Source: Bacteroidota bacterium
GTDB taxonomy: Bacteria; Bacteroidota; Bacteroidia; Chitinophagales; Saprospiraceae
Direction of reading: 5' to 3'
NCBI GenBank assembly: GCA_963169455.1
Contig: CAUJDW010000103.1
Coordinates: forward strand, 124,001-188,000
DNA length: 64,000 nt
This document shows, in pieces, positions 1-64,000 of this stretch (position 1 is the stretch's first letter; each line of letters opens with the position of its first letter). The notes under the pieces are model-generated. The model saw only the letters and a program-made list of their open reading frames with translations, was not told the DNA's origin and did not search any database. Position numbers and translations under genes: made by a program.

Positions 1-311
1 CAATGGCCCTGGAGGCTCGGCCCGGCGCAGAGTACGGCATGGCCGGGCCCCAGCGGCTGATCCTGATAGTAAATGGAACAATGTGCGCCTACACCCCGGG
101 CGATCTGATCCAGTTGTCCTTCCACTTCCGGGCCGAAATCGCCGATGACGAAGGCCACCTCCTCAACAGGTTCCTCCATCCCTGCGGCGAGGTCTTCCAC
201 TATCCGCCGGACGATGGCTTTGCCTGCCACCGGCAGCAGAGGTTTCGGCGTAGTCAGCGTATGGGGGCGGAGGCGAGACCCTTTGCCCGCCATAGGGATA
301 ATAATCTTCAT
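1..311 (-). CDS. Sugar-nucleotide / NDP-sugar nucleotidyltransferase, N-terminal part (cut by window edge)
   Basis: The first 103 codons of a gene are read on the minus strand from an ATG at 311, and the rest lies outside the window. The N-terminus has the nucleotidyltransferase signature MAGKGSRLRPHTLT (G-x-G-S-R-x-x-P) followed by PKPLLPVAGKA, whose Lys contacts the sugar phosphate in this fold, and later QPLGPGHAVLCAG, which matches the Q-x-x-x-G-T/P-A-x-A region. Family members transfer a nucleotidyl group to a sugar 1-phosphate in the cytoplasm (for example the RmlA, GlmU or GDP-mannose pyrophosphorylase types). The substrate cannot be read from this fragment. A TATCTTTG promoter box lies 64 bases upstream, so it is probably transcribed alone or first in an operon. 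Confidence 0.85.
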   Translation of the reverse strand, partial: MKIIIPMAGKGSRLRPHTLTTPKPLLPVAGKAIVRRIVEDLAAGMEEPVEEVAFVIGDFGPEVEGQLDQIARGVGAHCSIYYQDQPLGPGHAVLCAGPSLQGH

Positions 312-779
312 GGGTGGATATGATTTGAAATCAGGGCGGAAGGGAGCAACCCCGTCCAATTTGCATTCAGGCTGCAAAGATAGGAAAATGAGCGGTAGCG
401 GATACAGGCGGGGCTCTTTAAATGGCGGGATGCCGCGGGGGCCTATCGCGAAAAACAAGCCCCGTTGGCCAGAGCCAACGGAGCCGCGCCTCACTGATTC
501 CTGTACGAAGGGAATACAGACGGAGGCGATGGAAAATACTGTGATTTCTTTGCCCCAACATGGGCTATCCCGAATGATGAGCCCCGTATTGGCGATCCTG
601 CACCTGCCGGCCAGGCGTAGCACCGCCCCGGCCCGAACGGGCCGGGGCCGGACATCGTACCCGGGCATTCTGCGAACCCCCGGGATGATACATGTTGTTT
701 CTGGGAAAAATGAGCAGGCTTACAACCGGAAGAGCAAATATAGTGATTTTTCCTATAGCAGGTAAAGCCTGCTGCAGCT
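312..779. other. Intergenic region with two short perfect hairpins
   Basis: This 468-base stretch lies between the nucleotidyltransferase start and the pyk stop, and no convincing gene is seen. It holds two perfect inverted repeats: CCGTTGGC/GCCAACGG at 462-469 and 474-481 (4-base loop), and a very GC-rich 10-base stem at 625-634 and 639-648 (4-base loop). The arms GTAAAGC/GCTTTAC at 762-768 and 777-783 overlap the pyk stop. None has a clear T-run, so a terminator role is only possible. The long open frame across this stretch has no recognisable protein features. Confidence 0.5.
375..382 (-). promoter_or_regulatory. Bacteroidota-type -7 box for the nucleotidyltransferase
   Basis: On the minus strand the sequence reads TATCTTTG, an exact fit to the TAnnTTTG -7 element recognised by the Bacteroidota primary sigma factor. 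It lies 64 bases before the ATG at 311. No convincing TTG -33 element is seen about 20 bases further upstream. Confidence 0.5.
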
Positions 780-2213
780 TTACTCGATTACGGTAACCTT
801 GAGCATATTGGTTCGGAAGCGGCGGTGGAGCGGCATGCTTCCGGTATTGACCACGATGTCTCCGGGCTCGATGCGGCCTTCCTGTTTGAGGATGTCCGTC
901 ACGTCATTTATGGTTTCATCGGTAGTCGTAAAGCGGTCGTAGTAGAAGCAGCGAACGCCCCACACCAGGTTGAGGGTGGCGAGCATGTGCATGCGGTCAG
1001 AGAAGATATAGATTTCCGCTTTCGGGCGGTAGCTCGACACTTTAAAGGCGGTATAACCCGAGCTGGTCATCCCGATAATGGCCTTGGCCTTCAGCTCTTC
1101 GGCGGTTTTGCCTGCGTTGAAGCAGACCACATCGGAGAGGAAAGTACTGGATTTCGGAGAGGCGATGGGGCGCCTGTTGGCGAAGTTGTAATGCGTTTCG
1201 GCCTCTTCGATGATCTTGTTCATGGTTTCCACCACCTTCACCGGGTGTTTGCCGACGGAGGTTTCACCGCTGAGCATTACGGCGTCGGCGCCGTCGAGTA
1301 CGGCGTTGGCCACATCTGTGATCTCGGCCCGGGTAGGGCTGGGGTTGGTGATCATGCTGTCCATCATCTGGGTGGCGACGATGACCGGGCGCGCTCTCTG
1401 TACGCATTTGGCGATGATATCCTTCTGGACGAGCGGCAGTTTTTCCATGGGCATCTCGATGCCAAGGTCCCCCCGGGCGACCATGATGGCGTTGGCCTGT
1501 TTGATGATCTTGTCGATCTTCTCCACGGCTTCCGGTTTCTCGATCTTGGCGATGATTTTGGCAGGGTGGTTCCTGGCGTCGATGCGGGTGCGAAGGTCTT
1601 TGATGTCCTTTGGCGTCCGGACGAAAGACAGGGCTATCCAGTTGACGGGCTGGGTGAGGATGAAGTCCAGGTCAGCCAGGTCTTTTTCCGTCAGGCAGGG
1701 CAGTGAAATTTTGGTGTTCGGCAGGTTGACGCCTTTATTGGAGGAGAGGATGCCGCCGAACAGCGTTTTCAGGCGGACTTTGTCCACCTTATTGGTTTCC
1801 ACCACTTCGAACACCAGCTTGCCGTCGTCGACCAGCACCTTTTCGCCTACTTCCACGTCTTCGGCAAACTGGTCATAGCTCATATATATCTTTTCCCGGG
1901 TGCCGAGGCAGTCTTCGTTCACCAGGGTAATGATATCGCCCTCTTTCAGTTCCAGGGCGTTGTCCTTGATTTTGCCCACCCGCAGCTTGGGGCCCTGGAG
2001 GTCGGCCAGCAGCCCGACGTGAGTATTGTGTTTTTCATTGATATAAGTGACGTGGTTGATCACGGCAAGGTGGTCCTCATGGGAGCCGTGGGAAAAATTC
2101 AGCCGGAATACATCCACCCCTGCCTGCACCAGTTGGAGCAGGGTTTCGTAGGAGCTGGAAGCAGGGCCGACGGTGGCCACGATTTTGGTATTCTGATGGT
2201 CGTTGATGGTCAT
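780..2213 (-). CDS. pyk: Pyruvate kinase
   Basis: This 477-residue cytoplasmic enzyme makes pyruvate and ATP from phosphoenolpyruvate and ADP, the last step of glycolysis. The length is standard for bacterial type I/II enzymes. Visible motifs in order are TKIVATVGPAS near the N-terminus, RLNFSHGSHEDH (phosphate and nucleotide contacts), the signature IIAKIEKPEAVEKID with its catalytic Lys, MVARGDLGIEMP, and ATQMMDSMITNPSPTRAE followed by DGADAVMLSGETSVGKHP in the barrel. The C-terminal domain ends in IEPGDIVVNTG and VTVIE. The ATG at 2213 puts MTINDHQNTKIV at the N-terminus as expected. It stands alone, transcribed away from acpP, with 465 bases between them. Confidence 0.97.
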   Translation of the reverse strand: MTINDHQNTKIVATVGPASSSYETLLQLVQAGVDVFRLNFSHGSHEDHLAVINHVTYINEKHNTHVGLLADLQGPKLRVGKIKDNALELKEGDIITLVNEDCLGTREKIYMSYDQFAEDVEVGEKVLVDDGKLVFEVVETNKVDKVRLKTLFGGILSSNKGVNLPNTKISLPCLTEKDLADLDFILTQPVNWIALSFVRTPKDIKDLRTRIDARNHPAKIIAKIEKPEAVEKIDKIIKQANAIMVARGDLGIEMPMEKLPLVQKDIIAKCVQRARPVIVATQMMDSMITNPSPTRAEITDVANAVLDGADAVMLSGETSVGKHPVKVVETMNKIIEEAETHYNFANRRPIASPKSSTFLSDVVCFNAGKTAEELKAKAIIGMTSSGYTAFKVSSYRPKAEIYIFSDRMHMLATLNLVWGVRCFYYDRFTTTDETINDVTDILKQEGRIEPGDIVVNTGSMPLHRRFRTNMLKVTVIE

Positions 2214-2678
2214 AACCTGGTGGTTTTAGCGTGGGCCGTTTCCAGGCACATGGTTTTCCGTACGAACCCTTGCCTTGCCGTTTGTTGTCCGCTGCAAAGG
2301 CGCTGTGCCGGCCGAGCTAAGTGTAAAAAATACAATAATTGGTGTTGTAAAAGTACAGCTATCTCCAAAATAATCAAATAGCCTGCCTTTATTAGTTTTT
2401 GAAGATGCGTTTCAAAAGGGTCTCGGGCCGCCGGCTTGTTCCTGCCCGGCCTGCAGCCTGGCTTTCGAAGATTTGGCGCCGGTGGCGTCATGGTGGCGGA
2501 ATGGCGGTGCGGTGCGCGAACAGGTGGCGAATATTGCTGTTCCGGGCCTGGAACGCCTAATATTATTGGGGTGTGCGCTGGCCTGGAGCGGGCAAATTTT
2601 TTTTTAAAAACTTTGGTTATCAGGGGAGTTCTATGTTTCTTTGCAGGGCAATCGTAAACCTAATAAAGCGAATTCATT
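2214..2678. other. Divergent intergenic region between pyk and acpP
   Basis: This 465-base region lies between two divergent genes and should hold the pyk control region and the acpP promoter (annotated separately). Reading towards pyk, GCCTTTGC (minus strand, around 2294-2301) is only a weak match to the -7 box, so the pyk promoter is unresolved. An open frame of 93 codons on the minus strand (2210-2491) has no protein-like features and overlaps the pyk start, so it is not called. Confidence 0.4.
2612..2643 (+). promoter_or_regulatory. Likely acpP promoter (TTTG-N20-TTTCTTTG)
   Basis: TTTG at 2612-2615 is followed after exactly 20 bases by TTTCTTTG at 2636-2643, one mismatch from the Bacteroidota -7 consensus TAnnTTTG. 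The spacing fits the usual -33/-7 arrangement. The predicted transcript starts about 28 bases before the acpP ATG at 2679. Confidence 0.5.
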
Positions 2679-2918
2679 ATGTCTAGCATTGCAGAAAGAG
2701 TAAAAAAAATCATTATCGACAAGCTCGGCGTTGATGATTCAGAAGTTAACCCGGACGCCAGCTTCACCAATGATCTTGGCGCCGACTCTTTGGACACCGT
2801 GGAGCTGATCATGGAGTTCGAAAAAGAATTCGATATTTCTATTCCGGATGAGCAAGCTGAAAATATCCAGACCGTCCGGCAGGCGATTGAATACCTGGAA
2901 TCGCAGATAGAAAAATAA
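2679..2918 (+). CDS. acpP: Acyl carrier protein
   Basis: This 79-residue acidic protein carries growing fatty acids on a phosphopantetheine arm in type II fatty-acid synthesis. The attachment motif [10 protein letters not shown] places the modified serine at residue 37, with the typical helix [13 protein letters not shown] after it. Length and sequence match bacterial AcpP closely. It is followed by its own hairpin terminator (2950-2993) and then by fabF, the usual partner. The terminator suggests acpP is made in excess over fabF by partial termination, as is common for this abundant protein. Confidence 0.97.
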
Positions 2919-2949
2919 GGTATCACAGGATTCAAGCCTTGAGGCCTTC

Positions 2950-2993
2950 CCACAAATTAGAGGCGGATACGCTGCCTCTAATTTGTGGTTTTT
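2950..2993 (+). terminator. Rho-independent terminator after acpP
   Basis: A perfect 15-base stem has CCACAAATTAGAGGC at 2950-2964 and its complement at 2974-2988, with a 9-base loop and TTTTT directly after. It sits between acpP and fabF, so it either ends a monocistronic acpP message or attenuates read-through into fabF. Confidence 0.75.
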
Positions 2994-3149
2994 AGAAAAA
3001 AGGAACTCCCCTCCTCCCGAAAAGCAAATCAGAACAGCCGCTAGCCTTTGCTTATTCCCGGCAAAACAGACCAACTCTTCCAGGTGCTAGCGCTTCAACA
3101 CCCCAGGCCTTAAAGTGGTGTGCCGCGGAGGAAAAAAATCAAAAAGCGA

Positions 3150-4397
3150 ATGAAAAGGGTTGTTGTAACAGGACTTGGGGCGATCACCCCAATTGGCAAT
3201 TCCGCCCAGGCCTTCCTGGAAGGCCTGCAGAATGGCGTTAGCGGTGCTAACCTCATTACCCATTTTGACGCTTCCCAGTTCAAGACAAAATTTGCCTGTG
3301 AAATAAAGGGGCTGGACCTCGAACAATACATCGACCGGCGCGAACTGCGCCGCATGGATACCTTCGCCGCATACGGGCTGGTCACCGCCGATGAAGCGGT
3401 TGCGGACTCGGGGCTCGACCCGGAAAAGCTCGACCTCGACCGCGTAGGCGTTATCTGGGGCTCCGGCATCGGCGGGCTCACCACGCTGGAAACGGAAGTC
3501 GCCGAGTTTATTAAAAACCACGGCGTGCCCCGATACAATCCGTTCCTGATCCCGAAAATGATCGTAGATATCGTCGCCGGCCTGATTTCCATAAAGTACG
3601 GTTTCCGCGGCGCCAATTTCGCTACGGTTTCTGCCTGTGCTTCGGCCTCGCACGCTATCGCTACGGCCTTCGACTATGTGCGCCTCGGGCGCAACGACGT
3701 GGTCGTCACCGGAGGGTCGGAAGCTGCCGTATCCGCAACAGGCGTTGGAGGGTTCAACGCCATGAAGGCCCTTTCCACGCGGAACGACGATTACAAAACC
3801 GCTTCCCGCCCCTTCGACCGCGACCGCGACGGCTTCGTGCTCGGCGAAGGCAGCGGCGCACTCGTACTGGAAGAGCTGGAGCACGCGAAAAAGCGGGGCG
3901 CTAAAATCTATGCCGAAGTGGCCGGCGCCGGTGCTACTGCCGATGCGCACCACATCACCGCCCCGCACCCCGAGGGCTTGGGGGCGCGCAACGTCATGCG
4001 GATCGCGCTGAAAGACGCCGGGCTCAACCCGGGCGACATCGATTATATCAACGTCCACGGCACTTCGACCCCGCTGGGCGATGTCGCCGAAGTGAAAGCT
4101 ATTCAACAGGTCTTCGGTGAAGATGCCTACAAACTGAACATCAGTTCCACCAAATCGATGACGGGGCACCTGCTGGGCGCCGCCGGGGCGGTGGAAGCCA
4201 TTGCCGGCATTCTGGCCATCGTTCACGGTTTCGTGCCGCCGACGATCAACCACTTTACGGACGACCCCGAACTGGACAGCAAGCTGAATTTGACTTTCAA
4301 TGAGGCTCAGGAACGAAAGGTGCGGGCCGTGCTGAGCAATACCTTCGGTTTCGGCGGGCACAACTCGACCCTGGCCTTCAGGAAATTTGAAGAATAA
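3150..4397 (+). CDS. fabF: 3-oxoacyl-[acyl-carrier-protein] synthase II
   Basis: This 415-residue condensing enzyme elongates acyl-ACP with malonyl-ACP. The start chosen is the ATG at 3150, giving MKRVVVTGLGAITPIG, the classic KAS II N-terminus; an in-frame GTG at 3120 would add an unlikely basic leader. With this start the active-site Cys of ATVSACASASH is residue 163, the same number as in E. coli FabF. The two catalytic histidines lie in NVHGTSTPLGD and TKSMTGHLLGAAGA, and the C-terminal FGFGGHNSTL loop is intact. GGAGGA at 3127-3132 is rather far for a ribosome site. acpP precedes it and rnc follows, the typical Bacteroidota order. Confidence 0.96.
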   Translation: MKRVVVTGLGAITPIGNSAQAFLEGLQNGVSGANLITHFDASQFKTKFACEIKGLDLEQYIDRRELRRMDTFAAYGLVTADEAVADSGLDPEKLDLDRVGVIWGSGIGGLTTLETEVAEFIKNHGVPRYNPFLIPKMIVDIVAGLISIKYGFRGANFATVSACASASHAIATAFDYVRLGRNDVVVTGGSEAAVSATGVGGFNAMKALSTRNDDYKTASRPFDRDRDGFVLGEGSGALVLEELEHAKKRGAKIYAEVAGAGATADAHHITAPHPEGLGARNVMRIALKDAGLNPGDIDYINVHGTSTPLGDVAEVKAIQQVFGEDAYKLNISSTKSMTGHLLGAAGAVEAIAGILAIVHGFVPPTINHFTDDPELDSKLNLTFNEAQERKVRAVLSNTFGFGGHNSTLAFRKFEE

Positions 4398-4648
4398 TAG
4401 GAAGCCTGCCGGGAAAACCCCCGGCTTTTGGGATGGTTTTCCCGGCAGGTGGTGCTTTTGAGGTGAAGCGGCGGCTGCCGGTCAAACAGCCGCCTCCTTA
4501 CCTTCGGAGCAGCATTCAATACCGATACAGGAACCTGTACTGTTCTGCTACACAGGCGGGCGGAGCCCCTTTGGGTTTAAAGGGCTGTTTCTCCTACTGC
4601 CGGGCGCAGAAGCAGTGCTATTTCAATGTCAAATTAATCTTGTAAGCT
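4398..4648. other. Intergenic region with two hairpins between fabF and rnc
   Basis: This 251-base gap contains a perfect 15-base inverted repeat, CCTGCCGGGAAAACC at 4405-4419 with its complement at 4435-4449 (15-base loop), just after the fabF stop. A second stem, GGCGGCTG/CAGCCGCC at 4470-4477 and 4487-4494, follows. Neither has a long T-run. They may end or process the fabF message before rnc; RNase III itself could be a user of such stems, but that is speculation. Confidence 0.5.
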
Positions 4649-5392
4649 TTGCTGCGGTTTCTTTTCAGGATTTACAATCTCTACCTCTCGGAGGATAAGG
4701 CCTTTACCCGGCGCCTGCGTCAACTGCTGGGTTTTACACCTTCCAATCTGGCCATATTCAAGCTGGCCTTCTCACACAAATCCACGTCTTCGGAAAAGGC
4801 GTACGCCATCCAGAACAACGAACGCCTGGAGTACCTGGGCGATGCGGTGCTGGGCACCATCGTGGCGGAATACCTTTTCAAAAAGTACCCAAACAGCAAC
4901 GAAGGTTTCCTTACCAAGATGCGCTCCAAGATCGTCAAGCGCAAATCGCTCAACAAGATCGGCGATAAAATGGGCCTGGACATGCTCCTGTCGGAGTACA
5001 ACCAGACCCGGCTGAGCCGTTCCATGCTGGGCAATGCCGTGGAAGCCCTCGTCGGTGCGGTTTACCTGGAGAAAGGCTACCCCGGCACCAAAAAATTCGT
5101 CGTCAACAAAATTTTGAGGGGTTATGTGGATGTGCACGAACTGGAGAGCTTTGATGACAATTACAAGAGCCAGCTGTTGGAATGGTGCCAGAAGAATGGC
5201 CAGACCGTCAGTTATAAACTGCTTGCCCGCTACAAGTTTGAAAAGCGCGACCGCTTCAAGGTCGCTGTGCTGGTAAACGGCGAACGCCTGGCCACTGCCG
5301 ATGACTTCAACAAGAAAAGCGCCGAACAGACCGCTTCGGAGAAGGCCATGGTAGCCCTGGGCATCCTCGAACCTGATGATGAGGACGAATAA
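4649..5392 (+). CDS. rnc: Ribonuclease III
   Basis: This endoribonuclease cuts double-stranded RNA (rRNA precursors and structured mRNAs). The RNase III signature NERLEYLGDAVLG lies near residues 52-64, with further catalytic acidic residues in GNAVEALVGAVYLE. A dsRNA-binding domain follows, from about residue 170 (YKSQLLEWCQKNGQ) through SAEQTASEKAMVALG. The length (247) is usual. The start is odd: a TAA at 4643-4645 is in frame and no ATG occurs before the catalytic motif, so TTG at 4649 is the only reasonable start. The order acpP-fabF-rnc supports the identity. The acidic tail EPDDEDE ends 20 bases before the next gene. Confidence 0.95.
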   Translation: MLRFLFRIYNLYLSEDKAFTRRLRQLLGFTPSNLAIFKLAFSHKSTSSEKAYAIQNNERLEYLGDAVLGTIVAEYLFKKYPNSNEGFLTKMRSKIVKRKSLNKIGDKMGLDMLLSEYNQTRLSRSMLGNAVEALVGAVYLEKGYPGTKKFVVNKILRGYVDVHELESFDDNYKSQLLEWCQKNGQTVSYKLLARYKFEKRDRFKVAVLVNGERLATADDFNKKSAEQTASEKAMVALGILEPDDEDE

Positions 5393-5411
5393 CCGAAGCT
5401 TCGGATAGACT

Positions 5412-6761
5412 TTGGACTGGACTTACCGCAAGATCGCCGAGTGGGCTCCCAACGGGCTGATATTGGAAAAGGCCAGGGGGCTTTCAGCTTCCCGGCACTG
5501 GCCCGAGCTGGCCACCGACGGGCGCGCCCTTTGGGGGAGCTGCCGCCGGAGCAGCGGCGAGCGAACCTACCGCGTGGCTGCCAGGCTGAGTGAAAATATT
5601 TTCCGCTGTGACTGCAGTAGCTCAGTCACGCCCTGCAGGCACATCCTGGCGTTGATGCTTCGGTATGTAAAGGCCGGCGGGGCGCTTCCCTCTGTGGGCG
5701 GCGCTCCCGGCTGGGTGGCTGAATTGCTCCGGCAGGCTGCCCGGCCGGCGCTTTCACCGGAGGCCCAAGCCCGGCAGGAGGCTGAAAAAAAGCGCCGTTT
5801 TGGCCAACGCATGGAACTCATGCAGCAGGGCATACAAGACCTGGAGCAGTGGCTGGCCGACCTCGTCCGGCAGGGGCTTTCCATCGCGGAAAACCAGCCT
5901 GGCGCCTTTTGGGACAGTTTTGCCGCCCGCATGGTGGATGCCAAACTGGGAGGCATTGCCAGGCGCATACGGGCTTTCAAAGCCATAATGGCCGATGAGC
6001 AATGGCATAGCAGGCTGCTGGGCGAACTCGGCGCGCTTTACCTTTTCGTACAGAGTTTCAAGCAGCTGGAGGCATTGCCCGAACCCCTGCAGGAAGAACT
6101 ATTCGCACTGGCGGGAGTCAACCGGAAAAAGGAAGAAATGCTGCAGCAAAAGGGGGCGCCCGACAACTGGCTGGTGGCCGGCCAGGCCGAAGGGGAAAGC
6201 GAGGACGAGAAGCTGAAATACCGGCGCACCTGGCTGCTGGGCGAACAAAGCAGGCGTGCGGCCCTGCTGCTCGATTTTGCCTGGGGCAGGCAGGGATACG
6301 AAACCGACTGGGCCGTCGGAGCCGTGGTGCGCGGCGAGGCGGTGTTTTATCCGGGCGCCTACCCCTTGCGCGCCCTCATCCGCAAGCCTGAATTTTCCGC
6401 TCCGGGCCTCGTCAGGCCAAAGGGCTACCGGACGCTGTCCGATTTTGCCGGGGCTTATGCGGAAGCGCTGGCGGCGAATCCATGGCTCCTGGTTTTCCCC
6501 TGCCTGCTGGACGCAGTGTGGCCGGTAAGGGAAAACGGGCAATGGAGAGCCCGCGATGCGGAGTTCCGCTCCGTACCACTCGCTGAAGCCGGGGATGTAT
6601 GCTGGAAATTGCTGGCGCTCAGCGGCGGCGGCCCCCTGCAGTTGTTTGGCGAATGGGATGGAGAGCGGCTGCTTCCCCTTTCCGCCGTTTCAGAAGGGCG
6701 CCTCGTCCCCCTTGGCGGCAGCCCTGCAATGCTGGATGGGCCGGAACCCGGCCGGATTTAA
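5412..6761 (+). CDS. SWIM zinc-finger protein
   Basis: This 449-residue protein starts 20 bases after rnc, from a TTG at 5412 (an in-frame TAG lies at 5406-5408). The start matches the usual SWIM-protein opening MxWTxxxIxxxAP. The SWIM zinc motif C-x-C-x6-C-x-H is complete: Cys66, Cys68, Cys75 and His77 (FRCDCSSSVTPCRHIL). SWIM domains bind DNA or proteins; in bacteria they often accompany MoxR ATPases and VWA proteins, but neither is next to this gene. The rest is alpha-helical with many Trp residues and no recognised catalytic motif. It is probably co-transcribed with rnc, and its precise role is unknown. Confidence 0.8.
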   Translation: MDWTYRKIAEWAPNGLILEKARGLSASRHWPELATDGRALWGSCRRSSGERTYRVAARLSENIFRCDCSSSVTPCRHILALMLRYVKAGGALPSVGGAPGWVAELLRQAARPALSPEAQARQEAEKKRRFGQRMELMQQGIQDLEQWLADLVRQGLSIAENQPGAFWDSFAARMVDAKLGGIARRIRAFKAIMADEQWHSRLLGELGALYLFVQSFKQLEALPEPLQEELFALAGVNRKKEEMLQQKGAPDNWLVAGQAEGESEDEKLKYRRTWLLGEQSRRAALLLDFAWGRQGYETDWAVGAVVRGEAVFYPGAYPLRALIRKPEFSAPGLVRPKGYRTLSDFAGAYAEALAANPWLLVFPCLLDAVWPVRENGQWRARDAEFRSVPLAEAGDVCWKLLALSGGGPLQLFGEWDGERLLPLSAVSEGRLVPLGGSPAMLDGPEPGRI

Positions 6762-6834
6762 GCGTTTGTATGGAGTAAAGGAGGTTTGACTTTTTACGGA
6801 AAAGCCCGTCGTAATAAAAAACTTCGGTTTTGAG

Positions 6835-9294
6835 ATGAAAACCCTGGCTTTTGCATGTTGCCTGATTTTTTCTCCCCTTGCCCTGGCGGCTCAGGTGGAG
6901 CCCGCCCGCCCTTTGCCATTCCAGGTCAATTCCGGCTACGATGAAAGCTGGCCGATGGTTTCTCCGGAAGGGCGAGCCCTGTATTTTTCGCGCATCGGGC
7001 ACCCCCAGAACATGGGAGAAACGGATGCCCCTGACATTTGGGTTGCCTATCGCATGCCCGGCGGGCAGTGGTCTAAAGCCGTTAATATGGGCGCTCCGGC
7101 CAACAGCAGGGAAGGGGAGGCCGTGGTTGGCGTCAGCGCTTCGGGGCGCCGCCTTTACCTGCACCAGCTTTCGGCTGGCCGGCTCTCCTCTTCCGTCCGC
7201 AGAGGGAGGTCCTGGCTGCCTCCTCGGCCCCTGGAGGCCGAAAAGCACGGCCTGAATGGGGAAGCTGCACGTTTTTATGTCCATCACGACGGGCGTATCA
7301 TGCTCGTGTCAATGGATGGGCCTGGGAGCCTGGGCCAGCGCGACCTTTACGTAAGCCTCGCAGGGGAGCAGGGGCAATGGGGCCCCTTTCAGCATTTGGG
7401 CCCGGTGGCCAATTCCGCAGCGGATGAAGCGGGTGTATTTCTGGCAGCGGACGGAAAAACCCTCTATTTTTCCTCCGCCCGGCCCGGCGGCCTGGGCGGG
7501 CAGGACCTCTACTGCTCCCGTCGGTTGGACGAAACCTGGAGCAACTGGACGATACCCCAGAACCTGGGAGAAGGCATCAACACTCCCGAAGATGACGTTT
7601 TCCTCAGCATGCCTGCATCCGGGAAGCCCGTGATACTGGTTCGCCGTACCGGCGATGGCCAGGCGGACCTGTTCGAAGCCAGCCTCCCTGAAGCCCTTCA
7701 ACCGGGCCCCGTCCTGCTTCTCAGGGGCCAGGCCCGGGATGCGGTATCGGGGAAAGTAGTCGATGCGCCCATCAGGGCCCTGGGCGCAGGGGAGCCTGAA
7801 TGGGAAGGATGGGCCGGCCCGGAGGGGTCTTTTCAATTCATCATTCCCTACGGCCAGCCCGTCAGTGTGGAGGCTGAAGCGCCCGGTTATTTTTCCGTAA
7901 CCGAGCCGGCGCCGGAAGCCCTGCAGGCGAAAGCGCTGGATTATGACAATGCCGCCCTGCTGGCTTCCGTCGGCAATGATGTGGCCTACCAGCAGCGCAA
8001 TGCGGAGATTGAGCAGCTTCAACTGCATCTGCGGGTTCTGGATGATGAACTCATTGCGCTGAAGCAGGAGCGCAGGACGCATCTGCAGGCGCTTCGGCAG
8101 CTTCCCACCGCCCTGCGCGGCCAGGAAGGCTTCTCCAGCCCCGAACTCGATGCGCTGCGTCACCGCTATGAACAATATCAATACCAAAGCCTTAGCCAGG
8201 ATACCTCCAGAAACCCCATACCGGAGCACCCTGGCGCCCCAAATGCCTCCAGACAGGAATTGGACAGCCTCAAAGCCCGGTATCAACGCTATCAGGATTA
8301 TCAAGTGGCCAGGCAGCAGGAGGAGCGAGCCAGGGAAGAAGAAGCCGGGATGCTTTGGGGGGAGGCCATGGGCTTTGAAGATTTCCGGCAGGAGGTGGAA
8401 TACGGCCTGGTTGAATCACTGGCGCCGGCCGTCAGCCTGGAGTTGAGCGCCGGGATGCTGGAGGAAGTCAAACAAGAAACATTCCTGTCGCTGGGCCAGC
8501 GCGAACGCCGGCAACTGGAGCTAAAGGAGGAAGCCATGCGCCAGGAGATCAGGAAAAATTTCATCGCCGCGCCTCCTGCTTCGGGGCAATGGGCCCGGAG
8601 GGGGGGAGAACCCGAAACCGCCTGGGAGCAAAAATTGCGGGCAGACCTGAAGGCGGCAGTGGAACCGGAAGTCAAGGCCCTTCTGGAAGAAGAGTTGCGG
8701 GATGATATCCGGGCCGCCCTGCGCAGCGGGCTTACCTACTGGGCAAAAAAAGAGGCCCAGGCGGAGATCCAGGCCGAACTGGATCAGAAGCTTCAGCAGC
8801 AGATCGAAACGGAGCGGCGCAGGCAGATTCCCCCTGCTTCAGGAAAGCTGGAAACAACACCCCCGCTTTCTCCGCCGGCGCCCGCCGGCTATCGGGAAAT
8901 AGAGCTCGGCCTGTTGCTGGCGCCGGTGGAAACCGGGCAACTGATCCCACTCCGCCAGGTCGGTTTCGAACCCAATAAGGCGCTGTTCCTGCCGGATGCC
9001 TATCCCGAACTGGAGCGCCTGGCGGCTTTTTTATTCCAAAACCCCGAATTGGTTGTAGAAATCGGCGCCCATACCGGAGGGCAGCTGAGCCACGGCCTGG
9101 CCCTGGGGCTCAGCGTGCAGCGGGCCCGGGCCGTCGCAACATTTCTGCGCGAAAAGGGAGTCCGGGAAGAATGCCTTACCTTTAAAGGGTACGGAAAATC
9201 CGTCCCCATAGCCGATAACAGCAGCCCCGCCGGGCAGCGGCAGAATCAACGCATCGAATTGCGGATCATTGACAAATTACAGGCAAACGACTAA
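6835..9294 (+). CDS. PD40 beta-propeller / OmpA-family envelope protein
   Basis: This 819-residue exported protein has a signal peptide at about residues 1-19. Residues about 30-280 carry PD40/WD40-like repeats (YDESWPMVSPEGRALYFSR; DEAGVFLAADGKTLYFSSAR). A carboxypeptidase-regulatory-like beta sandwich follows at about 293-365, then a long Glu/Gln/Arg-rich coiled coil at about 388-660, and an OmpA C-terminal domain from about residue 703. This architecture is common in Bacteroidota, where the OmpA domain tethers the outer membrane to peptidoglycan. Here the usual Asp of GHTD is replaced (IGAHTGG, Gly748), while the Arg in SVQRARA is kept, so peptidoglycan binding may be weak. The function is inferred only from domain order. 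Confidence 0.85.
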   Translation: MKTLAFACCLIFSPLALAAQVEPARPLPFQVNSGYDESWPMVSPEGRALYFSRIGHPQNMGETDAPDIWVAYRMPGGQWSKAVNMGAPANSREGEAVVGVSASGRRLYLHQLSAGRLSSSVRRGRSWLPPRPLEAEKHGLNGEAARFYVHHDGRIMLVSMDGPGSLGQRDLYVSLAGEQGQWGPFQHLGPVANSAADEAGVFLAADGKTLYFSSARPGGLGGQDLYCSRRLDETWSNWTIPQNLGEGINTPEDDVFLSMPASGKPVILVRRTGDGQADLFEASLPEALQPGPVLLLRGQARDAVSGKVVDAPIRALGAGEPEWEGWAGPEGSFQFIIPYGQPVSVEAEAPGYFSVTEPAPEALQAKALDYDNAALLASVGNDVAYQQRNAEIEQLQLHLRVLDDELIALKQERRTHLQALRQLPTALRGQEGFSSPELDALRHRYEQYQYQSLSQDTSRNPIPEHPGAPNASRQELDSLKARYQRYQDYQVARQQEERAREEEAGMLWGEAMGFEDFRQEVEYGLVESLAPAVSLELSAGMLEEVKQETFLSLGQRERRQLELKEEAMRQEIRKNFIAAPPASGQWARRGGEPETAWEQKLRADLKAAVEPEVKALLEEELRDDIRAALRSGLTYWAKKEAQAEIQAELDQKLQQQIETERRRQIPPASGKLETTPPLSPPAPAGYREIELGLLLAPVETGQLIPLRQVGFEPNKALFLPDAYPELERLAAFLFQNPELVVEIGAHTGGQLSHGLALGLSVQRARAVATFLREKGVREECLTFKGYGKSVPIADNSSPAGQRQNQRIELRIIDKLQAND

Positions 9295-9307
9295 CAACCT
9301 TTATTTT

Positions 9308-9802
9308 ATGCCCTTTATCAGCGAACAGGCCATCGAGGAAGCAGCACTGGAACTCAATGCATCCGAAGCGGCTTACGAAGCAGCGCTGGCTGCTTTTCAG
9401 GAGCAGCAGCCCATTCTTTTTTCCTATTTTTTCACAGAGAACTTCCAGGCATTCACCGAGCAGGAAAAAGATTATATACTTTATCTGGCGCTCGTTATCT
9501 GGCAAGCCTTCCGCCGCGCCGGGGCTCAGCCGGCGCGGGCTTCCGAACAGCAGATCGGCGCATGGGAGGAGTACAACTGGAGCCTGATGGAGCAGAACCG
9601 GCCCCGGAGCTTCCATCAGCGCCTCGACGTTTTTTTTCAGGCATATCCCCAGGAGGACCTGCTCGCCTTTATCGAAGACGCGCTGGCCGAAGACGATGAA
9701 GAAGACATCGTGACGCCGGAGGGCCGCGAAGCCATATTCATCAGCCTCAAAACGGCCCTCGATTGCCTGGCCGGGCTGCCGCTGCCGGAGCAGGAAATTT
9801 GA
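9308..9802 (+). CDS. Conserved-looking hypothetical protein, 164 residues
   Basis: I do not recognise this small acidic protein. The ATG at 9308 lies 13 bases after the OmpA-family gene, so the two are likely co-transcribed. It is largely helical, with an N-terminal Ala/Glu-rich segment (AIEEAALELNASEAAYEA), aromatic clusters (LFSYFFTENFQAF) and a very acidic patch near residue 128 (LAEDDEEDIV). There is no signal peptide, membrane segment or cysteine pattern, so a cytoplasmic location is likely. Codon use resembles the neighbours and the frame is open to the end, which supports a real gene. No function can be offered. Confidence 0.65.
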   Translation: MPFISEQAIEEAALELNASEAAYEAALAAFQEQQPILFSYFFTENFQAFTEQEKDYILYLALVIWQAFRRAGAQPARASEQQIGAWEEYNWSLMEQNRPRSFHQRLDVFFQAYPQEDLLAFIEDALAEDDEEDIVTPEGREAIFISLKTALDCLAGLPLPEQEI

Positions 9803-9907
9803 ACCGGGGCCATTTTGCGTTGTTTGTTTGAAAGAGTTGAACCTGTTTGGCGGCTGGCAGGGTGTTCGAATTACCTGATCCGGCTTCCCGGGAAGGGATA
9901 TTCTTCG

Positions 9908-9915
9908 TACTTTTG
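9908..9915 (+). promoter_or_regulatory. -7 box TACTTTTG upstream of the dksA-like gene
   Basis: TACTTTTG is an exact match to TAnnTTTG, 74 bases before the ATG at 9990. A clear TTG -33 element is not seen. It would start the dksA-like/lspA transcript. Confidence 0.5.
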
Positions 9916-9989
9916 CGCCCTGAAACCGGCGGAAGCACTTTTTCCGGCGGCCCGCATTCCCAACAACCCGAAGTCAAAAACAGAATTTT

Positions 9990-10364
9990 ATGAATCAGAA
10001 CGCTGAAAAGACCCGCTACAGTGACGATGAACTGGAGGAGTTCAGGGTGATTATTGAGGAAAAGCTGGCAGTTGCCCGGCAGCAGCTTCAATTCTATCTG
10101 GATCAATTGTCGGAAATGGCGGACAACCCCGACGCCAAGATCAAAGCGTTGGATGACGGCACCGGCACGGTGGAGAGTGAGCGCCTGAGCGGCCTGGCCG
10201 CCCGGCAGCGCAAGCACATTCAGCACCTGGAAAATGCGCTGGCCCGCATCCACAACAAAGTGTACGGCATTTGCCGCGCCACGGGGAAGCTCATTTCCAA
10301 AGAGCGCCTGCGGGCGGCGCCGCATGCTACCCTCTGCATCGAGGCGAAGCAGAAGCAACACTGA
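9990..10364 (+). CDS. TraR/DksA-family protein with a reduced zinc motif
   Basis: This 124-residue protein has an N-terminal coiled coil (residues about 10-90) and a C-terminal DksA-like finger: YGICRATGKLISKERLRAAP followed by HATLCIEAKQ. In canonical DksA two C-x2-C pairs hold zinc; here each pair keeps only its first Cys (CRAT and CIEA). The G-K-L-I-x-x-x-R-L-x-A-x-P core is intact. Similar two-Cys versions directly before lspA are, to my knowledge, usual in Bacteroidota. The likely role is binding the RNA polymerase secondary channel as a stress-responsive regulator, but zinc binding and ppGpp response are uncertain. lspA follows 42 bases later. Confidence 0.85.
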   Translation: MNQNAEKTRYSDDELEEFRVIIEEKLAVARQQLQFYLDQLSEMADNPDAKIKALDDGTGTVESERLSGLAARQRKHIQHLENALARIHNKVYGICRATGKLISKERLRAAPHATLCIEAKQKQH

Positions 10365-10406
10365 CAGAAAGCAACATTTCAAGGATTCTGAAAATATTCC
10401 CGCATT

Positions 10407-11153
10407 TTGAAAAGATCACATATTGTCCTGGCTGTCATTACCTTCGTACTCGTTCTCGACCAGGCCCTGAAAATATGGGTCAAAACCAGCATGGTATATG
10501 GAGAAGAGATCCGGATACTGGGGCTTGACTGGGCGCTTCTGCACTTTGTGGAAAACAACGGCATGGCCTTCGGCATCAGCCTGGGAGGCGCTTACGGCAA
10601 GCTGGCGCTGAGCCTGTTCCGCATCGTGGCGGTCGGTTTCCTGATTTACTACATCCGCTTCCTGCTCAGCATAAAAGTGTCATTGGGTTTATTGCTCAGC
10701 TTTGCCCTCATCCTGGCCGGGGCGGTGGGCAATATTATTGACAGCGCTTTTTACGGCATGATCTTTTCCGCCTCATCACCCCATCATGGCGGGTTGGCCA
10801 CGCTTTTTCCGCCGGAAGGCGGTTACGGCAGTTTTCTCCATGGCAAAGTCGTGGACATGTTTTACTTCCCCATCCTGAGCGGGTATTTTCCGGACTGGCT
10901 GCCCATTTGGGGCGGAGAGCCTTTTCTCTTTTTCAAACCCGTCTTCAATATTGCCGACCTGTCCATCACCCTGGGGGTTTTGAACATCCTGTTTTTCCAG
11001 CGCAGCTTTTTCGCCAATCCAGGGCAGGTAATAGAGGAAGCGCGGGCGGAAGGGGCACAACTATCTGCTGAGGCTGCGCCGGCCGGATCAGAGGAGGAAA
11101 CGGGTGGCGGGCAGGAAGCCGGGGATGAAGGCAGGCAAGGCCACGAAAGCTGA
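10407..11153 (+). CDS. lspA: Lipoprotein signal peptidase (signal peptidase II)
   Basis: This 248-residue inner-membrane aspartyl protease removes signal peptides from diacylglyceryl-modified prolipoproteins. Both catalytic motifs are present: GNIIDSAFYG (Asp112) and FNIADLSITLG (Asp184). Four hydrophobic membrane segments are visible. The start is a TTG at 10407 giving MKRSHIVLAVITFVLVLDQA; an in-frame TGA lies at 10389-10391 and no ATG is available. The protein carries a C-terminal extension of about 45 residues rich in Glu, Ala and Gly, longer than typical LspA, and the loop between the two Asp motifs is also long. It is co-transcribed with the DksA-like gene, and a terminator follows at 11212. 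Confidence 0.95.
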   Translation: MKRSHIVLAVITFVLVLDQALKIWVKTSMVYGEEIRILGLDWALLHFVENNGMAFGISLGGAYGKLALSLFRIVAVGFLIYYIRFLLSIKVSLGLLLSFALILAGAVGNIIDSAFYGMIFSASSPHHGGLATLFPPEGGYGSFLHGKVVDMFYFPILSGYFPDWLPIWGGEPFLFFKPVFNIADLSITLGVLNILFFQRSFFANPGQVIEEARAEGAQLSAEAAPAGSEEETGGGQEAGDEGRQGHES

Positions 11154-11211
11154 CCTTTGACTCCCGCTTGGAAGGCGCTTTCGAAGTTCCTTCCAACTGC
11201 TTTAACAACAG

Positions 11212-11248
11212 AACGGGGATAATGGCGCGAAGCCATTATCCCCGTTTT
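11212..11248. terminator. Hairpin terminator between lspA and the first ArsR gene
   Basis: A perfect 15-base stem (AACGGGGATAATGGC at 11212-11226, complement at 11232-11246, 5-base loop) is followed by T residues to 11248. It lies between convergent genes and can serve lspA on the plus strand; a shorter A-run on the left makes use from the minus strand possible. Confidence 0.75.
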
Positions 11249-11271
11249 CGCCTGGCATTCGGATGCCCTTC

Positions 11272-11586
11272 CTAATTTTCCTGTTTTTCCAGGAAGGAGC
11301 GGATGGCGCCCACTGCATCGTTCAGCTTTTCATAATCGATGCTGTAGTGGATGTACTTGCCGTCGCGTTGCGTGTTGACAAGGCCCACCTGGCGCAGGAT
11401 GCGCAGGTGCTGGGAGGTAATGGACTGCTCGAGGTTCAGCGTGTTGTATATCTTGTTCACGTTGATCTCCTCGTTGCGGTCGATAAACTCGAGGATTTTC
11501 ATTCGGAGGGGATGGGCGATGGCCCGGAGAATCTCCGAGGAGGTGTGAAGCCTCTCACTGTTAATGCTTACCTTAGTTTTTCTCAT
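11272..11586 (-). CDS. ArsR-family winged-helix repressor (copy 1)
   Basis: This 104-residue protein has the ArsR/SmtB fold: AIAHPLRMKILEFIDR (helices 1-2), VNKIYNTLNLEQSITSQHL (helix-turn-helix), then the wing RDGKYIHYSID. The metal-binding Cys motif of ArsR/SmtB (ELCVC type) is absent; the recognition region reads LNLEQSITSQHLR. The inducer is therefore unknown and may not be a metal. It is about 300 bases downstream of a paralogue on the same strand, and the two are separated by a strong terminator, so they are separate transcripts. Autoregulation is usual in the family. No effector gene is adjacent. Confidence 0.88.
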   Translation of the reverse strand: MRKTKVSINSERLHTSSEILRAIAHPLRMKILEFIDRNEEINVNKIYNTLNLEQSITSQHLRILRQVGLVNTQRDGKYIHYSIDYEKLNDAVGAIRSFLEKQEN

Positions 11587-11771
11587 AGAAAGTTTGTTTT
11601 AGTAGTAATGTTTGTTGGGCTTTCCAAAAATTAGCCTGATGCAAATATGCAATTTTTTTTTATTTTTTACAAACAAATGTGCTGCTTTACGCCGGATGTG
11701 AGAAAAAAATGGAACAATGGGCGGGCCCGAAACGGCATGAAAAGGGAAGGGCCGGCGGGATGGCGAAGCCG

Positions 11772-11819
11772 AAAAAACAGGAGGCTCGCTAAGTTCACTC
11801 AGCGAGCCTCCTGTTTTTT
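11772..11819. terminator. Strong bidirectional terminator between the two ArsR genes
   Basis: A perfect 19-base inverted repeat (11772-11790 and 11801-11819) starts with an A-run and ends with a T-run, with a 10-base loop. The core is ACAGGAGGCTCGCT and its complement. It is usable on both strands; on the minus strand it ends transcription from the ArsR copy at 12216 before the next one begins. Confidence 0.85.
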
Positions 11820-11877
11820 GCGGCCTCTCAGAAATTAAGCCATGGAGACGGGGGAATTCCGGCTGCAGCCTGGTTTT

Positions 11878-12216
11878 TCAGATGGTCAGTTCGTCAACCA
11901 GGCGGGATATTTGCGCCAGGCGGCCTTTATTCAGGGAATAGTGGATGAACTTGCCCTGGCGCTCCGTATCCACGACACCCGCGCGGCGCAGGATGGCGAG
12001 GTGTTGCGAAGCGACGGACTGCTCCAGCCTGAGCTTGATATAGATATCCGTGACGGTAAGGCTATCGCTTTCTTCCAGCAGGTCGATGATGCGCTGGCGA
12101 AGTTTATGGTTGACGGCCCTCAGTACCAGCACAGCCTTTCTAAGCTCGGCGTAGTCGAGTTTGATATCGGCTTCTCCCTTTTTTAGGATGACGGTTTCGT
12201 TTTTCTGTTTTCTCAT
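11878..12216 (-). CDS. ArsR-family winged-helix repressor (copy 2)
   Basis: This 112-residue paralogue of the 11272-11586 protein shows AVNHKLRQRIIDLLEE, VTDIYIKLRLEQSVASQHL and the wing RQGKFIHYSLN, the same pattern as its neighbour (RLEQSVASQHLAILRRAG against NLEQSITSQHLRILRQVG). It too lacks the ArsR/SmtB Cys metal motif. The N-terminus is longer and Lys/Glu-rich. A TAATTTTG box lies upstream on the minus strand (12324-12331). It is probably a DNA-binding dimer that represses an unidentified target. Tandem duplication followed by divergence is the simplest explanation for the pair. Confidence 0.88.
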   Translation of the reverse strand: MRKQKNETVILKKGEADIKLDYAELRKAVLVLRAVNHKLRQRIIDLLEESDSLTVTDIYIKLRLEQSVASQHLAILRRAGVVDTERQGKFIHYSLNKGRLAQISRLVDELTI

Positions 12217-12599
12217 ATTTTCGTGTTTTACATATTAGATAATTTCCAAATAACCCAAGCCAAATACCGTGCCAAAATTCAGGGGTTATGGAAATCAGGG
12301 TTGATCAAAGCCTTGCGTATATGCAAAATTATAAAAATATTCACATAAATAAAATGTGTAATCAAGGTAAATGGACATTTTTATTTTAAAAACTTTTTTT
12401 TCAGGTGTTTAAGCTGTGCCGGCATTGTATTACCTTTGTAAAATATATCATGGCCAATTGCGAAACCCCACTGCCCATGGCGCGGGAAAAACTCATCCTC
12501 CATTATTTCATGTAGCGTCCTTTGCATACCTGTGCAACTGCCGCCCGGCGGCCTTTCGTCTTTTTTCCTGTCACATCAGTTTTCTAAATCCATCAGAAG
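12217..12599. other. AT-rich divergent control region between the ArsR gene and prfA
   Basis: This 383-base region contains no gene and is visibly more AT-rich than its surroundings. Two promoter boxes point away from each other: TAATTTTG on the minus strand (12324-12331) for the ArsR gene and TACCTTTG on the plus strand (12431-12438) for prfA, the latter preceded by TTT exactly 20 bases upstream (12408-12410). The space between them is a natural place for an ArsR operator, but no clear palindrome was found. Confidence 0.55.
12408..12438 (+). promoter_or_regulatory. Likely prfA promoter (GTTT-N20-TACCTTTG)
   Basis: TACCTTTG at 12431-12438 matches TAnnTTTG exactly, with TTT 20 bases upstream in the -33 position. 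The leader to the prfA ATG would be about 155 bases. Confidence 0.5.
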
Positions 12600-13676
12600 A
12601 TGCTTGAAAAGCTGCAAGCCATAAAAGACCGGTTTACCTATCTGGAAGAGCAGATGTCGGACCCCGAGCTCATCTCCGATATGGCTCGTTATACCAGGGT
12701 AAACAAGGAATACAAGAACCTTACTCCTGTCGTAGAGGCCTTCGACGCCTACCTCGAACTGCTGAGCAATATCCGCACGGCCCGTGAAATGCTGCGCGAA
12801 GACGACCCGGAAATGCGCGAGATGGCCCGAATGGAACTGGAAGAACTGGAGCCCGGGCAGGAAGCCATGGAAGAACAACTCAAAACCCTGCTCATTCCGA
12901 AGGACCCGGAAGATGACAAAGACGTGATCTTCGAGATACGCTCCGGCACAGGCGGTGACGAAGCCAGCCTGTTTGCGGGCGACCTCTACCGCATGTACTC
13001 CCGCTACTTTGAGGATCAGGGCTGGAAGGTGGAAACGGTTTACGTCAATGAAGGCGCTGTTGGCGGTTACAACAAGCTCGTCCTGGAAGTCAGCGGAGAT
13101 GAAGTTTACGGCAAGCTCAAGTTCGAGTCGGGCGCCCACCGCGTGCAGCGCATCCCGAAGACGGAATCCCAGGGCCGGGTGCATACCTCCGCCGCCACGG
13201 TAGCCGTGATGCCCAAACTGGAAATGGAGGACGTGGACATCAACAAAGCGGACCTGAAAATCGACACTTACCGATCCAGCGGCGCCGGCGGCCAGCACGT
13301 CAACAAAACCGAATCGGCCGTGCGCATTACCCACCTCCCGACGGGCATCGTCTCGGAAAGCCAGGACGGCCGCTCGCAGATCAAAAACCGGGAGATCGCC
13401 CTGCAGCGGCTCTACGTCAAAATCGCCGAAGTGCGGCGCGAGCAGTACGAGAGCGAGCAGGCAGCCAAACGCAAATCGCTGGTCGGCACCGGCGACCGCT
13501 CCGGGAAAATCCGCACCTACAACTTTCCGCAGAACCGCGTGACCGACCACCGGCTGGAAGGGGAAAACAAGAATTTCAACCTCGAGCAGGTCATGGAAGG
13601 CCATCTGGAGCCCATCATCGAAGCCCTGAAGATGGCCGAGAATGCCGAGCGGATGAAGGCCGGGGCGATGGAGTAG
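12600..13676 (+). CDS. prfA: Peptide chain release factor 1
   Basis: This 358-residue factor recognises UAA and UAG stop codons and triggers peptide release on the ribosome. The GGQ motif is at residues 230-232 in SSGAGGQHVNKTESAVR, almost the E. coli RF1 position (233-235). Upstream, RIPKTESQGRVHTSAATVAV holds the RF1-type P-x-T codon-recognition motif (PKT), which distinguishes it from RF2 (SPF). The N-terminal helical domain is complete and the length is standard. The frame carries no programmed frameshift of the RF2 kind. It is monocistronic by spacing: the next gene begins 280 bases later. Confidence 0.97.
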   Translation: MLEKLQAIKDRFTYLEEQMSDPELISDMARYTRVNKEYKNLTPVVEAFDAYLELLSNIRTAREMLREDDPEMREMARMELEELEPGQEAMEEQLKTLLIPKDPEDDKDVIFEIRSGTGGDEASLFAGDLYRMYSRYFEDQGWKVETVYVNEGAVGGYNKLVLEVSGDEVYGKLKFESGAHRVQRIPKTESQGRVHTSAATVAVMPKLEMEDVDINKADLKIDTYRSSGAGGQHVNKTESAVRITHLPTGIVSESQDGRSQIKNREIALQRLYVKIAEVRREQYESEQAAKRKSLVGTGDRSGKIRTYNFPQNRVTDHRLEGENKNFNLEQVMEGHLEPIIEALKMAENAERMKAGAME

Positions 13677-13956
13677 GCCCCTGGCCTGCCGGTATCAGGC
13701 GAAGGCCGGATGGCCTATGTCTGCGCTTTGGGCTTTTCACCCCTTGCCCACCCTTGTTTTGCCTTTTTAATCAAAATTTAAGTGCCTTTTAACCGCGGCC
13801 CTCAGCGGTATTTAACCGGCTGTTAATCCTGCCTTCTTAACTTCTGTATTGGTTCCAGGCAACTCAGTTACCCCAACCAAACCGTTAACCTGCTCAGGCA
13901 GGGCGGAGGGCAAGGGAACCGGCCCCCGCGCCCTGTCCGGGCGCAAACCCATGTTT
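13677..13956. other. Upstream region of the paralogue cassette
   Basis: This 280-base gap lies between prfA and the first cassette gene. It is relatively AT-rich in 13740-13860 and contains no exact TAnnTTTG box, so the cassette promoter is not identified. Open reading continues upstream of the first cassette gene in its frame, but the extra residues (rich in Gly, Pro and Arg) do not look like protein and are not shared by the paralogues. Confidence 0.4.
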
Positions 13957-14388
13957 ATGGCACGCTTACTTTTTGAAGAATTGTTCCCGATGTTCAGAAT
14001 CGAGGGCGATGCCGTGATCTTTGACGGCGAGACGCCGTTCAAAGGCAACTACCACATCCTGAAGACGGACCAGGAATACTGGGTCAGATTCAAGTGGACA
14101 CAGGAAGGCGACATGTGCTACGCCATGGCCGGAAACTGGAAAGTGAACCTGTTCTTCGAAGAAATGGGCTACAAGGAAGAAGTATTCCAGCCCGAAACGA
14201 CGGTGAAGTTTGTCGATGAGCCGGGCTTTACCTATGATGTCAGGCTCCGGGTCGATGCCCGCACACTGGGCGCCGGCATATACAGGGTTGTCGGCCGCAT
14301 CCTGTTCGAAAACCCCGAAGGGATACCGATGCCGATCGCTGCCTTCGGCGACCTTGGCATGATCGAAGTGTACGAAGCTGCGTTCTAA
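13957..14388 (+). CDS. Cassette paralogue A, unknown small protein with P-M-P-I-A-x-F-x-D motif
   Basis: I do not recognise this 143-residue family. The start at 13957 (MARLLFEELFPMF) is chosen because it aligns without gaps with paralogue C (MAKVQYEEFLPRF); ATG at 13951 is an alternative. Features shared with B and C are FKWTQEGDMCYAM (W-[TS]-Q-x-G-x-x-C-[YH]), GNWKVNLFFEEMG, then LGAGIYRVVGRILFENPEG and PMPIAAFGDLGMIEVYEA. The pattern of alternating hydrophobic strands suggests a beta-sandwich. There is no signal peptide or membrane segment, so it is probably cytoplasmic. The single shared Cys and the acidic Glu-Glu-Met-Gly turn are candidate functional sites. It heads a four-gene same-strand cassette with a DUF1508-like gene. 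Confidence 0.75.
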   Translation: MARLLFEELFPMFRIEGDAVIFDGETPFKGNYHILKTDQEYWVRFKWTQEGDMCYAMAGNWKVNLFFEEMGYKEEVFQPETTVKFVDEPGFTYDVRLRVDARTLGAGIYRVVGRILFENPEGIPMPIAAFGDLGMIEVYEAAF

Positions 14389-14404
14389 ACCGGGAGAGCT
14401 TTGG

Positions 14405-14438
14405 GCAACGGAGCTCCGGCCTGAAGGCCGGCTGTTGC
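14405..14438 (+). promoter_or_regulatory. Hairpin between cassette paralogue A and the DUF1508-like gene
   Basis: Nested complementary segments GCAAC (14405-14409) with GTTGC (14434-14438) and CCGGCC (14416-14421) with GGCCGG (14426-14431) enclose a TGAA loop. There is no T-run, so it is more likely an mRNA stability or attenuation element inside the cassette than a full terminator. Confidence 0.4.
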
Positions 14439-14470
14439 CTGAGATGCTTTTCACCACAAAAACTGAGGCA

Positions 14471-15445
14471 ATGCTTTCCCAAAAAGAAAAATATGATTTT
14501 TCCCAGCCTTCATCCAGTGGGAAAGCGGGCTTTGAATCCTTTCGGAGTGACAAAGATGGCCTGTATTACTTCCACTTCAACGACGCGGAAGGGCTGGCGC
14601 TGCTGTTCAGCCAGGGCTATTCCAGCATGAAGAGTTGTAAGAACGGGCTGCAGTCCCTGGAAAACAATATCGGATTGCGGGAAAGGCTGGATTATCACAC
14701 CGAGGGGAAAGCCCACTTTTTCACGGTTAAAGCCGGCAACAAGCAGGAGATAGCCAGAAGCCGGCTCTTCGAATCCGAAGGGGAGATGGAAAAAGCCATC
14801 GGGTTTATCCTGGAGGAAGTAAGAGGAGCGGCGCCGGCTGTAGCCCGCGCAGTGCCTGCGGCCACTGCCGTGGCGGAGGAAGAGGCGCCTGCCGGCCCTT
14901 CGAAGTTCAGTTTCCGCCTCGATTTCTACAAGCCCGGCGCAGAAGAACCGCTGCGGGGCAGGATCGAGTACGCCCTGAACAGGGAGGACAAGCTTGCTTT
15001 TGAAGGGGTCGATCTGGACAAGATCGCGAACTTCCTCGCCAGCCACCTGCCTGCAGAAGGCAAAGCGGCCCTTGAAACGGCAAGGCCCCGCGACTGGAAG
15101 GCAGAGGAGGCCGAAGTTCGCATCCTCCGTGAAGGGTCGCCGGCCGAAAGCCCCATTTTCAGCAGCGATGCTGCATTTGAGGTACAGATGAAAGTTGACG
15201 CCAGAAAGGAGAAGGCCGAAGCCATACCCTATGAACTCCAGGTTTACGCCCACTCGCTGGAAGAAGGGAGCTGGGTGCTGGTAGGGGAAAAAGAGGGCCG
15301 CCTGCCTCAGACGGGGCGGGCTTCAGCCCCGGTGATGGCCATGGCCCTGCACCCCGGCGCTTATCGCCTGGTGGCCACGCTCAAACTGCACGAGAAGGAG
15401 CGGGACACCCGGATCAGAGGGAGCCGGCTGATACAGGTTTGCTGA
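14471..15445 (+). CDS. DUF1508 (YegP-like) repeat protein with a C-terminal cassette-type domain
   Basis: This 324-residue protein has two regions. Residues about 15-115 hold two DUF1508-like units: KDGLYYFHFNDAEGLALLFS with GYSSMKSCKNGLQSLENN, and KAHFFTVKAGNKQEIARSR with a matching helix. These follow the YegP pattern (F-x-x-K-A-x-N-x-E...S-x-x-Y-x-S-x-x-x-x-x-x-G-I). An Ala-rich linker follows, then a C-terminal region of about 180 residues ending in ALHPGAYRLVATLKLHEKE, which resembles the L-x-P-G-x-[YF]-R strand of the three neighbouring small proteins. The start ATG at 14471 has GAGG four bases upstream; TTG 14435 and ATG 14444 are alternatives. It is probably cytoplasmic. The function is unknown. 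Confidence 0.75.
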   Translation: MLSQKEKYDFSQPSSSGKAGFESFRSDKDGLYYFHFNDAEGLALLFSQGYSSMKSCKNGLQSLENNIGLRERLDYHTEGKAHFFTVKAGNKQEIARSRLFESEGEMEKAIGFILEEVRGAAPAVARAVPAATAVAEEEAPAGPSKFSFRLDFYKPGAEEPLRGRIEYALNREDKLAFEGVDLDKIANFLASHLPAEGKAALETARPRDWKAEEAEVRILREGSPAESPIFSSDAAFEVQMKVDARKEKAEAIPYELQVYAHSLEEGSWVLVGEKEGRLPQTGRASAPVMAMALHPGAYRLVATLKLHEKERDTRIRGSRLIQVC

Positions 15446-15497
15446 ATTTGAGCAGGCAAAGCTCAAGGTGATTTTTAAAAAAAATAAAACATTACTT

Positions 15498-15944
15498 ATG
15501 CCTGAATGCAAAATTAATGTCGAGGGCCCGGTTCCCATCGTATACAACAGCTACCTGGTCTGGATGGAGGGAGGCTCGCCCAGCCTACCCAAAGCAGATC
15601 GGGCCGATATCATCCAGGTTGGAAAAGATGTCTCCGTTCTGGTAAAATGGAGCCAGCGGGGGCCATTGTGTTATGCTTTGGATGGGTACTGGACGGTGGG
15701 CCTACTTTTTGAAAAGATGGGAAGCGGAGAAACCGCTTATGCTCCCGAAGTGAAGGCAAGGTTTGTCCGCAAACCTGATTATGAAAATGAGGTAAGGATC
15801 AACGTGGACACCAATGCTCTCGGGCCCGGCCTGTTCAGAGCCTTGCTGTTCCTCCGGTTTGCCAGCCCCGAGGGCGTACCTCTGCCCATTGCAGGTTTTG
15901 CCGACATTGGATTCGTCGAACTCTATGAAGCCCGTTTCCCCTGA
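15498..15944 (+). CDS. Cassette paralogue B, unknown small protein
   Basis: This 148-residue member belongs to the same family as the proteins at 13957 and 16045, but is more divergent at its N-terminus (MPECKINVEGPVPIVYNSYL). Shared motifs are VKWSQRGPLCYALDGYWTVG, LLFEKMGSGE, LGPGLFRALLFLRFASPEG and PLPIAGFADIGFVELYEA. The start ATG at 15498 is preferred to an in-frame GTG at 15468, which would add a Lys-rich leader. It lies 52 bases after the DUF1508-like gene, on the same strand and probably the same transcript. An extra N-terminal Cys (Cys4) is not present in A or C. The function is unknown. Confidence 0.75.
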   Translation: MPECKINVEGPVPIVYNSYLVWMEGGSPSLPKADRADIIQVGKDVSVLVKWSQRGPLCYALDGYWTVGLLFEKMGSGETAYAPEVKARFVRKPDYENEVRINVDTNALGPGLFRALLFLRFASPEGVPLPIAGFADIGFVELYEARFP

Positions 15945-16044
15945 AGTGTACCGGCAGGGAAAGGCGGGGAAAATTCTTTAACTAAGGGATGGGGGTTTTT
16001 GGAAACACCATTTTCAAGGCCCCTGTGCCTCAAAAACAAAAACC

Positions 16045-16467
16045 ATGGCAAAAGTACAATATGAGGAATTCCTTCCGAGGTTTGGCATCGATGGCGATAT
16101 CAGCTTCTGGTCGGAAGAAAAGCCCCTGATGGGCGCGCCCCTGATCCTGAAAGTGGGCCAAAAGTACGCCGTGAAATTCGAATGGACGCAACTGGGCAAC
16201 CTCTGCCATGTGCTCAACGGCAACTGGGTGTGCCAGGTCTATTTTGAACAAATGGGGCCCGGCGAAGAATTTGTCCAGCCCCTCAAGAAAGTGCCGTTTG
16301 TGCGCAAGCCGGGCTATAAGTACACTGTAGAGCTCGAGCTGCCGGTTGCCGATGTCGGCCCGGGCGTTTACCGGGCAGTGGCCGAAATCCTGTTCGAAGA
16401 CCCGAAAGGCCGGCCGATGCCGATCGCCGCTTTTGCCGACCTGGGTTGGCTGCACGTCTATCGGTAA
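16045..16467 (+). CDS. Cassette paralogue C, unknown small protein
   Basis: This 140-residue protein aligns essentially without gaps with paralogue A: MAKVQYEEFLPRFGIDGD, FEWTQLGNLCHVLNGNWV, YFEQMGPGEEFVQP, VGPGVYRAVAEILFEDPKG and PMPIAAFADLGWLHVYR. It ends a few residues earlier than A and B. No export signal is seen. It lies 100 bases after B and is followed by a clear terminator at 16528-16575, which marks the end of the cassette. High similarity of A and C with a more distant B suggests successive duplications, with the DUF1508-like gene held between A and B. Confidence 0.75.
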   Translation: MAKVQYEEFLPRFGIDGDISFWSEEKPLMGAPLILKVGQKYAVKFEWTQLGNLCHVLNGNWVCQVYFEQMGPGEEFVQPLKKVPFVRKPGYKYTVELELPVADVGPGVYRAVAEILFEDPKGRPMPIAAFADLGWLHVYR

Positions 16468-16527
16468 GCAGTAGCTGGTTGCGGTAAAACGCCGGCGAAA
16501 CAACCGGCTTTCCCGCGCAAAAGTACA

Positions 16528-16575
16528 ACAGGAGCCGTCTCCGAATGCATTCGGGATGGCTCCTGTGTTTTTGGG
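16528..16575. terminator. Terminator ending the paralogue cassette
   Basis: Arms ACAGGAGCC (16528-16536) and GGCTCCTGT (16558-16566) are perfectly complementary, and a second short palindrome CCGAATGCATTCGG lies inside the loop. GTTTTTGGGG follows. It sits between the convergent cassette and the small zinc-ribbon gene, so it may serve both. Confidence 0.7.
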
Positions 16576-16584
16576 GTATTATGC

Positions 16585-16812
16585 CTAGTTGGGATTGAAC
16601 TGCCCGGGGTTGATGCCGGTGGGCAGGTGCGAGCCGCTGTGCATGACGTACGTGCTGCCGCCGCTGACTTTCATATCGCCGGTTTTCCAGTTGAGCCGGC
16701 GCGTGTAATCACACTGCGGGCAGTGGAAGATGATCCAGTCCCCTTCCCGCCGGCTGTCGCACTGGTGTTGCTCCATCTCGTCCCGATGGTGGAAATCGAA
16801 ATTTAAAGACAT
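16585..16812 (-). CDS. Small zinc-ribbon-like protein, 75 residues
   Basis: This small protein is not recognised. It contains HQCDSRREGDWIIFHCPQCD, giving a Cys plus a C-x2-C knuckle, with several His residues nearby (FHHRDEMEQHQC), consistent with binding one zinc ion. The second half is Gly/Ser/Pro-rich (SGGSTYVMHSGSHLPTG) and looks flexible. The reading frame shows typical codon use, starts at ATG 16812 and ends next to the cassette terminator. Zinc-ribbon proteins of this size often bind nucleic acids or a larger protein. It faces the cassette, so a functional link is possible but not shown. Confidence 0.65.
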   Translation of the reverse strand: MSLNFDFHHRDEMEQHQCDSRREGDWIIFHCPQCDYTRRLNWKTGDMKVSGGSTYVMHSGSHLPTGINPGQFNPN

Positions 16813-17209
16813 GGTTCCAAAAAATTAGGTGAACAATAAATTGCCGCTTCCCGGCCCGGGCGTTTTTACGGCAAAACGCATTTAAGGTTGCCGGAAGCAA
16901 ATACAATTTGGAATTCGGGGGAGTTTTCGAAAAAAGGGAGTGGTGTGATGGGCGAAAATACAAAATGCCATCTGTAAACAAACTTATTCGCAATGTAAAA
17001 AGTTTTACTTATGAAGGAAAATCTAAATTGTTGAATGCCCGCTTGCCACTCTGCTGCCGTGCAGGATTTTTTCATACCAGGTGTGTTGAATTGCGTTAGC
17101 CGGTTTCATTTTTTTCATTCTGGTTTCTTTGATTTCTTTCGCCGTGCAGGAAGAAATCGCTTTATTTTTCATTGGCCGGCCCAAAAGGAGAGAGAAGTAA
17201 CAAACCCAT
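16813..17209. other. Divergent AT-rich region upstream of the BTAD regulator
   Basis: This 397-base gap lies between two divergent genes. It contains no gene. It is AT-rich between 16900 and 17190, with a short palindrome GTAAAA/TTTTAC at 16995-17008. AAGGAG occurs at 17185-17190, too far (about 20 bases) from the ATG at 17210 to be a normal ribosome site. No exact TAnnTTTG box was found. Confidence 0.4.
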
Positions 17210-18727
17210 ATGCAAGTAAACAACCCCCCGAGGAAGGTTGCCGTTTTTGGTGGAGAGGTAGAAGAGGTAGAGCGCATTCTGGAACTCATTCCCGCCGGAT
17301 ATGAGATTGAGAAAGCTCCTGTTATGCGCCCATCCGGCAAAACCTCCGGGCAGGAGCGGCCGGCCCTGGCCATTGTGTTGAACGGAAATGCTCCTCCCGG
17401 CGGCTGGCGTGCGCTTCGGAAGGCCATTGAAAAATGCGGCGGCGCGCCGGTGCTGGCCGTTGCGCCCCGGCCATCATGCCGGGAGGTCATTGAAGCATTT
17501 CGGGCGGGAGCGAGCGATTTTCTGGTTTATCCACCGCCGGAAGAAGAATTCCGGGCGGTTTTTTATCGCCTTGTGGAAAAGGCCGGGCCAAGAGAAGGCG
17601 TAAATAGCGGCCCGGATTTTTGTAAGCAGGCGGGGGGGGCTGATTCCACAAGCAAGGATGATTTTTATGATGATCATAAAAGTAATGATTATGGCTGCAG
17701 CGAAGGCAGGGGCAGCGATTGTCAATATAATGACATTGCGCTCAATGAGTTTGGCCGCTCCGTTCCCGCTTTGCTTCCCATACAAAGGCCGGCCCGCCTT
17801 GTAGCCTGGTTCGGGCGGCTGAAAAAGTGGCTCTGGCATGCGCCTGCCCGGACTTTGGATCCGGGAGCAGGCCTGTTTTCGCTGCCCGGGCCGGAGTATG
17901 AGGGCCCGGCATCGGAAGCTGGAGGCATCCCTTCTGCAGTTTCAATAAACGATAAACAGCCCGGCCTGTCTGTTTCCCTTTTCGGCCCGATGGCCGTATT
18001 CGTCAATGGCCGGCCTTTGAAAAGGCTGCCCGGGAAAAAGGTTAATGCGCTCCTGGCTTTTTTTCTTCACTACCACCAGAAGCCGGTTCACCGGGAAATA
18101 CTGATGGAAAAATTCTGGGGCGGACATTCCCCCTCCAGCGCCCGAAACTCCCTCAACGTGGCCGTTTATACGATCCGGAAGCACCTGCAAAAAGCCCTGC
18201 CGGACACCGACGTCCTCCTGTACGATAATGATTATTACCAGCTGAACCCCTGCCTGCACACCGTGACCGATGTGGAGCGTTTCCTGGCTTTCTGGAAACG
18301 CGGCCGGAACATTGAAGCCTCGCGCGGGCTGCCATTCGCCGTGGAACATTACCAGGAGGCTGCCCAATTGTATGCCGGGGACTTCCTTAGCGGGTTCCAT
18401 TACGAGGAATGGTGCGAATCGGAGCGCGACAACCTCAAGGAAACCTACCTCTTTATCCTCGAAAGGCTCTGCACTTATGCTTTCCAGCAGGCGGATTACC
18501 AGGCCGTGGCCGGAATGTGCGCCCGGATGCTTCAAAAAGACCCCTGCCTGGAAGAAATCCACCGCAAGCTTATCGTTGCCTACTACCGGTTGGGCCAACG
18601 TGACAAGGCCGTGCGCCAGTACTACAAATGTATCGATGTGCTTCGCCGGGAACTGGATATGGGCCCCTCTCCCCAAACACTGGCGCTCTTCGGCCGGATC
18701 AGAAAAGGCGAGCTGGGCGTGGTTTGA
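17210..18727 (+). CDS. BTAD (SARP-type) transcriptional regulator with a pseudo-receiver domain
   Basis: This 505-residue cytoplasmic regulator has three parts. Residues about 8-125 resemble a response-regulator receiver (VAVFGGEVEEVERIL..., RAGASDFLVYPPPEEEF), but the phospho-acceptor position at the end of strand 3 is Asn58 (AIVLNGNAPPGGW) and the conserved K-P is Y-P-P, so phosphorylation is unlikely. A polar Asp/Asn/Ser-rich linker follows (about 140-180). From about residue 252 an OmpR-like winged helix appears (LFGPMAVFVNGRPLKRLPGK... SARNSLNVAVYTIRKHLQ), then a bacterial transcriptional activation domain of TPR-like helices from about 350 to the end (ELDMGPSPQTLALFGRI). SARP-like proteins activate nearby operons. 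The cassette at 13957-16467 is the nearest unusual candidate target, which is inference only. Confidence 0.85.
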   Translation: MQVNNPPRKVAVFGGEVEEVERILELIPAGYEIEKAPVMRPSGKTSGQERPALAIVLNGNAPPGGWRALRKAIEKCGGAPVLAVAPRPSCREVIEAFRAGASDFLVYPPPEEEFRAVFYRLVEKAGPREGVNSGPDFCKQAGGADSTSKDDFYDDHKSNDYGCSEGRGSDCQYNDIALNEFGRSVPALLPIQRPARLVAWFGRLKKWLWHAPARTLDPGAGLFSLPGPEYEGPASEAGGIPSAVSINDKQPGLSVSLFGPMAVFVNGRPLKRLPGKKVNALLAFFLHYHQKPVHREILMEKFWGGHSPSSARNSLNVAVYTIRKHLQKALPDTDVLLYDNDYYQLNPCLHTVTDVERFLAFWKRGRNIEASRGLPFAVEHYQEAAQLYAGDFLSGFHYEEWCESERDNLKETYLFILERLCTYAFQQADYQAVAGMCARMLQKDPCLEEIHRKLIVAYYRLGQRDKAVRQYYKCIDVLRRELDMGPSPQTLALFGRIRKGELGVV

Positions 18728-18943
18728 CCCGCGCTCCATAGCAACCTCCTGCGCCCTTCCAGGCCTGGCCTACTGCTCTGCCACTTCCATTTCTGCTCCT
18801 GATGCGCTATAAAATTGGCCCGTATACAGAAATAATGGCGCAGGCGGCGTTCCCTTTTTTTAAATTCGCACCCGATTTGCCTTCGGGGTTTGATATCCAG
18901 GCGCCCGTTTAACTTCTTCCCCAAAAACAACAAAGCCCTGCCG

Positions 18944-20452
18944 ATGGACCAGATACACTACATGAGCGATGAACGCCTGACGCTGGACAAGATCAGCGCA
19001 ATTCTGGAAAAGGGATACCGCCTGGCGCTTTCGGAAGAAAGCCGCCGGCGCATCCGGCATTGCCGGGAATTCCTGGACCACAAGCTGCATCATTCCGATG
19101 AGCTTTTTTACGGGATCAATACCGGTTTCGGCGCATTGTGCCATATCCGCATTTCCAAAGAACAGACGATCAGCCTGCAGCACAACCTGGTGCAGTCACA
19201 TGCCTGCGGCACGGGCGATGCCGTTCCGCCCTCCATTGTTCGGCTGATGTTGTTGCTGAAGATACAGAGCCTGTCCTATGGTTATTCCGGCGTCCGGCTG
19301 GCCCTTGTGGAGCGGCTGGCCGATTTTTTCAACCACGGCCTTTTGCCGGTGGTGTATGAGCAGGGTTCTCTGGGCGCCTCGGGCGACCTGGCGCCGCTGG
19401 CGCACCTGAGCCTGCCCCTTATCGGTTTGGGGTCGGTATGGCAGCAGGGGCGGCAAAGGCCGTCGGGTGAAGCCATGGCTTCACTTGGGCTGGAGCCGAT
19501 GGAGTTGCGCGCCAAGGAAGGGCTGGCCCTGTTGAACGGCACCCAGTTTTCCGGCGCCTACCTGGGCTGGTGCCTGATTCATGCCCGGCGCCTTTTCCGC
19601 CTTGCCAACCTCTGCGCAGCCGCATCCCTCGATGCTTTCGACTGCCATTTGACTCCGTTCGATGAGCGCCTGCACGCCATCCGGGCGCACGAGGGGCAGC
19701 AGTTGGCGGCCGCCGAGATCCGGCAGTGGCTGGCCGGCAGCAGCATCGCCCGGCAGGAAAAGCCCTATGTGCAGGACCCATACGCCTTCCGCTGCGTGCC
19801 TCAGGTGCACGGCGCCAGCTGGGGCGCCATCCGGCATGTGGAGCAGGTTTTTCTCACCGAGGCCAATGCCGTGACCGATAACCCCAATATTTTTCCCGAT
19901 TCGGACGCCATCCTCTCCGGCGGCAACTTCCACGCCCAGCCTCTGGCCCTGGCCCTCGATTATCTGGCTATTGCCCTGGCCGAGCTGGGCAGCATCTCGG
20001 AGCGGCGCGTCTATCAGCTCATCTCCGGCAGCCGGGGCCTGCCGAGTTTCCTGACTGCCAATGCCGGCCTCAATTCGGGCCTCATGATCCCGCAATACAC
20101 GGCCGCCTCCATAGCCAGCCAGAACAAACAACTGTGCACGCCTGCATCGGTAGACAGCATCGTGAGCAGCAACGGGCAGGAAGACCACGTCAGCATGGCG
20201 GCCAATGCCGCTACGAAGTGTTACCGCGTGGTGCAGAACCTGGAGCGCCTGCTGGCCATCGAATGGATGACCGCTGCCCAGGCCCTGGAGTTCCGCCGGC
20301 CCGGGCAGTCGTCGGCTGTAGTCGAACAAATACTGGGAGAATACCGGCTGTTGGTGCCGAAGGTGGAGGAAGACCGGGTTTTGCACGACGATATTCTGGC
20401 GACGGTTGAATTTTTAAGAGAAGCCCCGGCCAGATTCCCGAAACTTGCCTGA
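18944..20452 (+). CDS. hutH: Histidine ammonia-lyase
   Basis: This 502-residue enzyme removes ammonia from L-histidine to give urocanate, the first step of histidine breakdown. The self-forming MIO cofactor triad is present as Ala145-Ser146-Gly147 in GSLGASGDLAPLAHLSLPL. Other hallmarks are YGINTGFGALCHIRIS near the N-terminus and QDPYAFRCVPQVHGASWGAI with NAVTDNPNIFPD later. ATG 18944 (MDQIHYMSDERL) is chosen; an upstream TTG at 18890 would add 18 residues unlike the family. Other hut genes (hutU, hutI, ftcD) are not in the window, so histidine catabolism is scattered or encoded elsewhere. An aromatic ammonia-lyase of other specificity is less likely but not excluded. Confidence 0.92.
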   Translation: MDQIHYMSDERLTLDKISAILEKGYRLALSEESRRRIRHCREFLDHKLHHSDELFYGINTGFGALCHIRISKEQTISLQHNLVQSHACGTGDAVPPSIVRLMLLLKIQSLSYGYSGVRLALVERLADFFNHGLLPVVYEQGSLGASGDLAPLAHLSLPLIGLGSVWQQGRQRPSGEAMASLGLEPMELRAKEGLALLNGTQFSGAYLGWCLIHARRLFRLANLCAAASLDAFDCHLTPFDERLHAIRAHEGQQLAAAEIRQWLAGSSIARQEKPYVQDPYAFRCVPQVHGASWGAIRHVEQVFLTEANAVTDNPNIFPDSDAILSGGNFHAQPLALALDYLAIALAELGSISERRVYQLISGSRGLPSFLTANAGLNSGLMIPQYTAASIASQNKQLCTPASVDSIVSSNGQEDHVSMAANAATKCYRVVQNLERLLAIEWMTAAQALEFRRPGQSSAVVEQILGEYRLLVPKVEEDRVLHDDILATVEFLREAPARFPKLA

Positions 20453-20480
20453 GCTTCGCGCTGTTTCCCCAAATTGTTAA

Positions 20481-20488
20481 TATTTTTG
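20481..20488 (+). promoter_or_regulatory. -7 box TATTTTTG upstream of the M48 protease
   Basis: TATTTTTG is an exact TAnnTTTG match, 98 bases before the ATG at 20586. The -33 element is not clear. Confidence 0.4.
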
Positions 20489-20585
20489 AAAGGCTTTTCC
20501 GCCGGAAGGAGGCGGGGCATACGAATCGCCACAAAGCTTTCGTTACCAAGCCGGAAATCCATCGTCCATTAAAAAACAAAAGCTC

Positions 20586-21386
20586 ATGTTACTCAAAAGA
20601 CTGCCCTTATTGGCTGTAAGCCTTTCCCTCACCCTTTCATTCTCCGGCTGCGGTGTCGGAAAAGGCGGCGGCGGCTTCAACCTGTTTACACCCGCCCAGG
20701 ATATCGAGCTGGGGAAGGAAGTGGTGAAGCAGATCGAAAGCGACCCCAGCCAGTTCCCCGTCCTGCCTGAAAAGGGCAATGAAGAAGTTTACGCCTACAT
20801 CCGGAAGATCACCAATAAGATACTGAACTCCGGCCAGGTGGCCTATCGCGATGAATTCGCCTGGGAAGTCAAGATCATCGATGATGACAAGACGCTCAAT
20901 GCCTTCTGTACCCCGGGCGGTTACATTTACGTCTATACCGGGCTGATCAAGTTCCTGGATTCCGAAGACCAGCTGGCCGGCGTCATGGGCCATGAGATCG
21001 CGCACGCTGCGCTGCGCCACTCCACCCGGCAGATGACGCAGGTGTACGGCATTGCCGCCCTGACCTCCATCGTCACCGGCAAGGCCGAGCCGGGCATGAT
21101 CGAGCAGATCGCTCTGGGGCTCATCTCCCTGAAATTCAGCCGCAATCACGAGACGGAGGCCGACAGCCATTCGGTGCTCTACCTCTGCCCCACGGATTAC
21201 AAGGCCGACGGCGCGGCGGCTTTCTTTAAAAAGATCGAAGGCGAGGCTTCCCCGCCCGAATTCCTGAGCACCCACCCCAACCCCGGCAACCGCGTTCAGA
21301 ATATCGAAAAAATGTCCCAGGAAAAGAATTGCAGAGGCACAAAGGATTATCGTTCGGAATACCAGAAGATCAAGGCGAAACTCTGA
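20586..21386 (+). CDS. M48-family zinc metalloprotease, lipoprotein
   Basis: This 266-residue protein has a lipoprotein signal ending in LSFSGC, so Cys22 would be lipidated and the protein anchored in the cell envelope. The zinc motif HEIAH is at residues 136-140, and the third ligand lies in NHETEADSHS (Glu189, with Glu191 and Asp193), the M48 pattern E-x-E-A-D. The conserved NAFCTPGGYIYVYTGL segment upstream is also typical. Relatives such as BepA and LoiP degrade or help fold outer-membrane proteins. The length matches compact M48 lipoproteins without TPR repeats. The adjacent MscS gene is convergent, with 5 bases between stops. Confidence 0.93.
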   Translation: MLLKRLPLLAVSLSLTLSFSGCGVGKGGGGFNLFTPAQDIELGKEVVKQIESDPSQFPVLPEKGNEEVYAYIRKITNKILNSGQVAYRDEFAWEVKIIDDDKTLNAFCTPGGYIYVYTGLIKFLDSEDQLAGVMGHEIAHAALRHSTRQMTQVYGIAALTSIVTGKAEPGMIEQIALGLISLKFSRNHETEADSHSVLYLCPTDYKADGAAAFFKKIEGEASPPEFLSTHPNPGNRVQNIEKMSQEKNCRGTKDYRSEYQKIKAKL

Positions 21387-21391
21387 GGCTG

Positions 21392-22726
21392 TCAGCCGTT
21401 CCCCCGCATCCATACATCCCGCTGCGGGAAGGGGATGGATATCTGGTTTTCGCGGAATGCCCGGTCAATCTCGAAGCGCATATCGCTTTTTACGTTCTCG
21501 ATAGGGATCAACTCGCGGGACCAGAAGTGGATCTCGAAATCCAGGGAGGATTCGCCAAAATCGGTGAAACGGACGAAAGGCGCCGGCTGCTTCAGTACGG
21601 AGGCATTTTCATGGGCTACCCTGAGCAGCAGTTTTTTCACCAGTGCGGTATCCGACCCATACGCCACCCCTACTTTCACCGAGAAGCGGGCTTTGTCGTC
21701 GTTGTGGCTCCAGTTTATGACCTTTTCCACCACCAGGCGGGAATTGGGGACAATGACGGTGAGGTTCTCCCGCGTCTCCACCAGAGAAGTACGCAGGCCG
21801 ATGTGGCGGACGGTTCCTACCACGCCATCGACGACCACGACATCCCCCACCTCCACTGTCCGTTCGAAGAGCAGGATGATGCCGGAAAAAAAATCCTTGA
21901 AGGTTTCCTGTAAACCAAGCCCTATGCCGACCAGCAGAGCAGCGGCGCCGCCCCACAGTATCGTCAGGGTGAAGCCCAGGCTTTCCAGCGCCATCAGTAT
22001 GGCAATGGTGTAAAGAAAGTATTTCAGGAGCTGATTGATGGCATACTGGGATCCGACGTTGATGTTATTGCGCTGGTAATAACTGTTGAGCGGCAACTGG
22101 ATGGTTAACCAGCCGGCCAGGCGTGCGGCCAGCAGAATGAACAGCGCAGACAGAATGTTGGAAATGTGAAAAGAATAGGCGTTTCCCTTGCTCTGGAATT
22201 CGAAGAGCGGGTAATCGATGCCAAAAGTTTTCAGCGCAAGCCACAGAGCCACCACATAAACGATCATCTGGACGGTCCGGTTGGTGCTCTTCTTTTGTTG
22301 TTCAGGGGGCAGGTGCGCCAGGCTTGCCCGGATCTCCTGCTGCTGGTTTTCATAAGCTTTGCTGATCGCCCTTGAAATGATGTGGTCCAGCAGGCGGGCA
22401 AGCTGCAGCAGGAGCAAAGCCCCCAGGATGTGGGATACTTTAAGAGCGGCATCACCACTTTCAAATATCCGGTAGTTGACCGTCAGGCTGAGCACCATGG
22501 CCAACAGCAACAGGATCAGGAAAAACAAGCGGAGGATGCTGTTTAATTTCCGGCGGCTTTTGCCTTCCAGCCCCGCCCGTTCAAAGTAAAAGGGAAGAAG
22601 CCGGTTGAAAACGAGCCTGAAAACGGCGGCGAGCATGATCACCAGCACACCGGACAGGATGATATTCCCCAGGGTGATGTCGTAATTTCCAAACATGAAC
22701 AGTTCCTTTTCGAAGAATTCGCTCAT
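21392..22726 (-). CDS. MscS-family mechanosensitive ion channel
   Basis: This 444-residue inner-membrane channel opens under membrane tension to release solutes in osmotic downshock. Several hydrophobic helices span residues about 10-260. The pore helix and beta domain follow: ILWGGAAALLVGIGLGLQET, DFFSGIILLFERTVEVGD and VGTVRHIGLRTSLVETRENL, with VIVPNSRLVVEKVINWSHND, all typical MscS motifs. The start is uncertain: ATG 22726 (MSEFFEKELFMFG) is preferred, and ATG 22750 (MAKIRGLL) is also possible. AAAGTTTG just upstream of the ATG at 22750 resembles a promoter and would favour the shorter protein. The C-terminus is rich in acidic and basic residues, as usual. Confidence 0.93.
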   Translation of the reverse strand: MSEFFEKELFMFGNYDITLGNIILSGVLVIMLAAVFRLVFNRLLPFYFERAGLEGKSRRKLNSILRLFFLILLLLAMVLSLTVNYRIFESGDAALKVSHILGALLLLQLARLLDHIISRAISKAYENQQQEIRASLAHLPPEQQKKSTNRTVQMIVYVVALWLALKTFGIDYPLFEFQSKGNAYSFHISNILSALFILLAARLAGWLTIQLPLNSYYQRNNINVGSQYAINQLLKYFLYTIAILMALESLGFTLTILWGGAAALLVGIGLGLQETFKDFFSGIILLFERTVEVGDVVVVDGVVGTVRHIGLRTSLVETRENLTVIVPNSRLVVEKVINWSHNDDKARFSVKVGVAYGSDTALVKKLLLRVAHENASVLKQPAPFVRFTDFGESSLDFEIHFWSRELIPIENVKSDMRFEIDRAFRENQISIPFPQRDVWMRGNG

Positions 22727-22904
22727 GAGCAGGCCACGAATTTTGGCCATAAAATACAAACTTTTCGCCAGGGGCGGTTTTCAAAGCCAGTTTGTTGGCG
22801 CTCCTGGCGCTTGGGGCGCTGCCGCGGCCGGAAAGCGGCGATGATCGCATTGGGTGGAAGCGCTGGCAATGCCCCGCTTTACACCGGCGTTTCAACAGAA
22901 TAAT

Positions 22905-22912
22905 TATCTTTG
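22905..22912 (+). promoter_or_regulatory. -7 box TATCTTTG upstream of the PAP2-like gene
   Basis: TATCTTTG is an exact TAnnTTTG match, 25 bases before the ATG at 22938, giving a short leader. kmo may be read from the same promoter despite the hairpin at 23601. Confidence 0.55.
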
Positions 22913-22937
22913 AGGGTTGATCAATCCTTAATAGCAC

Positions 22938-23603
22938 ATGCTCCGCATACTGGCCAGGATAATATCCGTCATTTTTCACCCGCTGTTGATCGTGACCTAC
23001 ATGCTGGTGCTGCTTTTACTGGTCAATCCCTACCTTTTCGGCGTGAGCAGGATCGGAGAACACGCCAGCAAGCTGCTGATCCTGCAGGTTTTTTTGTCCA
23101 CCTTTTTCATCCCGGCCTTTGCGGTGGCCATGCTGCGCTTCATGGGCATGATCGATTCGATGGAGATGAAAACCCGGCATGAGCGCATCGGCCCCTATCT
23201 CATTACCGGTATTTTTTACCTTTGGATGTTCCGCAATTTCCTGGACAATACGCAGGTGCCGACGGCTTTTACCAGTTTCATGCTGGGGGCCACTATTGGC
23301 CTGTTCATTGCCTTTTTCATCAATATTTTTTCCAAGATCAGTGCTCATGCAGTGGGTATGGGGGGGCTGCTGGGCATGGTGGCCATCACGCTTTTGTTGT
23401 TCAGTTACGACACCTTTACCGTGAACGCTCCCTTTGGAGCCCTGGAGGTGAGTATGAGCGCGGTGCTGATTGCCACCGTCCTGCTGGCCGGCCTGGTGGG
23501 CACGGCCCGGTTGCTGCTGCAGGCCCATGAACCGATGGACCTGTATGGCGGTTATATCGTTGGCTTTGCAGCGCAGTTCATTGCGCTGCGCATTCTCTTT
23601 TAG
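22938..23603 (+). CDS. PAP2-like integral membrane protein
   Basis: This 221-residue protein consists almost wholly of six hydrophobic segments. Late in the protein ISAHAVGMGGLLGM and AHEPMDLYGGYIVGF resemble the two C-terminal signature boxes of PAP2 phosphatases (S-x-x-H and H...D-x-x-x-G). The first PAP2 box (K-x6-R-P) is not clear: MKTRHERIGPYLITG is only reminiscent. It may therefore be a phospholipid or undecaprenyl-phosphate phosphatase relative of uncertain activity. A promoter box lies 25 bases upstream. Its TAG stop overlaps a hairpin that precedes kmo. Confidence 0.7.
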   Translation: MLRILARIISVIFHPLLIVTYMLVLLLLVNPYLFGVSRIGEHASKLLILQVFLSTFFIPAFAVAMLRFMGMIDSMEMKTRHERIGPYLITGIFYLWMFRNFLDNTQVPTAFTSFMLGATIGLFIAFFINIFSKISAHAVGMGGLLGMVAITLLLFSYDTFTVNAPFGALEVSMSAVLIATVLLAGLVGTARLLLQAHEPMDLYGGYIVGFAAQFIALRILF

Positions 23604-23640
23604 AGATTCCAGCGTTTTAAACGCTGAAATCTCTAAAAAA
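23601..23640 (+). terminator. Hairpin with trailing A-run between the PAP2-like gene and kmo
   Basis: TAGAGATTCCAGCGTTT and its near-perfect complement (one mismatch) form a stem across 23601-23635, overlapping the TAG stop of the PAP2-like gene. On the plus strand the run after the stem is A rather than T, so it is weak as a plus-strand terminator and may instead be an mRNA 3'-end or attenuation structure. Confidence 0.4.
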
Positions 23641-23646
23641 AACATC

Positions 23647-25005
23647 ATGGAAAAACGAGCATTGGTCGTCGGCGCTGGCCTGGTGGGTTCACTTTGGGCC
23701 GTACTTTTAGCCCAAAGGGGATACGAGGTAGAGGTGTACGAACTTCGGCAGGACCCCCGCAGCGCCGGTTTCACCGGCGGGCGGTCCATCAACCTGGCTT
23801 TGAGCACCCGCGGCTGGCGGGCGCTGGACAAAGCCGGCATCGGCCCCGGCATACGGGAAACGGCCATCCCCATGTACGGGCGTATGATGCACAGCGTAGA
23901 AGGAGAGTTGACTTTCCAGCCTTACGGCCGGGAAGGACAGGCCATTTTCTCCGTTTCCCGTGGCGGGCTGAACATCGCGCTGATCGAAGCCGCCGACAGA
24001 TACGAAAACCTCCGCTTCCATTTCGGGCAGAAATGCCTGGGCCTCGACCTGGCTGACAACACCATTCATTTTGAACAGTTGGAGGACGGGCGGCGCTCTT
24101 CGGTGCAATCTCCGCTCATTTTTGGCGCCGACGGCGCCTTTTCCGCCGTGCGCCGCAGCCTGATGAAACTGCCGCGCTTCAATTTTTCTCAGGAGTACCT
24201 GGAGTACGGTTATAAAGAGCTGCACATCCCCCCCGCGCCCGGCGGCGGCCATGCCATCGATAAGAACGCCCTGCACATCTGGCCCCGGGGCCATTTCATG
24301 ATGATCGCCCTGCCCAATGTGGACGGCAGTTTTACCGGCACGCTCTTTCTTCCTTTCGAAGGGCGGAAGGACGCTTTCGAACACCTGCATTCCGACGAAC
24401 AGGCCATGGCCTTTTTCCGGCAGCATTTCCCCGACAGCCTGCCGCTCATCCCGGAACTGCTGCAGGATTTCAGGGCGAACCCCACTTCGGCCCTTGCGAC
24501 TATCCGCTGCAACCCCTGGTGTTATCAGGACAAGGTGCTGCTCATCGGCGACTCGGCCCATGCCATCGTCCCCTTCTACGGGCAGGGCATGAATGCCGGC
24601 TTTGAAGACTGCAGCATCCTCGACGATATGATGGAGGCTTATCAGGACGACTGGACTGCGATCACAGGCGAATTTAACCGCGAACGCATCAAGGACGGGA
24701 ACGCCATCGCCACCCTGGCCCTGCGCAATTTCGTCGAGATGCGCGACCTGGTGGCCGACCCGCTCTTCCTGCTGCGAAAGGAAATAGCCGCGCATCTCCA
24801 GGAAAAATACCCCGGAGATTTTCTGCCGCTCTATTCTCAGGTGACTTTCAGCCATATCCCTTACAGCGAAGCCCTCCGGGAGGGGGCTGCACAGGATGAA
24901 CTGTTCAACCGCATTCTCGCCATCCCGGATATTCGGCACAACTGGAAAAAAAGCCCGGAGGTAGACCGCATTTTCATGCAATGGCTGAATGAGCGGCGCT
25001 CCTGA
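23647..25005 (+). CDS. kmo: Kynurenine 3-monooxygenase
   Basis: This 452-residue FAD-dependent enzyme hydroxylates L-kynurenine to 3-hydroxykynurenine using NADPH and oxygen, in tryptophan degradation towards quinolinate and NAD. The Rossmann motif VVGAGLVGSLWAVLLAQRG and acidic strand end VEVYELR open the protein. FTGGRSINLALSTRGW is a hallmark of this family, followed by YGRMMH and, later, the FAD motif LIGDSAHAIVPFYGQGMNAGFEDC. The C-terminal WNERRS-type tail lacks obvious membrane helices, as in bacterial forms. The ATG at 23647 gives MEKRALVVGAG. Kynureninase and tryptophan dioxygenase genes are not in the window. Confidence 0.93.
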   Translation: MEKRALVVGAGLVGSLWAVLLAQRGYEVEVYELRQDPRSAGFTGGRSINLALSTRGWRALDKAGIGPGIRETAIPMYGRMMHSVEGELTFQPYGREGQAIFSVSRGGLNIALIEAADRYENLRFHFGQKCLGLDLADNTIHFEQLEDGRRSSVQSPLIFGADGAFSAVRRSLMKLPRFNFSQEYLEYGYKELHIPPAPGGGHAIDKNALHIWPRGHFMMIALPNVDGSFTGTLFLPFEGRKDAFEHLHSDEQAMAFFRQHFPDSLPLIPELLQDFRANPTSALATIRCNPWCYQDKVLLIGDSAHAIVPFYGQGMNAGFEDCSILDDMMEAYQDDWTAITGEFNRERIKDGNAIATLALRNFVEMRDLVADPLFLLRKEIAAHLQEKYPGDFLPLYSQVTFSHIPYSEALREGAAQDELFNRILAIPDIRHNWKKSPEVDRIFMQWLNERRS

Positions 25006-25076
25006 GCGAAAATGGAGCGCCCCTTGCATATTCCGCCCAGGCTTCCCATCTTACGGGTTTTTTGAGGAGAAAGAAA

Positions 25077-26471
25077 ATGTACAAACGATTATACATCCCA
25101 TTGGCATTGCTGCTCATTGGCTCCTTTTCGATGCCTTTCGGCGGCCAGAAGGCGGCTTTTAAAGCCCATTACAAAGGCATGTTGTTGTACGGCGAGGGGC
25201 ATTATCAGCGCGCGGTGCGGCAATTCGAGGAGGCTCATCACATCATTCCGGGCAACTACAACTTTGCGCTCTCCCTCGCTGTGGGGCTGAGCAGGGTAGG
25301 GCGGGCCACGGAAGGCCTGAGCCTGCTGTCGAAGGCCGCCGGCCTGCTGTCGGAGCGTGACCCGGAATACCTTCAGAAGCTGGCTTACCAGCACTTTTTC
25401 AAGGGCATGATCCTGAGTTACGCCGGCCGCTACGGCGACGCCATCAGGCCGCTTGAAGAAAGCATAAACCTGCAGCGGCAGATCGGCGAGCCAAAACTAT
25501 TGAGCATCTACAACAATGCGCTGGGTTACGCCATTATGCTCAACCAGGGCGGCGGCAGGCATGCGCAGGACAGCCTGGGCATGCACTACCACGTCCACGA
25601 GCGGGACCTGTTGCGCGCCCTGAATTATTTCGACCGCGCCCTGACTTACGACGCTGCCAACCCCGCTGCGCTTTACAACTACTACCTGCTGCGCGATACT
25701 CTGGGCATAAGCGATGTAAAGGAATTGTATGAAAAGCGGGATTCGGCGCTGGTTTCGGAGGCCCAGGCCCTCCCCGGCAACAGCAACCGTGCCCTGCAGT
25801 TTGCCGAATACGACGAACTGGTGTTCCTGCTCGATATTTCCGGCTCTATGGTGATGGAATCGGTGGCCTGTATGGGCGCCACACGTTTTGCAGTGATGCA
25901 GGAGACGGCCCTTTTTGTGCTCGACAGCCTGCCGGGCCATACCCGGCTCGGGCTGGGCGCCATCGGCGGCGACTGCGGCACGCCCCCCAAAGCGTGGGAC
26001 AAGGTGGGCGCCCTGAGCCGGTATGACATGCGCTATCGCCTCCGCTTCCTGGTTCCCGACGGCACCACGCCCCTGCTGGAGCGCCTGCAGGCCAGCCCGG
26101 AACTGTTTTCCGGCAGCGACACCACCCGCAAATCCATTTTCCTGATCAGCGACGGCGCCAACGTATGCCGCGCCGGCGGCGATGACATCTGCGCCTGGGC
26201 CGAAAAGCTGGCCCGCCAGCGCATTACGATCAACATCCTTACCTTCCTTGGCGCCAGCTACGACAATACCAACGCCTTCGCCGAATACGGATGCCTGGCC
26301 GACAACACCGGCGGCCAGATCCTCTACCTGGACAATTACCGCTGCAGCTACGAATATTTCGGCGCCAGCCTGGTGGAAAGCTGCCTGCCCAGGATTCCCG
26401 CCCTGCGCCGCGTCCAGTGCTGGGGCCCCGCCGTGAAGGGCCTGTGGGCGGTTTTCCCCGAGCCTGGTTAA
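25077..26471 (+). CDS. TPR plus von Willebrand A domain exported protein
   Basis: This 464-residue protein has an N-terminal hydrophobic signal (residues about 1-22). Residues about 25-230 look like TPR helices (YKGMLLYGEGHYQRAVRQFE; FDRALTYDAANPAALYNYYL). A VWA domain begins around residue 246, with the metal-ion site FLLDISGSM (Asp253) and downstream conserved Thr/Asp positions (GTTPLLERL; FLISDGANVC). Cys residues near CMGATRF, GGDCGTPP, VCRAGGDDIC and CLADNTGG suggest disulfides outside the cytoplasm. The start is ATG 25077 (MYKRLYIPLALLL). The role is probably protein interaction at the envelope or outside the cell. It converges with the two VWA genes on the other strand. Confidence 0.8.
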   Translation: MYKRLYIPLALLLIGSFSMPFGGQKAAFKAHYKGMLLYGEGHYQRAVRQFEEAHHIIPGNYNFALSLAVGLSRVGRATEGLSLLSKAAGLLSERDPEYLQKLAYQHFFKGMILSYAGRYGDAIRPLEESINLQRQIGEPKLLSIYNNALGYAIMLNQGGGRHAQDSLGMHYHVHERDLLRALNYFDRALTYDAANPAALYNYYLLRDTLGISDVKELYEKRDSALVSEAQALPGNSNRALQFAEYDELVFLLDISGSMVMESVACMGATRFAVMQETALFVLDSLPGHTRLGLGAIGGDCGTPPKAWDKVGALSRYDMRYRLRFLVPDGTTPLLERLQASPELFSGSDTTRKSIFLISDGANVCRAGGDDICAWAEKLARQRITINILTFLGASYDNTNAFAEYGCLADNTGGQILYLDNYRCSYEYFGASLVESCLPRIPALRRVQCWGPAVKGLWAVFPEPG

Positions 26472-26564
26472 ACTCCTGCCAGGGCCGGCCAATGCCGGCG
26501 GCCAATGTCTTTGTAGGATGGAGGCCATTAGTTCCCGGCCTTCGGCTTTTGAAGCCTTGCCACG

Positions 26565-27893
26565 CTACCTCCGTTCCACCAGCAGGCGCTCCACGGCTAC
26601 CTCATCTCCCCGGTGCAATTCGAGCAGGTACAGGCCGGGCGTCCAGTTTTCAAGATTCAGCTCGTGCCTGCCCCTGTCCGGTTTTTCCATTTCCATGACG
26701 GCCTGCCCCTGCAGGTTGCGCGCCACCAGCCGGTCGAAATTTTCCTCCAGCAGGAGGTAAGCCCTGCCGGCGGCGGGGTTGGGGAAACAAGACACCAGAG
26801 AAAGCAGGGCGGGGTTGAAGTGTGCCGGAGCCGACGGCAAGGGCGCAGGGCCGTCCTCCGGGCATTGGGTGGTGGAAAAGTATTCGGCGGCCAGCACGTT
26901 CAGCCATTCGCTCAGGGGGGCGCCGGACAGGCCGGACAAGCTGGCGTAAGGCCCGCCGGTAGCGAGGGCGAGGCTTCTGAGCAGAAATTCTCCCTCCGGT
27001 GGCAATCCGCTGCAACCCACAGGAATAATGGTGATGCCCGCCGCCGATGCCAGCTTCACGGCGTTCACCAGCCGTTCGGCGGCGCCCGTATCTGCTTTTG
27101 GAGGAGCGTCGGTAAAAAAGAGGAGCAGGCGTGCGTCGGCATGGGGGCGCCAGTCAAAGCCCCGGATGGCGGAAAGAAGAGCGGTATCGATAGCTTCGGG
27201 CTCCTCTCCGCCGCCGGCGGCCTGCCAGCGGAAATCCTTCTGTTGGGAAATATCTTTCAGAGAGATGGATTGGGTGAGGAACCGCTCGCCGTAATCCCGG
27301 AAGAGGATGGCCTGCATCCGGAACCCAGGGCGGTTTTCTCCGGCGGCCCGGGTGTTTCGCAGGGCGTCGAGGATGCCATCGAACTCATCCCGCATCGAAT
27401 GCGTGGCGTCAACCAGGGCGAGCAGGTCGATGCCGGCAGGAGGCTGGCAGGTGGTGGGGATAGAAAAGGTGTTTATCCCTTTTTCAGCGGTTTGAATTAT
27501 GCTGAGGGTGTAGGTTCGCTCTTCATGGCAGAGTTGTATGGTTTTGGGCCGCACTTCCGGTTCACACCACATAACCGCCAGCCCGGATGCGCCGGTTTGG
27601 CTTTGCCAGAGCGTTTTTCCTCCCGCGCCCAGGAGTTTTACCGTGCAGTTGCGCACCGGCTGGCCCTTGGCGCCCTCTGCCTTTACCAGATAAGCTGTTT
27701 GCAGTGGAAGGGGCCATTTCTCCACTTCCGGCCCGAAGGCGGCACGGTTGAGCGGGCGCCAGCTTTCCTCGGCGCCGGGCTCATGCTGAGTTTCTAAGCT
27801 TGTTTTGAGCCCCGCTCGTGCCGGAGCGCCCTGCGCGCAGGCCATCGCCGGCAGGAAAAACAGGGCCGCGATAACGATACATGCCTTTTTCAT
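26565..27893 (-). CDS. Secreted VWA protein with T9SS type A sorting domain
   Basis: This 442-residue protein has a signal peptide (residues 1-20, ending AMACAQ). A VWA domain starts at about residue 155 with LALVDATHSM, in which Asp162 and Ser166 form a variant metal site (D-x-T-x-S rather than D-x-S-x-S), and LLFFTDAPPK later. The last 75 residues are a T9SS type A sorting domain: SCFPNPAAGRAYLLLEENF, VARNLQGQAVMEME and WTPGLYLLELHRGDEVAVER. It is thus exported through the type IX system and held on or released from the surface. It overlaps nothing and ends near the convergent TPR-VWA gene; the YfbK-like VWA gene lies 4 bases upstream, so the two are co-transcribed. Confidence 0.88.
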   Translation of the reverse strand: MKKACIVIAALFFLPAMACAQGAPARAGLKTSLETQHEPGAEESWRPLNRAAFGPEVEKWPLPLQTAYLVKAEGAKGQPVRNCTVKLLGAGGKTLWQSQTGASGLAVMWCEPEVRPKTIQLCHEERTYTLSIIQTAEKGINTFSIPTTCQPPAGIDLLALVDATHSMRDEFDGILDALRNTRAAGENRPGFRMQAILFRDYGERFLTQSISLKDISQQKDFRWQAAGGGEEPEAIDTALLSAIRGFDWRPHADARLLLFFTDAPPKADTGAAERLVNAVKLASAAGITIIPVGCSGLPPEGEFLLRSLALATGGPYASLSGLSGAPLSEWLNVLAAEYFSTTQCPEDGPAPLPSAPAHFNPALLSLVSCFPNPAAGRAYLLLEENFDRLVARNLQGQAVMEMEKPDRGRHELNLENWTPGLYLLELHRGDEVAVERLLVERR

Positions 27894-27897
27894 AGCC

Positions 27898-29961
27898 TTA
27901 TCTTTTTGCAGCCAGCTGGCTGAGTTCCTGAGCCTTTTTGATCAATGCCACGAATTCTTCCCGATTCCCTTCCAGGTCGGACTGGCGGGCATTTTCGGCC
28001 AATTGGGCCACCGTGTCGAAGGAAGCCTGGCCTTTGTACCGGGAGTTTCGCAGCAGCATGGCGAATGCCGCCACAGAAGCTGCGAAGCGGAAATTTTCGG
28101 AAGCCTGCTCCACAGCAGCTATTTCGGCTGCGGCTTCGTGCCGGAGGTAAAAACTCTGCGCTTCCCTGGGGAGCTTGTAGCGCAGGTGAACGCTTGCCAC
28201 CTTCTGGCCCGCGCCGGGGCGTGCGCGGGGCTCCAGCTCGTAGAGGGCGGTCACGGTATGGCCGGCGCCCAGCTCGCCGGCATCCTTGCCGTCATCCTCG
28301 AAGTCTTCGGCGGCCAGCATCCGGTTTTCGTAACCGATGAGGCGGTAAGCCGACACCAGGGTGGAATCGAATTCGACCTGAAGCTTGACGTCTTCGGCAA
28401 TGGCCAGCAAAGTACCGCTGCCCTCGGTAATGAAGAGTTTTTCGGCTTCTTCCAGATTGTCGATATAGGCGTAATTGCCGTTTCCTTTGTCGGCAAGCAC
28501 CTCCAGGCGGTTGTCCTGGTAGTTGCCCATGCCGAAGCCCAGTGCGCTGAGGTAGATGCCGGTTTTTCGTTTCTGTTCGATGAATTTTTCCAGCTCTTCC
28601 GGGCTGCTGATGCCGATGTTGAAATCGCCGTCGGTCGCAAGGATGATGCGGTTGTTGCCTTCCGGCAGAAAGTTGCGCTCCGCCAGTTCGTAGGCATGCT
28701 GCAGAGCCGCCCCGCCGGCCGTGCCGCCGCCGGCCGAGAGGCGTTCGATAGCAGCCCGGATTTTCTCCTGCTCATCGCCGGGCGCCCCCACCAACAGGGT
28801 GTTGAACTGGCCTGCGTAGGAAACGATGGAGACGCGGTCCTGCGGGCGAAGTTGATCCACCAGCACGGCAAAGGCCTGCTTGAGCAGGGGCAGCTTATTC
28901 GCTGCGCTCATCGAGCCGGAAACGTCGATGAGGAACACCAGGTTGGCAGGCGGAGCTGCCGACAGGCTGACGGTTTTTCCCTGCAAGCCGATGTGCAGCA
29001 GCCAGTTGCCGGGCCGCCAGGGGCATTCCCCCAGTTCGGTGTACACGGAGCATGGATGAGCCCCGTCGGGCAGGGGGTAATCGTAGCGGAAGTAATTGAC
29101 CAGTTCCTCGGTGCGCACTGCATCGGGCGGCGGCAGCTGGCCGTTGTTGAGAAAGCGGCGCACATTGCTGTAGGCGGCTTTGTCCACATCGATGGAAAAG
29201 GTGGAGAATGGCTCCTGCCCGGCTGGCGCGAAATCGTTTTCGGCGATAGGGGCATAACCTTCGCCCCCGGCATCGCCGGCCGGGCTATCGGCGGGCGCCG
29301 GAAGGCCGTTCTCCGGAACCAGCTTGCCCTGAACCCGGACGCCGTCGATATAGTAATCGGCGGACTGGCTGCGGGAGCCGCGAACATTTATTTCCTGCCC
29401 TTCCCCGCCGGAAGCCAGGCCGGCGGCATTGCCCGAAAGGCCATTGATGTTGCGCGTGGGCAGGTTCCTGATCTCTTCGGATGTAATGCTCCTGCCCTTG
29501 CTTTTTTCCCTGCGGGTAGGGCGGCTCCGGTGCTTCCCGCCGCCACCGCCTCTGTTCATGGAGATGACTGAGCCCGAAGTGGTATTGTCCTGCTCGATGA
29601 GCGGAACTTTGTATTCAGAGACGACGACCTCCTGAAGAACGACGCTTTCTGCGGAGAGGCTGATGTCGAGCCTGTTTATTTTGCCATCCAGCACCTTTAC
29701 GCCGGAAATCCGTTCTTTGGCGTAGCCAATGTAGGTTGCCTCCACATCGTAAACGCCCGGTTCCAGGTGGCTAAAGGTAAACCACCCATCAAAATCCGTT
29801 TCCGTTCCGGCGGCAAGCACCCGGTTTTTGTACAGGGCGACGCTGGCAAAGATGATGGGTTCGCCCGATCCTGCATCTGTGACTTTGCCTTGCAGGGAGG
29901 CCTGGGAAAATGCTGCTGCACCGCAAAGCCATGCGGCCAGCAGCGGGAAAATGGTTTTCAT
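27898..29961 (-). CDS. YfbK-type VWA protein fused to a carboxypeptidase-regulatory and plug-like region
   Basis: This 687-residue exported protein starts at ATG 29961 (MKTIFPLLAAWLCG); an upstream in-frame GTG at 29970 is unlikely. Residues about 20-100 form a CarboxypepD-regulatory-like domain (GKVTDAGSGEPIIFASVALY). Residues about 150-215 resemble the TonB-dependent receptor plug: SITSEEIRNLPTRNI, GNAAGLASGGEGQEINVRGS and DYYIDGVRVQG, but no barrel follows. Instead there is a YfbK-type N-terminal segment (FSTFSIDVDKAAYSNVRRFL), a VWA domain with intact FLIDVSGSMSAA (Asp346) and a DUF3520-like end. Similar fusions are known in Bacteroidota. The function is unclear; a surface adhesion or complex-assembly role is inference. 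Confidence 0.88.
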   Translation of the reverse strand: MKTIFPLLAAWLCGAAAFSQASLQGKVTDAGSGEPIIFASVALYKNRVLAAGTETDFDGWFTFSHLEPGVYDVEATYIGYAKERISGVKVLDGKINRLDISLSAESVVLQEVVVSEYKVPLIEQDNTTSGSVISMNRGGGGGKHRSRPTRREKSKGRSITSEEIRNLPTRNINGLSGNAAGLASGGEGQEINVRGSRSQSADYYIDGVRVQGKLVPENGLPAPADSPAGDAGGEGYAPIAENDFAPAGQEPFSTFSIDVDKAAYSNVRRFLNNGQLPPPDAVRTEELVNYFRYDYPLPDGAHPCSVYTELGECPWRPGNWLLHIGLQGKTVSLSAAPPANLVFLIDVSGSMSAANKLPLLKQAFAVLVDQLRPQDRVSIVSYAGQFNTLLVGAPGDEQEKIRAAIERLSAGGGTAGGAALQHAYELAERNFLPEGNNRIILATDGDFNIGISSPEELEKFIEQKRKTGIYLSALGFGMGNYQDNRLEVLADKGNGNYAYIDNLEEAEKLFITEGSGTLLAIAEDVKLQVEFDSTLVSAYRLIGYENRMLAAEDFEDDGKDAGELGAGHTVTALYELEPRARPGAGQKVASVHLRYKLPREAQSFYLRHEAAAEIAAVEQASENFRFAASVAAFAMLLRNSRYKGQASFDTVAQLAENARQSDLEGNREEFVALIKKAQELSQLAAKR

Positions 29962-30516
29962 AGCTTTCACTTATTTAGGTTGGATCAGAGCCCATTTTAA
30001 AAAAGCGGGCTCACCCATATCCCGCAGGAAGCGCCGGGGTGAGCCCTGCACAGAATCTGTTTTGAGAGCGCGCATAGGACGTGTAACAGCCGGAATAATC
30101 TGGCAAATCGGGGTGTTCGACAGGGTTTTAGTGCGTCATGCTTTTCCCTCTGTTTTCAAAAGTAACCCTCTGACAGCCAGCCTGCCAACCAAAAAAAGAA
30201 ATTTGTCAGGTTTCAGAAACGGCGGAAATTATCCTCCTGAGCCGGGAATGTGGAAAAAAGGAAGAGGAAGGTAATGGAGCAGGCTGCTCGTTTTTTATTG
30301 GCAGAAAATTTATAAAATCAGGCTTCCGGATAGGTTTGGGCATGCCTCTTTCAGGCAAATCGGGAGCCGGAGCTTTTTTATTCAGCATGCCATCCCCGAA
30401 CAGGCTGCAGGCTTTTGCCTATTCTGAGATGAATGCGTACCTTTGCGCCGCCAAATGCGGCAGCCGCCGGGGGCGGTTTTCCATCCTTTTTTCCGGCAAA
30501 AAACACAATACAGATC
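29962..30516. other. Divergent intergenic region with a 10-base inverted repeat and the purH promoter
   Basis: This 555-base region contains no gene. GGGCTCACCC at 30007-30016 and its perfect complement at 30037-30046 form a 10-base stem with a 20-base loop. The purH promoter is at 30414-30445 (separate entry). An open frame through 29828-30274 has no protein-like composition. No clear promoter for the VWA operon on the minus strand was found. Confidence 0.5.
30414..30445 (+). promoter_or_regulatory. purH promoter (TTTG-N20-TACCTTTG)
   Basis: TTTG at 30414-30417 and TACCTTTG at 30438-30445 have exactly 20 bases between them, a full match to the Bacteroidota -33/-7 arrangement. Transcription should start near 30452, about 65 bases before the purH ATG. 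Confidence 0.7.
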
Positions 30517-32043
30517 ATGTCCACCAAAAAGATTGAATCCGCGCTTATTTCCGTATACCATAAAGACGGGCTGGAGCCCATCGTCCGCGAACTGCAGCGC
30601 CTGGGGGTCCGCCTGTATTCCACCGGCGGCACGCAGAGCTTCCTGGAAGGCCTGGGGGCGCAGGTGGAATCTGTAGAAAGCCTCACATCCTACCCCTCCA
30701 TTCTCGACGGGCGGGTGAAGACCCTGCATCCCAAGGTGTTCGGCGGCATTCTGGCCCGCCGCGAGCAGAGCCACCTGGATCAGCTGGAGCAATACGGCAT
30801 TCCTTCGATAGGCCTCGTCATCGTCGACCTGTATCCCTTTGAAGAAACGGTGGCCGCGACTTCTGATGAGGCGGCCATCATCGAGAAGATCGACATCGGC
30901 GGCATCTCGCTGATCCGGGCAGCGGCCAAAAACTTCGGGGATGTAGTGGTTGTCCCTTCCAAAGCGGAATATGGCATGCTGTTGAAGTTGCTGCAGGAAA
31001 AGCATGGCGAGACCGAACTTGCCGACCGCAGGGAACTTGCCCGCCGGGCTTTCCTGGTTTCTTCTCACTATGATACGGCTATCTTCCACTACTTCAACCG
31101 GGGCAGCGAGGGGGGGGCATTCAAGCACAGCATCTTGCAGGCGGAGCCCTTGCGTTACGGCGAAAACCCGCACCAGTCCGGCGTTTTCTATGGCAAACTG
31201 GACAACATGTTCGAAAAGATATGCGGCAAGGAGTTGTCCTATAACAACCTGGTTGACATAGACGCCGCGGTGGGGCTGATGCGGGAATTCAGGGATGCCG
31301 GGCCAACCTTCGCCATCCTGAAGCACACCAACTCCTGTGGTGTGGCCAGCCGCCCCGGCATTCTGGAGGCATGGGAAGGCGCTTTGGCTGCCGACAACAT
31401 ATCCGCTTTCGGCGGCATCCTGATCGCCAATTGCAGCATCGACCTGGCCACGGCGGAAGAGGTCGATAAAATTTTCTACGAGGTGCTCATCGCGCCGGCT
31501 TTCGAAGCAGATGCCCTGGAACTGCTGGCCAGAAAGAAAAAGCGCATCCTGCTGCGCATCAAGGACTGGCACGTCAACCGCAGGAGTTTTAAGAGCCTGC
31601 TCAACGGCGTTATCGAACAGGATACCGACCTCAGCACCGAAACGGAGGAAGCCCTGCAACTGGTGACCCAAAAGGCCCCGACGCCTGCTGAGGTGGAGGA
31701 CCTTCTCTTCGCCAACATCTGCGTTAAACACCTGAAGTCAAACACCATCGTACTGGCCAGGGACAAGCAGCTCATTGGCATGGGCTGCGGGCAGACTTCG
31801 CGGGTGGACGCCCTGAAGCAGGCCATCCTCAAAGCCAAAGCTTTCGGCTTCAACCTGCAGGGCGCCGTGATGGCCTCCGACGCTTTCTTTCCCTTCGCCG
31901 ACAGCGTGGAGATCGCCTGCGAGGCGGGCATTACCGCTGTCATTCAGCCGGGCGGCTCCATCAAAGACCAGGACAGCATTGATTTTTGCAACGAGCACGG
32001 CATGGCGATGGTGATGACAGGAGTAAGGCATTTCAAACATTAG
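30517..32043 (+). CDS. purH: Bifunctional AICAR formyltransferase / IMP cyclohydrolase
   Basis: This 508-residue enzyme carries out the last two steps of purine synthesis: formylation of AICAR with 10-formyl-THF and ring closure to IMP. The N-terminal cyclohydrolase part shows LYSTGGTQSFLEGLG, SILDGRVKTLHPKVFGGIL and DLYPFEETVA. The C-terminal formyltransferase part has RYGENPHQSGVFYGK, the catalytic KHTNSCGVA (Lys and His) and AFGGILIAN, ending in QPGGSIKDQDSID and GMAMVMTGVRHFKH. Length and motif order are normal. The start is ATG 30517, with a full promoter just upstream. coaX begins 2 bases after the stop, so the two are co-transcribed and perhaps translationally coupled. Confidence 0.97.
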   Translation: MSTKKIESALISVYHKDGLEPIVRELQRLGVRLYSTGGTQSFLEGLGAQVESVESLTSYPSILDGRVKTLHPKVFGGILARREQSHLDQLEQYGIPSIGLVIVDLYPFEETVAATSDEAAIIEKIDIGGISLIRAAAKNFGDVVVVPSKAEYGMLLKLLQEKHGETELADRRELARRAFLVSSHYDTAIFHYFNRGSEGGAFKHSILQAEPLRYGENPHQSGVFYGKLDNMFEKICGKELSYNNLVDIDAAVGLMREFRDAGPTFAILKHTNSCGVASRPGILEAWEGALAADNISAFGGILIANCSIDLATAEEVDKIFYEVLIAPAFEADALELLARKKKRILLRIKDWHVNRRSFKSLLNGVIEQDTDLSTETEEALQLVTQKAPTPAEVEDLLFANICVKHLKSNTIVLARDKQLIGMGCGQTSRVDALKQAILKAKAFGFNLQGAVMASDAFFPFADSVEIACEAGITAVIQPGGSIKDQDSIDFCNEHGMAMVMTGVRHFKH

Positions 32044-32045
32044 GC

Positions 32046-32783
32046 GTGAACATCGCAGCAGATATCGGCAACACCCGCGTTAAGTTCGGCGTTTTCAAAG
32101 AAGGCGCCCTACTGTACCAGGAAACCCGGGAAAAGGGCGAAGAGGAATATTTATTGGAAATAGCAACCAACCATAAGGCGAAAAATATCATCTTATCCAG
32201 TGTGGCGGGAAGTGTCGGGGAAGCGCTGCAAAGAGAATTGAGCCAGCGGTTTTTCTACCTTGAACTCGACGCCCATACGCCTCTGCCCATCCGAAACCTT
32301 TACGAAACACCCGAAACGCTGGGGAAAGACCGCCTGGCGGCGGTGGTAGGCGCCTTTGGGCTTTTCCCCGGGGCCAACTGCCTGGTGGTGGACGCGGGCA
32401 CGTGCATCACCTATGACCTGCTGCGCGCCGACGGCGCTTATGTGGGAGGCAACATCAGCCCGGGCATCAACATGCGGCTGCAGGCCATGCATGCTTTCAC
32501 TGCCCGCCTGCCGTTGGTGGCCGCCGGGCCGATGGATGCCGGATGGGTGGGAAAGAGCACGGAAACAGCCCTGCGCTATGGCGCTCAGGCAGGGGCAGTA
32601 GCCGAAGCGGAAGGTTTTATTCGCCACTTTCGCACAACATTCGGGGCGATTAAAGTGCTTTTCACAGGCGGAGATGCGGATTTTTTTGCAAAAAATGTGA
32701 AAAGCGAGATATTTGTGAATCACAATTTAGTCCTCCTGGGGCTAGATCAAATCCTGAACTATAATGTCAAGCGTTTGGAGTAG
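32046..32783 (+). CDS. coaX: Type III pantothenate kinase
   Basis: This 245-residue enzyme phosphorylates pantothenate in the first step of coenzyme A synthesis. It starts at GTG 32046, two bases after the purH stop, giving MNIAADIGNTRVKFGVF, where DIGNTRVK is the N-terminal nucleotide-binding motif. Other family hallmarks are TLGKDRLAAVVGA, VVDAGTCITYDLL and GGNISPGINMRLQAMHAFTA, and the C-terminal VLFTGGDADFF. It lacks the motifs of type I/II kinases. It overlaps the next gene by 20 bases, so purH, coaX, the barrel protein and the TPR protein form one tight operon. Confidence 0.95.
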   Translation: MNIAADIGNTRVKFGVFKEGALLYQETREKGEEEYLLEIATNHKAKNIILSSVAGSVGEALQRELSQRFFYLELDAHTPLPIRNLYETPETLGKDRLAAVVGAFGLFPGANCLVVDAGTCITYDLLRADGAYVGGNISPGINMRLQAMHAFTARLPLVAAGPMDAGWVGKSTETALRYGAQAGAVAEAEGFIRHFRTTFGAIKVLFTGGDADFFAKNVKSEIFVNHNLVLLGLDQILNYNVKRLE

Positions 32784-34116
32784 AATTGTTGTAATGGCGG
32801 GCCTATGCCTTTGCGCAGCGGCCCTGCCGGGGCAAAACGCTGTGATCAACCCCAAAATCAACTCTCCATATTCCCGCTTCGGGCTGGGCAATTTATCGGA
32901 TCAGTATTTCGCCGGCCCCGGCGGCATGGCGGGCATGAGCGCTGCTTTTCACGACCCTTACCACCTCAACATACTCAACCCGGCATCGCTGACCCAGTTG
33001 CAGTCCACAGCTTTCGAAGTGGGGTTGTACAGCCAGTATTCCGGGCTTAAGGCAGAAGATGCATCGGAAGGCGTCTGGAGCGGCAACCTGCAGTACATGG
33101 CCCTGGGTTTTCCGCTGATCAACCCGATCAACGAAACGCTCGACCGGCGCCGGTCGCCGGTCAGGCTGGGCATGGCTTTCGCCCTGCAGCCCTACAGCGT
33201 GGTCGGCTACAACATCGAAGCTTCCGCTGAGCAGCCCGGCCTGGGCCGGACGACCAACTACCTTAAAGGCACGGGCGGCACATACAACCTTAGCTGGAGC
33301 AACGCCATCAGCTACAAGGGCCTGTCGGCCGGGGCCACTTTCGGTTACCTCTTCGGCCAGCTGACCAACAGCCGGCGCGTGGAATTCGACAGCCTGGATG
33401 ACGCTTTCGTTACGGAATTTCTCGATGATATCAGCCTCAGCGGCTTTTTCTGGCGCTTCGGCATGCAGTACACCCATGATTTCAAAAAGCGGAACGCCAG
33501 CGGCGAGCGGGAAGCTACCGGGCGGCGTTTCATCATTGGGGCGCATGGCAGTTCAACCAACAGCTTCAATACGAAATCCAGCCGCTTCGCCGAGCGGTAC
33601 AGCTATACCTACGGAACACAGGACACCATCCTGGATGGGTCGATCGTGGAACAGGAGGGCGCCCTTCCTTCCACCCTTTCAATAGGCCTGGCCTATGAGC
33701 GCCGCAATAAATTCAGGGCCGGCGCAGAGTTTGAGATACAGAACTGGAGCCAGTACGTCAATGAGGCCAAGCCCGAAGACGGCCTGGCCGACAGCTGGCG
33801 GGGCATGGTTGCTGTGGAGTTCATCCCGGATTATGTGTCATACAACAACTATTTCGAACGGGTGCGCTACCGCATCGGGGCCTTTTACGGGCTGGACCCC
33901 CGCAGCTTTGAGGGCGAGCAGCTCCGGAAATACGGGATCACGGCAGGCCTGGGCTTCCCCCTCATCCTGCCGCGCCAGCGGATTTCCTTCGTCAACCTGG
34001 CGCTGGAAGCCGGGCAGTTCGGCCTGGCTGATACTTTACGGGAAAACTACGTCAAAATGACGTTGGGATTTACATTAAACGATAACACTTGGTTTTTCAA
34101 ACGAAAATTTAATTAA
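32764..34116 (+). CDS. Outer-membrane beta-barrel protein in the coaX operon
   Basis: This 450-residue protein has a signal peptide (about 1-23, ending ALPGQ). The mature part has many alternating hydrophobic strands with Tyr/Phe/Trp girdles and Gly turns (GLYSQYSGL, ATFGYLFGQ, WRFGMQYTHDF, AYERRNKFRAGAEFE), ending in MTLGFTLNDNTWFFKRKFN, an aromatic barrel end. It resembles the FadL/PorV-like barrels that follow coaX in Bacteroidota, to my knowledge often without assigned function. It starts inside the coaX gene (20-base overlap), which implies coupled translation. NSPYSRFGLGNLS near the mature N-terminus is typical of this group. Transport or assembly at the outer membrane is the likely role. 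Confidence 0.8.
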   Translation: MSSVWSRIVVMAGLCLCAAALPGQNAVINPKINSPYSRFGLGNLSDQYFAGPGGMAGMSAAFHDPYHLNILNPASLTQLQSTAFEVGLYSQYSGLKAEDASEGVWSGNLQYMALGFPLINPINETLDRRRSPVRLGMAFALQPYSVVGYNIEASAEQPGLGRTTNYLKGTGGTYNLSWSNAISYKGLSAGATFGYLFGQLTNSRRVEFDSLDDAFVTEFLDDISLSGFFWRFGMQYTHDFKKRNASGEREATGRRFIIGAHGSSTNSFNTKSSRFAERYSYTYGTQDTILDGSIVEQEGALPSTLSIGLAYERRNKFRAGAEFEIQNWSQYVNEAKPEDGLADSWRGMVAVEFIPDYVSYNNYFERVRYRIGAFYGLDPRSFEGEQLRKYGITAGLGFPLILPRQRISFVNLALEAGQFGLADTLRENYVKMTLGFTLNDNTWFFKRKFN

Positions 34117-34118
34117 TC

Positions 34119-35543
34119 ATGAAAGGATTTCGCATCTCGCTCATCGCCTTAACCCTGGCCGGCCTGTTCGCCAGCTCTTCCGCGGCCCAGGAAAGGGACC
34201 CTTGTGCGACCTGGAATAATTCGCCCAAAAAAGAGGAAGCTGAGAACGCCCACGTGTTGTACCGCGGGGTAGTAAAAGGCAAAGACCTGGCCGAGCTGGA
34301 AAAAATGAGCCAGCAGGAATTCGACCTGGCCTACACCAACTGGAAAAAAGCTTACGACATTGCTCCGGCTGCCGACGGGCAGCGCCCTTCGCACTACGTC
34401 GATGGCCGCGACCTGCTGAAAGTGAAGTACAACAAGGCCACTGATGCAGCGGAGAAAAAAGAACTGGCAGACTTCATCCTTCGCCTTTACGACGAGCAGA
34501 TGCAGTGTTATCAAAACGAGGGCTTCCTGCTGGGCCGCAGAGGTTTCGACATGTTCTATATGCCGGAATTCGGCTACAGCCAGGAAACCTACAACATCCT
34601 GAAACAGGGCCTGGAAAAAGCGGGCAACCAGGCGGAATACATCGTCATGGAGCCTCTGTCCCAGATTCTGGTTTACTTCTTCAAAAACCAGATCGTCAGC
34701 CAGAAGGAGACCCAGGATGTGTACAACAAAATGACCGAGATCGTCGATTTCAATATCGAAAAGAACGAGCGTTACGGCAAGTACTACGAGGATATGAAAC
34801 TCCGCATGGCCAGCCACTTCAAGGAAATTGAAGACGACGTCTTCGACTGCACTTATTTCAAAACCAAGCTTCTGCCGGAGTACGAGGCCAACCCCAACGA
34901 CCTGAAAATCGTTCAGTACACCTACGTCAAGCTCAAACAGCAGGGCTGCGATACGACTGAAGCGATCATGCAGGAATTGAAGGGCAAATACGAAGTGATC
35001 GCCAAGTCGATCAATGACTCCCTGGAACTGGTCCGCCGCCAGCAGAACCCCTGCTACGACGCAGCTCAGCTTCAGCAGGAAGGCAACTACTCCCGCGCCC
35101 TGGACCGCTATGAGGAATGCCTGCGCCAGACCGATGACCCGGAGTCCAAGGCCCAGGTGTACTATAGCATCGCTTCCATCCGGTTGTACCGCATGAGCCA
35201 GGAAAGCGCCGCGATTTCCGCCGCCCGCCAGGCCGCCGCCCTCAAGTCGGGATGGGGCCGCCCCTATATCATCATCGGCGACGCCTACGCCAAGCTCGGC
35301 CGCGACTGCGGCGACGACTGGACCACCCGCCTGGCCGTCCTCGCCGCCATGGATAAATACAGCTACGCCAAAGCCATCGACTCCGACCCCGAAGTGGTTG
35401 GCGACGCCAACCGGCGCCTCGGCCAATACCGCGATGCGATGCCCGACCGCCAGGAAGGCTTCATGCGCGGCATCAAAGAGGGCCAGAGCCTGACCGTGGG
35501 CTGCGGCATCGGCGAAACGGTCAAAGTGCGCTTTAAGGAATAA
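34119..35543 (+). CDS. Exported TPR-repeat protein
   Basis: This 474-residue protein has a signal peptide (1-23, ending SSSAAQ) and begins 2 bases after the barrel gene stop. It is mostly helical, with TPR-like helices in the second half (YDAAQLQQEGNYSRALDRYE; AAALKSGWGRPYIIIGDAYAKL). Several Cys residues (Cys at DPCATW, MQCYQNE, FDCTYF, QGCDTT, NPCYDAAQ, EECLRQ, RDCGDD and VGCGIG) fit an oxidising periplasm. It is probably a scaffold protein in the periplasm working with the preceding barrel protein. In other Bacteroidota a TPR protein at this place in the coaX cluster is common. It is followed by a terminator shared with nadE. Confidence 0.8.
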   Translation: MKGFRISLIALTLAGLFASSSAAQERDPCATWNNSPKKEEAENAHVLYRGVVKGKDLAELEKMSQQEFDLAYTNWKKAYDIAPAADGQRPSHYVDGRDLLKVKYNKATDAAEKKELADFILRLYDEQMQCYQNEGFLLGRRGFDMFYMPEFGYSQETYNILKQGLEKAGNQAEYIVMEPLSQILVYFFKNQIVSQKETQDVYNKMTEIVDFNIEKNERYGKYYEDMKLRMASHFKEIEDDVFDCTYFKTKLLPEYEANPNDLKIVQYTYVKLKQQGCDTTEAIMQELKGKYEVIAKSINDSLELVRRQQNPCYDAAQLQQEGNYSRALDRYEECLRQTDDPESKAQVYYSIASIRLYRMSQESAAISAARQAAALKSGWGRPYIIIGDAYAKLGRDCGDDWTTRLAVLAAMDKYSYAKAIDSDPEVVGDANRRLGQYRDAMPDRQEGFMRGIKEGQSLTVGCGIGETVKVRFKE

Positions 35544-35569
35544 GGCAGGCCCTCACAGGTAGGGTAAAT

Positions 35570-35611
35570 AAAAATGCGTGGGTGGAATGCAATATCCATC
35601 CACGCATTTTT
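35570..35611. terminator. Bidirectional terminator between the TPR gene and nadE
   Basis: A 17-base stem (35570-35586 and 35595-35611) has one G-T pair, an 8-base loop, an A-run on the left and a T-run on the right. The core is AATGCGTGG. It separates the convergent TPR gene and nadE and can act on both strands. Confidence 0.8.
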
Positions 35612-35631
35612 TTCGTAACCCCCTCTCCCAA

Positions 35632-37269
35632 TCATGCCAGATACTTGCCCACGATCGGCATCCTCCGCCCCATGCCGAAGGCTTTTTCCGACACCCGCAG
35701 CACCGGGGCCATCTGATAGCGCTTGAATTCGTTGATGTTGACCAGGCGCAGTACGCGGCGCACCAGCTTTTCGTCGTATCCGCGCCCGATGATGTCCTGC
35801 GGGCTGAAGCGGCCTTCGATGTATTCGAACAGGATCTCATCGAGGATCTCATACTCGGGCAGGCTGTCGCTGTCTTTCTGGTTGGGGCGCAGCTCGGCGG
35901 AAGGAGGCTTGCTCAGGATGTTTTCCGGGATCACTTCGCCGTCCTTGTTCATGTAGCGCGCAAGGGCGAACACCTCCGTTTTGTAAAGGTCGCCGATAAC
36001 CGAAAGCCCGCCGCACATATCGCCGTAGAGGGTGCCATAGCCTACGGCAACCTCGCTTTTGTTGGAAGTGTTGAGCAGGATGTTGCCGAACTTGTTGGAC
36101 AAGGCCATCAGGAGGTTGCCGCGGGCGCGGGCCTGCAGGTTTTCTTCGGCAATATTGAAAGGCTGGGCCCAGAAGTGGGGCTTCAGGGCTTCGAGATAAG
36201 ACTGGTAAATGCCCTCGATGGGGATGATGTCGTACTGCGTGCCCAGGTTCTCCGCCAGCTGCCGGGCATCGTGGATGGAATGATCGGAGGAGAACTGCGA
36301 CGGCATCAGCACCACCCGAACATTGTCGGGCCCGAGGGCGCGGGCGGCCAGCACCGCCACCACGGCCGAGTCGATCCCCCCCGACAGGCCGAGGATGGCC
36401 CGCCGGAGGCCGAGTTTGCGAAAATAGTCGCGTATGCCGAGCAGCAGCGCGTCGTGGATCAGGGTTATTTTTTCCTTGGGCTGCTCATTGTCGCGGCCGC
36501 CTTTTATTACTTCCTCCAGTTCATAGGTTCGGATGCACTCCTCGAAGTAGGGCAGCTCGTCGAACACGCCGCCATCGGGCGACACCACCAGAGAGCCGCC
36601 GTCGAAGATCAGCTCCGTTTGTGCGCCGCAGTGGTTAACGTAGAACATGGGGATGCCGTAGCGCCGCACATTGGCCTTTACCGTGTGGATGCGCGTTAGC
36701 GCCTGTTTGTAACTAAAGGGAGAAGCCGAGAGGTTGAGGATGAAATCCGGCTTCTGCGGCATCATCTCATCCAGCGGGCAAATGGTGTAGAGCGGGTTTT
36801 CGTTGCCGATGTTCCAGATGTCTTCGCAAACCGTCAGGGCGATGCGCTGGCCTTTGTAGTCCACTGTCCGCCAGTCGTTGGCCGGCTCGAAATAGCGGTA
36901 CTCGTCAAAGATGTCGTATGTGGGCAGCAGGGTTTTGTGCTGCATTTGCTGCACTTTGCCCTCGGCCAGGAAGTAGGCCGTATTGTAGAGGTCTTTTCCT
37001 TCTACGACCGGGTTTTTGGTCGGCGAGCCCACCACGATGGCGATGCCCCGGGCGGCCTTCGCCAGTTCCTGCACCGAGTGCTCAGCCAGTTCGATGAAAT
37101 CTTCGAACTCCAGGAAGTCGCGCGTAGGGTAGCCCACGGTGGCCAGTTCGCTGAAGCAGACGATATCGGCGCCCTGGCCTTTGGCGGTTTCCACCGCCTG
37201 CAGCATCTTGCTGAGGTTGCCTTCGAAATTGCCGATGTGGAAGTTGAGTTGGGCAATGGCTATTTTCAT
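35632..37269 (-). CDS. nadE: Glutamine-dependent NAD+ synthetase
   Basis: This 545-residue enzyme amidates nicotinic acid adenine dinucleotide to NAD using glutamine. The start is ATG 37269 (MKIAIAQLNFHIGNFEGN); open reading continues upstream but is not protein-like. The N-terminal nitrilase-type domain (residues 1 to about 270) supplies ammonia: catalytic Glu in CFSELATVGYPTRD, Lys in HKTLLPTYD and Cys in ALTVCEDIWN. The C-terminal synthetase domain has the ATP motif GLSGGIDSAVVAVLAARALG, then TSNKSEVAVGYGTLYGD and KPPSAELRPNQKDSDSLPEY. The TATCTTTG promoter box lies 29 bases upstream. Confidence 0.96.
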   Translation of the reverse strand: MKIAIAQLNFHIGNFEGNLSKMLQAVETAKGQGADIVCFSELATVGYPTRDFLEFEDFIELAEHSVQELAKAARGIAIVVGSPTKNPVVEGKDLYNTAYFLAEGKVQQMQHKTLLPTYDIFDEYRYFEPANDWRTVDYKGQRIALTVCEDIWNIGNENPLYTICPLDEMMPQKPDFILNLSASPFSYKQALTRIHTVKANVRRYGIPMFYVNHCGAQTELIFDGGSLVVSPDGGVFDELPYFEECIRTYELEEVIKGGRDNEQPKEKITLIHDALLLGIRDYFRKLGLRRAILGLSGGIDSAVVAVLAARALGPDNVRVVLMPSQFSSDHSIHDARQLAENLGTQYDIIPIEGIYQSYLEALKPHFWAQPFNIAEENLQARARGNLLMALSNKFGNILLNTSNKSEVAVGYGTLYGDMCGGLSVIGDLYKTEVFALARYMNKDGEVIPENILSKPPSAELRPNQKDSDSLPEYEILDEILFEYIEGRFSPQDIIGRGYDEKLVRRVLRLVNINEFKRYQMAPVLRVSEKAFGMGRRMPIVGKYLA

Positions 37270-37297
37270 GAGGGTGGTTGTGATTCCTGTGTGAGAA

Positions 37298-37305
37298 CAA
37301 AGATA
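37298..37305 (-). promoter_or_regulatory. -7 box TATCTTTG for nadE
   Basis: On the minus strand TATCTTTG is an exact TAnnTTTG match, 29 bases before the nadE ATG at 37269. The -33 position has only CTG 20 bases upstream. Confidence 0.55.
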
Positions 37306-37418
37306 TGAAAGGCTTGGTTTGGGAACAGGCCCTGGGGTGCAATTTCCCATTGCGCACCGGTTAAGCCCAGCTTCGGGAGTTTGCCCTTTGAGTGAGAATG
37401 TTGTATTTTTCAATCAAG

Positions 37419-37447
37419 TTTGGTTCAGAAAATAAAAATTTGGTTCA
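37419..37447 (+). promoter_or_regulatory. Two TTTGGTTCA direct repeats before the broken antitoxin gene
   Basis: TTTGGTTCA occurs at 37419-37427 and again at 37439-37447, starting 20 bases apart (about two helical turns) and ending 2 bases before the ATG at 37450. Ribbon-helix-helix antitoxins commonly bind such paired sites to repress their own operon, so this is probably a remnant operator. Confidence 0.4.
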
Positions 37448-37449
37448 AA

Positions 37450-37629
37450 ATGAAATCCATCACTATACACAACCTCGATGGCCACCTGGCCGCCCTGATC
37501 GCGTGGAAAGCGTAGGAAGAGGGGGTTAGTATGAATAAATTAATCAAGCGCATCCTGGCGCAGGCATTGGGGTTGTCCCCTCAGCCGGAAGAGAACCGAA
37601 AAGCGGAATTTATCCAAGGGTTCCGGGCC
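37450..37629 (+). pseudogene. Ribbon-helix-helix antitoxin broken by an in-frame TAG (toxin missing)
   Basis: Translation from ATG 37450 gives MKSITIHNLDGHLAALIAWKA, then TAG at 37513-37515, and continues in the same frame as EEGVSMNKLIKRILAQALG followed by LSPQPEENRKAEFIQGFRA. Joined, this is a typical FitA/CopG-like RHH antitoxin: an N-terminal strand K-x-I-T-I-x-N-L-D, two helices and an I-K-R-I-L-x-x-A-L-G-L ending. A single C-to-T change of CAG to TAG explains the stop. Translation could restart at ATG 37531, but that would lack the DNA-binding strand. No PIN or other toxin gene follows; the dnaX promoter begins 60 bases later. The remnant suggests a decayed toxin-antitoxin module. Confidence 0.7.
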
Positions 37630-37687
37630 CGAGATTGTAGCGGGAAATCTCCTGAATATTGCTACTGCCTACCCCACCGATTTTTCG

Positions 37688-37695
37688 TATCTTTG
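37688..37695 (+). promoter_or_regulatory. -7 box TATCTTTG for dnaX
   Basis: TATCTTTG is an exact TAnnTTTG match, 68 bases before the dnaX ATG. TTG occurs 26 bases upstream (37659-37661), further than the usual 19-21. Confidence 0.5.
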
Positions 37696-37762
37696 AATGC
37701 ACTGATTCACCCAGGCCCTCGGGCCCTTTCGCAGAAAGGCCCCGAGGGCGCAGCCATTAACA

Positions 37763-39490
37763 ATGAGCAATTTCGTAGTATCAGCACGGAAATACCGCCC
37801 CAGCCGCTTCGAGGATGTCGTAGGGCAGCAGCACGTATCCCAGACCCTGAAGAACGCCCTGCAGAGCGATCACCTGGCGCACGCCTTCCTGTTCTGCGGG
37901 CCGCGCGGGGTGGGTAAAACGACCTGCGCCCGCATCCTGGCCAAGGTGCTGAACTGCCAGAACACGACCCCTGATTTCGAGGCCTGCAACGAATGCGACT
38001 CCTGCAGAGCTTTCAACGCCAACGCCTCCTTCAATATCACCGAGCTGGACGCCGCCTCCAACAACAGCGTCGAACACATCCGCGCCCTGATCGAGCAGGT
38101 GCGCTTCCAGCCCCAGCAGGGCAGGTACAAGGTGTTCATCATCGACGAGGTGCACATGCTTTCGCAGCAGGCCTTCAACGCCTTCCTGAAAACCCTGGAG
38201 GAGCCGCCGCCCTATGCCATTTTCATCCTGGCCACCACGGAGAAGCACAAGATCATTCCCACGATTTTGTCGCGCTGCCAGATATTCGACTTCCGCCGCA
38301 TTCAGGTATCCGATATGGTCAAACACCTGGAGGGCATCTGCGCGCAGGAGGGCATCGAGGCGGATAAGGATGCCCTGCACATCATCGGGCAGAAGGCCGA
38401 CGGCGCCCTGCGCGACGCCCTGTCCATCTTCGACCGCATCGTGGCCTTTTCCGGTAAAAGGATTACCTACGAGGATGTGATCAACAACCTCAATATCCTG
38501 GACTACGACGTCTTCTTCCAGATGGTGGACGCCCTGTTGCTGGAAGACGCTGCAAAGGTGCTGCTGATATTTGACGACGTCCTGCGCCGCGGTTTCGAGC
38601 CCGATCTGTTCATCAACGGCCTGGCCGAACACCTGCGCAACCTCCTCGTATGTAAGGATGAAGTGACGCTTCAGCTCCTGGAAGTGAGCGAGGGCTTGCG
38701 CGAGCGCTATCTGAAGCAGGCGCAGTTGGCGCCTTCACGGCTCCTGCTCACCGCCCTCAACCTGGCCAACGACTGCGACGTCGCCTATAAGCTGGCGCGC
38801 AACAAACGCCTGCATGTAGAGATGGCCCTGCTGAAAATGGCCTATATCAACCGCGCTTTTCAGCTTGCGGAAAACGGGGCGCCCAATCCCGCACCGGAAA
38901 AAAAAACGCCTGAACTGAGGGAAGAGCCCGCCCCCCCGCCCGCTCCGGAATCGGAAAGAAACGAACCGGAAACCGGCGGGGCTGAGCCTCCGCCTCCCGC
39001 ACCACAACCGCCGCCGCCTACGGCCGGGAAAGCGGGCAAACACCTCGCACCACGCCTCGATATTAACGCCCTGCTGGAGGAGGTGAAAGCCGAAGCAGCT
39101 CAAAATGAAGAACCGGACGCGCAGGAATTGAGCCTGGGCCAGGTGCAGGCTGCCTGGGAAGAATATACCGAAGCCCTGGATCAGGAAACCGTTAAAGGCA
39201 TCCTCCGCAATGCGGATCTCGTGCTGGAGGGGGAAAAACTGTTGGTAAAGGTGAGTTCTCCCCTGGCGGAAAATACCATCCGCCAGGAAAGCGGGCTCAT
39301 GGAACATCTCCGTTCAAAATTGAACAGGCCGCAGCTCGGCCTTTTCATAGAAATTGACAAAAGCAAAACCCCTGAAACGCCCAGGCCCAAACGCATCCAC
39401 AGCAGCAAGGAAAAATACCTGGCCATGCGGGAATCCAACCCCCTCATTCAGGAATTGCAAAAACGCTTTGACCTTCGGCCGGATGAGTAA
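37763..39490 (+). CDS. dnaX: DNA polymerase III subunit gamma/tau
   Basis: This 575-residue AAA+ subunit of the clamp loader places the sliding clamp on DNA during replication. It opens MSNFVVSARKYRPSRFEDVV, typical of DnaX. Walker A is GPRGVGKT (residues 46-53); the zinc module has Cys65, Cys75, Cys78 and Cys81 (NCQN... ACNECDSC); Walker B and sensor 1 are VFIIDEVHML and FILATTEKHKI. After about residue 365 comes a Pro/Glu-rich linker and a C-terminal tau-like domain that interacts with the polymerase and helicase in other species. No slippery frameshift site was looked for in detail. It is monocistronic, with its own promoter box 68 bases upstream. Confidence 0.96.
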   Translation: MSNFVVSARKYRPSRFEDVVGQQHVSQTLKNALQSDHLAHAFLFCGPRGVGKTTCARILAKVLNCQNTTPDFEACNECDSCRAFNANASFNITELDAASNNSVEHIRALIEQVRFQPQQGRYKVFIIDEVHMLSQQAFNAFLKTLEEPPPYAIFILATTEKHKIIPTILSRCQIFDFRRIQVSDMVKHLEGICAQEGIEADKDALHIIGQKADGALRDALSIFDRIVAFSGKRITYEDVINNLNILDYDVFFQMVDALLLEDAAKVLLIFDDVLRRGFEPDLFINGLAEHLRNLLVCKDEVTLQLLEVSEGLRERYLKQAQLAPSRLLLTALNLANDCDVAYKLARNKRLHVEMALLKMAYINRAFQLAENGAPNPAPEKKTPELREEPAPPPAPESERNEPETGGAEPPPPAPQPPPPTAGKAGKHLAPRLDINALLEEVKAEAAQNEEPDAQELSLGQVQAAWEEYTEALDQETVKGILRNADLVLEGEKLLVKVSSPLAENTIRQESGLMEHLRSKLNRPQLGLFIEIDKSKTPETPRPKRIHSSKEKYLAMRESNPLIQELQKRFDLRPDE

Positions 39491-39616
39491 GAAGCCGAGG
39501 CGGCGCCCCAGGGGAAAGTGTCGCAACAGGACAGTTTGTTTCGCTGTTTTTGACAAAGCCGAACCACTTGTGCGTTTTGCTGTTTCCTCATAAAATGCCC
39601 TGTTAACATAAAAACT

Positions 39617-40312
39617 ATGGACCACAAGCCGCTCTGGTATCTGGAAAACATCGATGTGACCGGACTTTTTTGCCCGAAGAAGGTCGGGCGGGGAGACATG
39701 GAAGAGCATGCGCACAAACACTACAAAAAAGGCGAATACATCTACCTGCCCGAAGAATATGCCGACAAGGTTTTTTTTCTGACAGAAGGCCGGGTGAAGA
39801 TCGGCACTTACGGTGATTCCGGCAAGGAGATTACCAAGGCCATACTTGGCCCCGGCGAGGTGTTCGGCGAACTGTCCCTGATCGGCGAGGAAAGGCGGCG
39901 GGATTTTGCCCATGCCATGGAGGATACGGTGGCCTGTGTGATGTCGGTGCAGGATATGAAAAACATGATGCGAGACCACAGCGCCATCGGGCTGTTCCTG
40001 ATGAAGGTCATGGGCTCCCGCATGCTGGAGATGGAGCAGCGCCTGGAGTCGCTCGTATTCAAAGACTCCCGCACCAGAATTGTTGAGTTTCTTATAGAAC
40101 TGGGTGAAAAGAAAGGCCAGCGCGTCGGCTACGAAATGCTGGTCCGCAGATTCCTGACCCACCAGGAAATTGCCAACCTCACGGCCACCTCCCGCCAGAC
40201 CGTAACGACCATTCTCAACGAACTGCGCAACGACAACATCATCACCTTCAACCGCAAACGCCTGCTAATCCGGGACATGGGCCGGCTAAGGGATTCCATC
40301 CCCTTGCGCTAG
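39617..40312 (+). CDS. Crp/Fnr-family transcriptional regulator
   Basis: This 231-residue cytoplasmic regulator has an N-terminal cyclic-nucleotide-binding-type barrel (residues about 8-130: YKKGEYIYLPEEYADKVFFL, VFGELSLIGEERRRDF) and a long dimer helix. The C-terminal winged helix (about 150-228) shows FLTHQEIANLTATSRQTVTT followed by ILNELRNDNII, the Crp/Fnr helix-turn-helix. The cAMP-binding motif is only partly kept (GELSLIGEERRRDFAHA lacks the exact R-S/T-A of CRP), and the Fnr iron-sulfur Cys set is absent, so the ligand is unknown. It starts at ATG 39617, 126 bases after dnaX. Its last codons lie inside a repeated sequence. Confidence 0.88.
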   Translation: MDHKPLWYLENIDVTGLFCPKKVGRGDMEEHAHKHYKKGEYIYLPEEYADKVFFLTEGRVKIGTYGDSGKEITKAILGPGEVFGELSLIGEERRRDFAHAMEDTVACVMSVQDMKNMMRDHSAIGLFLMKVMGSRMLEMEQRLESLVFKDSRTRIVEFLIELGEKKGQRVGYEMLVRRFLTHQEIANLTATSRQTVTTILNELRNDNIITFNRKRLLIRDMGRLRDSIPLR

Positions 40313-40342
40313 GGATTCCATCCCTTAAGGGATGGAATCCCT
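40289..40342. repeat. Three copies of AGGGATTCCATCCC at the 3' end of the Crp/Fnr gene
   Basis: The 14-mer AGGGATTCCATCCC occurs directly at 40289-40302 (coding for the end of the regulator) and at 40311-40324, and inverted at 40329-40342. The last two form a perfect 32-base palindrome (40311-40342) that can act as a terminator-like hairpin. The first copy suggests a local duplication that captured the last codons and the stop. Confidence 0.75.
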
Positions 40343-40423
40343 TAGGGTGCAGCGCCAGCCATTAAGCCATTCAACATCCGATTATCCCCCCACATTTCGT
40401 ATCTTCCCCCGAAAAAGCCCGTC

Positions 40424-43400
40424 ATGCCCGGCGCTCAACCCAGCATCCAGCACTACAACGAAGCCTTCCAGCGCGTGCTCGGGCAGCTCAACCCGCAGCA
40501 GCAGCAGGCCGTAGGCCACCTGGAAGGGCCGGTGCTGGCCATCGCCGGGCCGGGCACGGGCAAAACCCACATCCTCTCCGCCCGCATCGGGCGCATCCTG
40601 ATGGAGACGGACGCACAGGCGCAGAACATCCTCTGCCTGACCTTCACCGAGGCCGGCGTCAATGCCATGCGGCAGCGGCTGCTGGAATTCATCGGGCCGG
40701 AAGCGCACCGCGTCCACATCTACACTTTCCACTCCTTCTGCAACAGCATCATCCAGGACAACCTCGAGCTCTTCGGCAGCCAGGATATGGAGCCCCTCAG
40801 CGAGCTGGAACGCGTGGAGATCATCCGCCAACTGCTGGAAGAACTCGAGCTGCGCCACCCCCTGCGGCGCGGCCGCAACGACGCCTATTTCTACGAAAAA
40901 CACCTGCAAAACATCTTCCAGCTGATGAAAGCCGAAGGCTGGACGGTGGCGCACGTGCACGATGCAATCGATAGCTACCTGGAAAGCCTGCCCGAGCGGC
41001 CGGATTTCATCTATAAGGCCAACCGGGGCAAGATGCGGAAAGGCGATCTGAAGGAAGCGAAAGTGGAAGAAGCCCAGCTAAAAATGGAGCGCCTGCGGGC
41101 CGCCGCCGCCCTTTTTCCCCGCTACCAGGAAGCGATGCGCCGCGCCCGCCGCTACGACTACGACGACATGATCCTCTGGGTGCTGGAGGCTTTCAAACAA
41201 AACGAAGCCCTGTTGCGCAACTACCAGGAGCAATACCTCTACTTCCTCATCGACGAATACCAGGACACCAACGGCGCCCAGAACGAAATCATCCGCCAGC
41301 TGGCCGGCTACTGGGACGAACCCAACATCTTCATCGTGGGCGACGACGACCAGTCCATCTACGAATTCCAGGGCGCCCGCCTGAAAAACCTGACGGATTT
41401 TTACGAACACTATAAAGCCGGCCTGAAGCTGGTAGTGCTGAACGAGAACTACCGCTCCTCCCAGCACATCCTCGACGCAGCGCGGGCGCTCATCGGGCAC
41501 AACCACCTGCGCATCGTGAACAACCTGGCGGAACCGGGCCTCGACAAACTGCTGCTGGCCCGGCATCCTGATTTCGGGAACATCAGCCTGCAGCCGGAAG
41601 TGGTGGCTTACCCCAACCCCCTGCACGAAGAAGCCGGCCTCGTAGCGCAGATACAGGCGCTGCAAGAGCAAGGCTTCCCCCTCGGCGAAGTGGCCGTCAT
41701 TTACGCCAAACACCGGCAGGCCGACGGGCTGAGCGCGCTGCTGGAAAAGAATGGCATCCCCTACTCCACCAAACGCCGGATCAACATCCTGGACCTGCCG
41801 CTGATCCGCAACCTGCGGCAGATGCTGGAGTATTTTGCCGCCGAATTCCACCAGCCGCACAGCGGGGAACACTTGCTGTTCCGGATGCTGCATTTCACCT
41901 TTTTCCACCTCGCCCCCGACGACCTGGCGCGGCTGAGCACTTACATGGCCCGGCAGGAGAACCACAGCCGCCCCCGCTGGCGGGAAGTACTGACGAACGA
42001 CGGCCTCTGGGCGGAACTGAAGCTGGAAGGGGAAGCCGAGCTGCGGCGCTTTGCAGGCTTCCACGACCACCTGCAGCGCCAATACGCCAGCCTGAGCGCC
42101 CCGGCCTTCGTGGAGCGCGTCATCAACCGCAGCGGCCTGCTGAAGTTCGTCCTGGAACACGAGGAAAAAACCTGGCTGCTGCAGGTGCTGGCCACCTTCC
42201 TCGACTTCGTCAAAACCGAAGCCGCCCGCCACCCCCGCCTCACGGTGGGCCGGCTGCTGGACCTTTTTCGCAATATGGACGCCAACAGCCTGGCCCTTGA
42301 GGCCAACAAGATCGTACAGGCAGAGGAAGGGGTACAACTCGTCACCGCCCACAGCGCCAAAGGGCTGGAGTTTCAGAAAGTATTCCTCCTTGGCTGCACT
42401 GACAGCCACTGGGAGCCGCGCAACCACAATAGCTCCTATCAGTTCTCCCTGCCCGACACCCTGACCTATTCCGGCGAAGAGGACGCCCTCGAGGCCCGCC
42501 GCCGCCTGTTCTACGTGGCCATGACCCGCGCCAAGGAGCAACTGCACATTTCCTACAGCGAAGCCGATAAAAACGGCAAACCCCAGCGCCGCGCCATTTT
42601 TGTGGAGGAACTGCTGTCCGGCGCCGGGCTGACCGTACAGCAGAGAGCCCTGCCGCCCTCGGCGCTGCTGGAAGCGGAAACCCTGCGGATGCTGGAAATG
42701 GAGGCCCCCGCCATTCCCGCCCAGGACAAAGCGCTGGCTGACAGCCTGCTGGAAGGCTTCCAACTCAGCGTGTCGGCCATGAACCGCTACCTGCGCTGCC
42801 CGCTCAGTTTTTATTATGAACATGTGCTGCGTGCTCCAGAGGTGGTAAGTGAGGCAGCCTATTACGGCATTGCTATGCACAACGCTCTGCAGCGGCTGTT
42901 CGAGCGCATGCGGGCATCGAGGACTAAGGCCTTCCCCCCGGAAACGGCCTTCATCCGGATGTTTGAACAGGAAATGGAACGCCTGGAAGGTTACTTCGCA
43001 CGGAAAGAATATCACCGCCGCCTGGAAATGGGCCGCCACAACCTGTCGGATTATTACCGGGAATACGCCGGCAAATGGCATAAAGAGGTGATGCTTGAAT
43101 ACAAGCCCCGGCAGGTGGAAATGGACGGCGTGCCCCTCACCGGCAGCATCGACAAACTGGAACTGCTCGATACCGCCACCGCCCGTATCGTCGATTACAA
43201 AACCGGCAGCCACAACGAGGGCAAACTCCGCCGCCCTACCCCTGCGAACCCCAATGGCGGCAGCTACTGGCGGCAACTCGTCTTCTACAAGATCCTCTGC
43301 GAAAGCCACCCCGTCAATACGCGCATCGTCAAAAGCGGGCTGATCTCCTACCTGGAACCCAGCGGCTCCGGAAAGCTGGTGGAAAAGGAAATTGCATACA

Positions 43401-43576
43401 CGCCCGAAGATGTACAACAGGTGAAGGGAATGATCCGCACCGTGTACGAAAAGATACTGGCGCACGATTTTTACACCGGCTGCGGGGAGGCCAACTGTCC
43501 CTGGTGCAGCTTCGTGCGGCATAATGAGCTGGTGGATAGTTTCTCCGAGCCGGAGGTGGAGGAGCTGGACGATTAG
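40424..43576 (+). CDS. UvrD/Rep-family helicase with C-terminal Fe-S PD-(D/E)XK nuclease (AddB/Cas4-like end)
   Basis: This 1050-residue protein has a superfamily 1 DNA helicase from residues 1 to about 740: Q motif QLNPQQQQAV, Walker A IAGPGTGKT (residues 40-48), LIDEYQDTNGAQNEII, VGDDDQSIYEFQGA, VTAHSAKGLEFQKVFLLG and LFYVAMTRAKEQL. The C-terminal region is a PD-(D/E)XK nuclease with Asp910 (GSIDKLEL) and Asp924/Lys926 (IVDYKTG), both present. Four Cys fit a 4Fe-4S cluster: Cys792 (RCPLSFYYEH) and Cys1020, Cys1025 and Cys1028 near the end. It is likely a double-strand-break repair helicase-nuclease. No AddA/AddB partner is adjacent. Confidence 0.9.
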   Translation: MPGAQPSIQHYNEAFQRVLGQLNPQQQQAVGHLEGPVLAIAGPGTGKTHILSARIGRILMETDAQAQNILCLTFTEAGVNAMRQRLLEFIGPEAHRVHIYTFHSFCNSIIQDNLELFGSQDMEPLSELERVEIIRQLLEELELRHPLRRGRNDAYFYEKHLQNIFQLMKAEGWTVAHVHDAIDSYLESLPERPDFIYKANRGKMRKGDLKEAKVEEAQLKMERLRAAAALFPRYQEAMRRARRYDYDDMILWVLEAFKQNEALLRNYQEQYLYFLIDEYQDTNGAQNEIIRQLAGYWDEPNIFIVGDDDQSIYEFQGARLKNLTDFYEHYKAGLKLVVLNENYRSSQHILDAARALIGHNHLRIVNNLAEPGLDKLLLARHPDFGNISLQPEVVAYPNPLHEEAGLVAQIQALQEQGFPLGEVAVIYAKHRQADGLSALLEKNGIPYSTKRRINILDLPLIRNLRQMLEYFAAEFHQPHSGEHLLFRMLHFTFFHLAPDDLARLSTYMARQENHSRPRWREVLTNDGLWAELKLEGEAELRRFAGFHDHLQRQYASLSAPAFVERVINRSGLLKFVLEHEEKTWLLQVLATFLDFVKTEAARHPRLTVGRLLDLFRNMDANSLALEANKIVQAEEGVQLVTAHSAKGLEFQKVFLLGCTDSHWEPRNHNSSYQFSLPDTLTYSGEEDALEARRRLFYVAMTRAKEQLHISYSEADKNGKPQRRAIFVEELLSGAGLTVQQRALPPSALLEAETLRMLEMEAPAIPAQDKALADSLLEGFQLSVSAMNRYLRCPLSFYYEHVLRAPEVVSEAAYYGIAMHNALQRLFERMRASRTKAFPPETAFIRMFEQEMERLEGYFARKEYHRRLEMGRHNLSDYYREYAGKWHKEVMLEYKPRQVEMDGVPLTGSIDKLELLDTATARIVDYKTGSHNEGKLRRPTPANPNGGSYWRQLVFYKILCESHPVNTRIVKSGLISYLEPSGSGKLVEKEIAYTPEDVQQVKGMIRTVYEKILAHDFYTGCGEANCPWCSFVRHNELVDSFSEPEVEELDD

Positions 43577-43636
43577 GGGTTTGGCCCCCTCGCCATTCTC
43601 CCCCAATCTCTTTATCTTGCCATTGTATGGCGCGCG

Positions 43637-44290
43637 GTGCTGCCCATCACCGATTACATCGGGCAGTTGGGCGGCGGGGTGTACAACAACATCAACGTCA
43701 CCTACGAACCCTGGGTAAAACAGGGCTCCAATGCCCACCGCGGCTGGGCAGCGGCCAGCACGCTCAATGCATTGGCGGAATTCCGGAGGCAGGCGCAGGC
43801 GGATGGTATGGCGGCCCCACCCAACCTGGATATCTACCTTGTGAGTAATGATATTAGTGGCTTCGCGTTAATGAAGCGCTACTTGGGAAAGTTAAGAGTA
43901 CAGGCAGCCTTTAATGTTGCCTTGTTGCAATCCAATTTTTTCAAATGGCTTTTGTTACACACTTATACTTATGGAAACAACAGTTTCGATTTTGTGTATC
44001 CTCTGATCCCGGATATGATGCTTGGTGTGAATTTTCATGAATCGGATATGTTAAGGAGGCTGGAATACCATGAATTAACGCATGCCTCTCATTTTACAAA
44101 TGTAGGCCCGGACTATTGGATGCTGCTGGCCATTGCGGAGATCGGCGCCGACAACAACATCGGCCTGTTGTCTGACAGCCCCGACCCGCACTATAATGCC
44201 TGGATTCTATCAGATCCGGATGATCTGTTTTATAAGTTCGGGGGTATTGCTTTTATGTGGTGGAGTAGGGGCAGGGCCGATCATTGTTAA
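43637..44290 (+). CDS. HExxH-containing protein, probably 5'-truncated, mosaic base composition
   Basis: This 217-residue product is not recognised. It has a possible zinc-protease motif YHELTHASHF (His145, Glu146, His149). The only start is GTG 43637; there is no signal peptide although the aromatic, Gly/Asn-rich sequence (GGGVYNNINVTYEPWV) looks secreted. The in-frame region upstream runs straight from the helicase TAG, and an ATG at 43627 is in a different frame, so a 5' truncation or frameshift is likely. Bases about 43850-44110 are clearly more AT-rich, with AT-ending codons, than the flanking parts of the same gene, as if a segment came from a different homologue. The C-terminus MWWSRGRADHC may also be abnormal. 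Confidence 0.55.
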   Translation: MLPITDYIGQLGGGVYNNINVTYEPWVKQGSNAHRGWAAASTLNALAEFRRQAQADGMAAPPNLDIYLVSNDISGFALMKRYLGKLRVQAAFNVALLQSNFFKWLLLHTYTYGNNSFDFVYPLIPDMMLGVNFHESDMLRRLEYHELTHASHFTNVGPDYWMLLAIAEIGADNNIGLLSDSPDPHYNAWILSDPDDLFYKFGGIAFMWWSRGRADHC

Positions 44291-44296
44291 GGAGTG

Positions 44297-44345
44297 CTGG
44301 TTCCCGGGTTTCCGGTTTCTGAGTTGCCAGAACCCCGGGAACCAG
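44297..44345. terminator. Hairpin between the HExxH gene and the hydrolase gene
   Basis: CTGGTTCCCGGG (44297-44308) is complementary to CCCGGGAACCAG (44334-44345), with an extra base in the extended stem. A shorter pair, GGTTTCT/AGAAACC, overlaps it. There is no T-run; being between convergent genes it may mark the 3' ends of both. Confidence 0.5.
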
Positions 44346-44350
44346 AAACC

Positions 44351-45199
44351 CTACAGCTTCTCCTTCAGAAACGCCAGCGCATCCTGGTTCGCCTGTTGCG
44401 CCGCTTCGCTGTTGAAGTTCGGGTTGCTCGGGTTGGCGAAAGCGTGGTTGGCGTCAAACATTTCAATCCCGATACTTTTGCCGCTGGCTTTGGCCAGGTT
44501 CTCAAACTCCTGGGCCACCTCCGGGGTGATCCAGCCGTCCTGTTTGGCGAAGATGCCGAGGATGGGCGCTTTGAGCGGCGCCAGTTCCTTGGCCGTTTTC
44601 ACCGGCATGCCGTAGTACATCACGCAGGCTACGCCCTGCTCGCCCGCCATAATGGAGCTGTTGAGCGACCAGCCGCCGCCGAAGCACCAGCCGATGGTGG
44701 CGATGCGGGCGTCCTTGCCGGCTTTGTTCAGAGCGCCCTGAATGATGGCGCGGGCGCGTTCTTCCTTGACGCTCTGCATGAGTTTCCCCGCTTCATCGGG
44801 GTTGGAGGTTGATTTTCCATCGTACATGTCTAAGGCCAGGACAGCTACATTGTCCAGCCCGTCGAACAGGCGCTCGGCTTCGGCTTTGATATGATCATTC
44901 AGGCCCCACCACTCGTGGATGACGAGGAGGTAGTCTTTGGTTTCGCCGGCCGGCATCAAGGCGTAGGCGCTGCCCTGCTGCCCGTCGGGCGTAGGGAACT
45001 GTATCATTTCGCCTTTGCCTTCAAATTTCAGTTCGGCAGGCGATTCGTGGGCATCCTTGAATTTTTCGTCATCGGCAAACTGAGCCATGCCTGTAGAGTC
45101 GGCGCTGCCCGTGGTATCGCCGCCTTTCTTTTCAAAATTGACGCAGGAAGTAAAAAGCAGCCCAAGGGCCATTGCGGGAAGGATAAGGGATCTGAGCAT
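44351..45199 (-). CDS. Dienelactone hydrolase-family lipoprotein
   Basis: This 282-residue protein starts at ATG 45199, giving MLRSLILPAMALGLLFTSC, a lipoprotein signal with lipobox LFTSC (Cys19). An acidic/Ser-rich linker of about 25 residues follows, then a DLH-type alpha/beta hydrolase: IHEWWGLNDHIKAEAERL, the nucleophile motif IGWCFGGGWS with Cys, and a C-terminal DANHAFAN with His. The Asp of the triad is probably in KQDGWITPE. It hydrolyses an ester or lactone at the envelope, and the substrate is unknown. A hairpin of GCCAAAC/GTTTGGC (45225-45242) lies in the leader. Confidence 0.88.
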   Translation of the reverse strand: MLRSLILPAMALGLLFTSCVNFEKKGGDTTGSADSTGMAQFADDEKFKDAHESPAELKFEGKGEMIQFPTPDGQQGSAYALMPAGETKDYLLVIHEWWGLNDHIKAEAERLFDGLDNVAVLALDMYDGKSTSNPDEAGKLMQSVKEERARAIIQGALNKAGKDARIATIGWCFGGGWSLNSSIMAGEQGVACVMYYGMPVKTAKELAPLKAPILGIFAKQDGWITPEVAQEFENLAKASGKSIGIEMFDANHAFANPSNPNFNSEAAQQANQDALAFLKEKL

Positions 45200-45224
45200 A
45201 GTGGTAAATTTTAGGTTATATTCC

Positions 45225-45242
45225 GCCAAACGTCGGTTTGGC
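45225..45242 (-). promoter_or_regulatory. Inverted repeat in the leader of the hydrolase gene
   Basis: GCCAAAC (45225-45231) and GTTTGGC (45236-45242) are perfectly complementary with a 4-base centre, 26 bases before the ATG at 45199. It could be an operator or a small mRNA hairpin. Confidence 0.35.
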
Positions 45243-45315
45243 TTTCCGCTATTTTAAATAACGAACAGCCCCCTTTGTTCAGCAAACTCTCTGGATAATG
45301 TATCGGGAATTGATT

Positions 45316-45323
45316 TACCTTTG
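45316..45323 (+). promoter_or_regulatory. -7 box TACCTTTG upstream of the 2-oxoacid dehydrogenase gene
   Basis: TACCTTTG is an exact TAnnTTTG match, 31 bases before the ATG at 45354. A TTTG at 45274-45277 is 38 bases upstream, too far for a standard -33. Confidence 0.5.
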
Positions 45324-45353
45324 CTCCAGTTTCCAAACCAACAAGATAAAGCC

Positions 45354-47357
45354 ATGATTGAGAAAGCGGCCCAACCTGCCATTGGTTTCCAGCGTGGAAA
45401 CCTGCCGGATGAAACCCTGACCGAACTCTACCGCCAGTTGTTGTTGCCCCGGATGATCGAGGAAAAGATGCTGCTGTTGCTGCGCCAGGGCAAGATCAGC
45501 AAGTGGTTTTCGGGCATTGGCCAGGAGGCTGTTTCCGTGGGTGCGGCCATGGCGTTGTTGCCCGACGAGCTGATCTTCACCCTGCACCGCAACCTCGGCG
45601 TCTTCACGGTGCGGGAGATGCCGCTCGGGCGCCTCTTCGCGCAATGGCAGGGAACGGCCCTGGGTTACACCAAAGGCCGCGACCGCTCCTTCCACTTCGG
45701 CGCCATGGAGCACCACATCGTGGGCATGATCTCCCACCTTGGGCCTCAGTTGTCGCTGGCCGCCGGCGTGGCCCTTGCGCACAAGCTGGCCGGCGAAGGG
45801 CGGGTGTCGCTGGCCTTCACCGGCGACGGAGGCACCAGCGAAGGCGAATTTCACGAAGCGCTCAACACCGCCGCCGTCTGGCAGTTGCCCGTCATTTTTG
45901 TCATCGAAAACAACGGCTACGGGCTGTCCACGCCGGTCAACGAACAGTTTCGCTGCGCGCAGCTCGCCGACCGCGCCCCCGGTTACGGCATGCGCTCGGT
46001 TATCATCGACGGCAACAACGTGCTGGAAGTCTATCAAACCATAGGCCGGCTGGCGGCGGAACTGCGCGAAAAACCGGAGCCTGTACTGGTCGAATGCATG
46101 ACCTTCCGCATGCGCGGGCACGAGGAAGCCTCCGGCACCAAGTACGTACCCCAGGAACTGATGGACCACTGGGCCGCCAAAGACCCGCTGAGCAATTTCG
46201 AAAAGTATCTGCTCCAGGAAGGGGTTCTGACGGAAGAGCGCATAACAGACATCCGCAAGGAATTCAAAAAGCAGATCAACAAAGGCCTGGACATCGCCTT
46301 TGCGGAAGGCCCCATCCAGTCGGGCCCCGAACAGGAACTGGCCGACGTTTACGCTCCTTACCGGCAGGAGGTGGTGGAACCTGCCAGCGGCCGGGCGAGC
46401 GAGCTGCGCTTTATCGACGCCATTTCCCAGGGCATGCGCCAGGCGATGGAAAAACACGACAAGCTGGTGCTGATGGGGCAGGACATCGCCGAGTACGGCG
46501 GGGTGTTCAAGATCACGGAAGGGCTCGTGGGCCGCTTCGGCAGGGAGCGCGTGCGCAATACGCCCCTCTGCGAGAGCGCCATTATCGGCATAGGGCTGGG
46601 CCTGAGCCTGAAGGGCTACAAGGCTATGGTGGAAATGCAGTTCGCCGACTTCGTGAGCTGCGGCTTCAACCAGATCGTCAACAACCTGGCCAAGCTGCAC
46701 TACCGCTGGGGCCAGCATGCCGACCTCGTCATCCGCATGCCGGCAGGCGCCGGGGTAGGAGCGGGGCCTTTCCACTCCCAGAGCAACGAGGCCTGGTTCT
46801 TCCATACCCCGGGGCTTAAAGTGGTGTACCCCTCCACCCCCTACGACGCCAAAGGGCTGCTGCTGGCCAGTTTCGAAGACCCCAACCCTGTCATCTACTT
46901 CGAACACAAGGCCCTCTACCGCCGACTCACCGAAGCCGTGCCCGAAGACTACTACACCGTGGAGATCGGCAAAGCCCGCCTGGCCCAGTCCGGTGACGAA
47001 CTCTCCATCATCACCTATGGCATGGGCGTGCACTGGGCCGCCGAAACCTGCCGGGAACTGGGCCTCAGCGCCGACATCCTTGACCTGCGCACCTTGCTGC
47101 CGCTGGATTACGAGGCCATAGCACAAACCGTAAAAAAGACCAGCCGGGCGCTCATCCTGCACGAAGACACCCTCACCGGCGGCATCGGAGGGGAAATAGC
47201 AGCCTATATTTCCGAACACCTCTTCGAATACCTGGACGCCCCGGTGCTGCGCGCCGCCGGGCTCGACACGCCCGTCCCCTTCTCCACGGCCCTGGAAGAA
47301 CAGTTTCTGCCCAAGGCGCGCCTGAAACAGCAACTGGAGCGGCTGATGGCGTATTAG
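45354..47357 (+). CDS. Branched-chain 2-oxoacid dehydrogenase E1, alpha and beta fused
   Basis: This 667-residue thiamine-diphosphate enzyme decarboxylates branched-chain 2-oxoacids (from Val, Leu and Ile) and passes the acyl group to lipoyl-E2. The N-terminal alpha half (residues 1 to about 340) shows GIGQEAVSVGAAMALLPDEL, the TPP motif GDGGTSEGEFHEALNTAA (Gly157-Asp158-Gly159) and VIENNGYGLSTP. The beta half begins about residue 349 (RFIDAISQGMRQAMEKHD) and has LMGQDIAEYGGVFKIT, MQFADFVSCGFNQIVNNLAK and HSQSNEAWFFHTPGLKVVYP. The fused arrangement is typical of Bacteroidota. E2 and E3 genes are not adjacent. A pyruvate- or other 2-oxoacid-specific E1 cannot be fully excluded. Confidence 0.92.
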   Translation: MIEKAAQPAIGFQRGNLPDETLTELYRQLLLPRMIEEKMLLLLRQGKISKWFSGIGQEAVSVGAAMALLPDELIFTLHRNLGVFTVREMPLGRLFAQWQGTALGYTKGRDRSFHFGAMEHHIVGMISHLGPQLSLAAGVALAHKLAGEGRVSLAFTGDGGTSEGEFHEALNTAAVWQLPVIFVIENNGYGLSTPVNEQFRCAQLADRAPGYGMRSVIIDGNNVLEVYQTIGRLAAELREKPEPVLVECMTFRMRGHEEASGTKYVPQELMDHWAAKDPLSNFEKYLLQEGVLTEERITDIRKEFKKQINKGLDIAFAEGPIQSGPEQELADVYAPYRQEVVEPASGRASELRFIDAISQGMRQAMEKHDKLVLMGQDIAEYGGVFKITEGLVGRFGRERVRNTPLCESAIIGIGLGLSLKGYKAMVEMQFADFVSCGFNQIVNNLAKLHYRWGQHADLVIRMPAGAGVGAGPFHSQSNEAWFFHTPGLKVVYPSTPYDAKGLLLASFEDPNPVIYFEHKALYRRLTEAVPEDYYTVEIGKARLAQSGDELSIITYGMGVHWAAETCRELGLSADILDLRTLLPLDYEAIAQTVKKTSRALILHEDTLTGGIGGEIAAYISEHLFEYLDAPVLRAAGLDTPVPFSTALEEQFLPKARLKQQLERLMAY

Positions 47358-47378
47358 GAAAATCGGAAATCGGAAATG
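47357..47378 (+). repeat. Heptad repeat GGAAATC after the E1 gene stop
   Basis: GGAAAATC (47357-47364), GGAAATC (47365-47371) and GGAAATG (47372-47378) follow the TAG directly. The same heptad family appears at 63446-63536. Its placement right at a 3' end in both cases suggests a recurring intergenic element. Confidence 0.55.
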
Positions 47379-47517
47379 GGGTTGTTCAAAATAGACGCTT
47401 TTTTTTACCGGCAAAATTTTACTTCTCCTCCCTTCGTTCCTAACCTTCGACGGAACGAACGTCAGGCGCTGGCCAATTAAAGCCGGGTATAATTTATTAT
47501 TGTAGCGATCTAACCTC

Positions 47518-47525
47518 TATTTTTG
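47518..47525 (+). promoter_or_regulatory. -7 box TATTTTTG upstream of the SprB-like gene
   Basis: TATTTTTG is an exact TAnnTTTG match, 84 bases before the ATG at 47610. TTG is at 47500-47502 (15 bases upstream), shorter than the usual spacing, and TTT at 47493-47495 is 22 bases upstream. Confidence 0.45.
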
Positions 47526-47609
47526 CCATTCCTATCGAGGCGGCGAAGCCCCTTGGGAGGTATCCGGGAGATTTTTATCCCATAAACTGACTATACAACT
47601 TAATCCGGA

Positions 47610-50600
47610 ATGATGATAAGATACTTAATTCTCTCCGCCCTTCTGCTGCTGTCCTCTGCCATTCAGCTGAAGGCTCAGATGCCCAGGAACATAAAAATCC
47701 AAGGCGGCCCCGGCCAGCCGGCCGTGCTGCGGGCGCCCTGCCCGGACAACAACGCCGGAACAATAACCTTCGACTTCGCCAACTTCGTGGGCCAGAGCAA
47801 CGACATCAGCCCCGATACGATCTACCTCTGCTTTGGCGACACCCTGCCGATTGTGCACAACGGCGACTTCATCCTGAACGGCGACCCCAATCCGGCCACC
47901 CAGGCGGGCGTCGGTTACGCCTTCTACGACTGCCGCCCCACCATCGACGGGCCCGACATCGCGACGGTTGTTTCCGACCCATGCGTCAACCAGACATCTC
48001 CGCTCGTATTCGGCGGCTTTTCCCTGCCTCAGGGGCCCGACGGCATCTGGCTGGCCAATGAGAACATAAACGGCAACCTCAACCTGGTAAATAGCGGTTT
48101 CCATCAGGAAGCCTTCAATATGGGCGTTTCGGCGCCTATCCAGTTGTGGTTCGCCCCCATCACCATCGACAATTTTTTCGTTCAGGGATATGAAAACGGC
48201 GGCCCCTGTGTGAGTGTGAGCACCGGCGAAGCCTTTTCGGTCGTTTATCTCGAGCCCGTTCAGGTAACTGCAACCGACCCTGCTGCCGGCGCGGGCTTGC
48301 AGGGCACTTTTACCGTGGAGGGAGGCCTTCCGGAGTTTGCCCCCGCCACTACTTATTCCAATATCACGCTGACGCAATTGTCCGGCGAACCAATTACCGG
48401 AACGGTGCAAACGGCCAACCCCGGTCATGGCGATGTGGTGCAGTACACGGTTCCCCGCCCCGGTTTCTATGAGCTTGTCGTGGAAGACGGAAAGAGCTGC
48501 GCCGCCCTGGACACCCTGACCATGCCTGTCCTTTTCAGCAGTTCCACGGTAAACGGCGCTCCCGGCGATACGGTCTGCGTGGAGATCACCGTCGATAATT
48601 TGGTGGACGTGACCAACATACAATTTACCCTGGAATGGGACCCGGCTATTCTGGATTTCATCGATGTGCAGAACCTCAGCACGGGCCTTCCGGCTCTGGA
48701 TGACGGCTCTTTCAATACCGCCCAGACGGGCAGCGGGCTGCTGCCTTTTGCCTGGCTCGATTTTCTGGGCTCCAGCAACACCCTGCCCGACGGCTCGGTG
48801 CTTTTCGAAGTGTGTTTTGAAGTAATCGGCGGCCTGGGGCAGTCCAGCCCGGTCGATTTTACGAACGACCCCACCATCATCCAGGTCGGAAATGCCCTGA
48901 ACGACCCCTCCAACTATCCCTTTGAACTCAACCCCGGGCAGGTGAATGTGACCAATGCCATCCTGCTGAGCGAGGCCGTTGCGGACAGCGTCAGCTGCGC
49001 CGGGCTCGATGATGGCTCCATTACGCTGACGGTCTCCGGCGGCCTGGCGCCTTATACCTTTACCTGGAACACCTTCCCGCCGACGGGCCCCGAGAACGGC
49101 CCCTTCACCATCGCAGCTTCCGGCGGTTCGAACACCATCAACAACCTCGGCGCCGGCAATTACCGGCTGCTCATCGCCGATTCCGAAGTGCCCGCCAACC
49201 GGGACACCATAATAATCGAAGTATTTGAAGGCATAGAACTAGGGGTCAACATTTTCGGCCAGAGCCCCACCTGCAATGGCGCCAGCGACGGCTCGGTAAC
49301 AGCCCAGGTTACAGTGGGCGGCGTGATACAACCCAACCCCGAGCCGCTCTTTACCTTTAGCTGGAGTACGACGCCGCTGGACGTTTCGGTGCTCCAGAAC
49401 GTCCCGTCGGGGACATACGCCGTGACTGTGACAGACGCCAACGGTTGTTTCGCCACGGCCAGCGGCACCTTGTCGCAACCCGCGCCGCTGCAGCTACTGG
49501 CGGCCAACACCTTTATCACCAACGCCACCTGCACCGGCTCGGAGGATGGCTCCATCACGGTGGGCGCCACGGGCGGCTCCTCCAATGCCGGCAATTATAC
49601 CTACGCCTGGAGCGGCGGGCTGGGAACCATCGTCGCAGCTACTTCTACGGTAGCCAACCTCAATCCCGGCATGTATTCCGTGACGGTAACGGACAACAAC
49701 GGCTGTACGCTGACGCGCAGCTTCACCGTGGCGGCGGTAAAAACCCTCTCCATCAATGCCCTGGTAACGGATATCACCTGCTTCGGCGCCAATGACGGGC
49801 AGATCGCCGCCAGCGGTTCGGCATCGGGCGCGCCGCCTTTCGGAGCCTTTACCTATAGTTGGAGCAATGCCCAGAGCACCAGCACCATCACCAACCTCGG
49901 CCCGGGCGCCTACATCCTGACCCTGACCGATTCCGACCCCGCCGGTTGCCAGGCCGTCGATACCTTCCAGGTTGCCGAACCCGCGCAATTGGTGGTGCAG
50001 AGCCTCGAAATCATCAACGAAACCTGTCAGAGCGGCGGCGGAGATGGCAGCATTACCATCGGCGTCAGCGGCGGCACATACCCGTATTCCTACGACTGGT
50101 CGAACGGACAGGCGGATTCCATCGCCATCAACCTCGTGGAGGGTTCCTATACGGTTGATGTGGAAGACGCCAACGGCTGCACCGCCCAGGCCGCCTTCCC
50201 CATCACGGCTCCTACGCCGCCCTCCATTGACCAGCTCGACAATGATACGCTGAACTGCGCGGGCGACGCCAACGGCTCCCTTACGGTAGTGGCCAGCCCG
50301 GGTGGCGCAGCCATCAGTTCCTACAACTGGAGCAACAGCGCTTCCGGCCCCACGATCAGCAACCTGGCGCCGGGCATCTATGTCGTGACTGTCACGGCAG
50401 TGGACGGGTGTTTCAGCGTGGACACCGCCGCCGTGATCGCCCCGGCGCCCCTGGCGCTCGACAGCATCGTCAGCGTTTCGCCCAACTGCCCCGGAGATGA
50501 CAACGGCCAACTGATCGTTTTCGTCAGCGGCGGCACAGCCCCGTACACCTACAACTGGCCCGGCCAAGCGCCGAGCATGAATAACCTGCTTCCCGGGCTG

Positions 50601-52256
50601 TCGGCCGGTAACTATGAAGTAACGGTTATCGACGCCAACAACTGCCCGTCGCTGACCGCCCTGGGTACGGTTGAGGACCCGCCCGCCATCCAGATCGAAT
50701 TTTCGAATGTTCAGGGCGTCAGTTGTTTTGAGGGCGTCTGTGACGGCCAGGCAACGGCAGCGGCCATGTACGACGATGGCAGCGCCGGCTTGTTCAACTT
50801 CACCTGGGAGTCCGGAGAAATGACAACCGGAGCCCTCACTTCGACGGCTGCACAGTTGTGCAAGGAAGCGCAGACGGTAGTTGTGACGGACCAGAACGGC
50901 TGTTTCTCGACCGCAGAAGTGGAAATTCCCAGCCCCGGCCCCATCGACATCAATGCCAGCATTGACGACGTGAGCTGCAACGGGGCGGGTGACGGCAGCA
51001 TTACCCTGGCCCCCTTCGGAGGAACCCCGGGCTACACCTATTTCTGGCCCCATTCCGGCGAGATGGCCGCAACGGTGGGCAACCTGGCCGCCGGCGCCTA
51101 TGATGTGGAAGTAACCGACGCCAACGGCTGTCTGGAATTGCAGCAACTGGTCATCAATGAACCGGACCCGCTCATCCTCTCCCTGGATGAAAATATCAGC
51201 CAGGATGTCTCCTGTTTCGGTTTGGAAGATGGCATCATTGCCGTACTGTACAATTCCAATGATATGATCAACCAGGTGGGCCCCAGCCCATACACCTGGT
51301 CGGCCAATGTGCCCCCCGGCTCTGCTACCTCCTCTTCTCCGGTGGCTCAGAACCTGCCCGCCGGCGTTTATTCCGTCACGATCACCGACCTGGAAGGCTG
51401 CCAGGATTCCCTTTCCTTTACCATCATTGAGCCGGCGGAGATCGTGGCCGTTATACCGGACCCCGAAGACCCGCTTTGCTTTAATTCGACGACCAAAGTC
51501 TTTATCGACACCATTTACGGAGGTGTAGGCAATATGCTGAGCGACTATCAGTACATGGTGGACAATAACGGCATCCTGTTGCCGCCCAACATTCCGGCCG
51601 ATATCTTTGGCGATGGCGGCCACGAGGTCACGATTTTCGACCCGAACGGCTGTTCCACGGTTGTAGTCGTGGATATCGACCAGCCGGAAGAGATAAGGGT
51701 CACGTTCCCCGAAGATCCTTTTGTGGTGGAACTGGGGGATACGACGAGGCAGTTGCAGCCCATCATTACCCCCTTGTCGACCCAGGTGGATTCCTTCATC
51801 TGGTCGCCTGCCGATTACCTGTCCGACCCCGGGGTGCGCAACCCCTTCGTGCGCCCGCTGGAGTCGCTGGATTACGAGCTGACGGTTATCGACGTCAACG
51901 GCTGTGAAGGCGTAGGCTCCGTGTTCGTGGAACTGGACGCCAACCGCAACCTTTACATCCCCAATGCATTCTCTCCCAATGGCGACGGGGCCAACGACGA
52001 GTTTCGCATATATCCCTGCGTTGGCGTTACCAGGGTGGTTTCGGCCAATATCTTCGACCGCTGGGGCGATCTGGTCTTCCAGAGTGAGGGAGCCGACGTT
52101 GGCAGCGGCCTGTACTGCGGCAACGGGCTGGTGCTCTGGGACGGCCGGTTCAACAACGAGACGATGAACATGGGCGTTTACGTTTACGTCATCGAAGTCG
52201 AATTCCTGGATAATGTCCGCCTGGTTTACCGCGGCGATGTGTCTCTGATGCGATAG
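47610..52256 (+). CDS. Giant SprB-like repeat protein with cohesin-like domain and T9SS type B sorting domain
   Basis: This 1548-residue surface protein has a signal peptide (1-22). Residues about 315-440 look cohesin-like: GDTVCVEITVDNLVDV with QFTLEWDPAILDFIDVQN. Then come 11 SprB-like units from about 458 to 1355, each following the pattern [ST]-C-x-G-x-x-D-G-S-I...T-Y-x-W-S...G-x-Y-x-V-T-V-T-D-x-N-G-C, with a Cys pair near each end. The C-terminus (from about 1448) is the gliding motility-associated/CHU_C type: YIPNAFSPNGDGANDEF, SANIFDRWGDLVFQ, LWDGRFNNETMNMGVYVYVI, which directs secretion by T9SS type B. SprB-type proteins act as surface adhesins in gliding. No other gld or spr gene is adjacent. 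Confidence 0.92.
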   Translation: MMIRYLILSALLLLSSAIQLKAQMPRNIKIQGGPGQPAVLRAPCPDNNAGTITFDFANFVGQSNDISPDTIYLCFGDTLPIVHNGDFILNGDPNPATQAGVGYAFYDCRPTIDGPDIATVVSDPCVNQTSPLVFGGFSLPQGPDGIWLANENINGNLNLVNSGFHQEAFNMGVSAPIQLWFAPITIDNFFVQGYENGGPCVSVSTGEAFSVVYLEPVQVTATDPAAGAGLQGTFTVEGGLPEFAPATTYSNITLTQLSGEPITGTVQTANPGHGDVVQYTVPRPGFYELVVEDGKSCAALDTLTMPVLFSSSTVNGAPGDTVCVEITVDNLVDVTNIQFTLEWDPAILDFIDVQNLSTGLPALDDGSFNTAQTGSGLLPFAWLDFLGSSNTLPDGSVLFEVCFEVIGGLGQSSPVDFTNDPTIIQVGNALNDPSNYPFELNPGQVNVTNAILLSEAVADSVSCAGLDDGSITLTVSGGLAPYTFTWNTFPPTGPENGPFTIAASGGSNTINNLGAGNYRLLIADSEVPANRDTIIIEVFEGIELGVNIFGQSPTCNGASDGSVTAQVTVGGVIQPNPEPLFTFSWSTTPLDVSVLQNVPSGTYAVTVTDANGCFATASGTLSQPAPLQLLAANTFITNATCTGSEDGSITVGATGGSSNAGNYTYAWSGGLGTIVAATSTVANLNPGMYSVTVTDNNGCTLTRSFTVAAVKTLSINALVTDITCFGANDGQIAASGSASGAPPFGAFTYSWSNAQSTSTITNLGPGAYILTLTDSDPAGCQAVDTFQVAEPAQLVVQSLEIINETCQSGGGDGSITIGVSGGTYPYSYDWSNGQADSIAINLVEGSYTVDVEDANGCTAQAAFPITAPTPPSIDQLDNDTLNCAGDANGSLTVVASPGGAAISSYNWSNSASGPTISNLAPGIYVVTVTAVDGCFSVDTAAVIAPAPLALDSIVSVSPNCPGDDNGQLIVFVSGGTAPYTYNWPGQAPSMNNLLPGLSAGNYEVTVIDANNCPSLTALGTVEDPPAIQIEFSNVQGVSCFEGVCDGQATAAAMYDDGSAGLFNFTWESGEMTTGALTSTAAQLCKEAQTVVVTDQNGCFSTAEVEIPSPGPIDINASIDDVSCNGAGDGSITLAPFGGTPGYTYFWPHSGEMAATVGNLAAGAYDVEVTDANGCLELQQLVINEPDPLILSLDENISQDVSCFGLEDGIIAVLYNSNDMINQVGPSPYTWSANVPPGSATSSSPVAQNLPAGVYSVTITDLEGCQDSLSFTIIEPAEIVAVIPDPEDPLCFNSTTKVFIDTIYGGVGNMLSDYQYMVDNNGILLPPNIPADIFGDGGHEVTIFDPNGCSTVVVVDIDQPEEIRVTFPEDPFVVELGDTTRQLQPIITPLSTQVDSFIWSPADYLSDPGVRNPFVRPLESLDYELTVIDVNGCEGVGSVFVELDANRNLYIPNAFSPNGDGANDEFRIYPCVGVTRVVSANIFDRWGDLVFQSEGADVGSGLYCGNGLVLWDGRFNNETMNMGVYVYVIEVEFLDNVRLVYRGDVSLMR

Positions 52257-52691
52257 GGGCAGGCCTCTGCGAGGCGCTGGAAAGCCGCTTCCGGGTGAAT
52301 TCCGGGAGCGGCTTTTCTGTTGGGGGCGCCTGGGGTAAGGTAAAAGTGGCGAGGTTGAAGTACACCCTTTACCGACCCCTTCCGGGAAAAGAGAATATGG
52401 AAAAACCGCTGGATTTTTTAAAACAAATGTTTTATTTTTGTGTGGCTTAAAACAAATGATTAGCTGATTCCGCTCCGGAAATAATCCGGCGCCCTGCGGC
52501 GTTAAGTTAATCTTAAAAAAACGAAACTATTTAGGTTTCCTTTGCGGCAATCCGGAACGCGGGCCTGTGGCCTGCGACACGTGCAAGGCCCTCCAAAGGC
52601 TCACTGATTATCATTTCGCGGGCCACAGGCCCGCGTTTCAGCCTAAATAGTTACAAGAAACAGTCATTTTTGCGCAAATAAGGATCAGGAT
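52257..52691. other. Intergenic region between the SprB-like gene and the penicillin-binding protein
   Basis: This 435-base gap has no gene. Its first half is AT-rich around 52410-52460 with no recognised promoter. The second half holds the nested inverted-repeat element at 52525-52652 (separate entry). After it, CATTTTTG (about 52664-52671) is one mismatch from the -7 box and may drive the penicillin-binding protein. Confidence 0.5.
52525..52652. repeat. Nested inverted-repeat element (MITE/REP-like) before the PBP gene
   Basis: Outer arms AACTATTTAGG (52525-52535) and CCTAAATAGTT (52642-52652) are perfect complements of 11 bases. Inside them a 17-base perfect pair lies at 52556-52572 (core GCGGGCCTGTGGCC) and 52621-52637, with a 48-base centre. 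The two pairs are offset: 20 bases separate outer and inner arms on the left, 6 on the right. The overall 128-base unit resembles a small transposon-like or REP-type element. The right side abuts the putative PBP promoter. Confidence 0.6.
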
Positions 52692-55304
52692 ATGAAAATC
52701 CAGTGGAACGCGGCCTATTTCCGAAAACTGCTTGAACCGCTTCGTCGGAGGATGTCATCCCTTGGGAGTAAAGTACAGGCCTATTACGGGCAGCGGCCCC
52801 GCTGGCTGGTGGCTATTCACCTATCTGCGGGTTTGGCTGTTTTGGGTTTCCTGTTGCTCTTCACTACGGCCCTGCTGGTTTACACCGGTGCGCTGGGGGC
52901 TCTGCCTGGCTATCCCGAATTGCGCGACATTAAGAACTACAACGCTTCCGAGGTGTATGCCGAAGGCGGGGCGCTTCTGGGCAAATACTATATCGAGAAC
53001 CGGATCAACGCCGATTTTGAAGAGATATCCCCCGACCTCATCAACGCCCTGGTGGCTACCGAGGATGCCCGCTTTTTCGAGCATGGCGGCATAGACCTGC
53101 GCGCCGCCCTGCGCGTGGTGGTCAAGTCCCTGCTATTGTCCGATGAATCATCCGGCGGCGGCAGCACGCTGAGCCAGCAATTGGCCAAAAACCTTTATCC
53201 CCGGCGCGATTATGCTGTGTTGTCCATGCTGGTGAACAAGATGCGGGAGATGATGATCGCGCGGCGGCTGGAAAAAGTTTATTCCAAGGAAGAGCTGCTC
53301 AACCTCTATCTGAACACGGTTTCCTTTAGCGAGAACATATTCGGGATCAAGGTGGCGTCCCAGCGCTTCTTCAATAAAGCCCCCGGCCAACTGGCTGCCG
53401 AAGAGGCCGCCGTGCTGGTGGGCATGCTGAAGGCGACGACCTACTACAGCCCGGTGCGTTATCCTGAGCGTGCGGCGGAACGGCGCAACGTCGTACTGGG
53501 GCAGATGGCGCGCTACGGTTACCTGAGTGAGGCGGAACGCGACTCATTGCAGGCCCTGCCTCTTAAAGTCAGTTACTATCCGGAGGGCAACAACCAGGGC
53601 CTGGCCACCTATTTCCGCGAACAACTTCGCCTGGAACTGGAGGAGATACTCGAGGACTACACCAAACCCGACGGTACGCCCTACAACCTCTATACCGATG
53701 GCCTGAAAATTTACACCACCATCGACGCCCGCCTGCAGCAATACGCCGAAGAGGCCATGCGCACCCACATGGCCAAACTGCAACAGGCCTTCGACAAGGA
53801 ATGGCGCAAGGGCCGGCCCTGGGGCAGCGACGAGCTGGTGCAGCGCCAGGTGAAGGAATCGGAGCGGTATAAAAAACTTAAGGAAAAGGGCCTGGCGGAA
53901 GAAGCCATTGCGAAGATATTTGAAACTCCGGTTCCGATGACGGTCTTTACCTGGGATGGGGGAGAGGAAGAACGGGAAATGAGCCCTCTGGATTCGGTGC
54001 GTTATTACCTGAGCATCCTGAATGCCGGCTTTCTGGCCATCGACCCTTCCACCGGGCTGATCAAGGCCTGGGTAGGGGGCATCGACCATAAGTATTTCAA
54101 ATATGACCACGTGTACGCCCGCCGGCAGGTGGGCTCTACCTTCAAGCCCATCGTTTACGCCACCGCCCTCCAGAGCGGCATCATGCCCTGTGAATACTTT
54201 TACAACCGGCAGGCGGTGTACAGCAAATATGACAACTGGGAGCCCAGCAACTCCGACGGGAAATACGGTGGCGTCTATTCGCTGGAAGGCGCGCTGAGCC
54301 ATTCGGTCAATACCGTGGCCGCCGGGCTCATAATGCGCACCGGCATCGATTCGGTGCGCCAGCTGGCCAAGGCTATGGGCATTACCAGTTATGTACCGAA
54401 AGCGCCCGCCATTGCCCTGGGCGCCGTCGAAGCATCCCTCTACGAGATGGTGACGGTTTACGGAACCCTGGCCAACCGGGGCAGCCGGCCGGAACTGCAC
54501 TACCTCGACCGCATCGAAACCGCTGAGGGCGAGGTGCTGGCGGCCTTCAAACGCCCCAACCCCAACCGTTTTCCCAGGGTTCTCGAAACCGATCAGGCCG
54601 ATATGATGATCAAAATGATGGAAGCAGTCGTGGACAGCGGCACGGCCCGCCGCCTGCGTTATGAATTCGGGTTGTACAACGAACTGGCCGGCAAAACGGG
54701 CACCACCCAGAACCACTCCGACGGCTGGTTTATCGGCTACAATCCGAAGATCGTAGCAGGGGTTTGGGTAGGCGCCGAGTGGCCGCAGGTGCGCTTCCGG
54801 TCTATGAGCCTTGGACAGGGTTCCAATTCAGCCCTGCCGATCTTCGGCCATTTCATGCGCAGGCTATATCGCGACGGGCACTTCAAATCCATCCGCTACG
54901 CGCGGTTCCAACCGCCCTCCGACACGGTAATGGCGCTCATGCAATGCCCCCCCTTCCTGGAAGAGATGCCTATACTGGCCGGATACCAGGACGGCTATTA
55001 TTACTTTGAAGACACCCGCAGCCTGCTGGAGCGCCTGCTCAACCAGCCCTATACCGATGAGGACGGGCGGGTGGTCAATGTCCCGCCCCGCTACCCCGAT
55101 GAGACGGATGAGGAATACGTGCAGCGCATCCTGGAATACCAGCAGCGCCTGGGCCGGCGAGACGAACGCCGGGAAAAACGCAGGGAATTCTGGAATAAGC
55201 TGCTCTTCGGAAAGGACAAGCAGCAACCTCCGAACGGCCAGCAACCGGAGGAACAACCATCTTCAGGTTACAAGTATTTTGAACGCAGCGGCGATGGGGG
55301 CTGA
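52692..55304 (+). CDS. Class A penicillin-binding protein (PBP1a type)
   Basis: This 870-residue bifunctional enzyme polymerises and cross-links peptidoglycan. One membrane helix is at about residues 41-68. The GT51 glycosyltransferase shows ATEDARFFEHGGIDLRA with its catalytic Glu, then GGSTLSQQLAKNLY and RRLEKVYSKEELLNLYLN. The transpeptidase has the three motifs: Ser482-x-x-Lys485 (STFK), Ser538-Val-Asn540 (SVN) and Lys668-Thr-Gly670 (AGKTGTTQNHSDGWF), with the nucleophile at Ser482. A C-terminal Lys/Arg/Gln-rich tail follows. It is a complete enzyme of usual length. The start ATG 52692 gives a short basic cytoplasmic leader. No other cell-wall gene is adjacent. Confidence 0.95.
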   Translation: MKIQWNAAYFRKLLEPLRRRMSSLGSKVQAYYGQRPRWLVAIHLSAGLAVLGFLLLFTTALLVYTGALGALPGYPELRDIKNYNASEVYAEGGALLGKYYIENRINADFEEISPDLINALVATEDARFFEHGGIDLRAALRVVVKSLLLSDESSGGGSTLSQQLAKNLYPRRDYAVLSMLVNKMREMMIARRLEKVYSKEELLNLYLNTVSFSENIFGIKVASQRFFNKAPGQLAAEEAAVLVGMLKATTYYSPVRYPERAAERRNVVLGQMARYGYLSEAERDSLQALPLKVSYYPEGNNQGLATYFREQLRLELEEILEDYTKPDGTPYNLYTDGLKIYTTIDARLQQYAEEAMRTHMAKLQQAFDKEWRKGRPWGSDELVQRQVKESERYKKLKEKGLAEEAIAKIFETPVPMTVFTWDGGEEEREMSPLDSVRYYLSILNAGFLAIDPSTGLIKAWVGGIDHKYFKYDHVYARRQVGSTFKPIVYATALQSGIMPCEYFYNRQAVYSKYDNWEPSNSDGKYGGVYSLEGALSHSVNTVAAGLIMRTGIDSVRQLAKAMGITSYVPKAPAIALGAVEASLYEMVTVYGTLANRGSRPELHYLDRIETAEGEVLAAFKRPNPNRFPRVLETDQADMMIKMMEAVVDSGTARRLRYEFGLYNELAGKTGTTQNHSDGWFIGYNPKIVAGVWVGAEWPQVRFRSMSLGQGSNSALPIFGHFMRRLYRDGHFKSIRYARFQPPSDTVMALMQCPPFLEEMPILAGYQDGYYYFEDTRSLLERLLNQPYTDEDGRVVNVPPRYPDETDEEYVQRILEYQQRLGRRDERREKRREFWNKLLFGKDKQQPPNGQQPEEQPSSGYKYFERSGDGG

Positions 55305-55381
55305 GCGCAAGGCCCTGGTGCAGTAGAGAGCTTTCTGGCAGCACGGTTTGCCCGGGAAGTGGGTTCACCTCGTCTCCCCCT

Positions 55382-55405
55382 CACCCAGTCACCCAGTCTC
55401 CCCGT
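55382..55405. repeat. Octamer repeats CACCCAGT between the PBP gene and the next gene
   Basis: CACCCAGT occurs at 55382-55389 and 55390-55397, then CTCCCCGT at 55398-55405, a 3-unit 8-base run in the 128-base gap between convergent genes. It is a simple intergenic repeat with no visible coding role. Confidence 0.5.
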
Positions 55406-55432
55406 GCGGCGCCTCGCCACCCTTTTCAGCGC

Positions 55433-55942
55433 TTATCGCTCCACTTCCGTCACCAGTTTCCAGATGTATTCCTGCATGCGCTCGAATGGAGCGGGCGCAT
55501 TGCCCCGGCCCGGCTGGCTGTGGTAAGCCACCGATTTTTCCCGCCCGTCCGCTTTGATGCGGAGGTTGTACTCGTAGCCAGGCCGGGAATCCGGCGCGCC
55601 GTAGGAGTCTTCCGGCAGGTAGAGGAAATCGCTGCTGCTGATCATCTCCTTCAGGGCGTTGAGCTGATGGCCATTCAGGGGGATGCCGTCGGCGACAAGT
55701 TGTTGGGAGGCGCCGGCCGGAGTGGCGATATATGGGCGGCTTTCGTCGTAGTGGTATTTTTTGGAAATATGCGTCAACTTGCCTTCCTGAATGATGACTT
55801 CATCGCGGGGGGTGGTGTAATGAAGCAGGATATCCATGCCCGGCCTGGCTGCCGGAGCATGCAGAGATTGAAAAGCCAGTGGTTGGGCGTTGATTTGGAT
55901 GCAAAAAAAGATCAGAATGGCCAATACAGGGAGTTTTTTCAT
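55433..55942 (-). CDS. Secreted hypothetical protein, 169 residues
   Basis: This protein is not recognised. A clear signal peptide (MKKLPVLAILIFFCIQINAQ) is followed by a mature part of about 150 residues with mixed strands and helices: GMDILLHYTTPRDEVIIQEG, LNGHQLNALKEMISSSDFLY and ERMQEYIWKLVTEVER. No Cys pair, lipobox or sorting domain is present, so it is probably periplasmic. ATG 55942 is the start. The gene is convergent with the penicillin-binding protein and divergent from dcd. Its frame is supported by the export signal and normal codon use. Confidence 0.7.
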   Translation of the reverse strand: MKKLPVLAILIFFCIQINAQPLAFQSLHAPAARPGMDILLHYTTPRDEVIIQEGKLTHISKKYHYDESRPYIATPAGASQQLVADGIPLNGHQLNALKEMISSSDFLYLPEDSYGAPDSRPGYEYNLRIKADGREKSVAYHSQPGRGNAPAPFERMQEYIWKLVTEVER

Positions 55943-56008
55943 AACAGATTTGTGTTTTTTGCATGTATTAACGCAAAGCCCCCTCGAAAAAATTGTACGG
56001 AAAATAAA

Positions 56009-56016
56009 TAACTTTG
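56009..56016 (+). promoter_or_regulatory. -7 box TAACTTTG for dcd
   Basis: TAACTTTG is an exact TAnnTTTG match, only 21 bases before the ATG at 56038, so the leader would be about 15 bases. Confidence 0.55.
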
Positions 56017-56037
56017 CGCCCTCAAAACCTGGCGCAC

Positions 56038-56574
56038 ATGATCCTGTCGGACAAGAAGATAATGGAAGGCATAGAAAATGGGGAGATTGTCATTGAACCA
56101 TTCCGGCCCGAATGCCTGGGCACCAACTCTTACGACGTTCACCTCGGCAAATGGCTCGCCATCTATAAGGACCACATCCTGGATGCGCGCAGGCATAACC
56201 CCATCGAATACATTGAGATACCGGAGCACGGCTTTGTCCTTCATCCCAGCACCTTATACCTCGGCGTCACGGAAGAATATACCGAAACGCATCAGGCCGT
56301 GCCCTTCCTGGAGGGCAAATCCAGCGTTGGCCGCCTGGGTATCGACATCCACGCCACGGCCGGGAAAGGCGACGTAGGCTTCTGCAACACCTGGACGCTG
56401 GAGATATCCTGCACACACCCCGTGCGGGTTTACGCCGGCATGCCCATCGGCCAGCTCATCTACTTCAGGGTCGATGGTGAGATCAGGAACTACTACAACC
56501 AGAAGCGGGACGCCAAGTACAACCAGCGCACCGACAAACCGGTGGAGAGCATGATGTGGAAGAACAAGTTCTGA
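56038..56574 (+). CDS. dcd: dCTP deaminase
   Basis: This 178-residue enzyme deaminates dCTP to dUTP, a source of dTMP precursors. The start is ATG 56038 (MILSDKKIMEGIENGEIVIE); an in-frame codon at 56014 is discounted because it lies in the predicted promoter region. Hallmarks are NSYDVHLGKWL, FLEGKSSVGRLGIDIHATAG (with the catalytic Glu in this family) and GFCNTWTLEI, then PVRVYAGMPIGQLIYF. Length is typical. A bifunctional deaminase-dUTPase is less likely but not excluded by sequence alone. The promoter box lies immediately upstream and the gene stands alone. Confidence 0.92.
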   Translation: MILSDKKIMEGIENGEIVIEPFRPECLGTNSYDVHLGKWLAIYKDHILDARRHNPIEYIEIPEHGFVLHPSTLYLGVTEEYTETHQAVPFLEGKSSVGRLGIDIHATAGKGDVGFCNTWTLEISCTHPVRVYAGMPIGQLIYFRVDGEIRNYYNQKRDAKYNQRTDKPVESMMWKNKF

Positions 56575-56738
56575 TGTAATCACCTCCCTCCCTTGCCCGC
56601 ATTTCCGGACGTGCTGTTTTTTTTTGCCGGAAAGCATCAAATCCGGCGAAAGCCCGTATAACAAAAGCCAAAAGCCCTGAGAACAAACTTTTGGCCAAAA
56701 CGTCCTATATTAGTAGCTAACAAATACATAGTCCCAAA

Positions 56739-59700
56739 ATGAAAAAACATGCTATGCTCCTGCAGGCCTTGCTGGCCTCCCTGCCTGTCCTGCTGTTCAG
56801 TCAAAATTTCGATCCCGGTTTCAAGCCCTTCGTTACCCGTCCCGGGCAGATGGAAAAGCTGGCCATACTGCCTGACGGGCGCTTCGTAGCCGCCGGCAAT
56901 TTCACCTTCGCCAACCGGGTGCAGCAGGCCAATATTGCCCGTTTTCAGCCCAACGGCGCGCTCGATGCTTCCTTCCAGCCGGAGCTGGCCGATTTCTCCA
57001 TCATGGCCATGGTGGTGCAACCCGATGGCAAAGTGCTGGTTGGCGGCCGCCACACGGGTGAGGGGGCGCCCGAGGGCATAACCGTTCTGCGCCTGAATGC
57101 CAACGGCAGCCTGGACAACGGTTTTCAGGCCGGTTTTGCTCCTGACGGCAACTTTGCAGCCCTGGCGCTGGAGGGCAATGGCAACATCATGGTTGGAGGG
57201 GCCTTTACCAGTTTTGCAGGGCAGGCGGCGCAGGGGGTTGTGCGCCTCAGCCCCGCCGGCGGGCTGCTTCAGGTAATCCCGCTCAACGCTCCCGGCCCTG
57301 TTTTCGTCAGCAGCCTGTTCGTTCAGGCCAACGGCCGGTTCCTGGTGGGGGGCAGTTTTAACGACCAGGGTTACCTCAGCTATCACGAAGTGAGTGGCGC
57401 GCCCGTCGCCGGCTTCAATTTTTCCATTACCCTGCCCGGCACTACCAATATCCTCACCGGCATTCGCAAAGTCACGCAGGACAACCTCGGGCGCATCGTT
57501 TTCAGCACCGGCACCTTCCTCATTCGCTATGCGGTTGCCGTCCTCCATACCGATGGCAGCTATGCCGGCTGGAACTACGTATATGGCATCCCGATGGATA
57601 TTGCGATCGATTTTAACAACACCATTTATGTGGCTGGCGATTTCGGGAACGTCAGCGCCGTACATGCCTTCAACCCCGATACGGGCCTGTCGCCCTACAG
57701 TGCGGGCAGCGGCGCCGACGGGCTGGTCAGGCAGGTCGTGCGGCATCCCAACGGGGGATTCCTCATCGGCGGTGATTTCAGCGCCTTCAACGGGCAGCCG
57801 GCTCTCAGCCTGGAGCGCCTGACGGCCAGCGGGCTACCGGTTACGGGCTTCAACCCCAGCCTCGAACGCGCCGGGCTGGTGCGCACGATGCTGCGCAGCG
57901 GCGCCGACAAACTTTTCATCGGCGGCGATTTTGCCATGATCGGCGATGTGCACAGCCCCAACCTGGGGCGCGTACTGCTGGCCGACGGCTCGGCCGATAC
58001 TACCTTTGTCAACCCGGGGATCAGCTACCGCAACATCGTCAATTCCCTGGCCCTCGACAACCAGGGCCGCCTCCTGGCCGCCGGAACCAACCAGGATAAC
58101 GCCAACGAAATACACGAATGCCCGGTCATGCGCCTGCTGCCCGGCGGGGCCTTCGACCCGGCTTTCCAACCCGACCCGGGCGCCTACCCCATAGGCAGGC
58201 TGCGCAAGGCCATGCCCATGCCCAACGGGCGCATTCTCATCGCAGGTGACTTCAATATCTTCAGCCCCAACATCATCGCTTCCAAAGCCGCCCTTTACAA
58301 TGCCAACGGAACCCTCAACGAGGCCTTTTCCGGCCGGATCCAGGCTGGCGGCGTCTGGGATGTCTTTACCCAGGCCGATGGCAGGATACTCATCGGCGGT
58401 ACAAACATCAGCTATGACGGCTCTGCGCCGGCCCATATCATTCGTTTGTATCCCACACTTAACAGGGACTTCAGCTTCCAGGCTCCGCCGGAGGTGGATT
58501 GCGACGGGAACTGCCGCTTCACCTTTACCGAACAGCCCGACGGCCGCATCCTGGCCGGCGGCGCATTCCTGCTGTCCGGCTCCGGCCACCCCACGCCTTT
58601 CGGCATCATCCGTTTGATGGCCAACGGGGCGCTCGACGAGGATTTCAACATGGCGGCCAGCTTCAGCCCCAGTGAGCCTTACACCGATGGAGAAGCCCGC
58701 AACCTCCGGCTCTTCCCCGACGGCCGCATTCTGGCCGTGGGCCTTTTCGACTCGCTGGGTACAACGCCGGCCAGAGGCATATACATTCTGGGGCCCGACG
58801 GCACGCCCGAAGACAACATGGGGATGCTTTCCTTCCCCCTGCAACTCGTGCTCGACGCCATCGTCCTGAGCAATGAATCCTTCCTGATCGGCGGCTTCCT
58901 GTTCGATGAGAATGAGCCGGGCCATACGGCCCTGGCCAGGGTGGGCATGGCCCCGGTTTCCATACCCCATATCGCCGGTTTTATCGCCACCAATTTCGGC
59001 AGCCCCATGCCTTATGTGGAGCTGAGCATCACCGGCCAGCCCGGCGCCAATGTGCTGACCGAAACCAGCGGGGCGTACTACTGGGGCGGCCCCTTGCCCG
59101 GAAACAATTACACCATCACGCCAATGATGGATTTTTACCATGGCAACGGCGTCACTACGGCCGACCTCATTCTCATCAACCGCCACATACTGGGGGTGGA
59201 GCCGATACAGGATCCCTACCTGCTCATCGCTGCCGACGTCAACCGCTCCCAAACCATCAGCAACCTCGACCTTATTGCCATACAGCGGCTCATTATCGGC
59301 ATCTCGGAGACTTTTGCCAACAACACAAGTTATCGATTTGTGGATGCAGCCTATGTGTTCCCGCAACCCACCAACCCATGGGCCCAGCAATTTCCGGAAG
59401 CCATCACCCTGAACGGCCTGCCGCCGGATGGCGTCGATGACGCCGATTTCGTCGGGGTCAAGATCGGCGACCTGAACGGCGACGCGGCGGCGCCCATGCA
59501 GCCAGCCAGCACGCGCGCCGCCTTCAGCCTTCTGGCCCCGGATGCCCTGCTGGAAGCGGGCGCCGCTGTGGCCGTACCCATCCATCTGTCTGATGCCGAA
59601 ACATTTGCCGGTTGCCAGTTCACCCTGCAATTTGACCCTTCCGCACTTTCGTTCGAGGGGCTGGATTATGGCCTGGCCGGCGAGCCCTGCTTCGGCTGGC

Positions 59701-60188
59701 GCTACCTGGGCCGGGGTTGGGTGACGTTCAGCTGGTACCGCCAGACGGGCCAGGATGGCGACGCGCCCTTGTTTACCCTGCGGTTCAAAGCCCGTAAAAG
59801 CGGGCTGCTGAGCGATTGGCTGGGCCTCGGCTCCGGTTTCACTGCTGCGGAAGCTTATGACGAGTCGGCCCAGGCTTACGGGCTGGCGCTGGAATTTGAA
59901 GGGATGGCGAAAACAGCGGGTTTTGCCTTGTTCCAGAATGCCCCAAACCCTTTCTCCGGCGAAACGGCTATTGGCTTCGTGCTTCCGCAGCCGGGGGAGG
60001 CCGCGCTGCAAATCCAAACCGCTGAGGGGCGCCTGGTGTATGCTTCCAGGGCTTATTTTGAAAAAGGTTACAACGAAATACGCCTGCGCAGCGGCGAACT
60101 GCCGGAAGGCGTTCTCTTTTACAGCCTGCATGCCGACGGCCAGGTGCTCAGCCGGAGGATGGTGGTGATGAAGGGAAGGCAAGGCTGA
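56739..60188 (+). CDS. Delta-60 repeat protein with dockerin, cohesin-like and T9SS type A domains
   Basis: This 1149-residue secreted protein has a signal peptide (1-21). Residues about 30-735 are delta-60 repeats (a beta-propeller), such as QPDGKVLVGGRHTG, LPDGRFVAAGNFTF and ADGRILIGGTNIS. At about 804-855 a dockerin-like pair follows: VTTADLILINRHILGVEP and ISNLDLIAIQRLIIGISE, with Asp/Asn calcium positions. A cohesin-like sandwich is at about 944-1060 (AVAVPIHLSDAETFAG, FTLQFDPSALSFEGLDYG). The C-terminus (from about 1063) is a T9SS type A sorting domain (LFQNAPNPFSGETAIGFVL). The dockerin and cohesin-like modules could mediate surface assembly; no other cellulosome component is present. 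Confidence 0.88.
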   Translation: MKKHAMLLQALLASLPVLLFSQNFDPGFKPFVTRPGQMEKLAILPDGRFVAAGNFTFANRVQQANIARFQPNGALDASFQPELADFSIMAMVVQPDGKVLVGGRHTGEGAPEGITVLRLNANGSLDNGFQAGFAPDGNFAALALEGNGNIMVGGAFTSFAGQAAQGVVRLSPAGGLLQVIPLNAPGPVFVSSLFVQANGRFLVGGSFNDQGYLSYHEVSGAPVAGFNFSITLPGTTNILTGIRKVTQDNLGRIVFSTGTFLIRYAVAVLHTDGSYAGWNYVYGIPMDIAIDFNNTIYVAGDFGNVSAVHAFNPDTGLSPYSAGSGADGLVRQVVRHPNGGFLIGGDFSAFNGQPALSLERLTASGLPVTGFNPSLERAGLVRTMLRSGADKLFIGGDFAMIGDVHSPNLGRVLLADGSADTTFVNPGISYRNIVNSLALDNQGRLLAAGTNQDNANEIHECPVMRLLPGGAFDPAFQPDPGAYPIGRLRKAMPMPNGRILIAGDFNIFSPNIIASKAALYNANGTLNEAFSGRIQAGGVWDVFTQADGRILIGGTNISYDGSAPAHIIRLYPTLNRDFSFQAPPEVDCDGNCRFTFTEQPDGRILAGGAFLLSGSGHPTPFGIIRLMANGALDEDFNMAASFSPSEPYTDGEARNLRLFPDGRILAVGLFDSLGTTPARGIYILGPDGTPEDNMGMLSFPLQLVLDAIVLSNESFLIGGFLFDENEPGHTALARVGMAPVSIPHIAGFIATNFGSPMPYVELSITGQPGANVLTETSGAYYWGGPLPGNNYTITPMMDFYHGNGVTTADLILINRHILGVEPIQDPYLLIAADVNRSQTISNLDLIAIQRLIIGISETFANNTSYRFVDAAYVFPQPTNPWAQQFPEAITLNGLPPDGVDDADFVGVKIGDLNGDAAAPMQPASTRAAFSLLAPDALLEAGAAVAVPIHLSDAETFAGCQFTLQFDPSALSFEGLDYGLAGEPCFGWRYLGRGWVTFSWYRQTGQDGDAPLFTLRFKARKSGLLSDWLGLGSGFTAAEAYDESAQAYGLALEFEGMAKTAGFALFQNAPNPFSGETAIGFVLPQPGEAALQIQTAEGRLVYASRAYFEKGYNEIRLRSGELPEGVLFYSLHADGQVLSRRMVVMKGRQG

Positions 60189-60233
60189 AGGCTGCCGGGT
60201 AAAAGGGCGGGCTAAACGATTAAAACAGAAACA

Positions 60234-63200
60234 TTGGCGATCGACGAACCGAAAAAGGCGCCCCGTATTATTTCCGCCGGGGCAGGCAGTGGGAAGACCT
60301 ACCGGCTGACCACCGAAATGGTAGAACTGCTGAAGGACGGCGGCGTTCAGGCCAATGGCATTTTGGCTACTACCTTCACCCGCAAGGCTGCTGCCGAACT
60401 GCAGGAGCGCGTGCGGGTGCGGCTGCTCGAGGAAGGCCTGAGCGAACAGGCCGACCAGTTGGCCAACGCCCTCATCGGCACGGTGCACGGATCAGGGGCC
60501 AGGCTGCTGCAGCGCTTTGCCTTTGAAGCCGGCGTTTCTCCTGAAGTGAGCATTATCGCCGATGAAGACCAGCAGGTGCTGTTCAATCTGTCGCTGGCCA
60601 ATGTGCTGACCAGCGAACGGGTGGAAAAAATGGAATTCCTCAGCGACCGCCTGGGCCTCAACAAGCGGGAACGGTACGACTGGCGGCGCGAGGTCAAGCT
60701 CCTGACCGATGTTGCCCGCGCAAACGACTTTTCCGTCGAAGTGCTGGAAAAAAGCAAACGCCTTTCTTTCGAAACCTACCAGCCTTTTCTCGGCGAGCCG
60801 TCCGCCCGTCCGGAGGGATACTTCGAGCAACGGCTCGATGAACTGCTCAGCGAAACCATAAGCCGCCTTCAGGACAATGAAGACGACACCAAAAAAACAA
60901 GCGAAGCGGCCGGGCTGCTCAAAATGATGCAGCGCAGCCTGCAGCTTCGCGGTTTTCTCTTCTGGCACGAGTGGGCAAAAATCGCCAAGCTTTCCGTGGG
61001 AGCAAAGAGCCGCGACGACGCCGCAGCGCTTCTGGAATTCGCCCGGGAGCACGCCTCGCATCCCGGTTTTCAGCAGGATATCAGGGAGTTCATCTATCAG
61101 GTTTTCGATATTGCCATTGCAGCTATCCAGGAATATGACACCTATAAAAAGCGCAGGGGGCTGATCGACTATACCGATATGGAGGTGCTGGTCAGCAGGC
61201 TGCTGGGCCAGGCGCCTGTAAGGGAAGTGCTGCGCGAAGAGATCGGGTTGCTCATGGTGGACGAATTCCAGGACACCAGCCCCATTCAACTCGACATATT
61301 TCTGAAGCTGTCGGGCCTGGCCCGTTATTCCGTATGGGTAGGCGACCCCAAGCAGTCCATTTACGGCTTTCGGGGGGCGGCGCCCGAGCTGATGCAGGCC
61401 GTCATTGCCGAAAGCGGTGGAGTGAAGCCGGAAGACATTCTGGAACGTTCCTGGCGTTCGCGTGAAGATATCGTTTATGCCACGAACGCCCTTTTCGTCA
61501 AGGCTTTTCCCGAGCTTCCCGCCGAGCAGGTGGCTCTGGAGCCCGTCAGAGTGAAAAATCTGGAAAAGCCGGCATTGCCCCTGGCGCTCCGGCACTGGCA
61601 TTTCCGGTACGATGGCGAAGGGCGCCCGCCGGGCCGCCCCTGGCTGGAGAACTGCATCGCCTTCGAACTCAAGAAACTGCTGGACAGCGGGCTGCCCGTA
61701 TTGCCCAAAGGCGAAAGCGCGCTTCGCCCGGCCCGGCCCGGCGATGTGGCCATCCTCTGCCGTTCGAACGCCGAGTGCCTGGTGGTGGCCGAGGCCCTGC
61801 ACCGCGCAGGCCTGCGCGCGGCCATCGCCCGCAGCGGGCTGCTGAATACGGCGGAGGCCAAACTCATCCTGGCCTGCCTGAAGTACCTGCTGCACCAGTA
61901 CGATTCCCTTTCCGTTGCTGAAATATTACTGCTGGCCAGCGGCCAGGACATCGAGGACATCATCGAAAGCCGCCTGGACTACCTGGATCAGCAGGACAAG
62001 GGCGCATACAACGGCCAGTGGGCTCAGGACGACCCCTTCATCCGCTCCCTCGACGAGCTGAGGAGCCAGGCCGTCGAATTATCAAGTGCTGAAATACTGA
62101 GCCTTTTGCTGGAAGAACTCGGCCTGCGGCGCCTGATCTCATCCTGGGGCAATGGCCAGCAGCGGCTCGACAACGTGGAGGTGCTGCGCAGTCTGGCCCT
62201 GCAATACGAGGAGGCCTGCAACCGCCTGCACAGCGCCGCCTCGCTAGGCGGTTTCCTGCTCTGGCTGGCCGACCTGGAAAACAACCAGCTGGACATGCAG
62301 GGCTCCGGAGAAGGCCCCGATGCGGTGAATGTGCTGACCTACCACAAAAGCAAGGGCCTGGAGTGGCCCATCGTCATCTGCCACAGCCTGGAGGGCAACC
62401 TGCGCGCCGAAGTGTGGGGCCTCGATATCATTCCCGAAAGCACCGAGCTTGACCTCGGCAACGTATTGGGCAACCGCTGGTTGCGTTATTGGGTGAACCC
62501 CTACGCCGATCAGTTCCGCGGCACCCTGCTGGACGAACGCCTGGCCGGCAGCGAGGCCAGCCGGCGGGCGCGCAGCATAGCGCTGGAAGAAGAATCGCGC
62601 CTCCTCTATGTAGGGCTTACCCGCGCCCGCGACTACCTCATCTTCCCTTCCCGCCATAAGCCCACCCAATGGCTGAACCGAACCTGGCACGAAGGCCGGG
62701 AGGATTACCCTACCCTCGACCCCGATAGTGGCGAAAGCCCCTGGATTTGGAATGGAAAAGCCCTCCCGATCGAAACGTCAATATTGCCTTATCCTCAGGA
62801 TTTCCCCCACGCCAGCCCGCCGGATGCCGACATCCGCTTCCTGGAAGAACGGGCCGGCAAGGGGGCTCACCAACCCTTTGACATTGACCCTTCCAGCGAA
62901 TTTTTTTCTGAGGAGATGCGCCCCCGCATCGGCGAACTGATACCCTACGGCGCGCCCCTCAGCCTGCCGGAAGGTGTCGACCTTTATGCTGCGGCTAAAG
63001 CCATCAAGGCCTTCCTGGCCCCTGGCCATGCGGGGTACCCTGCAGGCAACACCCTGTCTCTTGCCGAGGGCATCATCGAACGCTATGGCCTGGCTGGCTG
63101 GCCTGCACAGGATTTGCTGCAGTTGAGCGAGAACTGGGCTGCCTTCCTCGCCAGTAGGTTCCCTTCCCATAAGGCATATCGGAAATATCCCGTCCGTTAT

Positions 63201-63494
63201 TTCCATCAGGGCCGCCTGTTCAGCACGGTCATCGACCTCATCCTTGAAACGGAGCAGGGCCTGGCTGTTATCCAGAACAGCGGTTTCGGGGAAGGCGAGC
63301 CGTCCAAAATGCGCCAGCGCGCCCTTCAGAACCTGGGCAGTTGGTGCTACCTCAGCCGCCTTGGCCTGGAACAGCTCTTTGAAACGGGCAATGTGCGCAC
63401 CTTCGTCCATTTCGTGATGAGCGCTACGCTGATCGAGGTGGAAACGGAAGTCGGAAGCGGGAAGCGGCCGAAGGAAGTCCCGTACCAACTGTAA
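60234..63494 (+). CDS. AddA/RecB-like UvrD helicase with a degenerate nuclease domain
   Basis: This 1086-residue protein starts at TTG 60234; an in-frame TAA lies at 60213-60215 and no ATG intervenes. Superfamily 1 motifs are Walker A ISAGAGSGKTYRL (residues 13-25), LLMVDEFQDTSPIQ, VGDPKQSIYGFRGA, LERSWRSREDIVYATNALF, LTYHKSKGLEWPIVI and LLYVGLTRARDYLIFP. The C-terminus has the fold of an AddA-type PD-(D/E)XK nuclease, with Asp1001 in TVIDLILE, but the expected V-x-D-x-K strand reads VIQNSG (Gln1014 and Ser1016), so catalysis is probably lost. The last codons lie inside a heptad repeat. No AddB partner is next to it. Confidence 0.88.
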   Translation: MAIDEPKKAPRIISAGAGSGKTYRLTTEMVELLKDGGVQANGILATTFTRKAAAELQERVRVRLLEEGLSEQADQLANALIGTVHGSGARLLQRFAFEAGVSPEVSIIADEDQQVLFNLSLANVLTSERVEKMEFLSDRLGLNKRERYDWRREVKLLTDVARANDFSVEVLEKSKRLSFETYQPFLGEPSARPEGYFEQRLDELLSETISRLQDNEDDTKKTSEAAGLLKMMQRSLQLRGFLFWHEWAKIAKLSVGAKSRDDAAALLEFAREHASHPGFQQDIREFIYQVFDIAIAAIQEYDTYKKRRGLIDYTDMEVLVSRLLGQAPVREVLREEIGLLMVDEFQDTSPIQLDIFLKLSGLARYSVWVGDPKQSIYGFRGAAPELMQAVIAESGGVKPEDILERSWRSREDIVYATNALFVKAFPELPAEQVALEPVRVKNLEKPALPLALRHWHFRYDGEGRPPGRPWLENCIAFELKKLLDSGLPVLPKGESALRPARPGDVAILCRSNAECLVVAEALHRAGLRAAIARSGLLNTAEAKLILACLKYLLHQYDSLSVAEILLLASGQDIEDIIESRLDYLDQQDKGAYNGQWAQDDPFIRSLDELRSQAVELSSAEILSLLLEELGLRRLISSWGNGQQRLDNVEVLRSLALQYEEACNRLHSAASLGGFLLWLADLENNQLDMQGSGEGPDAVNVLTYHKSKGLEWPIVICHSLEGNLRAEVWGLDIIPESTELDLGNVLGNRWLRYWVNPYADQFRGTLLDERLAGSEASRRARSIALEEESRLLYVGLTRARDYLIFPSRHKPTQWLNRTWHEGREDYPTLDPDSGESPWIWNGKALPIETSILPYPQDFPHASPPDADIRFLEERAGKGAHQPFDIDPSSEFFSEEMRPRIGELIPYGAPLSLPEGVDLYAAAKAIKAFLAPGHAGYPAGNTLSLAEGIIERYGLAGWPAQDLLQLSENWAAFLASRFPSHKAYRKYPVRYFHQGRLFSTVIDLILETEQGLAVIQNSGFGEGEPSKMRQRALQNLGSWCYLSRLGLEQLFETGNVRTFVHFVMSATLIEVETEVGSGKRPKEVPYQL

Positions 63495-63536
63495 GGAAGT
63501 CGGAAGTGGGAAATCGGAAGTCGGAAGTGGGAAATC
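63446..63536 (+). repeat. Heptad repeats GGAAGTC/GGAAGCG/GGAAATC entering the helicase 3' end
   Basis: Inside the gene, GGAAGTC (63446-63452) and GGAAGCG (63453-63459, 63460-63466) occur. After the stop six heptads follow without gap: GGAAGTC, GGAAGTG and GGAAATC (63495-63515), then the same three again (63516-63536). The 21-base unit is perfect. The coding copies give the terminal residues ETEVGSGKRP. Confidence 0.75.
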
Positions 63537-63696
63537 GGCCCGTCCTCGTAACGTCTGCTACCGCAGCCGGATAAATCCCCCGGCCGGGTAAAAAGTCGGA
63601 AGTTGAGCAAAGCGAGTAGGCGGGCGGAAAAGCAGGCAGGCGCCGGCTGAAGAGGAATATGGCCTGAATTTTTTTTAAAACCCAATAAAACATCTC
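63537..63696. other. Short intergenic region after the heptad repeats
   Basis: A 160-base stretch lies between the heptad array and the last gene. It contains further fragments of the heptad (AAAGTCGGAAGTTG near 63593) and a T-run near 63669. No promoter box of the exact TAnnTTTG type and no gene were found. Confidence 0.35.
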
Positions 63697-64000
63697 ATGG
63701 AAAGACGCCATGCCATTTTTCTGATCCTGTTGCTTGGTCTGGCCCGGCTTGAGGCGCAGCCTGTCAACCTTTCCCTCAACAGGGGGGCTTTCACTTTCGG
63801 GTGGAGCATACTGCCCGTAGCGGGCGATAAGTGGCTGGCCGGCGGCAGCGCGGGGGCTTTCATGGGATACCCGGCCTTTCAGCCCTACCTGGCCCTTTTT
63901 AGTGCGGAAGGGGAGCTTATCTGGGAGCGCTTTCTCGATGACAGCCCTTATTCCGAAATAGGCGCCGTGACGGATCTGGCATACGATTCTGTGCTGCAGG
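63697..64000 (+). CDS. Exported protein, N-terminal 101 residues (cut by window edge)
   Basis: The ATG at 63697 opens a frame to the window end. It begins MERRHAIFLILLLGLARLEA, a clear signal peptide (cleavage likely near Gln21), followed by NLSLNRGAFTFGWSILPV and AGDKWLAGGSAGAFMGYP, then LALFSAEGELIWERFLDD. Repeated short strands with Gly and aromatic residues look like the start of a beta-propeller. The class, such as T9SS substrate, cannot be judged without the C-terminus. It lies downstream of the AddA-like helicase on the same strand, separated by the heptad repeats. Confidence 0.7.
   Translation, partial: MERRHAIFLILLLGLARLEAQPVNLSLNRGAFTFGWSILPVAGDKWLAGGSAGAFMGYPAFQPYLALFSAEGELIWERFLDDSPYSEIGAVTDLAYDSVLQ

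What the first reader, a model, noticed from the sequence alone, without database searches (positions are those of the whole stretch)
13957..16467. Undescribed-looking cassette of three tandem paralogues around a DUF1508-like gene
Seen directly: proteins A (13957), B (15498) and C (16045), of 140-148 residues, share W-[TS]-Q-x-G-x-x-C-[YH], an F-E-x-M-G turn, G-x-[YF]-R and P-[ML]-P-I-A-[AG]-F-x-D-[LI]-G, with a DUF1508-like gene between A and B. All four are on one strand, a hairpin lies after A and a terminator after C. I cannot name the family. No nuclease, protease or transporter motif is seen. The proteins look cytoplasmic and beta-rich, and the invariant Cys could be functional. A cassette kept with three paralogues suggests a multi-subunit or diversified system.
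Basis: partly seen in the sequence, partly recalled or inferred. Interest (0 to 1): 0.8.

Follow-up and report, generated by a model that had tools for sequence, protein, structure and literature searches.

The report
Unnamed four-gene module with repeat-array promoter
Some Saprospiraceae-type bacteria carry an unnamed, self-contained gene set: a dedicated switch protein, a promoter with several near-identical 11-base steps that the switch probably grips, and three kinds of cytoplasmic proteins of unknown job that travel together across genomes.

Summary
The cassette is real and larger than described. A, B and C are homologues with no Pfam, NCBIfam, PADLOC or PDB-sequence match; AlphaFold gives an Ig-like beta-sandwich (pLDDT 93). 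Relatives show one module of four families: the A-family, a DUF1508 protein whose C-terminal domain has an A-like fold, a 75-residue Zn-ribbon-like protein (16585-16812, minus) and a BTAD regulator with a degenerate receiver (17210-18727). A occurs in 26 of 199 family genomes and co-occurs with the others (p from 2e-15 to 1e-22); flanks vary. Upstream of A lies an array of 3-7 direct repeats (core TTAAG[CT]) with an 11-bp period (z=27.6), ending 10 nt before the TTTG of the -7 box in 19 of 25 promoters. The two module loci are the top two array hits in this genome; A genes in genomes lacking the regulator have none. I read it as a dedicated SARP-like activator/operator circuit (binding inferred). 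The Zn-ribbon-like protein ends in Asn in 20 of 22 module copies. The biochemical function of the products is unknown.

The parts
13765..13831 (+). Array of six units (starts 13765, 13776, 13787, 13799, 13810, 13821; the fourth is poor) of an 11-bp direct repeat with core TTWAA[GTC][CT]; likely operator of the module regulator
   Evidence: best array in the 64-kb window (leave-one-out score 40.3, next 12.0; block-shuffled windows at most 17.6); top hit in the genome
13838..13845 (+). Probable degenerate -7 element (TAACTTCT against TAnnTTTG), same geometry as in relatives
   Evidence: for geometry in relatives; consensus from PMC7366714. In the window itself the match is weak
13957..14388 (+). 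Gene A, Ig-like beta-sandwich family protein
14393..14452 (+). Hairpin between A and the DUF1508 gene; possible partial attenuator or processing site
   Evidence: z=-2.7
14471..15445 (+). DUF1508 gene: two YegP/UPF0339-like repeats (residues about 18-120), low-confidence linker, small alpha/beta region (about 147-195), Ig-like C-terminal domain (about 210-324)
15498..15944 (+). Gene B, A-family paralogue
16045..16467 (+). Gene C, A-family paralogue
16528..16572 (.). Hairpin followed by a T-run between the convergent genes C and the Zn-ribbon-like gene; terminator
   Evidence: z=-4.7 on plus, -4.3 on minus
16585..16812 (-). 75-residue Zn-ribbon-like protein (H-x-C ... C-x2-C ... H) ending in Asn
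   Evidence: in 20/199 family genomes; C-terminal Asn in 20 of 22 module copies
17210..18727 (+). Regulator: degenerate receiver domain, OmpR-type winged helix, BTAD
   Evidence: PF03704 7e-28, PF00486 7e-8; N-terminal region matches receivers, best 4e-13

Best explanation
This is a self-contained regulated module. The BTAD regulator (degenerate receiver + winged helix + BTAD) binds head-to-tail along an array of 11-bp direct repeats that ends about 10 nt upstream of the TTTG of the -7 box of the A promoter, so that the last repeat sits near the -33 region, and switches on the A-DUF1508(-B-C) operon, its main and perhaps only target. The products are small cytoplasmic Ig-like proteins (A, B, C) and a larger protein that carries a domain of a similar fold; they probably bind each other. 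The Zn-ribbon-like protein, transcribed divergently from the regulator, is the likely modulator; its conserved C-terminal Asn suggests that its free C-terminus is docked, possibly in the regulator's TPR-like BTAD domain. Shown: linkage, array, geometry, predicted folds, receiver degeneration, C-terminal Asn. Inferred: DNA binding, activation, the protein complex, the role of the Zn-ribbon-like protein. The biochemical task of the products is not known.
For: Co-occurrence over 199 genomes: A with full-length DUF1508 p=3e-21, with the long BTAD subfamily 1e-22, with the Zn-ribbon-like protein 2e-15; gene neighbourhood kept with unrelated flanks. Period: TTWA pairs at 11 bp 58 against 3.3 in shuffles (z=27.6), with peaks at 22, 33 and 44. 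Leave-one-out: the best array of the locus lies upstream of A in 22 of 25 loci; in L069 it lies at the divergent DUF1508 promoter. Where A and DUF1508 are divergent (L022, L069, L074, L081) both promoters carry arrays. Genome-wide the two module loci are the top two hits in this genome; four genomes without the regulator give only noise. No array at the three A genes in genomes without the regulator (L067, L068, L075). TTTG 10 nt after the last unit in 19 of 25. Known SARP operators are heptamers plus 4-nt spacers = 11 bp (PMC5930380). Array and regulator are also together in a Calditrichota MAG (L140). The Ig-like folds of A and of the DUF1508 C-terminus match many of the same PDB chains; hhalign E=8e-6, probability 84%.
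Against: No binding or expression data. Some 11-bp arrays elsewhere in these genomes lie beside ordinary OmpR-type response-regulator genes (L183, L185), so the repeat type is not unique to this regulator. G481 keeps an array although its only regulator remnant lacks the winged helix. Arrays are weak in L071, L072 and L080. The Zn-ribbon-like gene is missing from some module genomes (G610, G459, G019) and two copies end in Tyr or Ser. In the window the -7 box is a poor match. The PWM was trained on A promoters, although the period test does not use it and the leave-one-out test guards against it.
Confidence: 0.65

Rival explanations
1. The array is the operator of a different OmpR-family response regulator; the linked BTAD protein acts elsewhere or only as a co-factor.
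For: Similar 11-bp arrays occur next to OmpR-type response-regulator genes in the same genomes; OmpR-type winged helices in general use such spacing (own knowledge).
Against: The strong arrays follow the module regulator: present with it, absent at A genes of genomes lacking it, and found with it in another phylum. The two module loci are the top two hits of the genome.
Confidence: 0.15
2. The repeats are phased A/T tracts that bend the promoter or act as an UP element, not a protein operator.
For: The core is A/T-rich and helically phased.
Against: The unit contains a central TpA step and constrained positions beyond the A/T core (G/T then C/T, about 0.57 bits each), is strand-asymmetric, and the period is 11.0 (11, 22, 33, 44) rather than 10.5.
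Confidence: 0.05
3. The module is an anti-phage or other conflict system in which A-family proteins are sensors or adaptors.
For: A stand-alone A gene lies beside a CHAT-like gene and an nSTAND1 NTPase gene (L068); one module lies near caspase-type and subtilase genes (L019). Sporadic distribution.
Against: No PADLOC match except a weak TPR hit; no toxin or effector is constant among the neighbours; not found in viral contigs or plasmids.
Confidence: 0.12
4. The products are structural: Ig-like proteins made in bulk that polymerise into a cytoplasmic assembly, with the regulator controlling dose.
For: Several Ig-like domains encoded in one operon, duplicated independently in several lineages; a hairpin after A could set stoichiometry. 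A scaffolding protein, RbmA, is among the structural matches.
Against: Ig-like folds are generic and the structural matches are not specific; nothing here shows polymerisation.
Confidence: 0.15
5. The module is an accessory of an extracellular contractile injection system.
For: In L021 (G029) it lies beside sheath, spike-tip, eCIS-core and AAA genes.
Against: The spike-tip family occurs in 1 of 199 genomes, G029 only, while the module occurs in over 20.
Confidence: 0.02

Closest known systems
SARP/BTAD regulators such as PimR (PMC5930380)
   Same: OmpR-type winged helix followed by BTAD; operator of direct repeats with an 11-bp period; PimR also has a unique target gene
   Different: Degenerate receiver domain in front; 3-7 repeats instead of 2-3; found in Bacteroidota and a Calditrichota MAG with no recurring biosynthetic neighbour; different core sequence
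DUF1508 / UPF0339 (YegP, PF07411)
   Same: The N-terminal repeats have the YegP fold (Z 14) and PF07411 matches
   Different: Here fused to an alpha/beta region and an Ig-like domain; the repeats are replaced by a coiled-coil-like stretch in L144
Generic Ig-like beta-sandwiches (Wzt carbohydrate-binding domain, RbmA, RhoGDI, arrestin)
   Same: Overall fold of A, Z 9-10
   Different: No sequence relation found; many unrelated proteins tie, so no function follows
Response-regulator receiver domains (best match PleD)
   Same: The regulator's N-terminal region aligns to receivers (best E 4e-13)
   Different: The phospho-acceptor Asp is kept in only about 2 of 23 copies and the conserved Lys is mostly lost

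Membership tests
SARP/BTAD-type regulator (window 17210-18727) | BTAD domain | tested here: met
   PF03704 E=7.4e-28 over the full 146 positions, above the cut-off
SARP/BTAD-type regulator (window 17210-18727) | OmpR-type winged helix before the BTAD | tested here: met
   PF00486 E=6.6e-8, above the cut-off
SARP/BTAD-type regulator (window 17210-18727) | Target promoter with direct repeats at 11 bp close to the -35 region | tested here: met
   Period z=27.6 and fixed distance to the -7 box; met at sequence level only
SARP/BTAD-type regulator (window 17210-18727) | Binds the repeats and activates transcription | not testable with these tools
   Needs EMSA, footprinting and a knock-out
SARP/BTAD-type regulator (window 17210-18727) | Lies in a secondary-metabolite cluster | tested here: inconclusive
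   No recurring biosynthetic neighbour in the shared-gene clustering; no dedicated cluster search was run
Phosphorylatable response regulator | Phospho-acceptor Asp and conserved Lys in the receiver | tested here: not met
   Alignment A9: Asn in the window protein, His, Tyr, Ile or others in most; Asp only in L069 and L137; L140 has Ser
DUF1508 / UPF0339 (gene 14471-15445) | PF07411 match and YegP fold | tested here: met
   E=3.6e-12; Z 14.1 and 13.8 to 2k49 and 2k8e
Named family for A, B, C | Match to a Pfam, NCBIfam or PADLOC family above cut-off | tested here: not met
   None; no PDB sequence at E up to 1
Extracellular contractile injection system accessory | Co-occurs with eCIS core genes | tested here: not met
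   Spike tip PF19267 in 1 of 199 genomes
Known anti-phage defence system | PADLOC-DB component models | tested here: not met
   Only a weak TPR hit on the regulator, E=1.3e-4

The most novel reading that the evidence does not exclude
A previously undescribed intracellular sensing device in which a small zinc-binding protein reports its state by docking its conserved C-terminal Asn (any preceding residue) into the TPR-like domain of a phosphorylation-independent regulator, which then fills a 3-7-step repeat array and sets the dose of Ig-like partner proteins.
Probability: 0.15. Interest if true: 0.8.

Novelty: new variant of a known kind. Interest (0 to 1): 0.52.

Why it matters
It turns a set of hypothetical proteins into one module with a defined promoter and a likely dedicated regulator, so its function can be approached by switching it on or off. 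It extends SARP-like control, best known from Streptomyces antibiotic clusters, to Saprospiraceae and a Calditrichota MAG with longer repeat arrays. It also offers two sharp, testable oddities: repeat number as a possible dose setting, and a small Zn-ribbon-like protein whose last residue is conserved as Asn at the protein level.

Tried and rejected
Functional Cys: not conserved in the wider family. Link to contractile injection systems: one genome only; the sheath model PF04984 could not serve as a test, since it missed the G029 sheath at the threshold used. Defence system by PADLOC: no match. Specific fold match for A: Foldseek and VIA list many tied Ig-like proteins. Homologues on plasmids and in viral contigs: none found. 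A wider regulon: lower-ranked arrays in G000 and other genomes (near SulP/carbonic anhydrase, an RND efflux gene and an HpcH-type aldolase gene) have E-values at least 800-fold weaker than the module arrays of the same genome, and two of them lie beside ordinary OmpR-type regulators, so they are not claimed as targets. The first genome-contig scan with A, B and C alone found nothing; a wider alignment found 13 loci. Papers: DUF1508 is named in two held papers in passing, none on this module.

Full report
Observation. The four ORFs exist as described. A and C are 47% and A and B 38% identical, and the same genome holds a fourth, more distant copy on another contig. The DUF1508 assignment is right. 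A, B and C match no Pfam or NCBIfam family, no PADLOC model and no PDB sequence. The hairpin after A and the terminator after C are supported by folding.

The unit is larger. The second copy in this genome (G000:C7, L005) is an A-family gene followed by a DUF1508 gene and a BTAD regulator. In the window a BTAD regulator lies at 17210-18727 and, between it and C on the other strand, a 75-residue gene at 16585-16812. The same families recur together in relatives: 17 of the loci read here hold all four (A-family, DUF1508-type, Zn-ribbon-like, BTAD) and most others hold two or three, in varied orientation, while the flanking genes are not shared. Over 199 genomes of the family A occurs in 26, the full-length DUF1508 form in 21, the long BTAD subfamily in 22 and the Zn-ribbon-like protein in 20. 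One-sided Fisher tests give 3e-21, 1e-22 and 2e-15 for A with each; genomes are related, so these are guides, not exact probabilities. G475, which seemed to lack A, has a divergent one in place. Outside the family A was found in one genome of the phylum sample, alone in 98 genomes of that genome's class, and in a Calditrichota MAG with the regulator next to it.

The proteins. A is predicted with pLDDT 93 as an Ig-like beta-sandwich, with many tied, non-specific structural matches. The DUF1508 protein consists of two YegP-like repeats (Z 14) and a C-terminal domain that matches many of the same Ig-like chains as A; profile comparison of the two gives E=8e-6, probability 84%. In L144 the DUF1508 repeats are replaced by a coiled-coil-like stretch while the C-terminal part remains, so the C-terminal part is the more constant one. 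A, B and C form a clade of their own (100/98), and G519/G598 hold a separate duplication.

The regulator. It has an OmpR-type winged helix and a BTAD domain. Its N-terminal region matches receiver domains (best E 4e-13), but the phospho-acceptor Asp is lost in nearly all copies, so it is probably not driven by phosphorylation.

The operator. Upstream of A genes lie 3-7 direct repeats with core TTAAG[CT]. Pairs of TTWA at a distance of 11 occur 58 times in 26 promoters against 3.3 in dinucleotide shuffles, with further peaks at 22, 33 and 44. With the window and its sister locus left out of training, the window array scores 40.3, the next place in 64 kb 12.0, and the best of 40 block-shuffled windows 17.6. 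In 22 of 25 loci the best array of the whole locus is the one upstream of A, and where A and DUF1508 are divergent both promoters have one. In 19 of 25 promoters the TTTG of the -7 box (TAnnTTTG, PMC7366714) begins exactly 10 nt after the last unit. A model of the array finds the two module loci as the top two places in this 6.8-Mb genome; in four genomes without the regulator only noise is found, and A genes in genomes without the regulator have no array. Known SARP operators have the same 11-bp build (PMC5930380). Binding by the linked regulator is an inference: a few weaker arrays lie beside ordinary OmpR-type regulators, and G481 keeps an array although its regulator remnant, fused to the DUF1508 protein, lacks the winged helix.

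The Zn-ribbon-like protein. It has conserved H-x-C, C-x2-C and His. Its last residue is Asn in 20 of 22 module-type copies, with AAT or AAC as codon and all three stop codons, and variable residues before it (Asn makes up 5% of these proteins). This points to selection on the protein's free C-terminus. TPR domains elsewhere can clamp C-terminal carboxylates (own knowledge), which suggests the BTAD domain as the dock; this was not tested.

Verdict. A real, unnamed module with a well-supported regulatory design and unknown biochemical output. The circuit works like a single-target SARP system; the sequence features of the BTAD regulator family are met, activation is not tested. I rate it a new variant of a known kind, interest 0.52.

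Noticed in passing
L021 687-5791 (G029:C42): eCIS genes (eCIS core, AAA, spike tip, sheath C-terminal domain) lie directly beside the module in this genome only.
   Followed up: yes
L064 10093-11373 (G481): In-frame fusion of the DUF1508 protein with the second half of the BTAD regulator; the winged helix is lost but the promoter array upstream of A is kept. It may be a deletion or a hint that the two proteins touch.
   Followed up: partly
Family genomes, (e.g. G034:C121, G488:C176, G549:C209): Very large ORFs (over 1000 residues) with several DUF1508 matches are common in this family, apart from the module.
   Followed up: no
L183 6498-6562, L185 8699-8759: Weaker 11-bp TTTAA-type arrays upstream of a SulP transporter/carbonic anhydrase pair and an RND efflux gene, beside OmpR-type response regulators.
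   Followed up: partly
L135 9793-9993, L138 181-381: A side branch of the Zn-ribbon-like protein without A or regulator nearby; it ends in Arg, not Asn.
   Followed up: partly
L068 5828-10484: A stand-alone A-family gene next to a CHAT-like gene and an nSTAND1 NTPase gene, without array or BTAD regulator.
   Followed up: partly
L073 3794-5836 (G477): A second array (score 26) precedes a 658-residue gene of unassigned function just upstream of the module; a possible extra target.
   Followed up: no
window 11272-11586 and 11878-12216, minus strand: Two neighbouring small ArsR-like regulators upstream of prfA; a similar gene precedes the module in L133, but no general link was tested.
   Followed up: no
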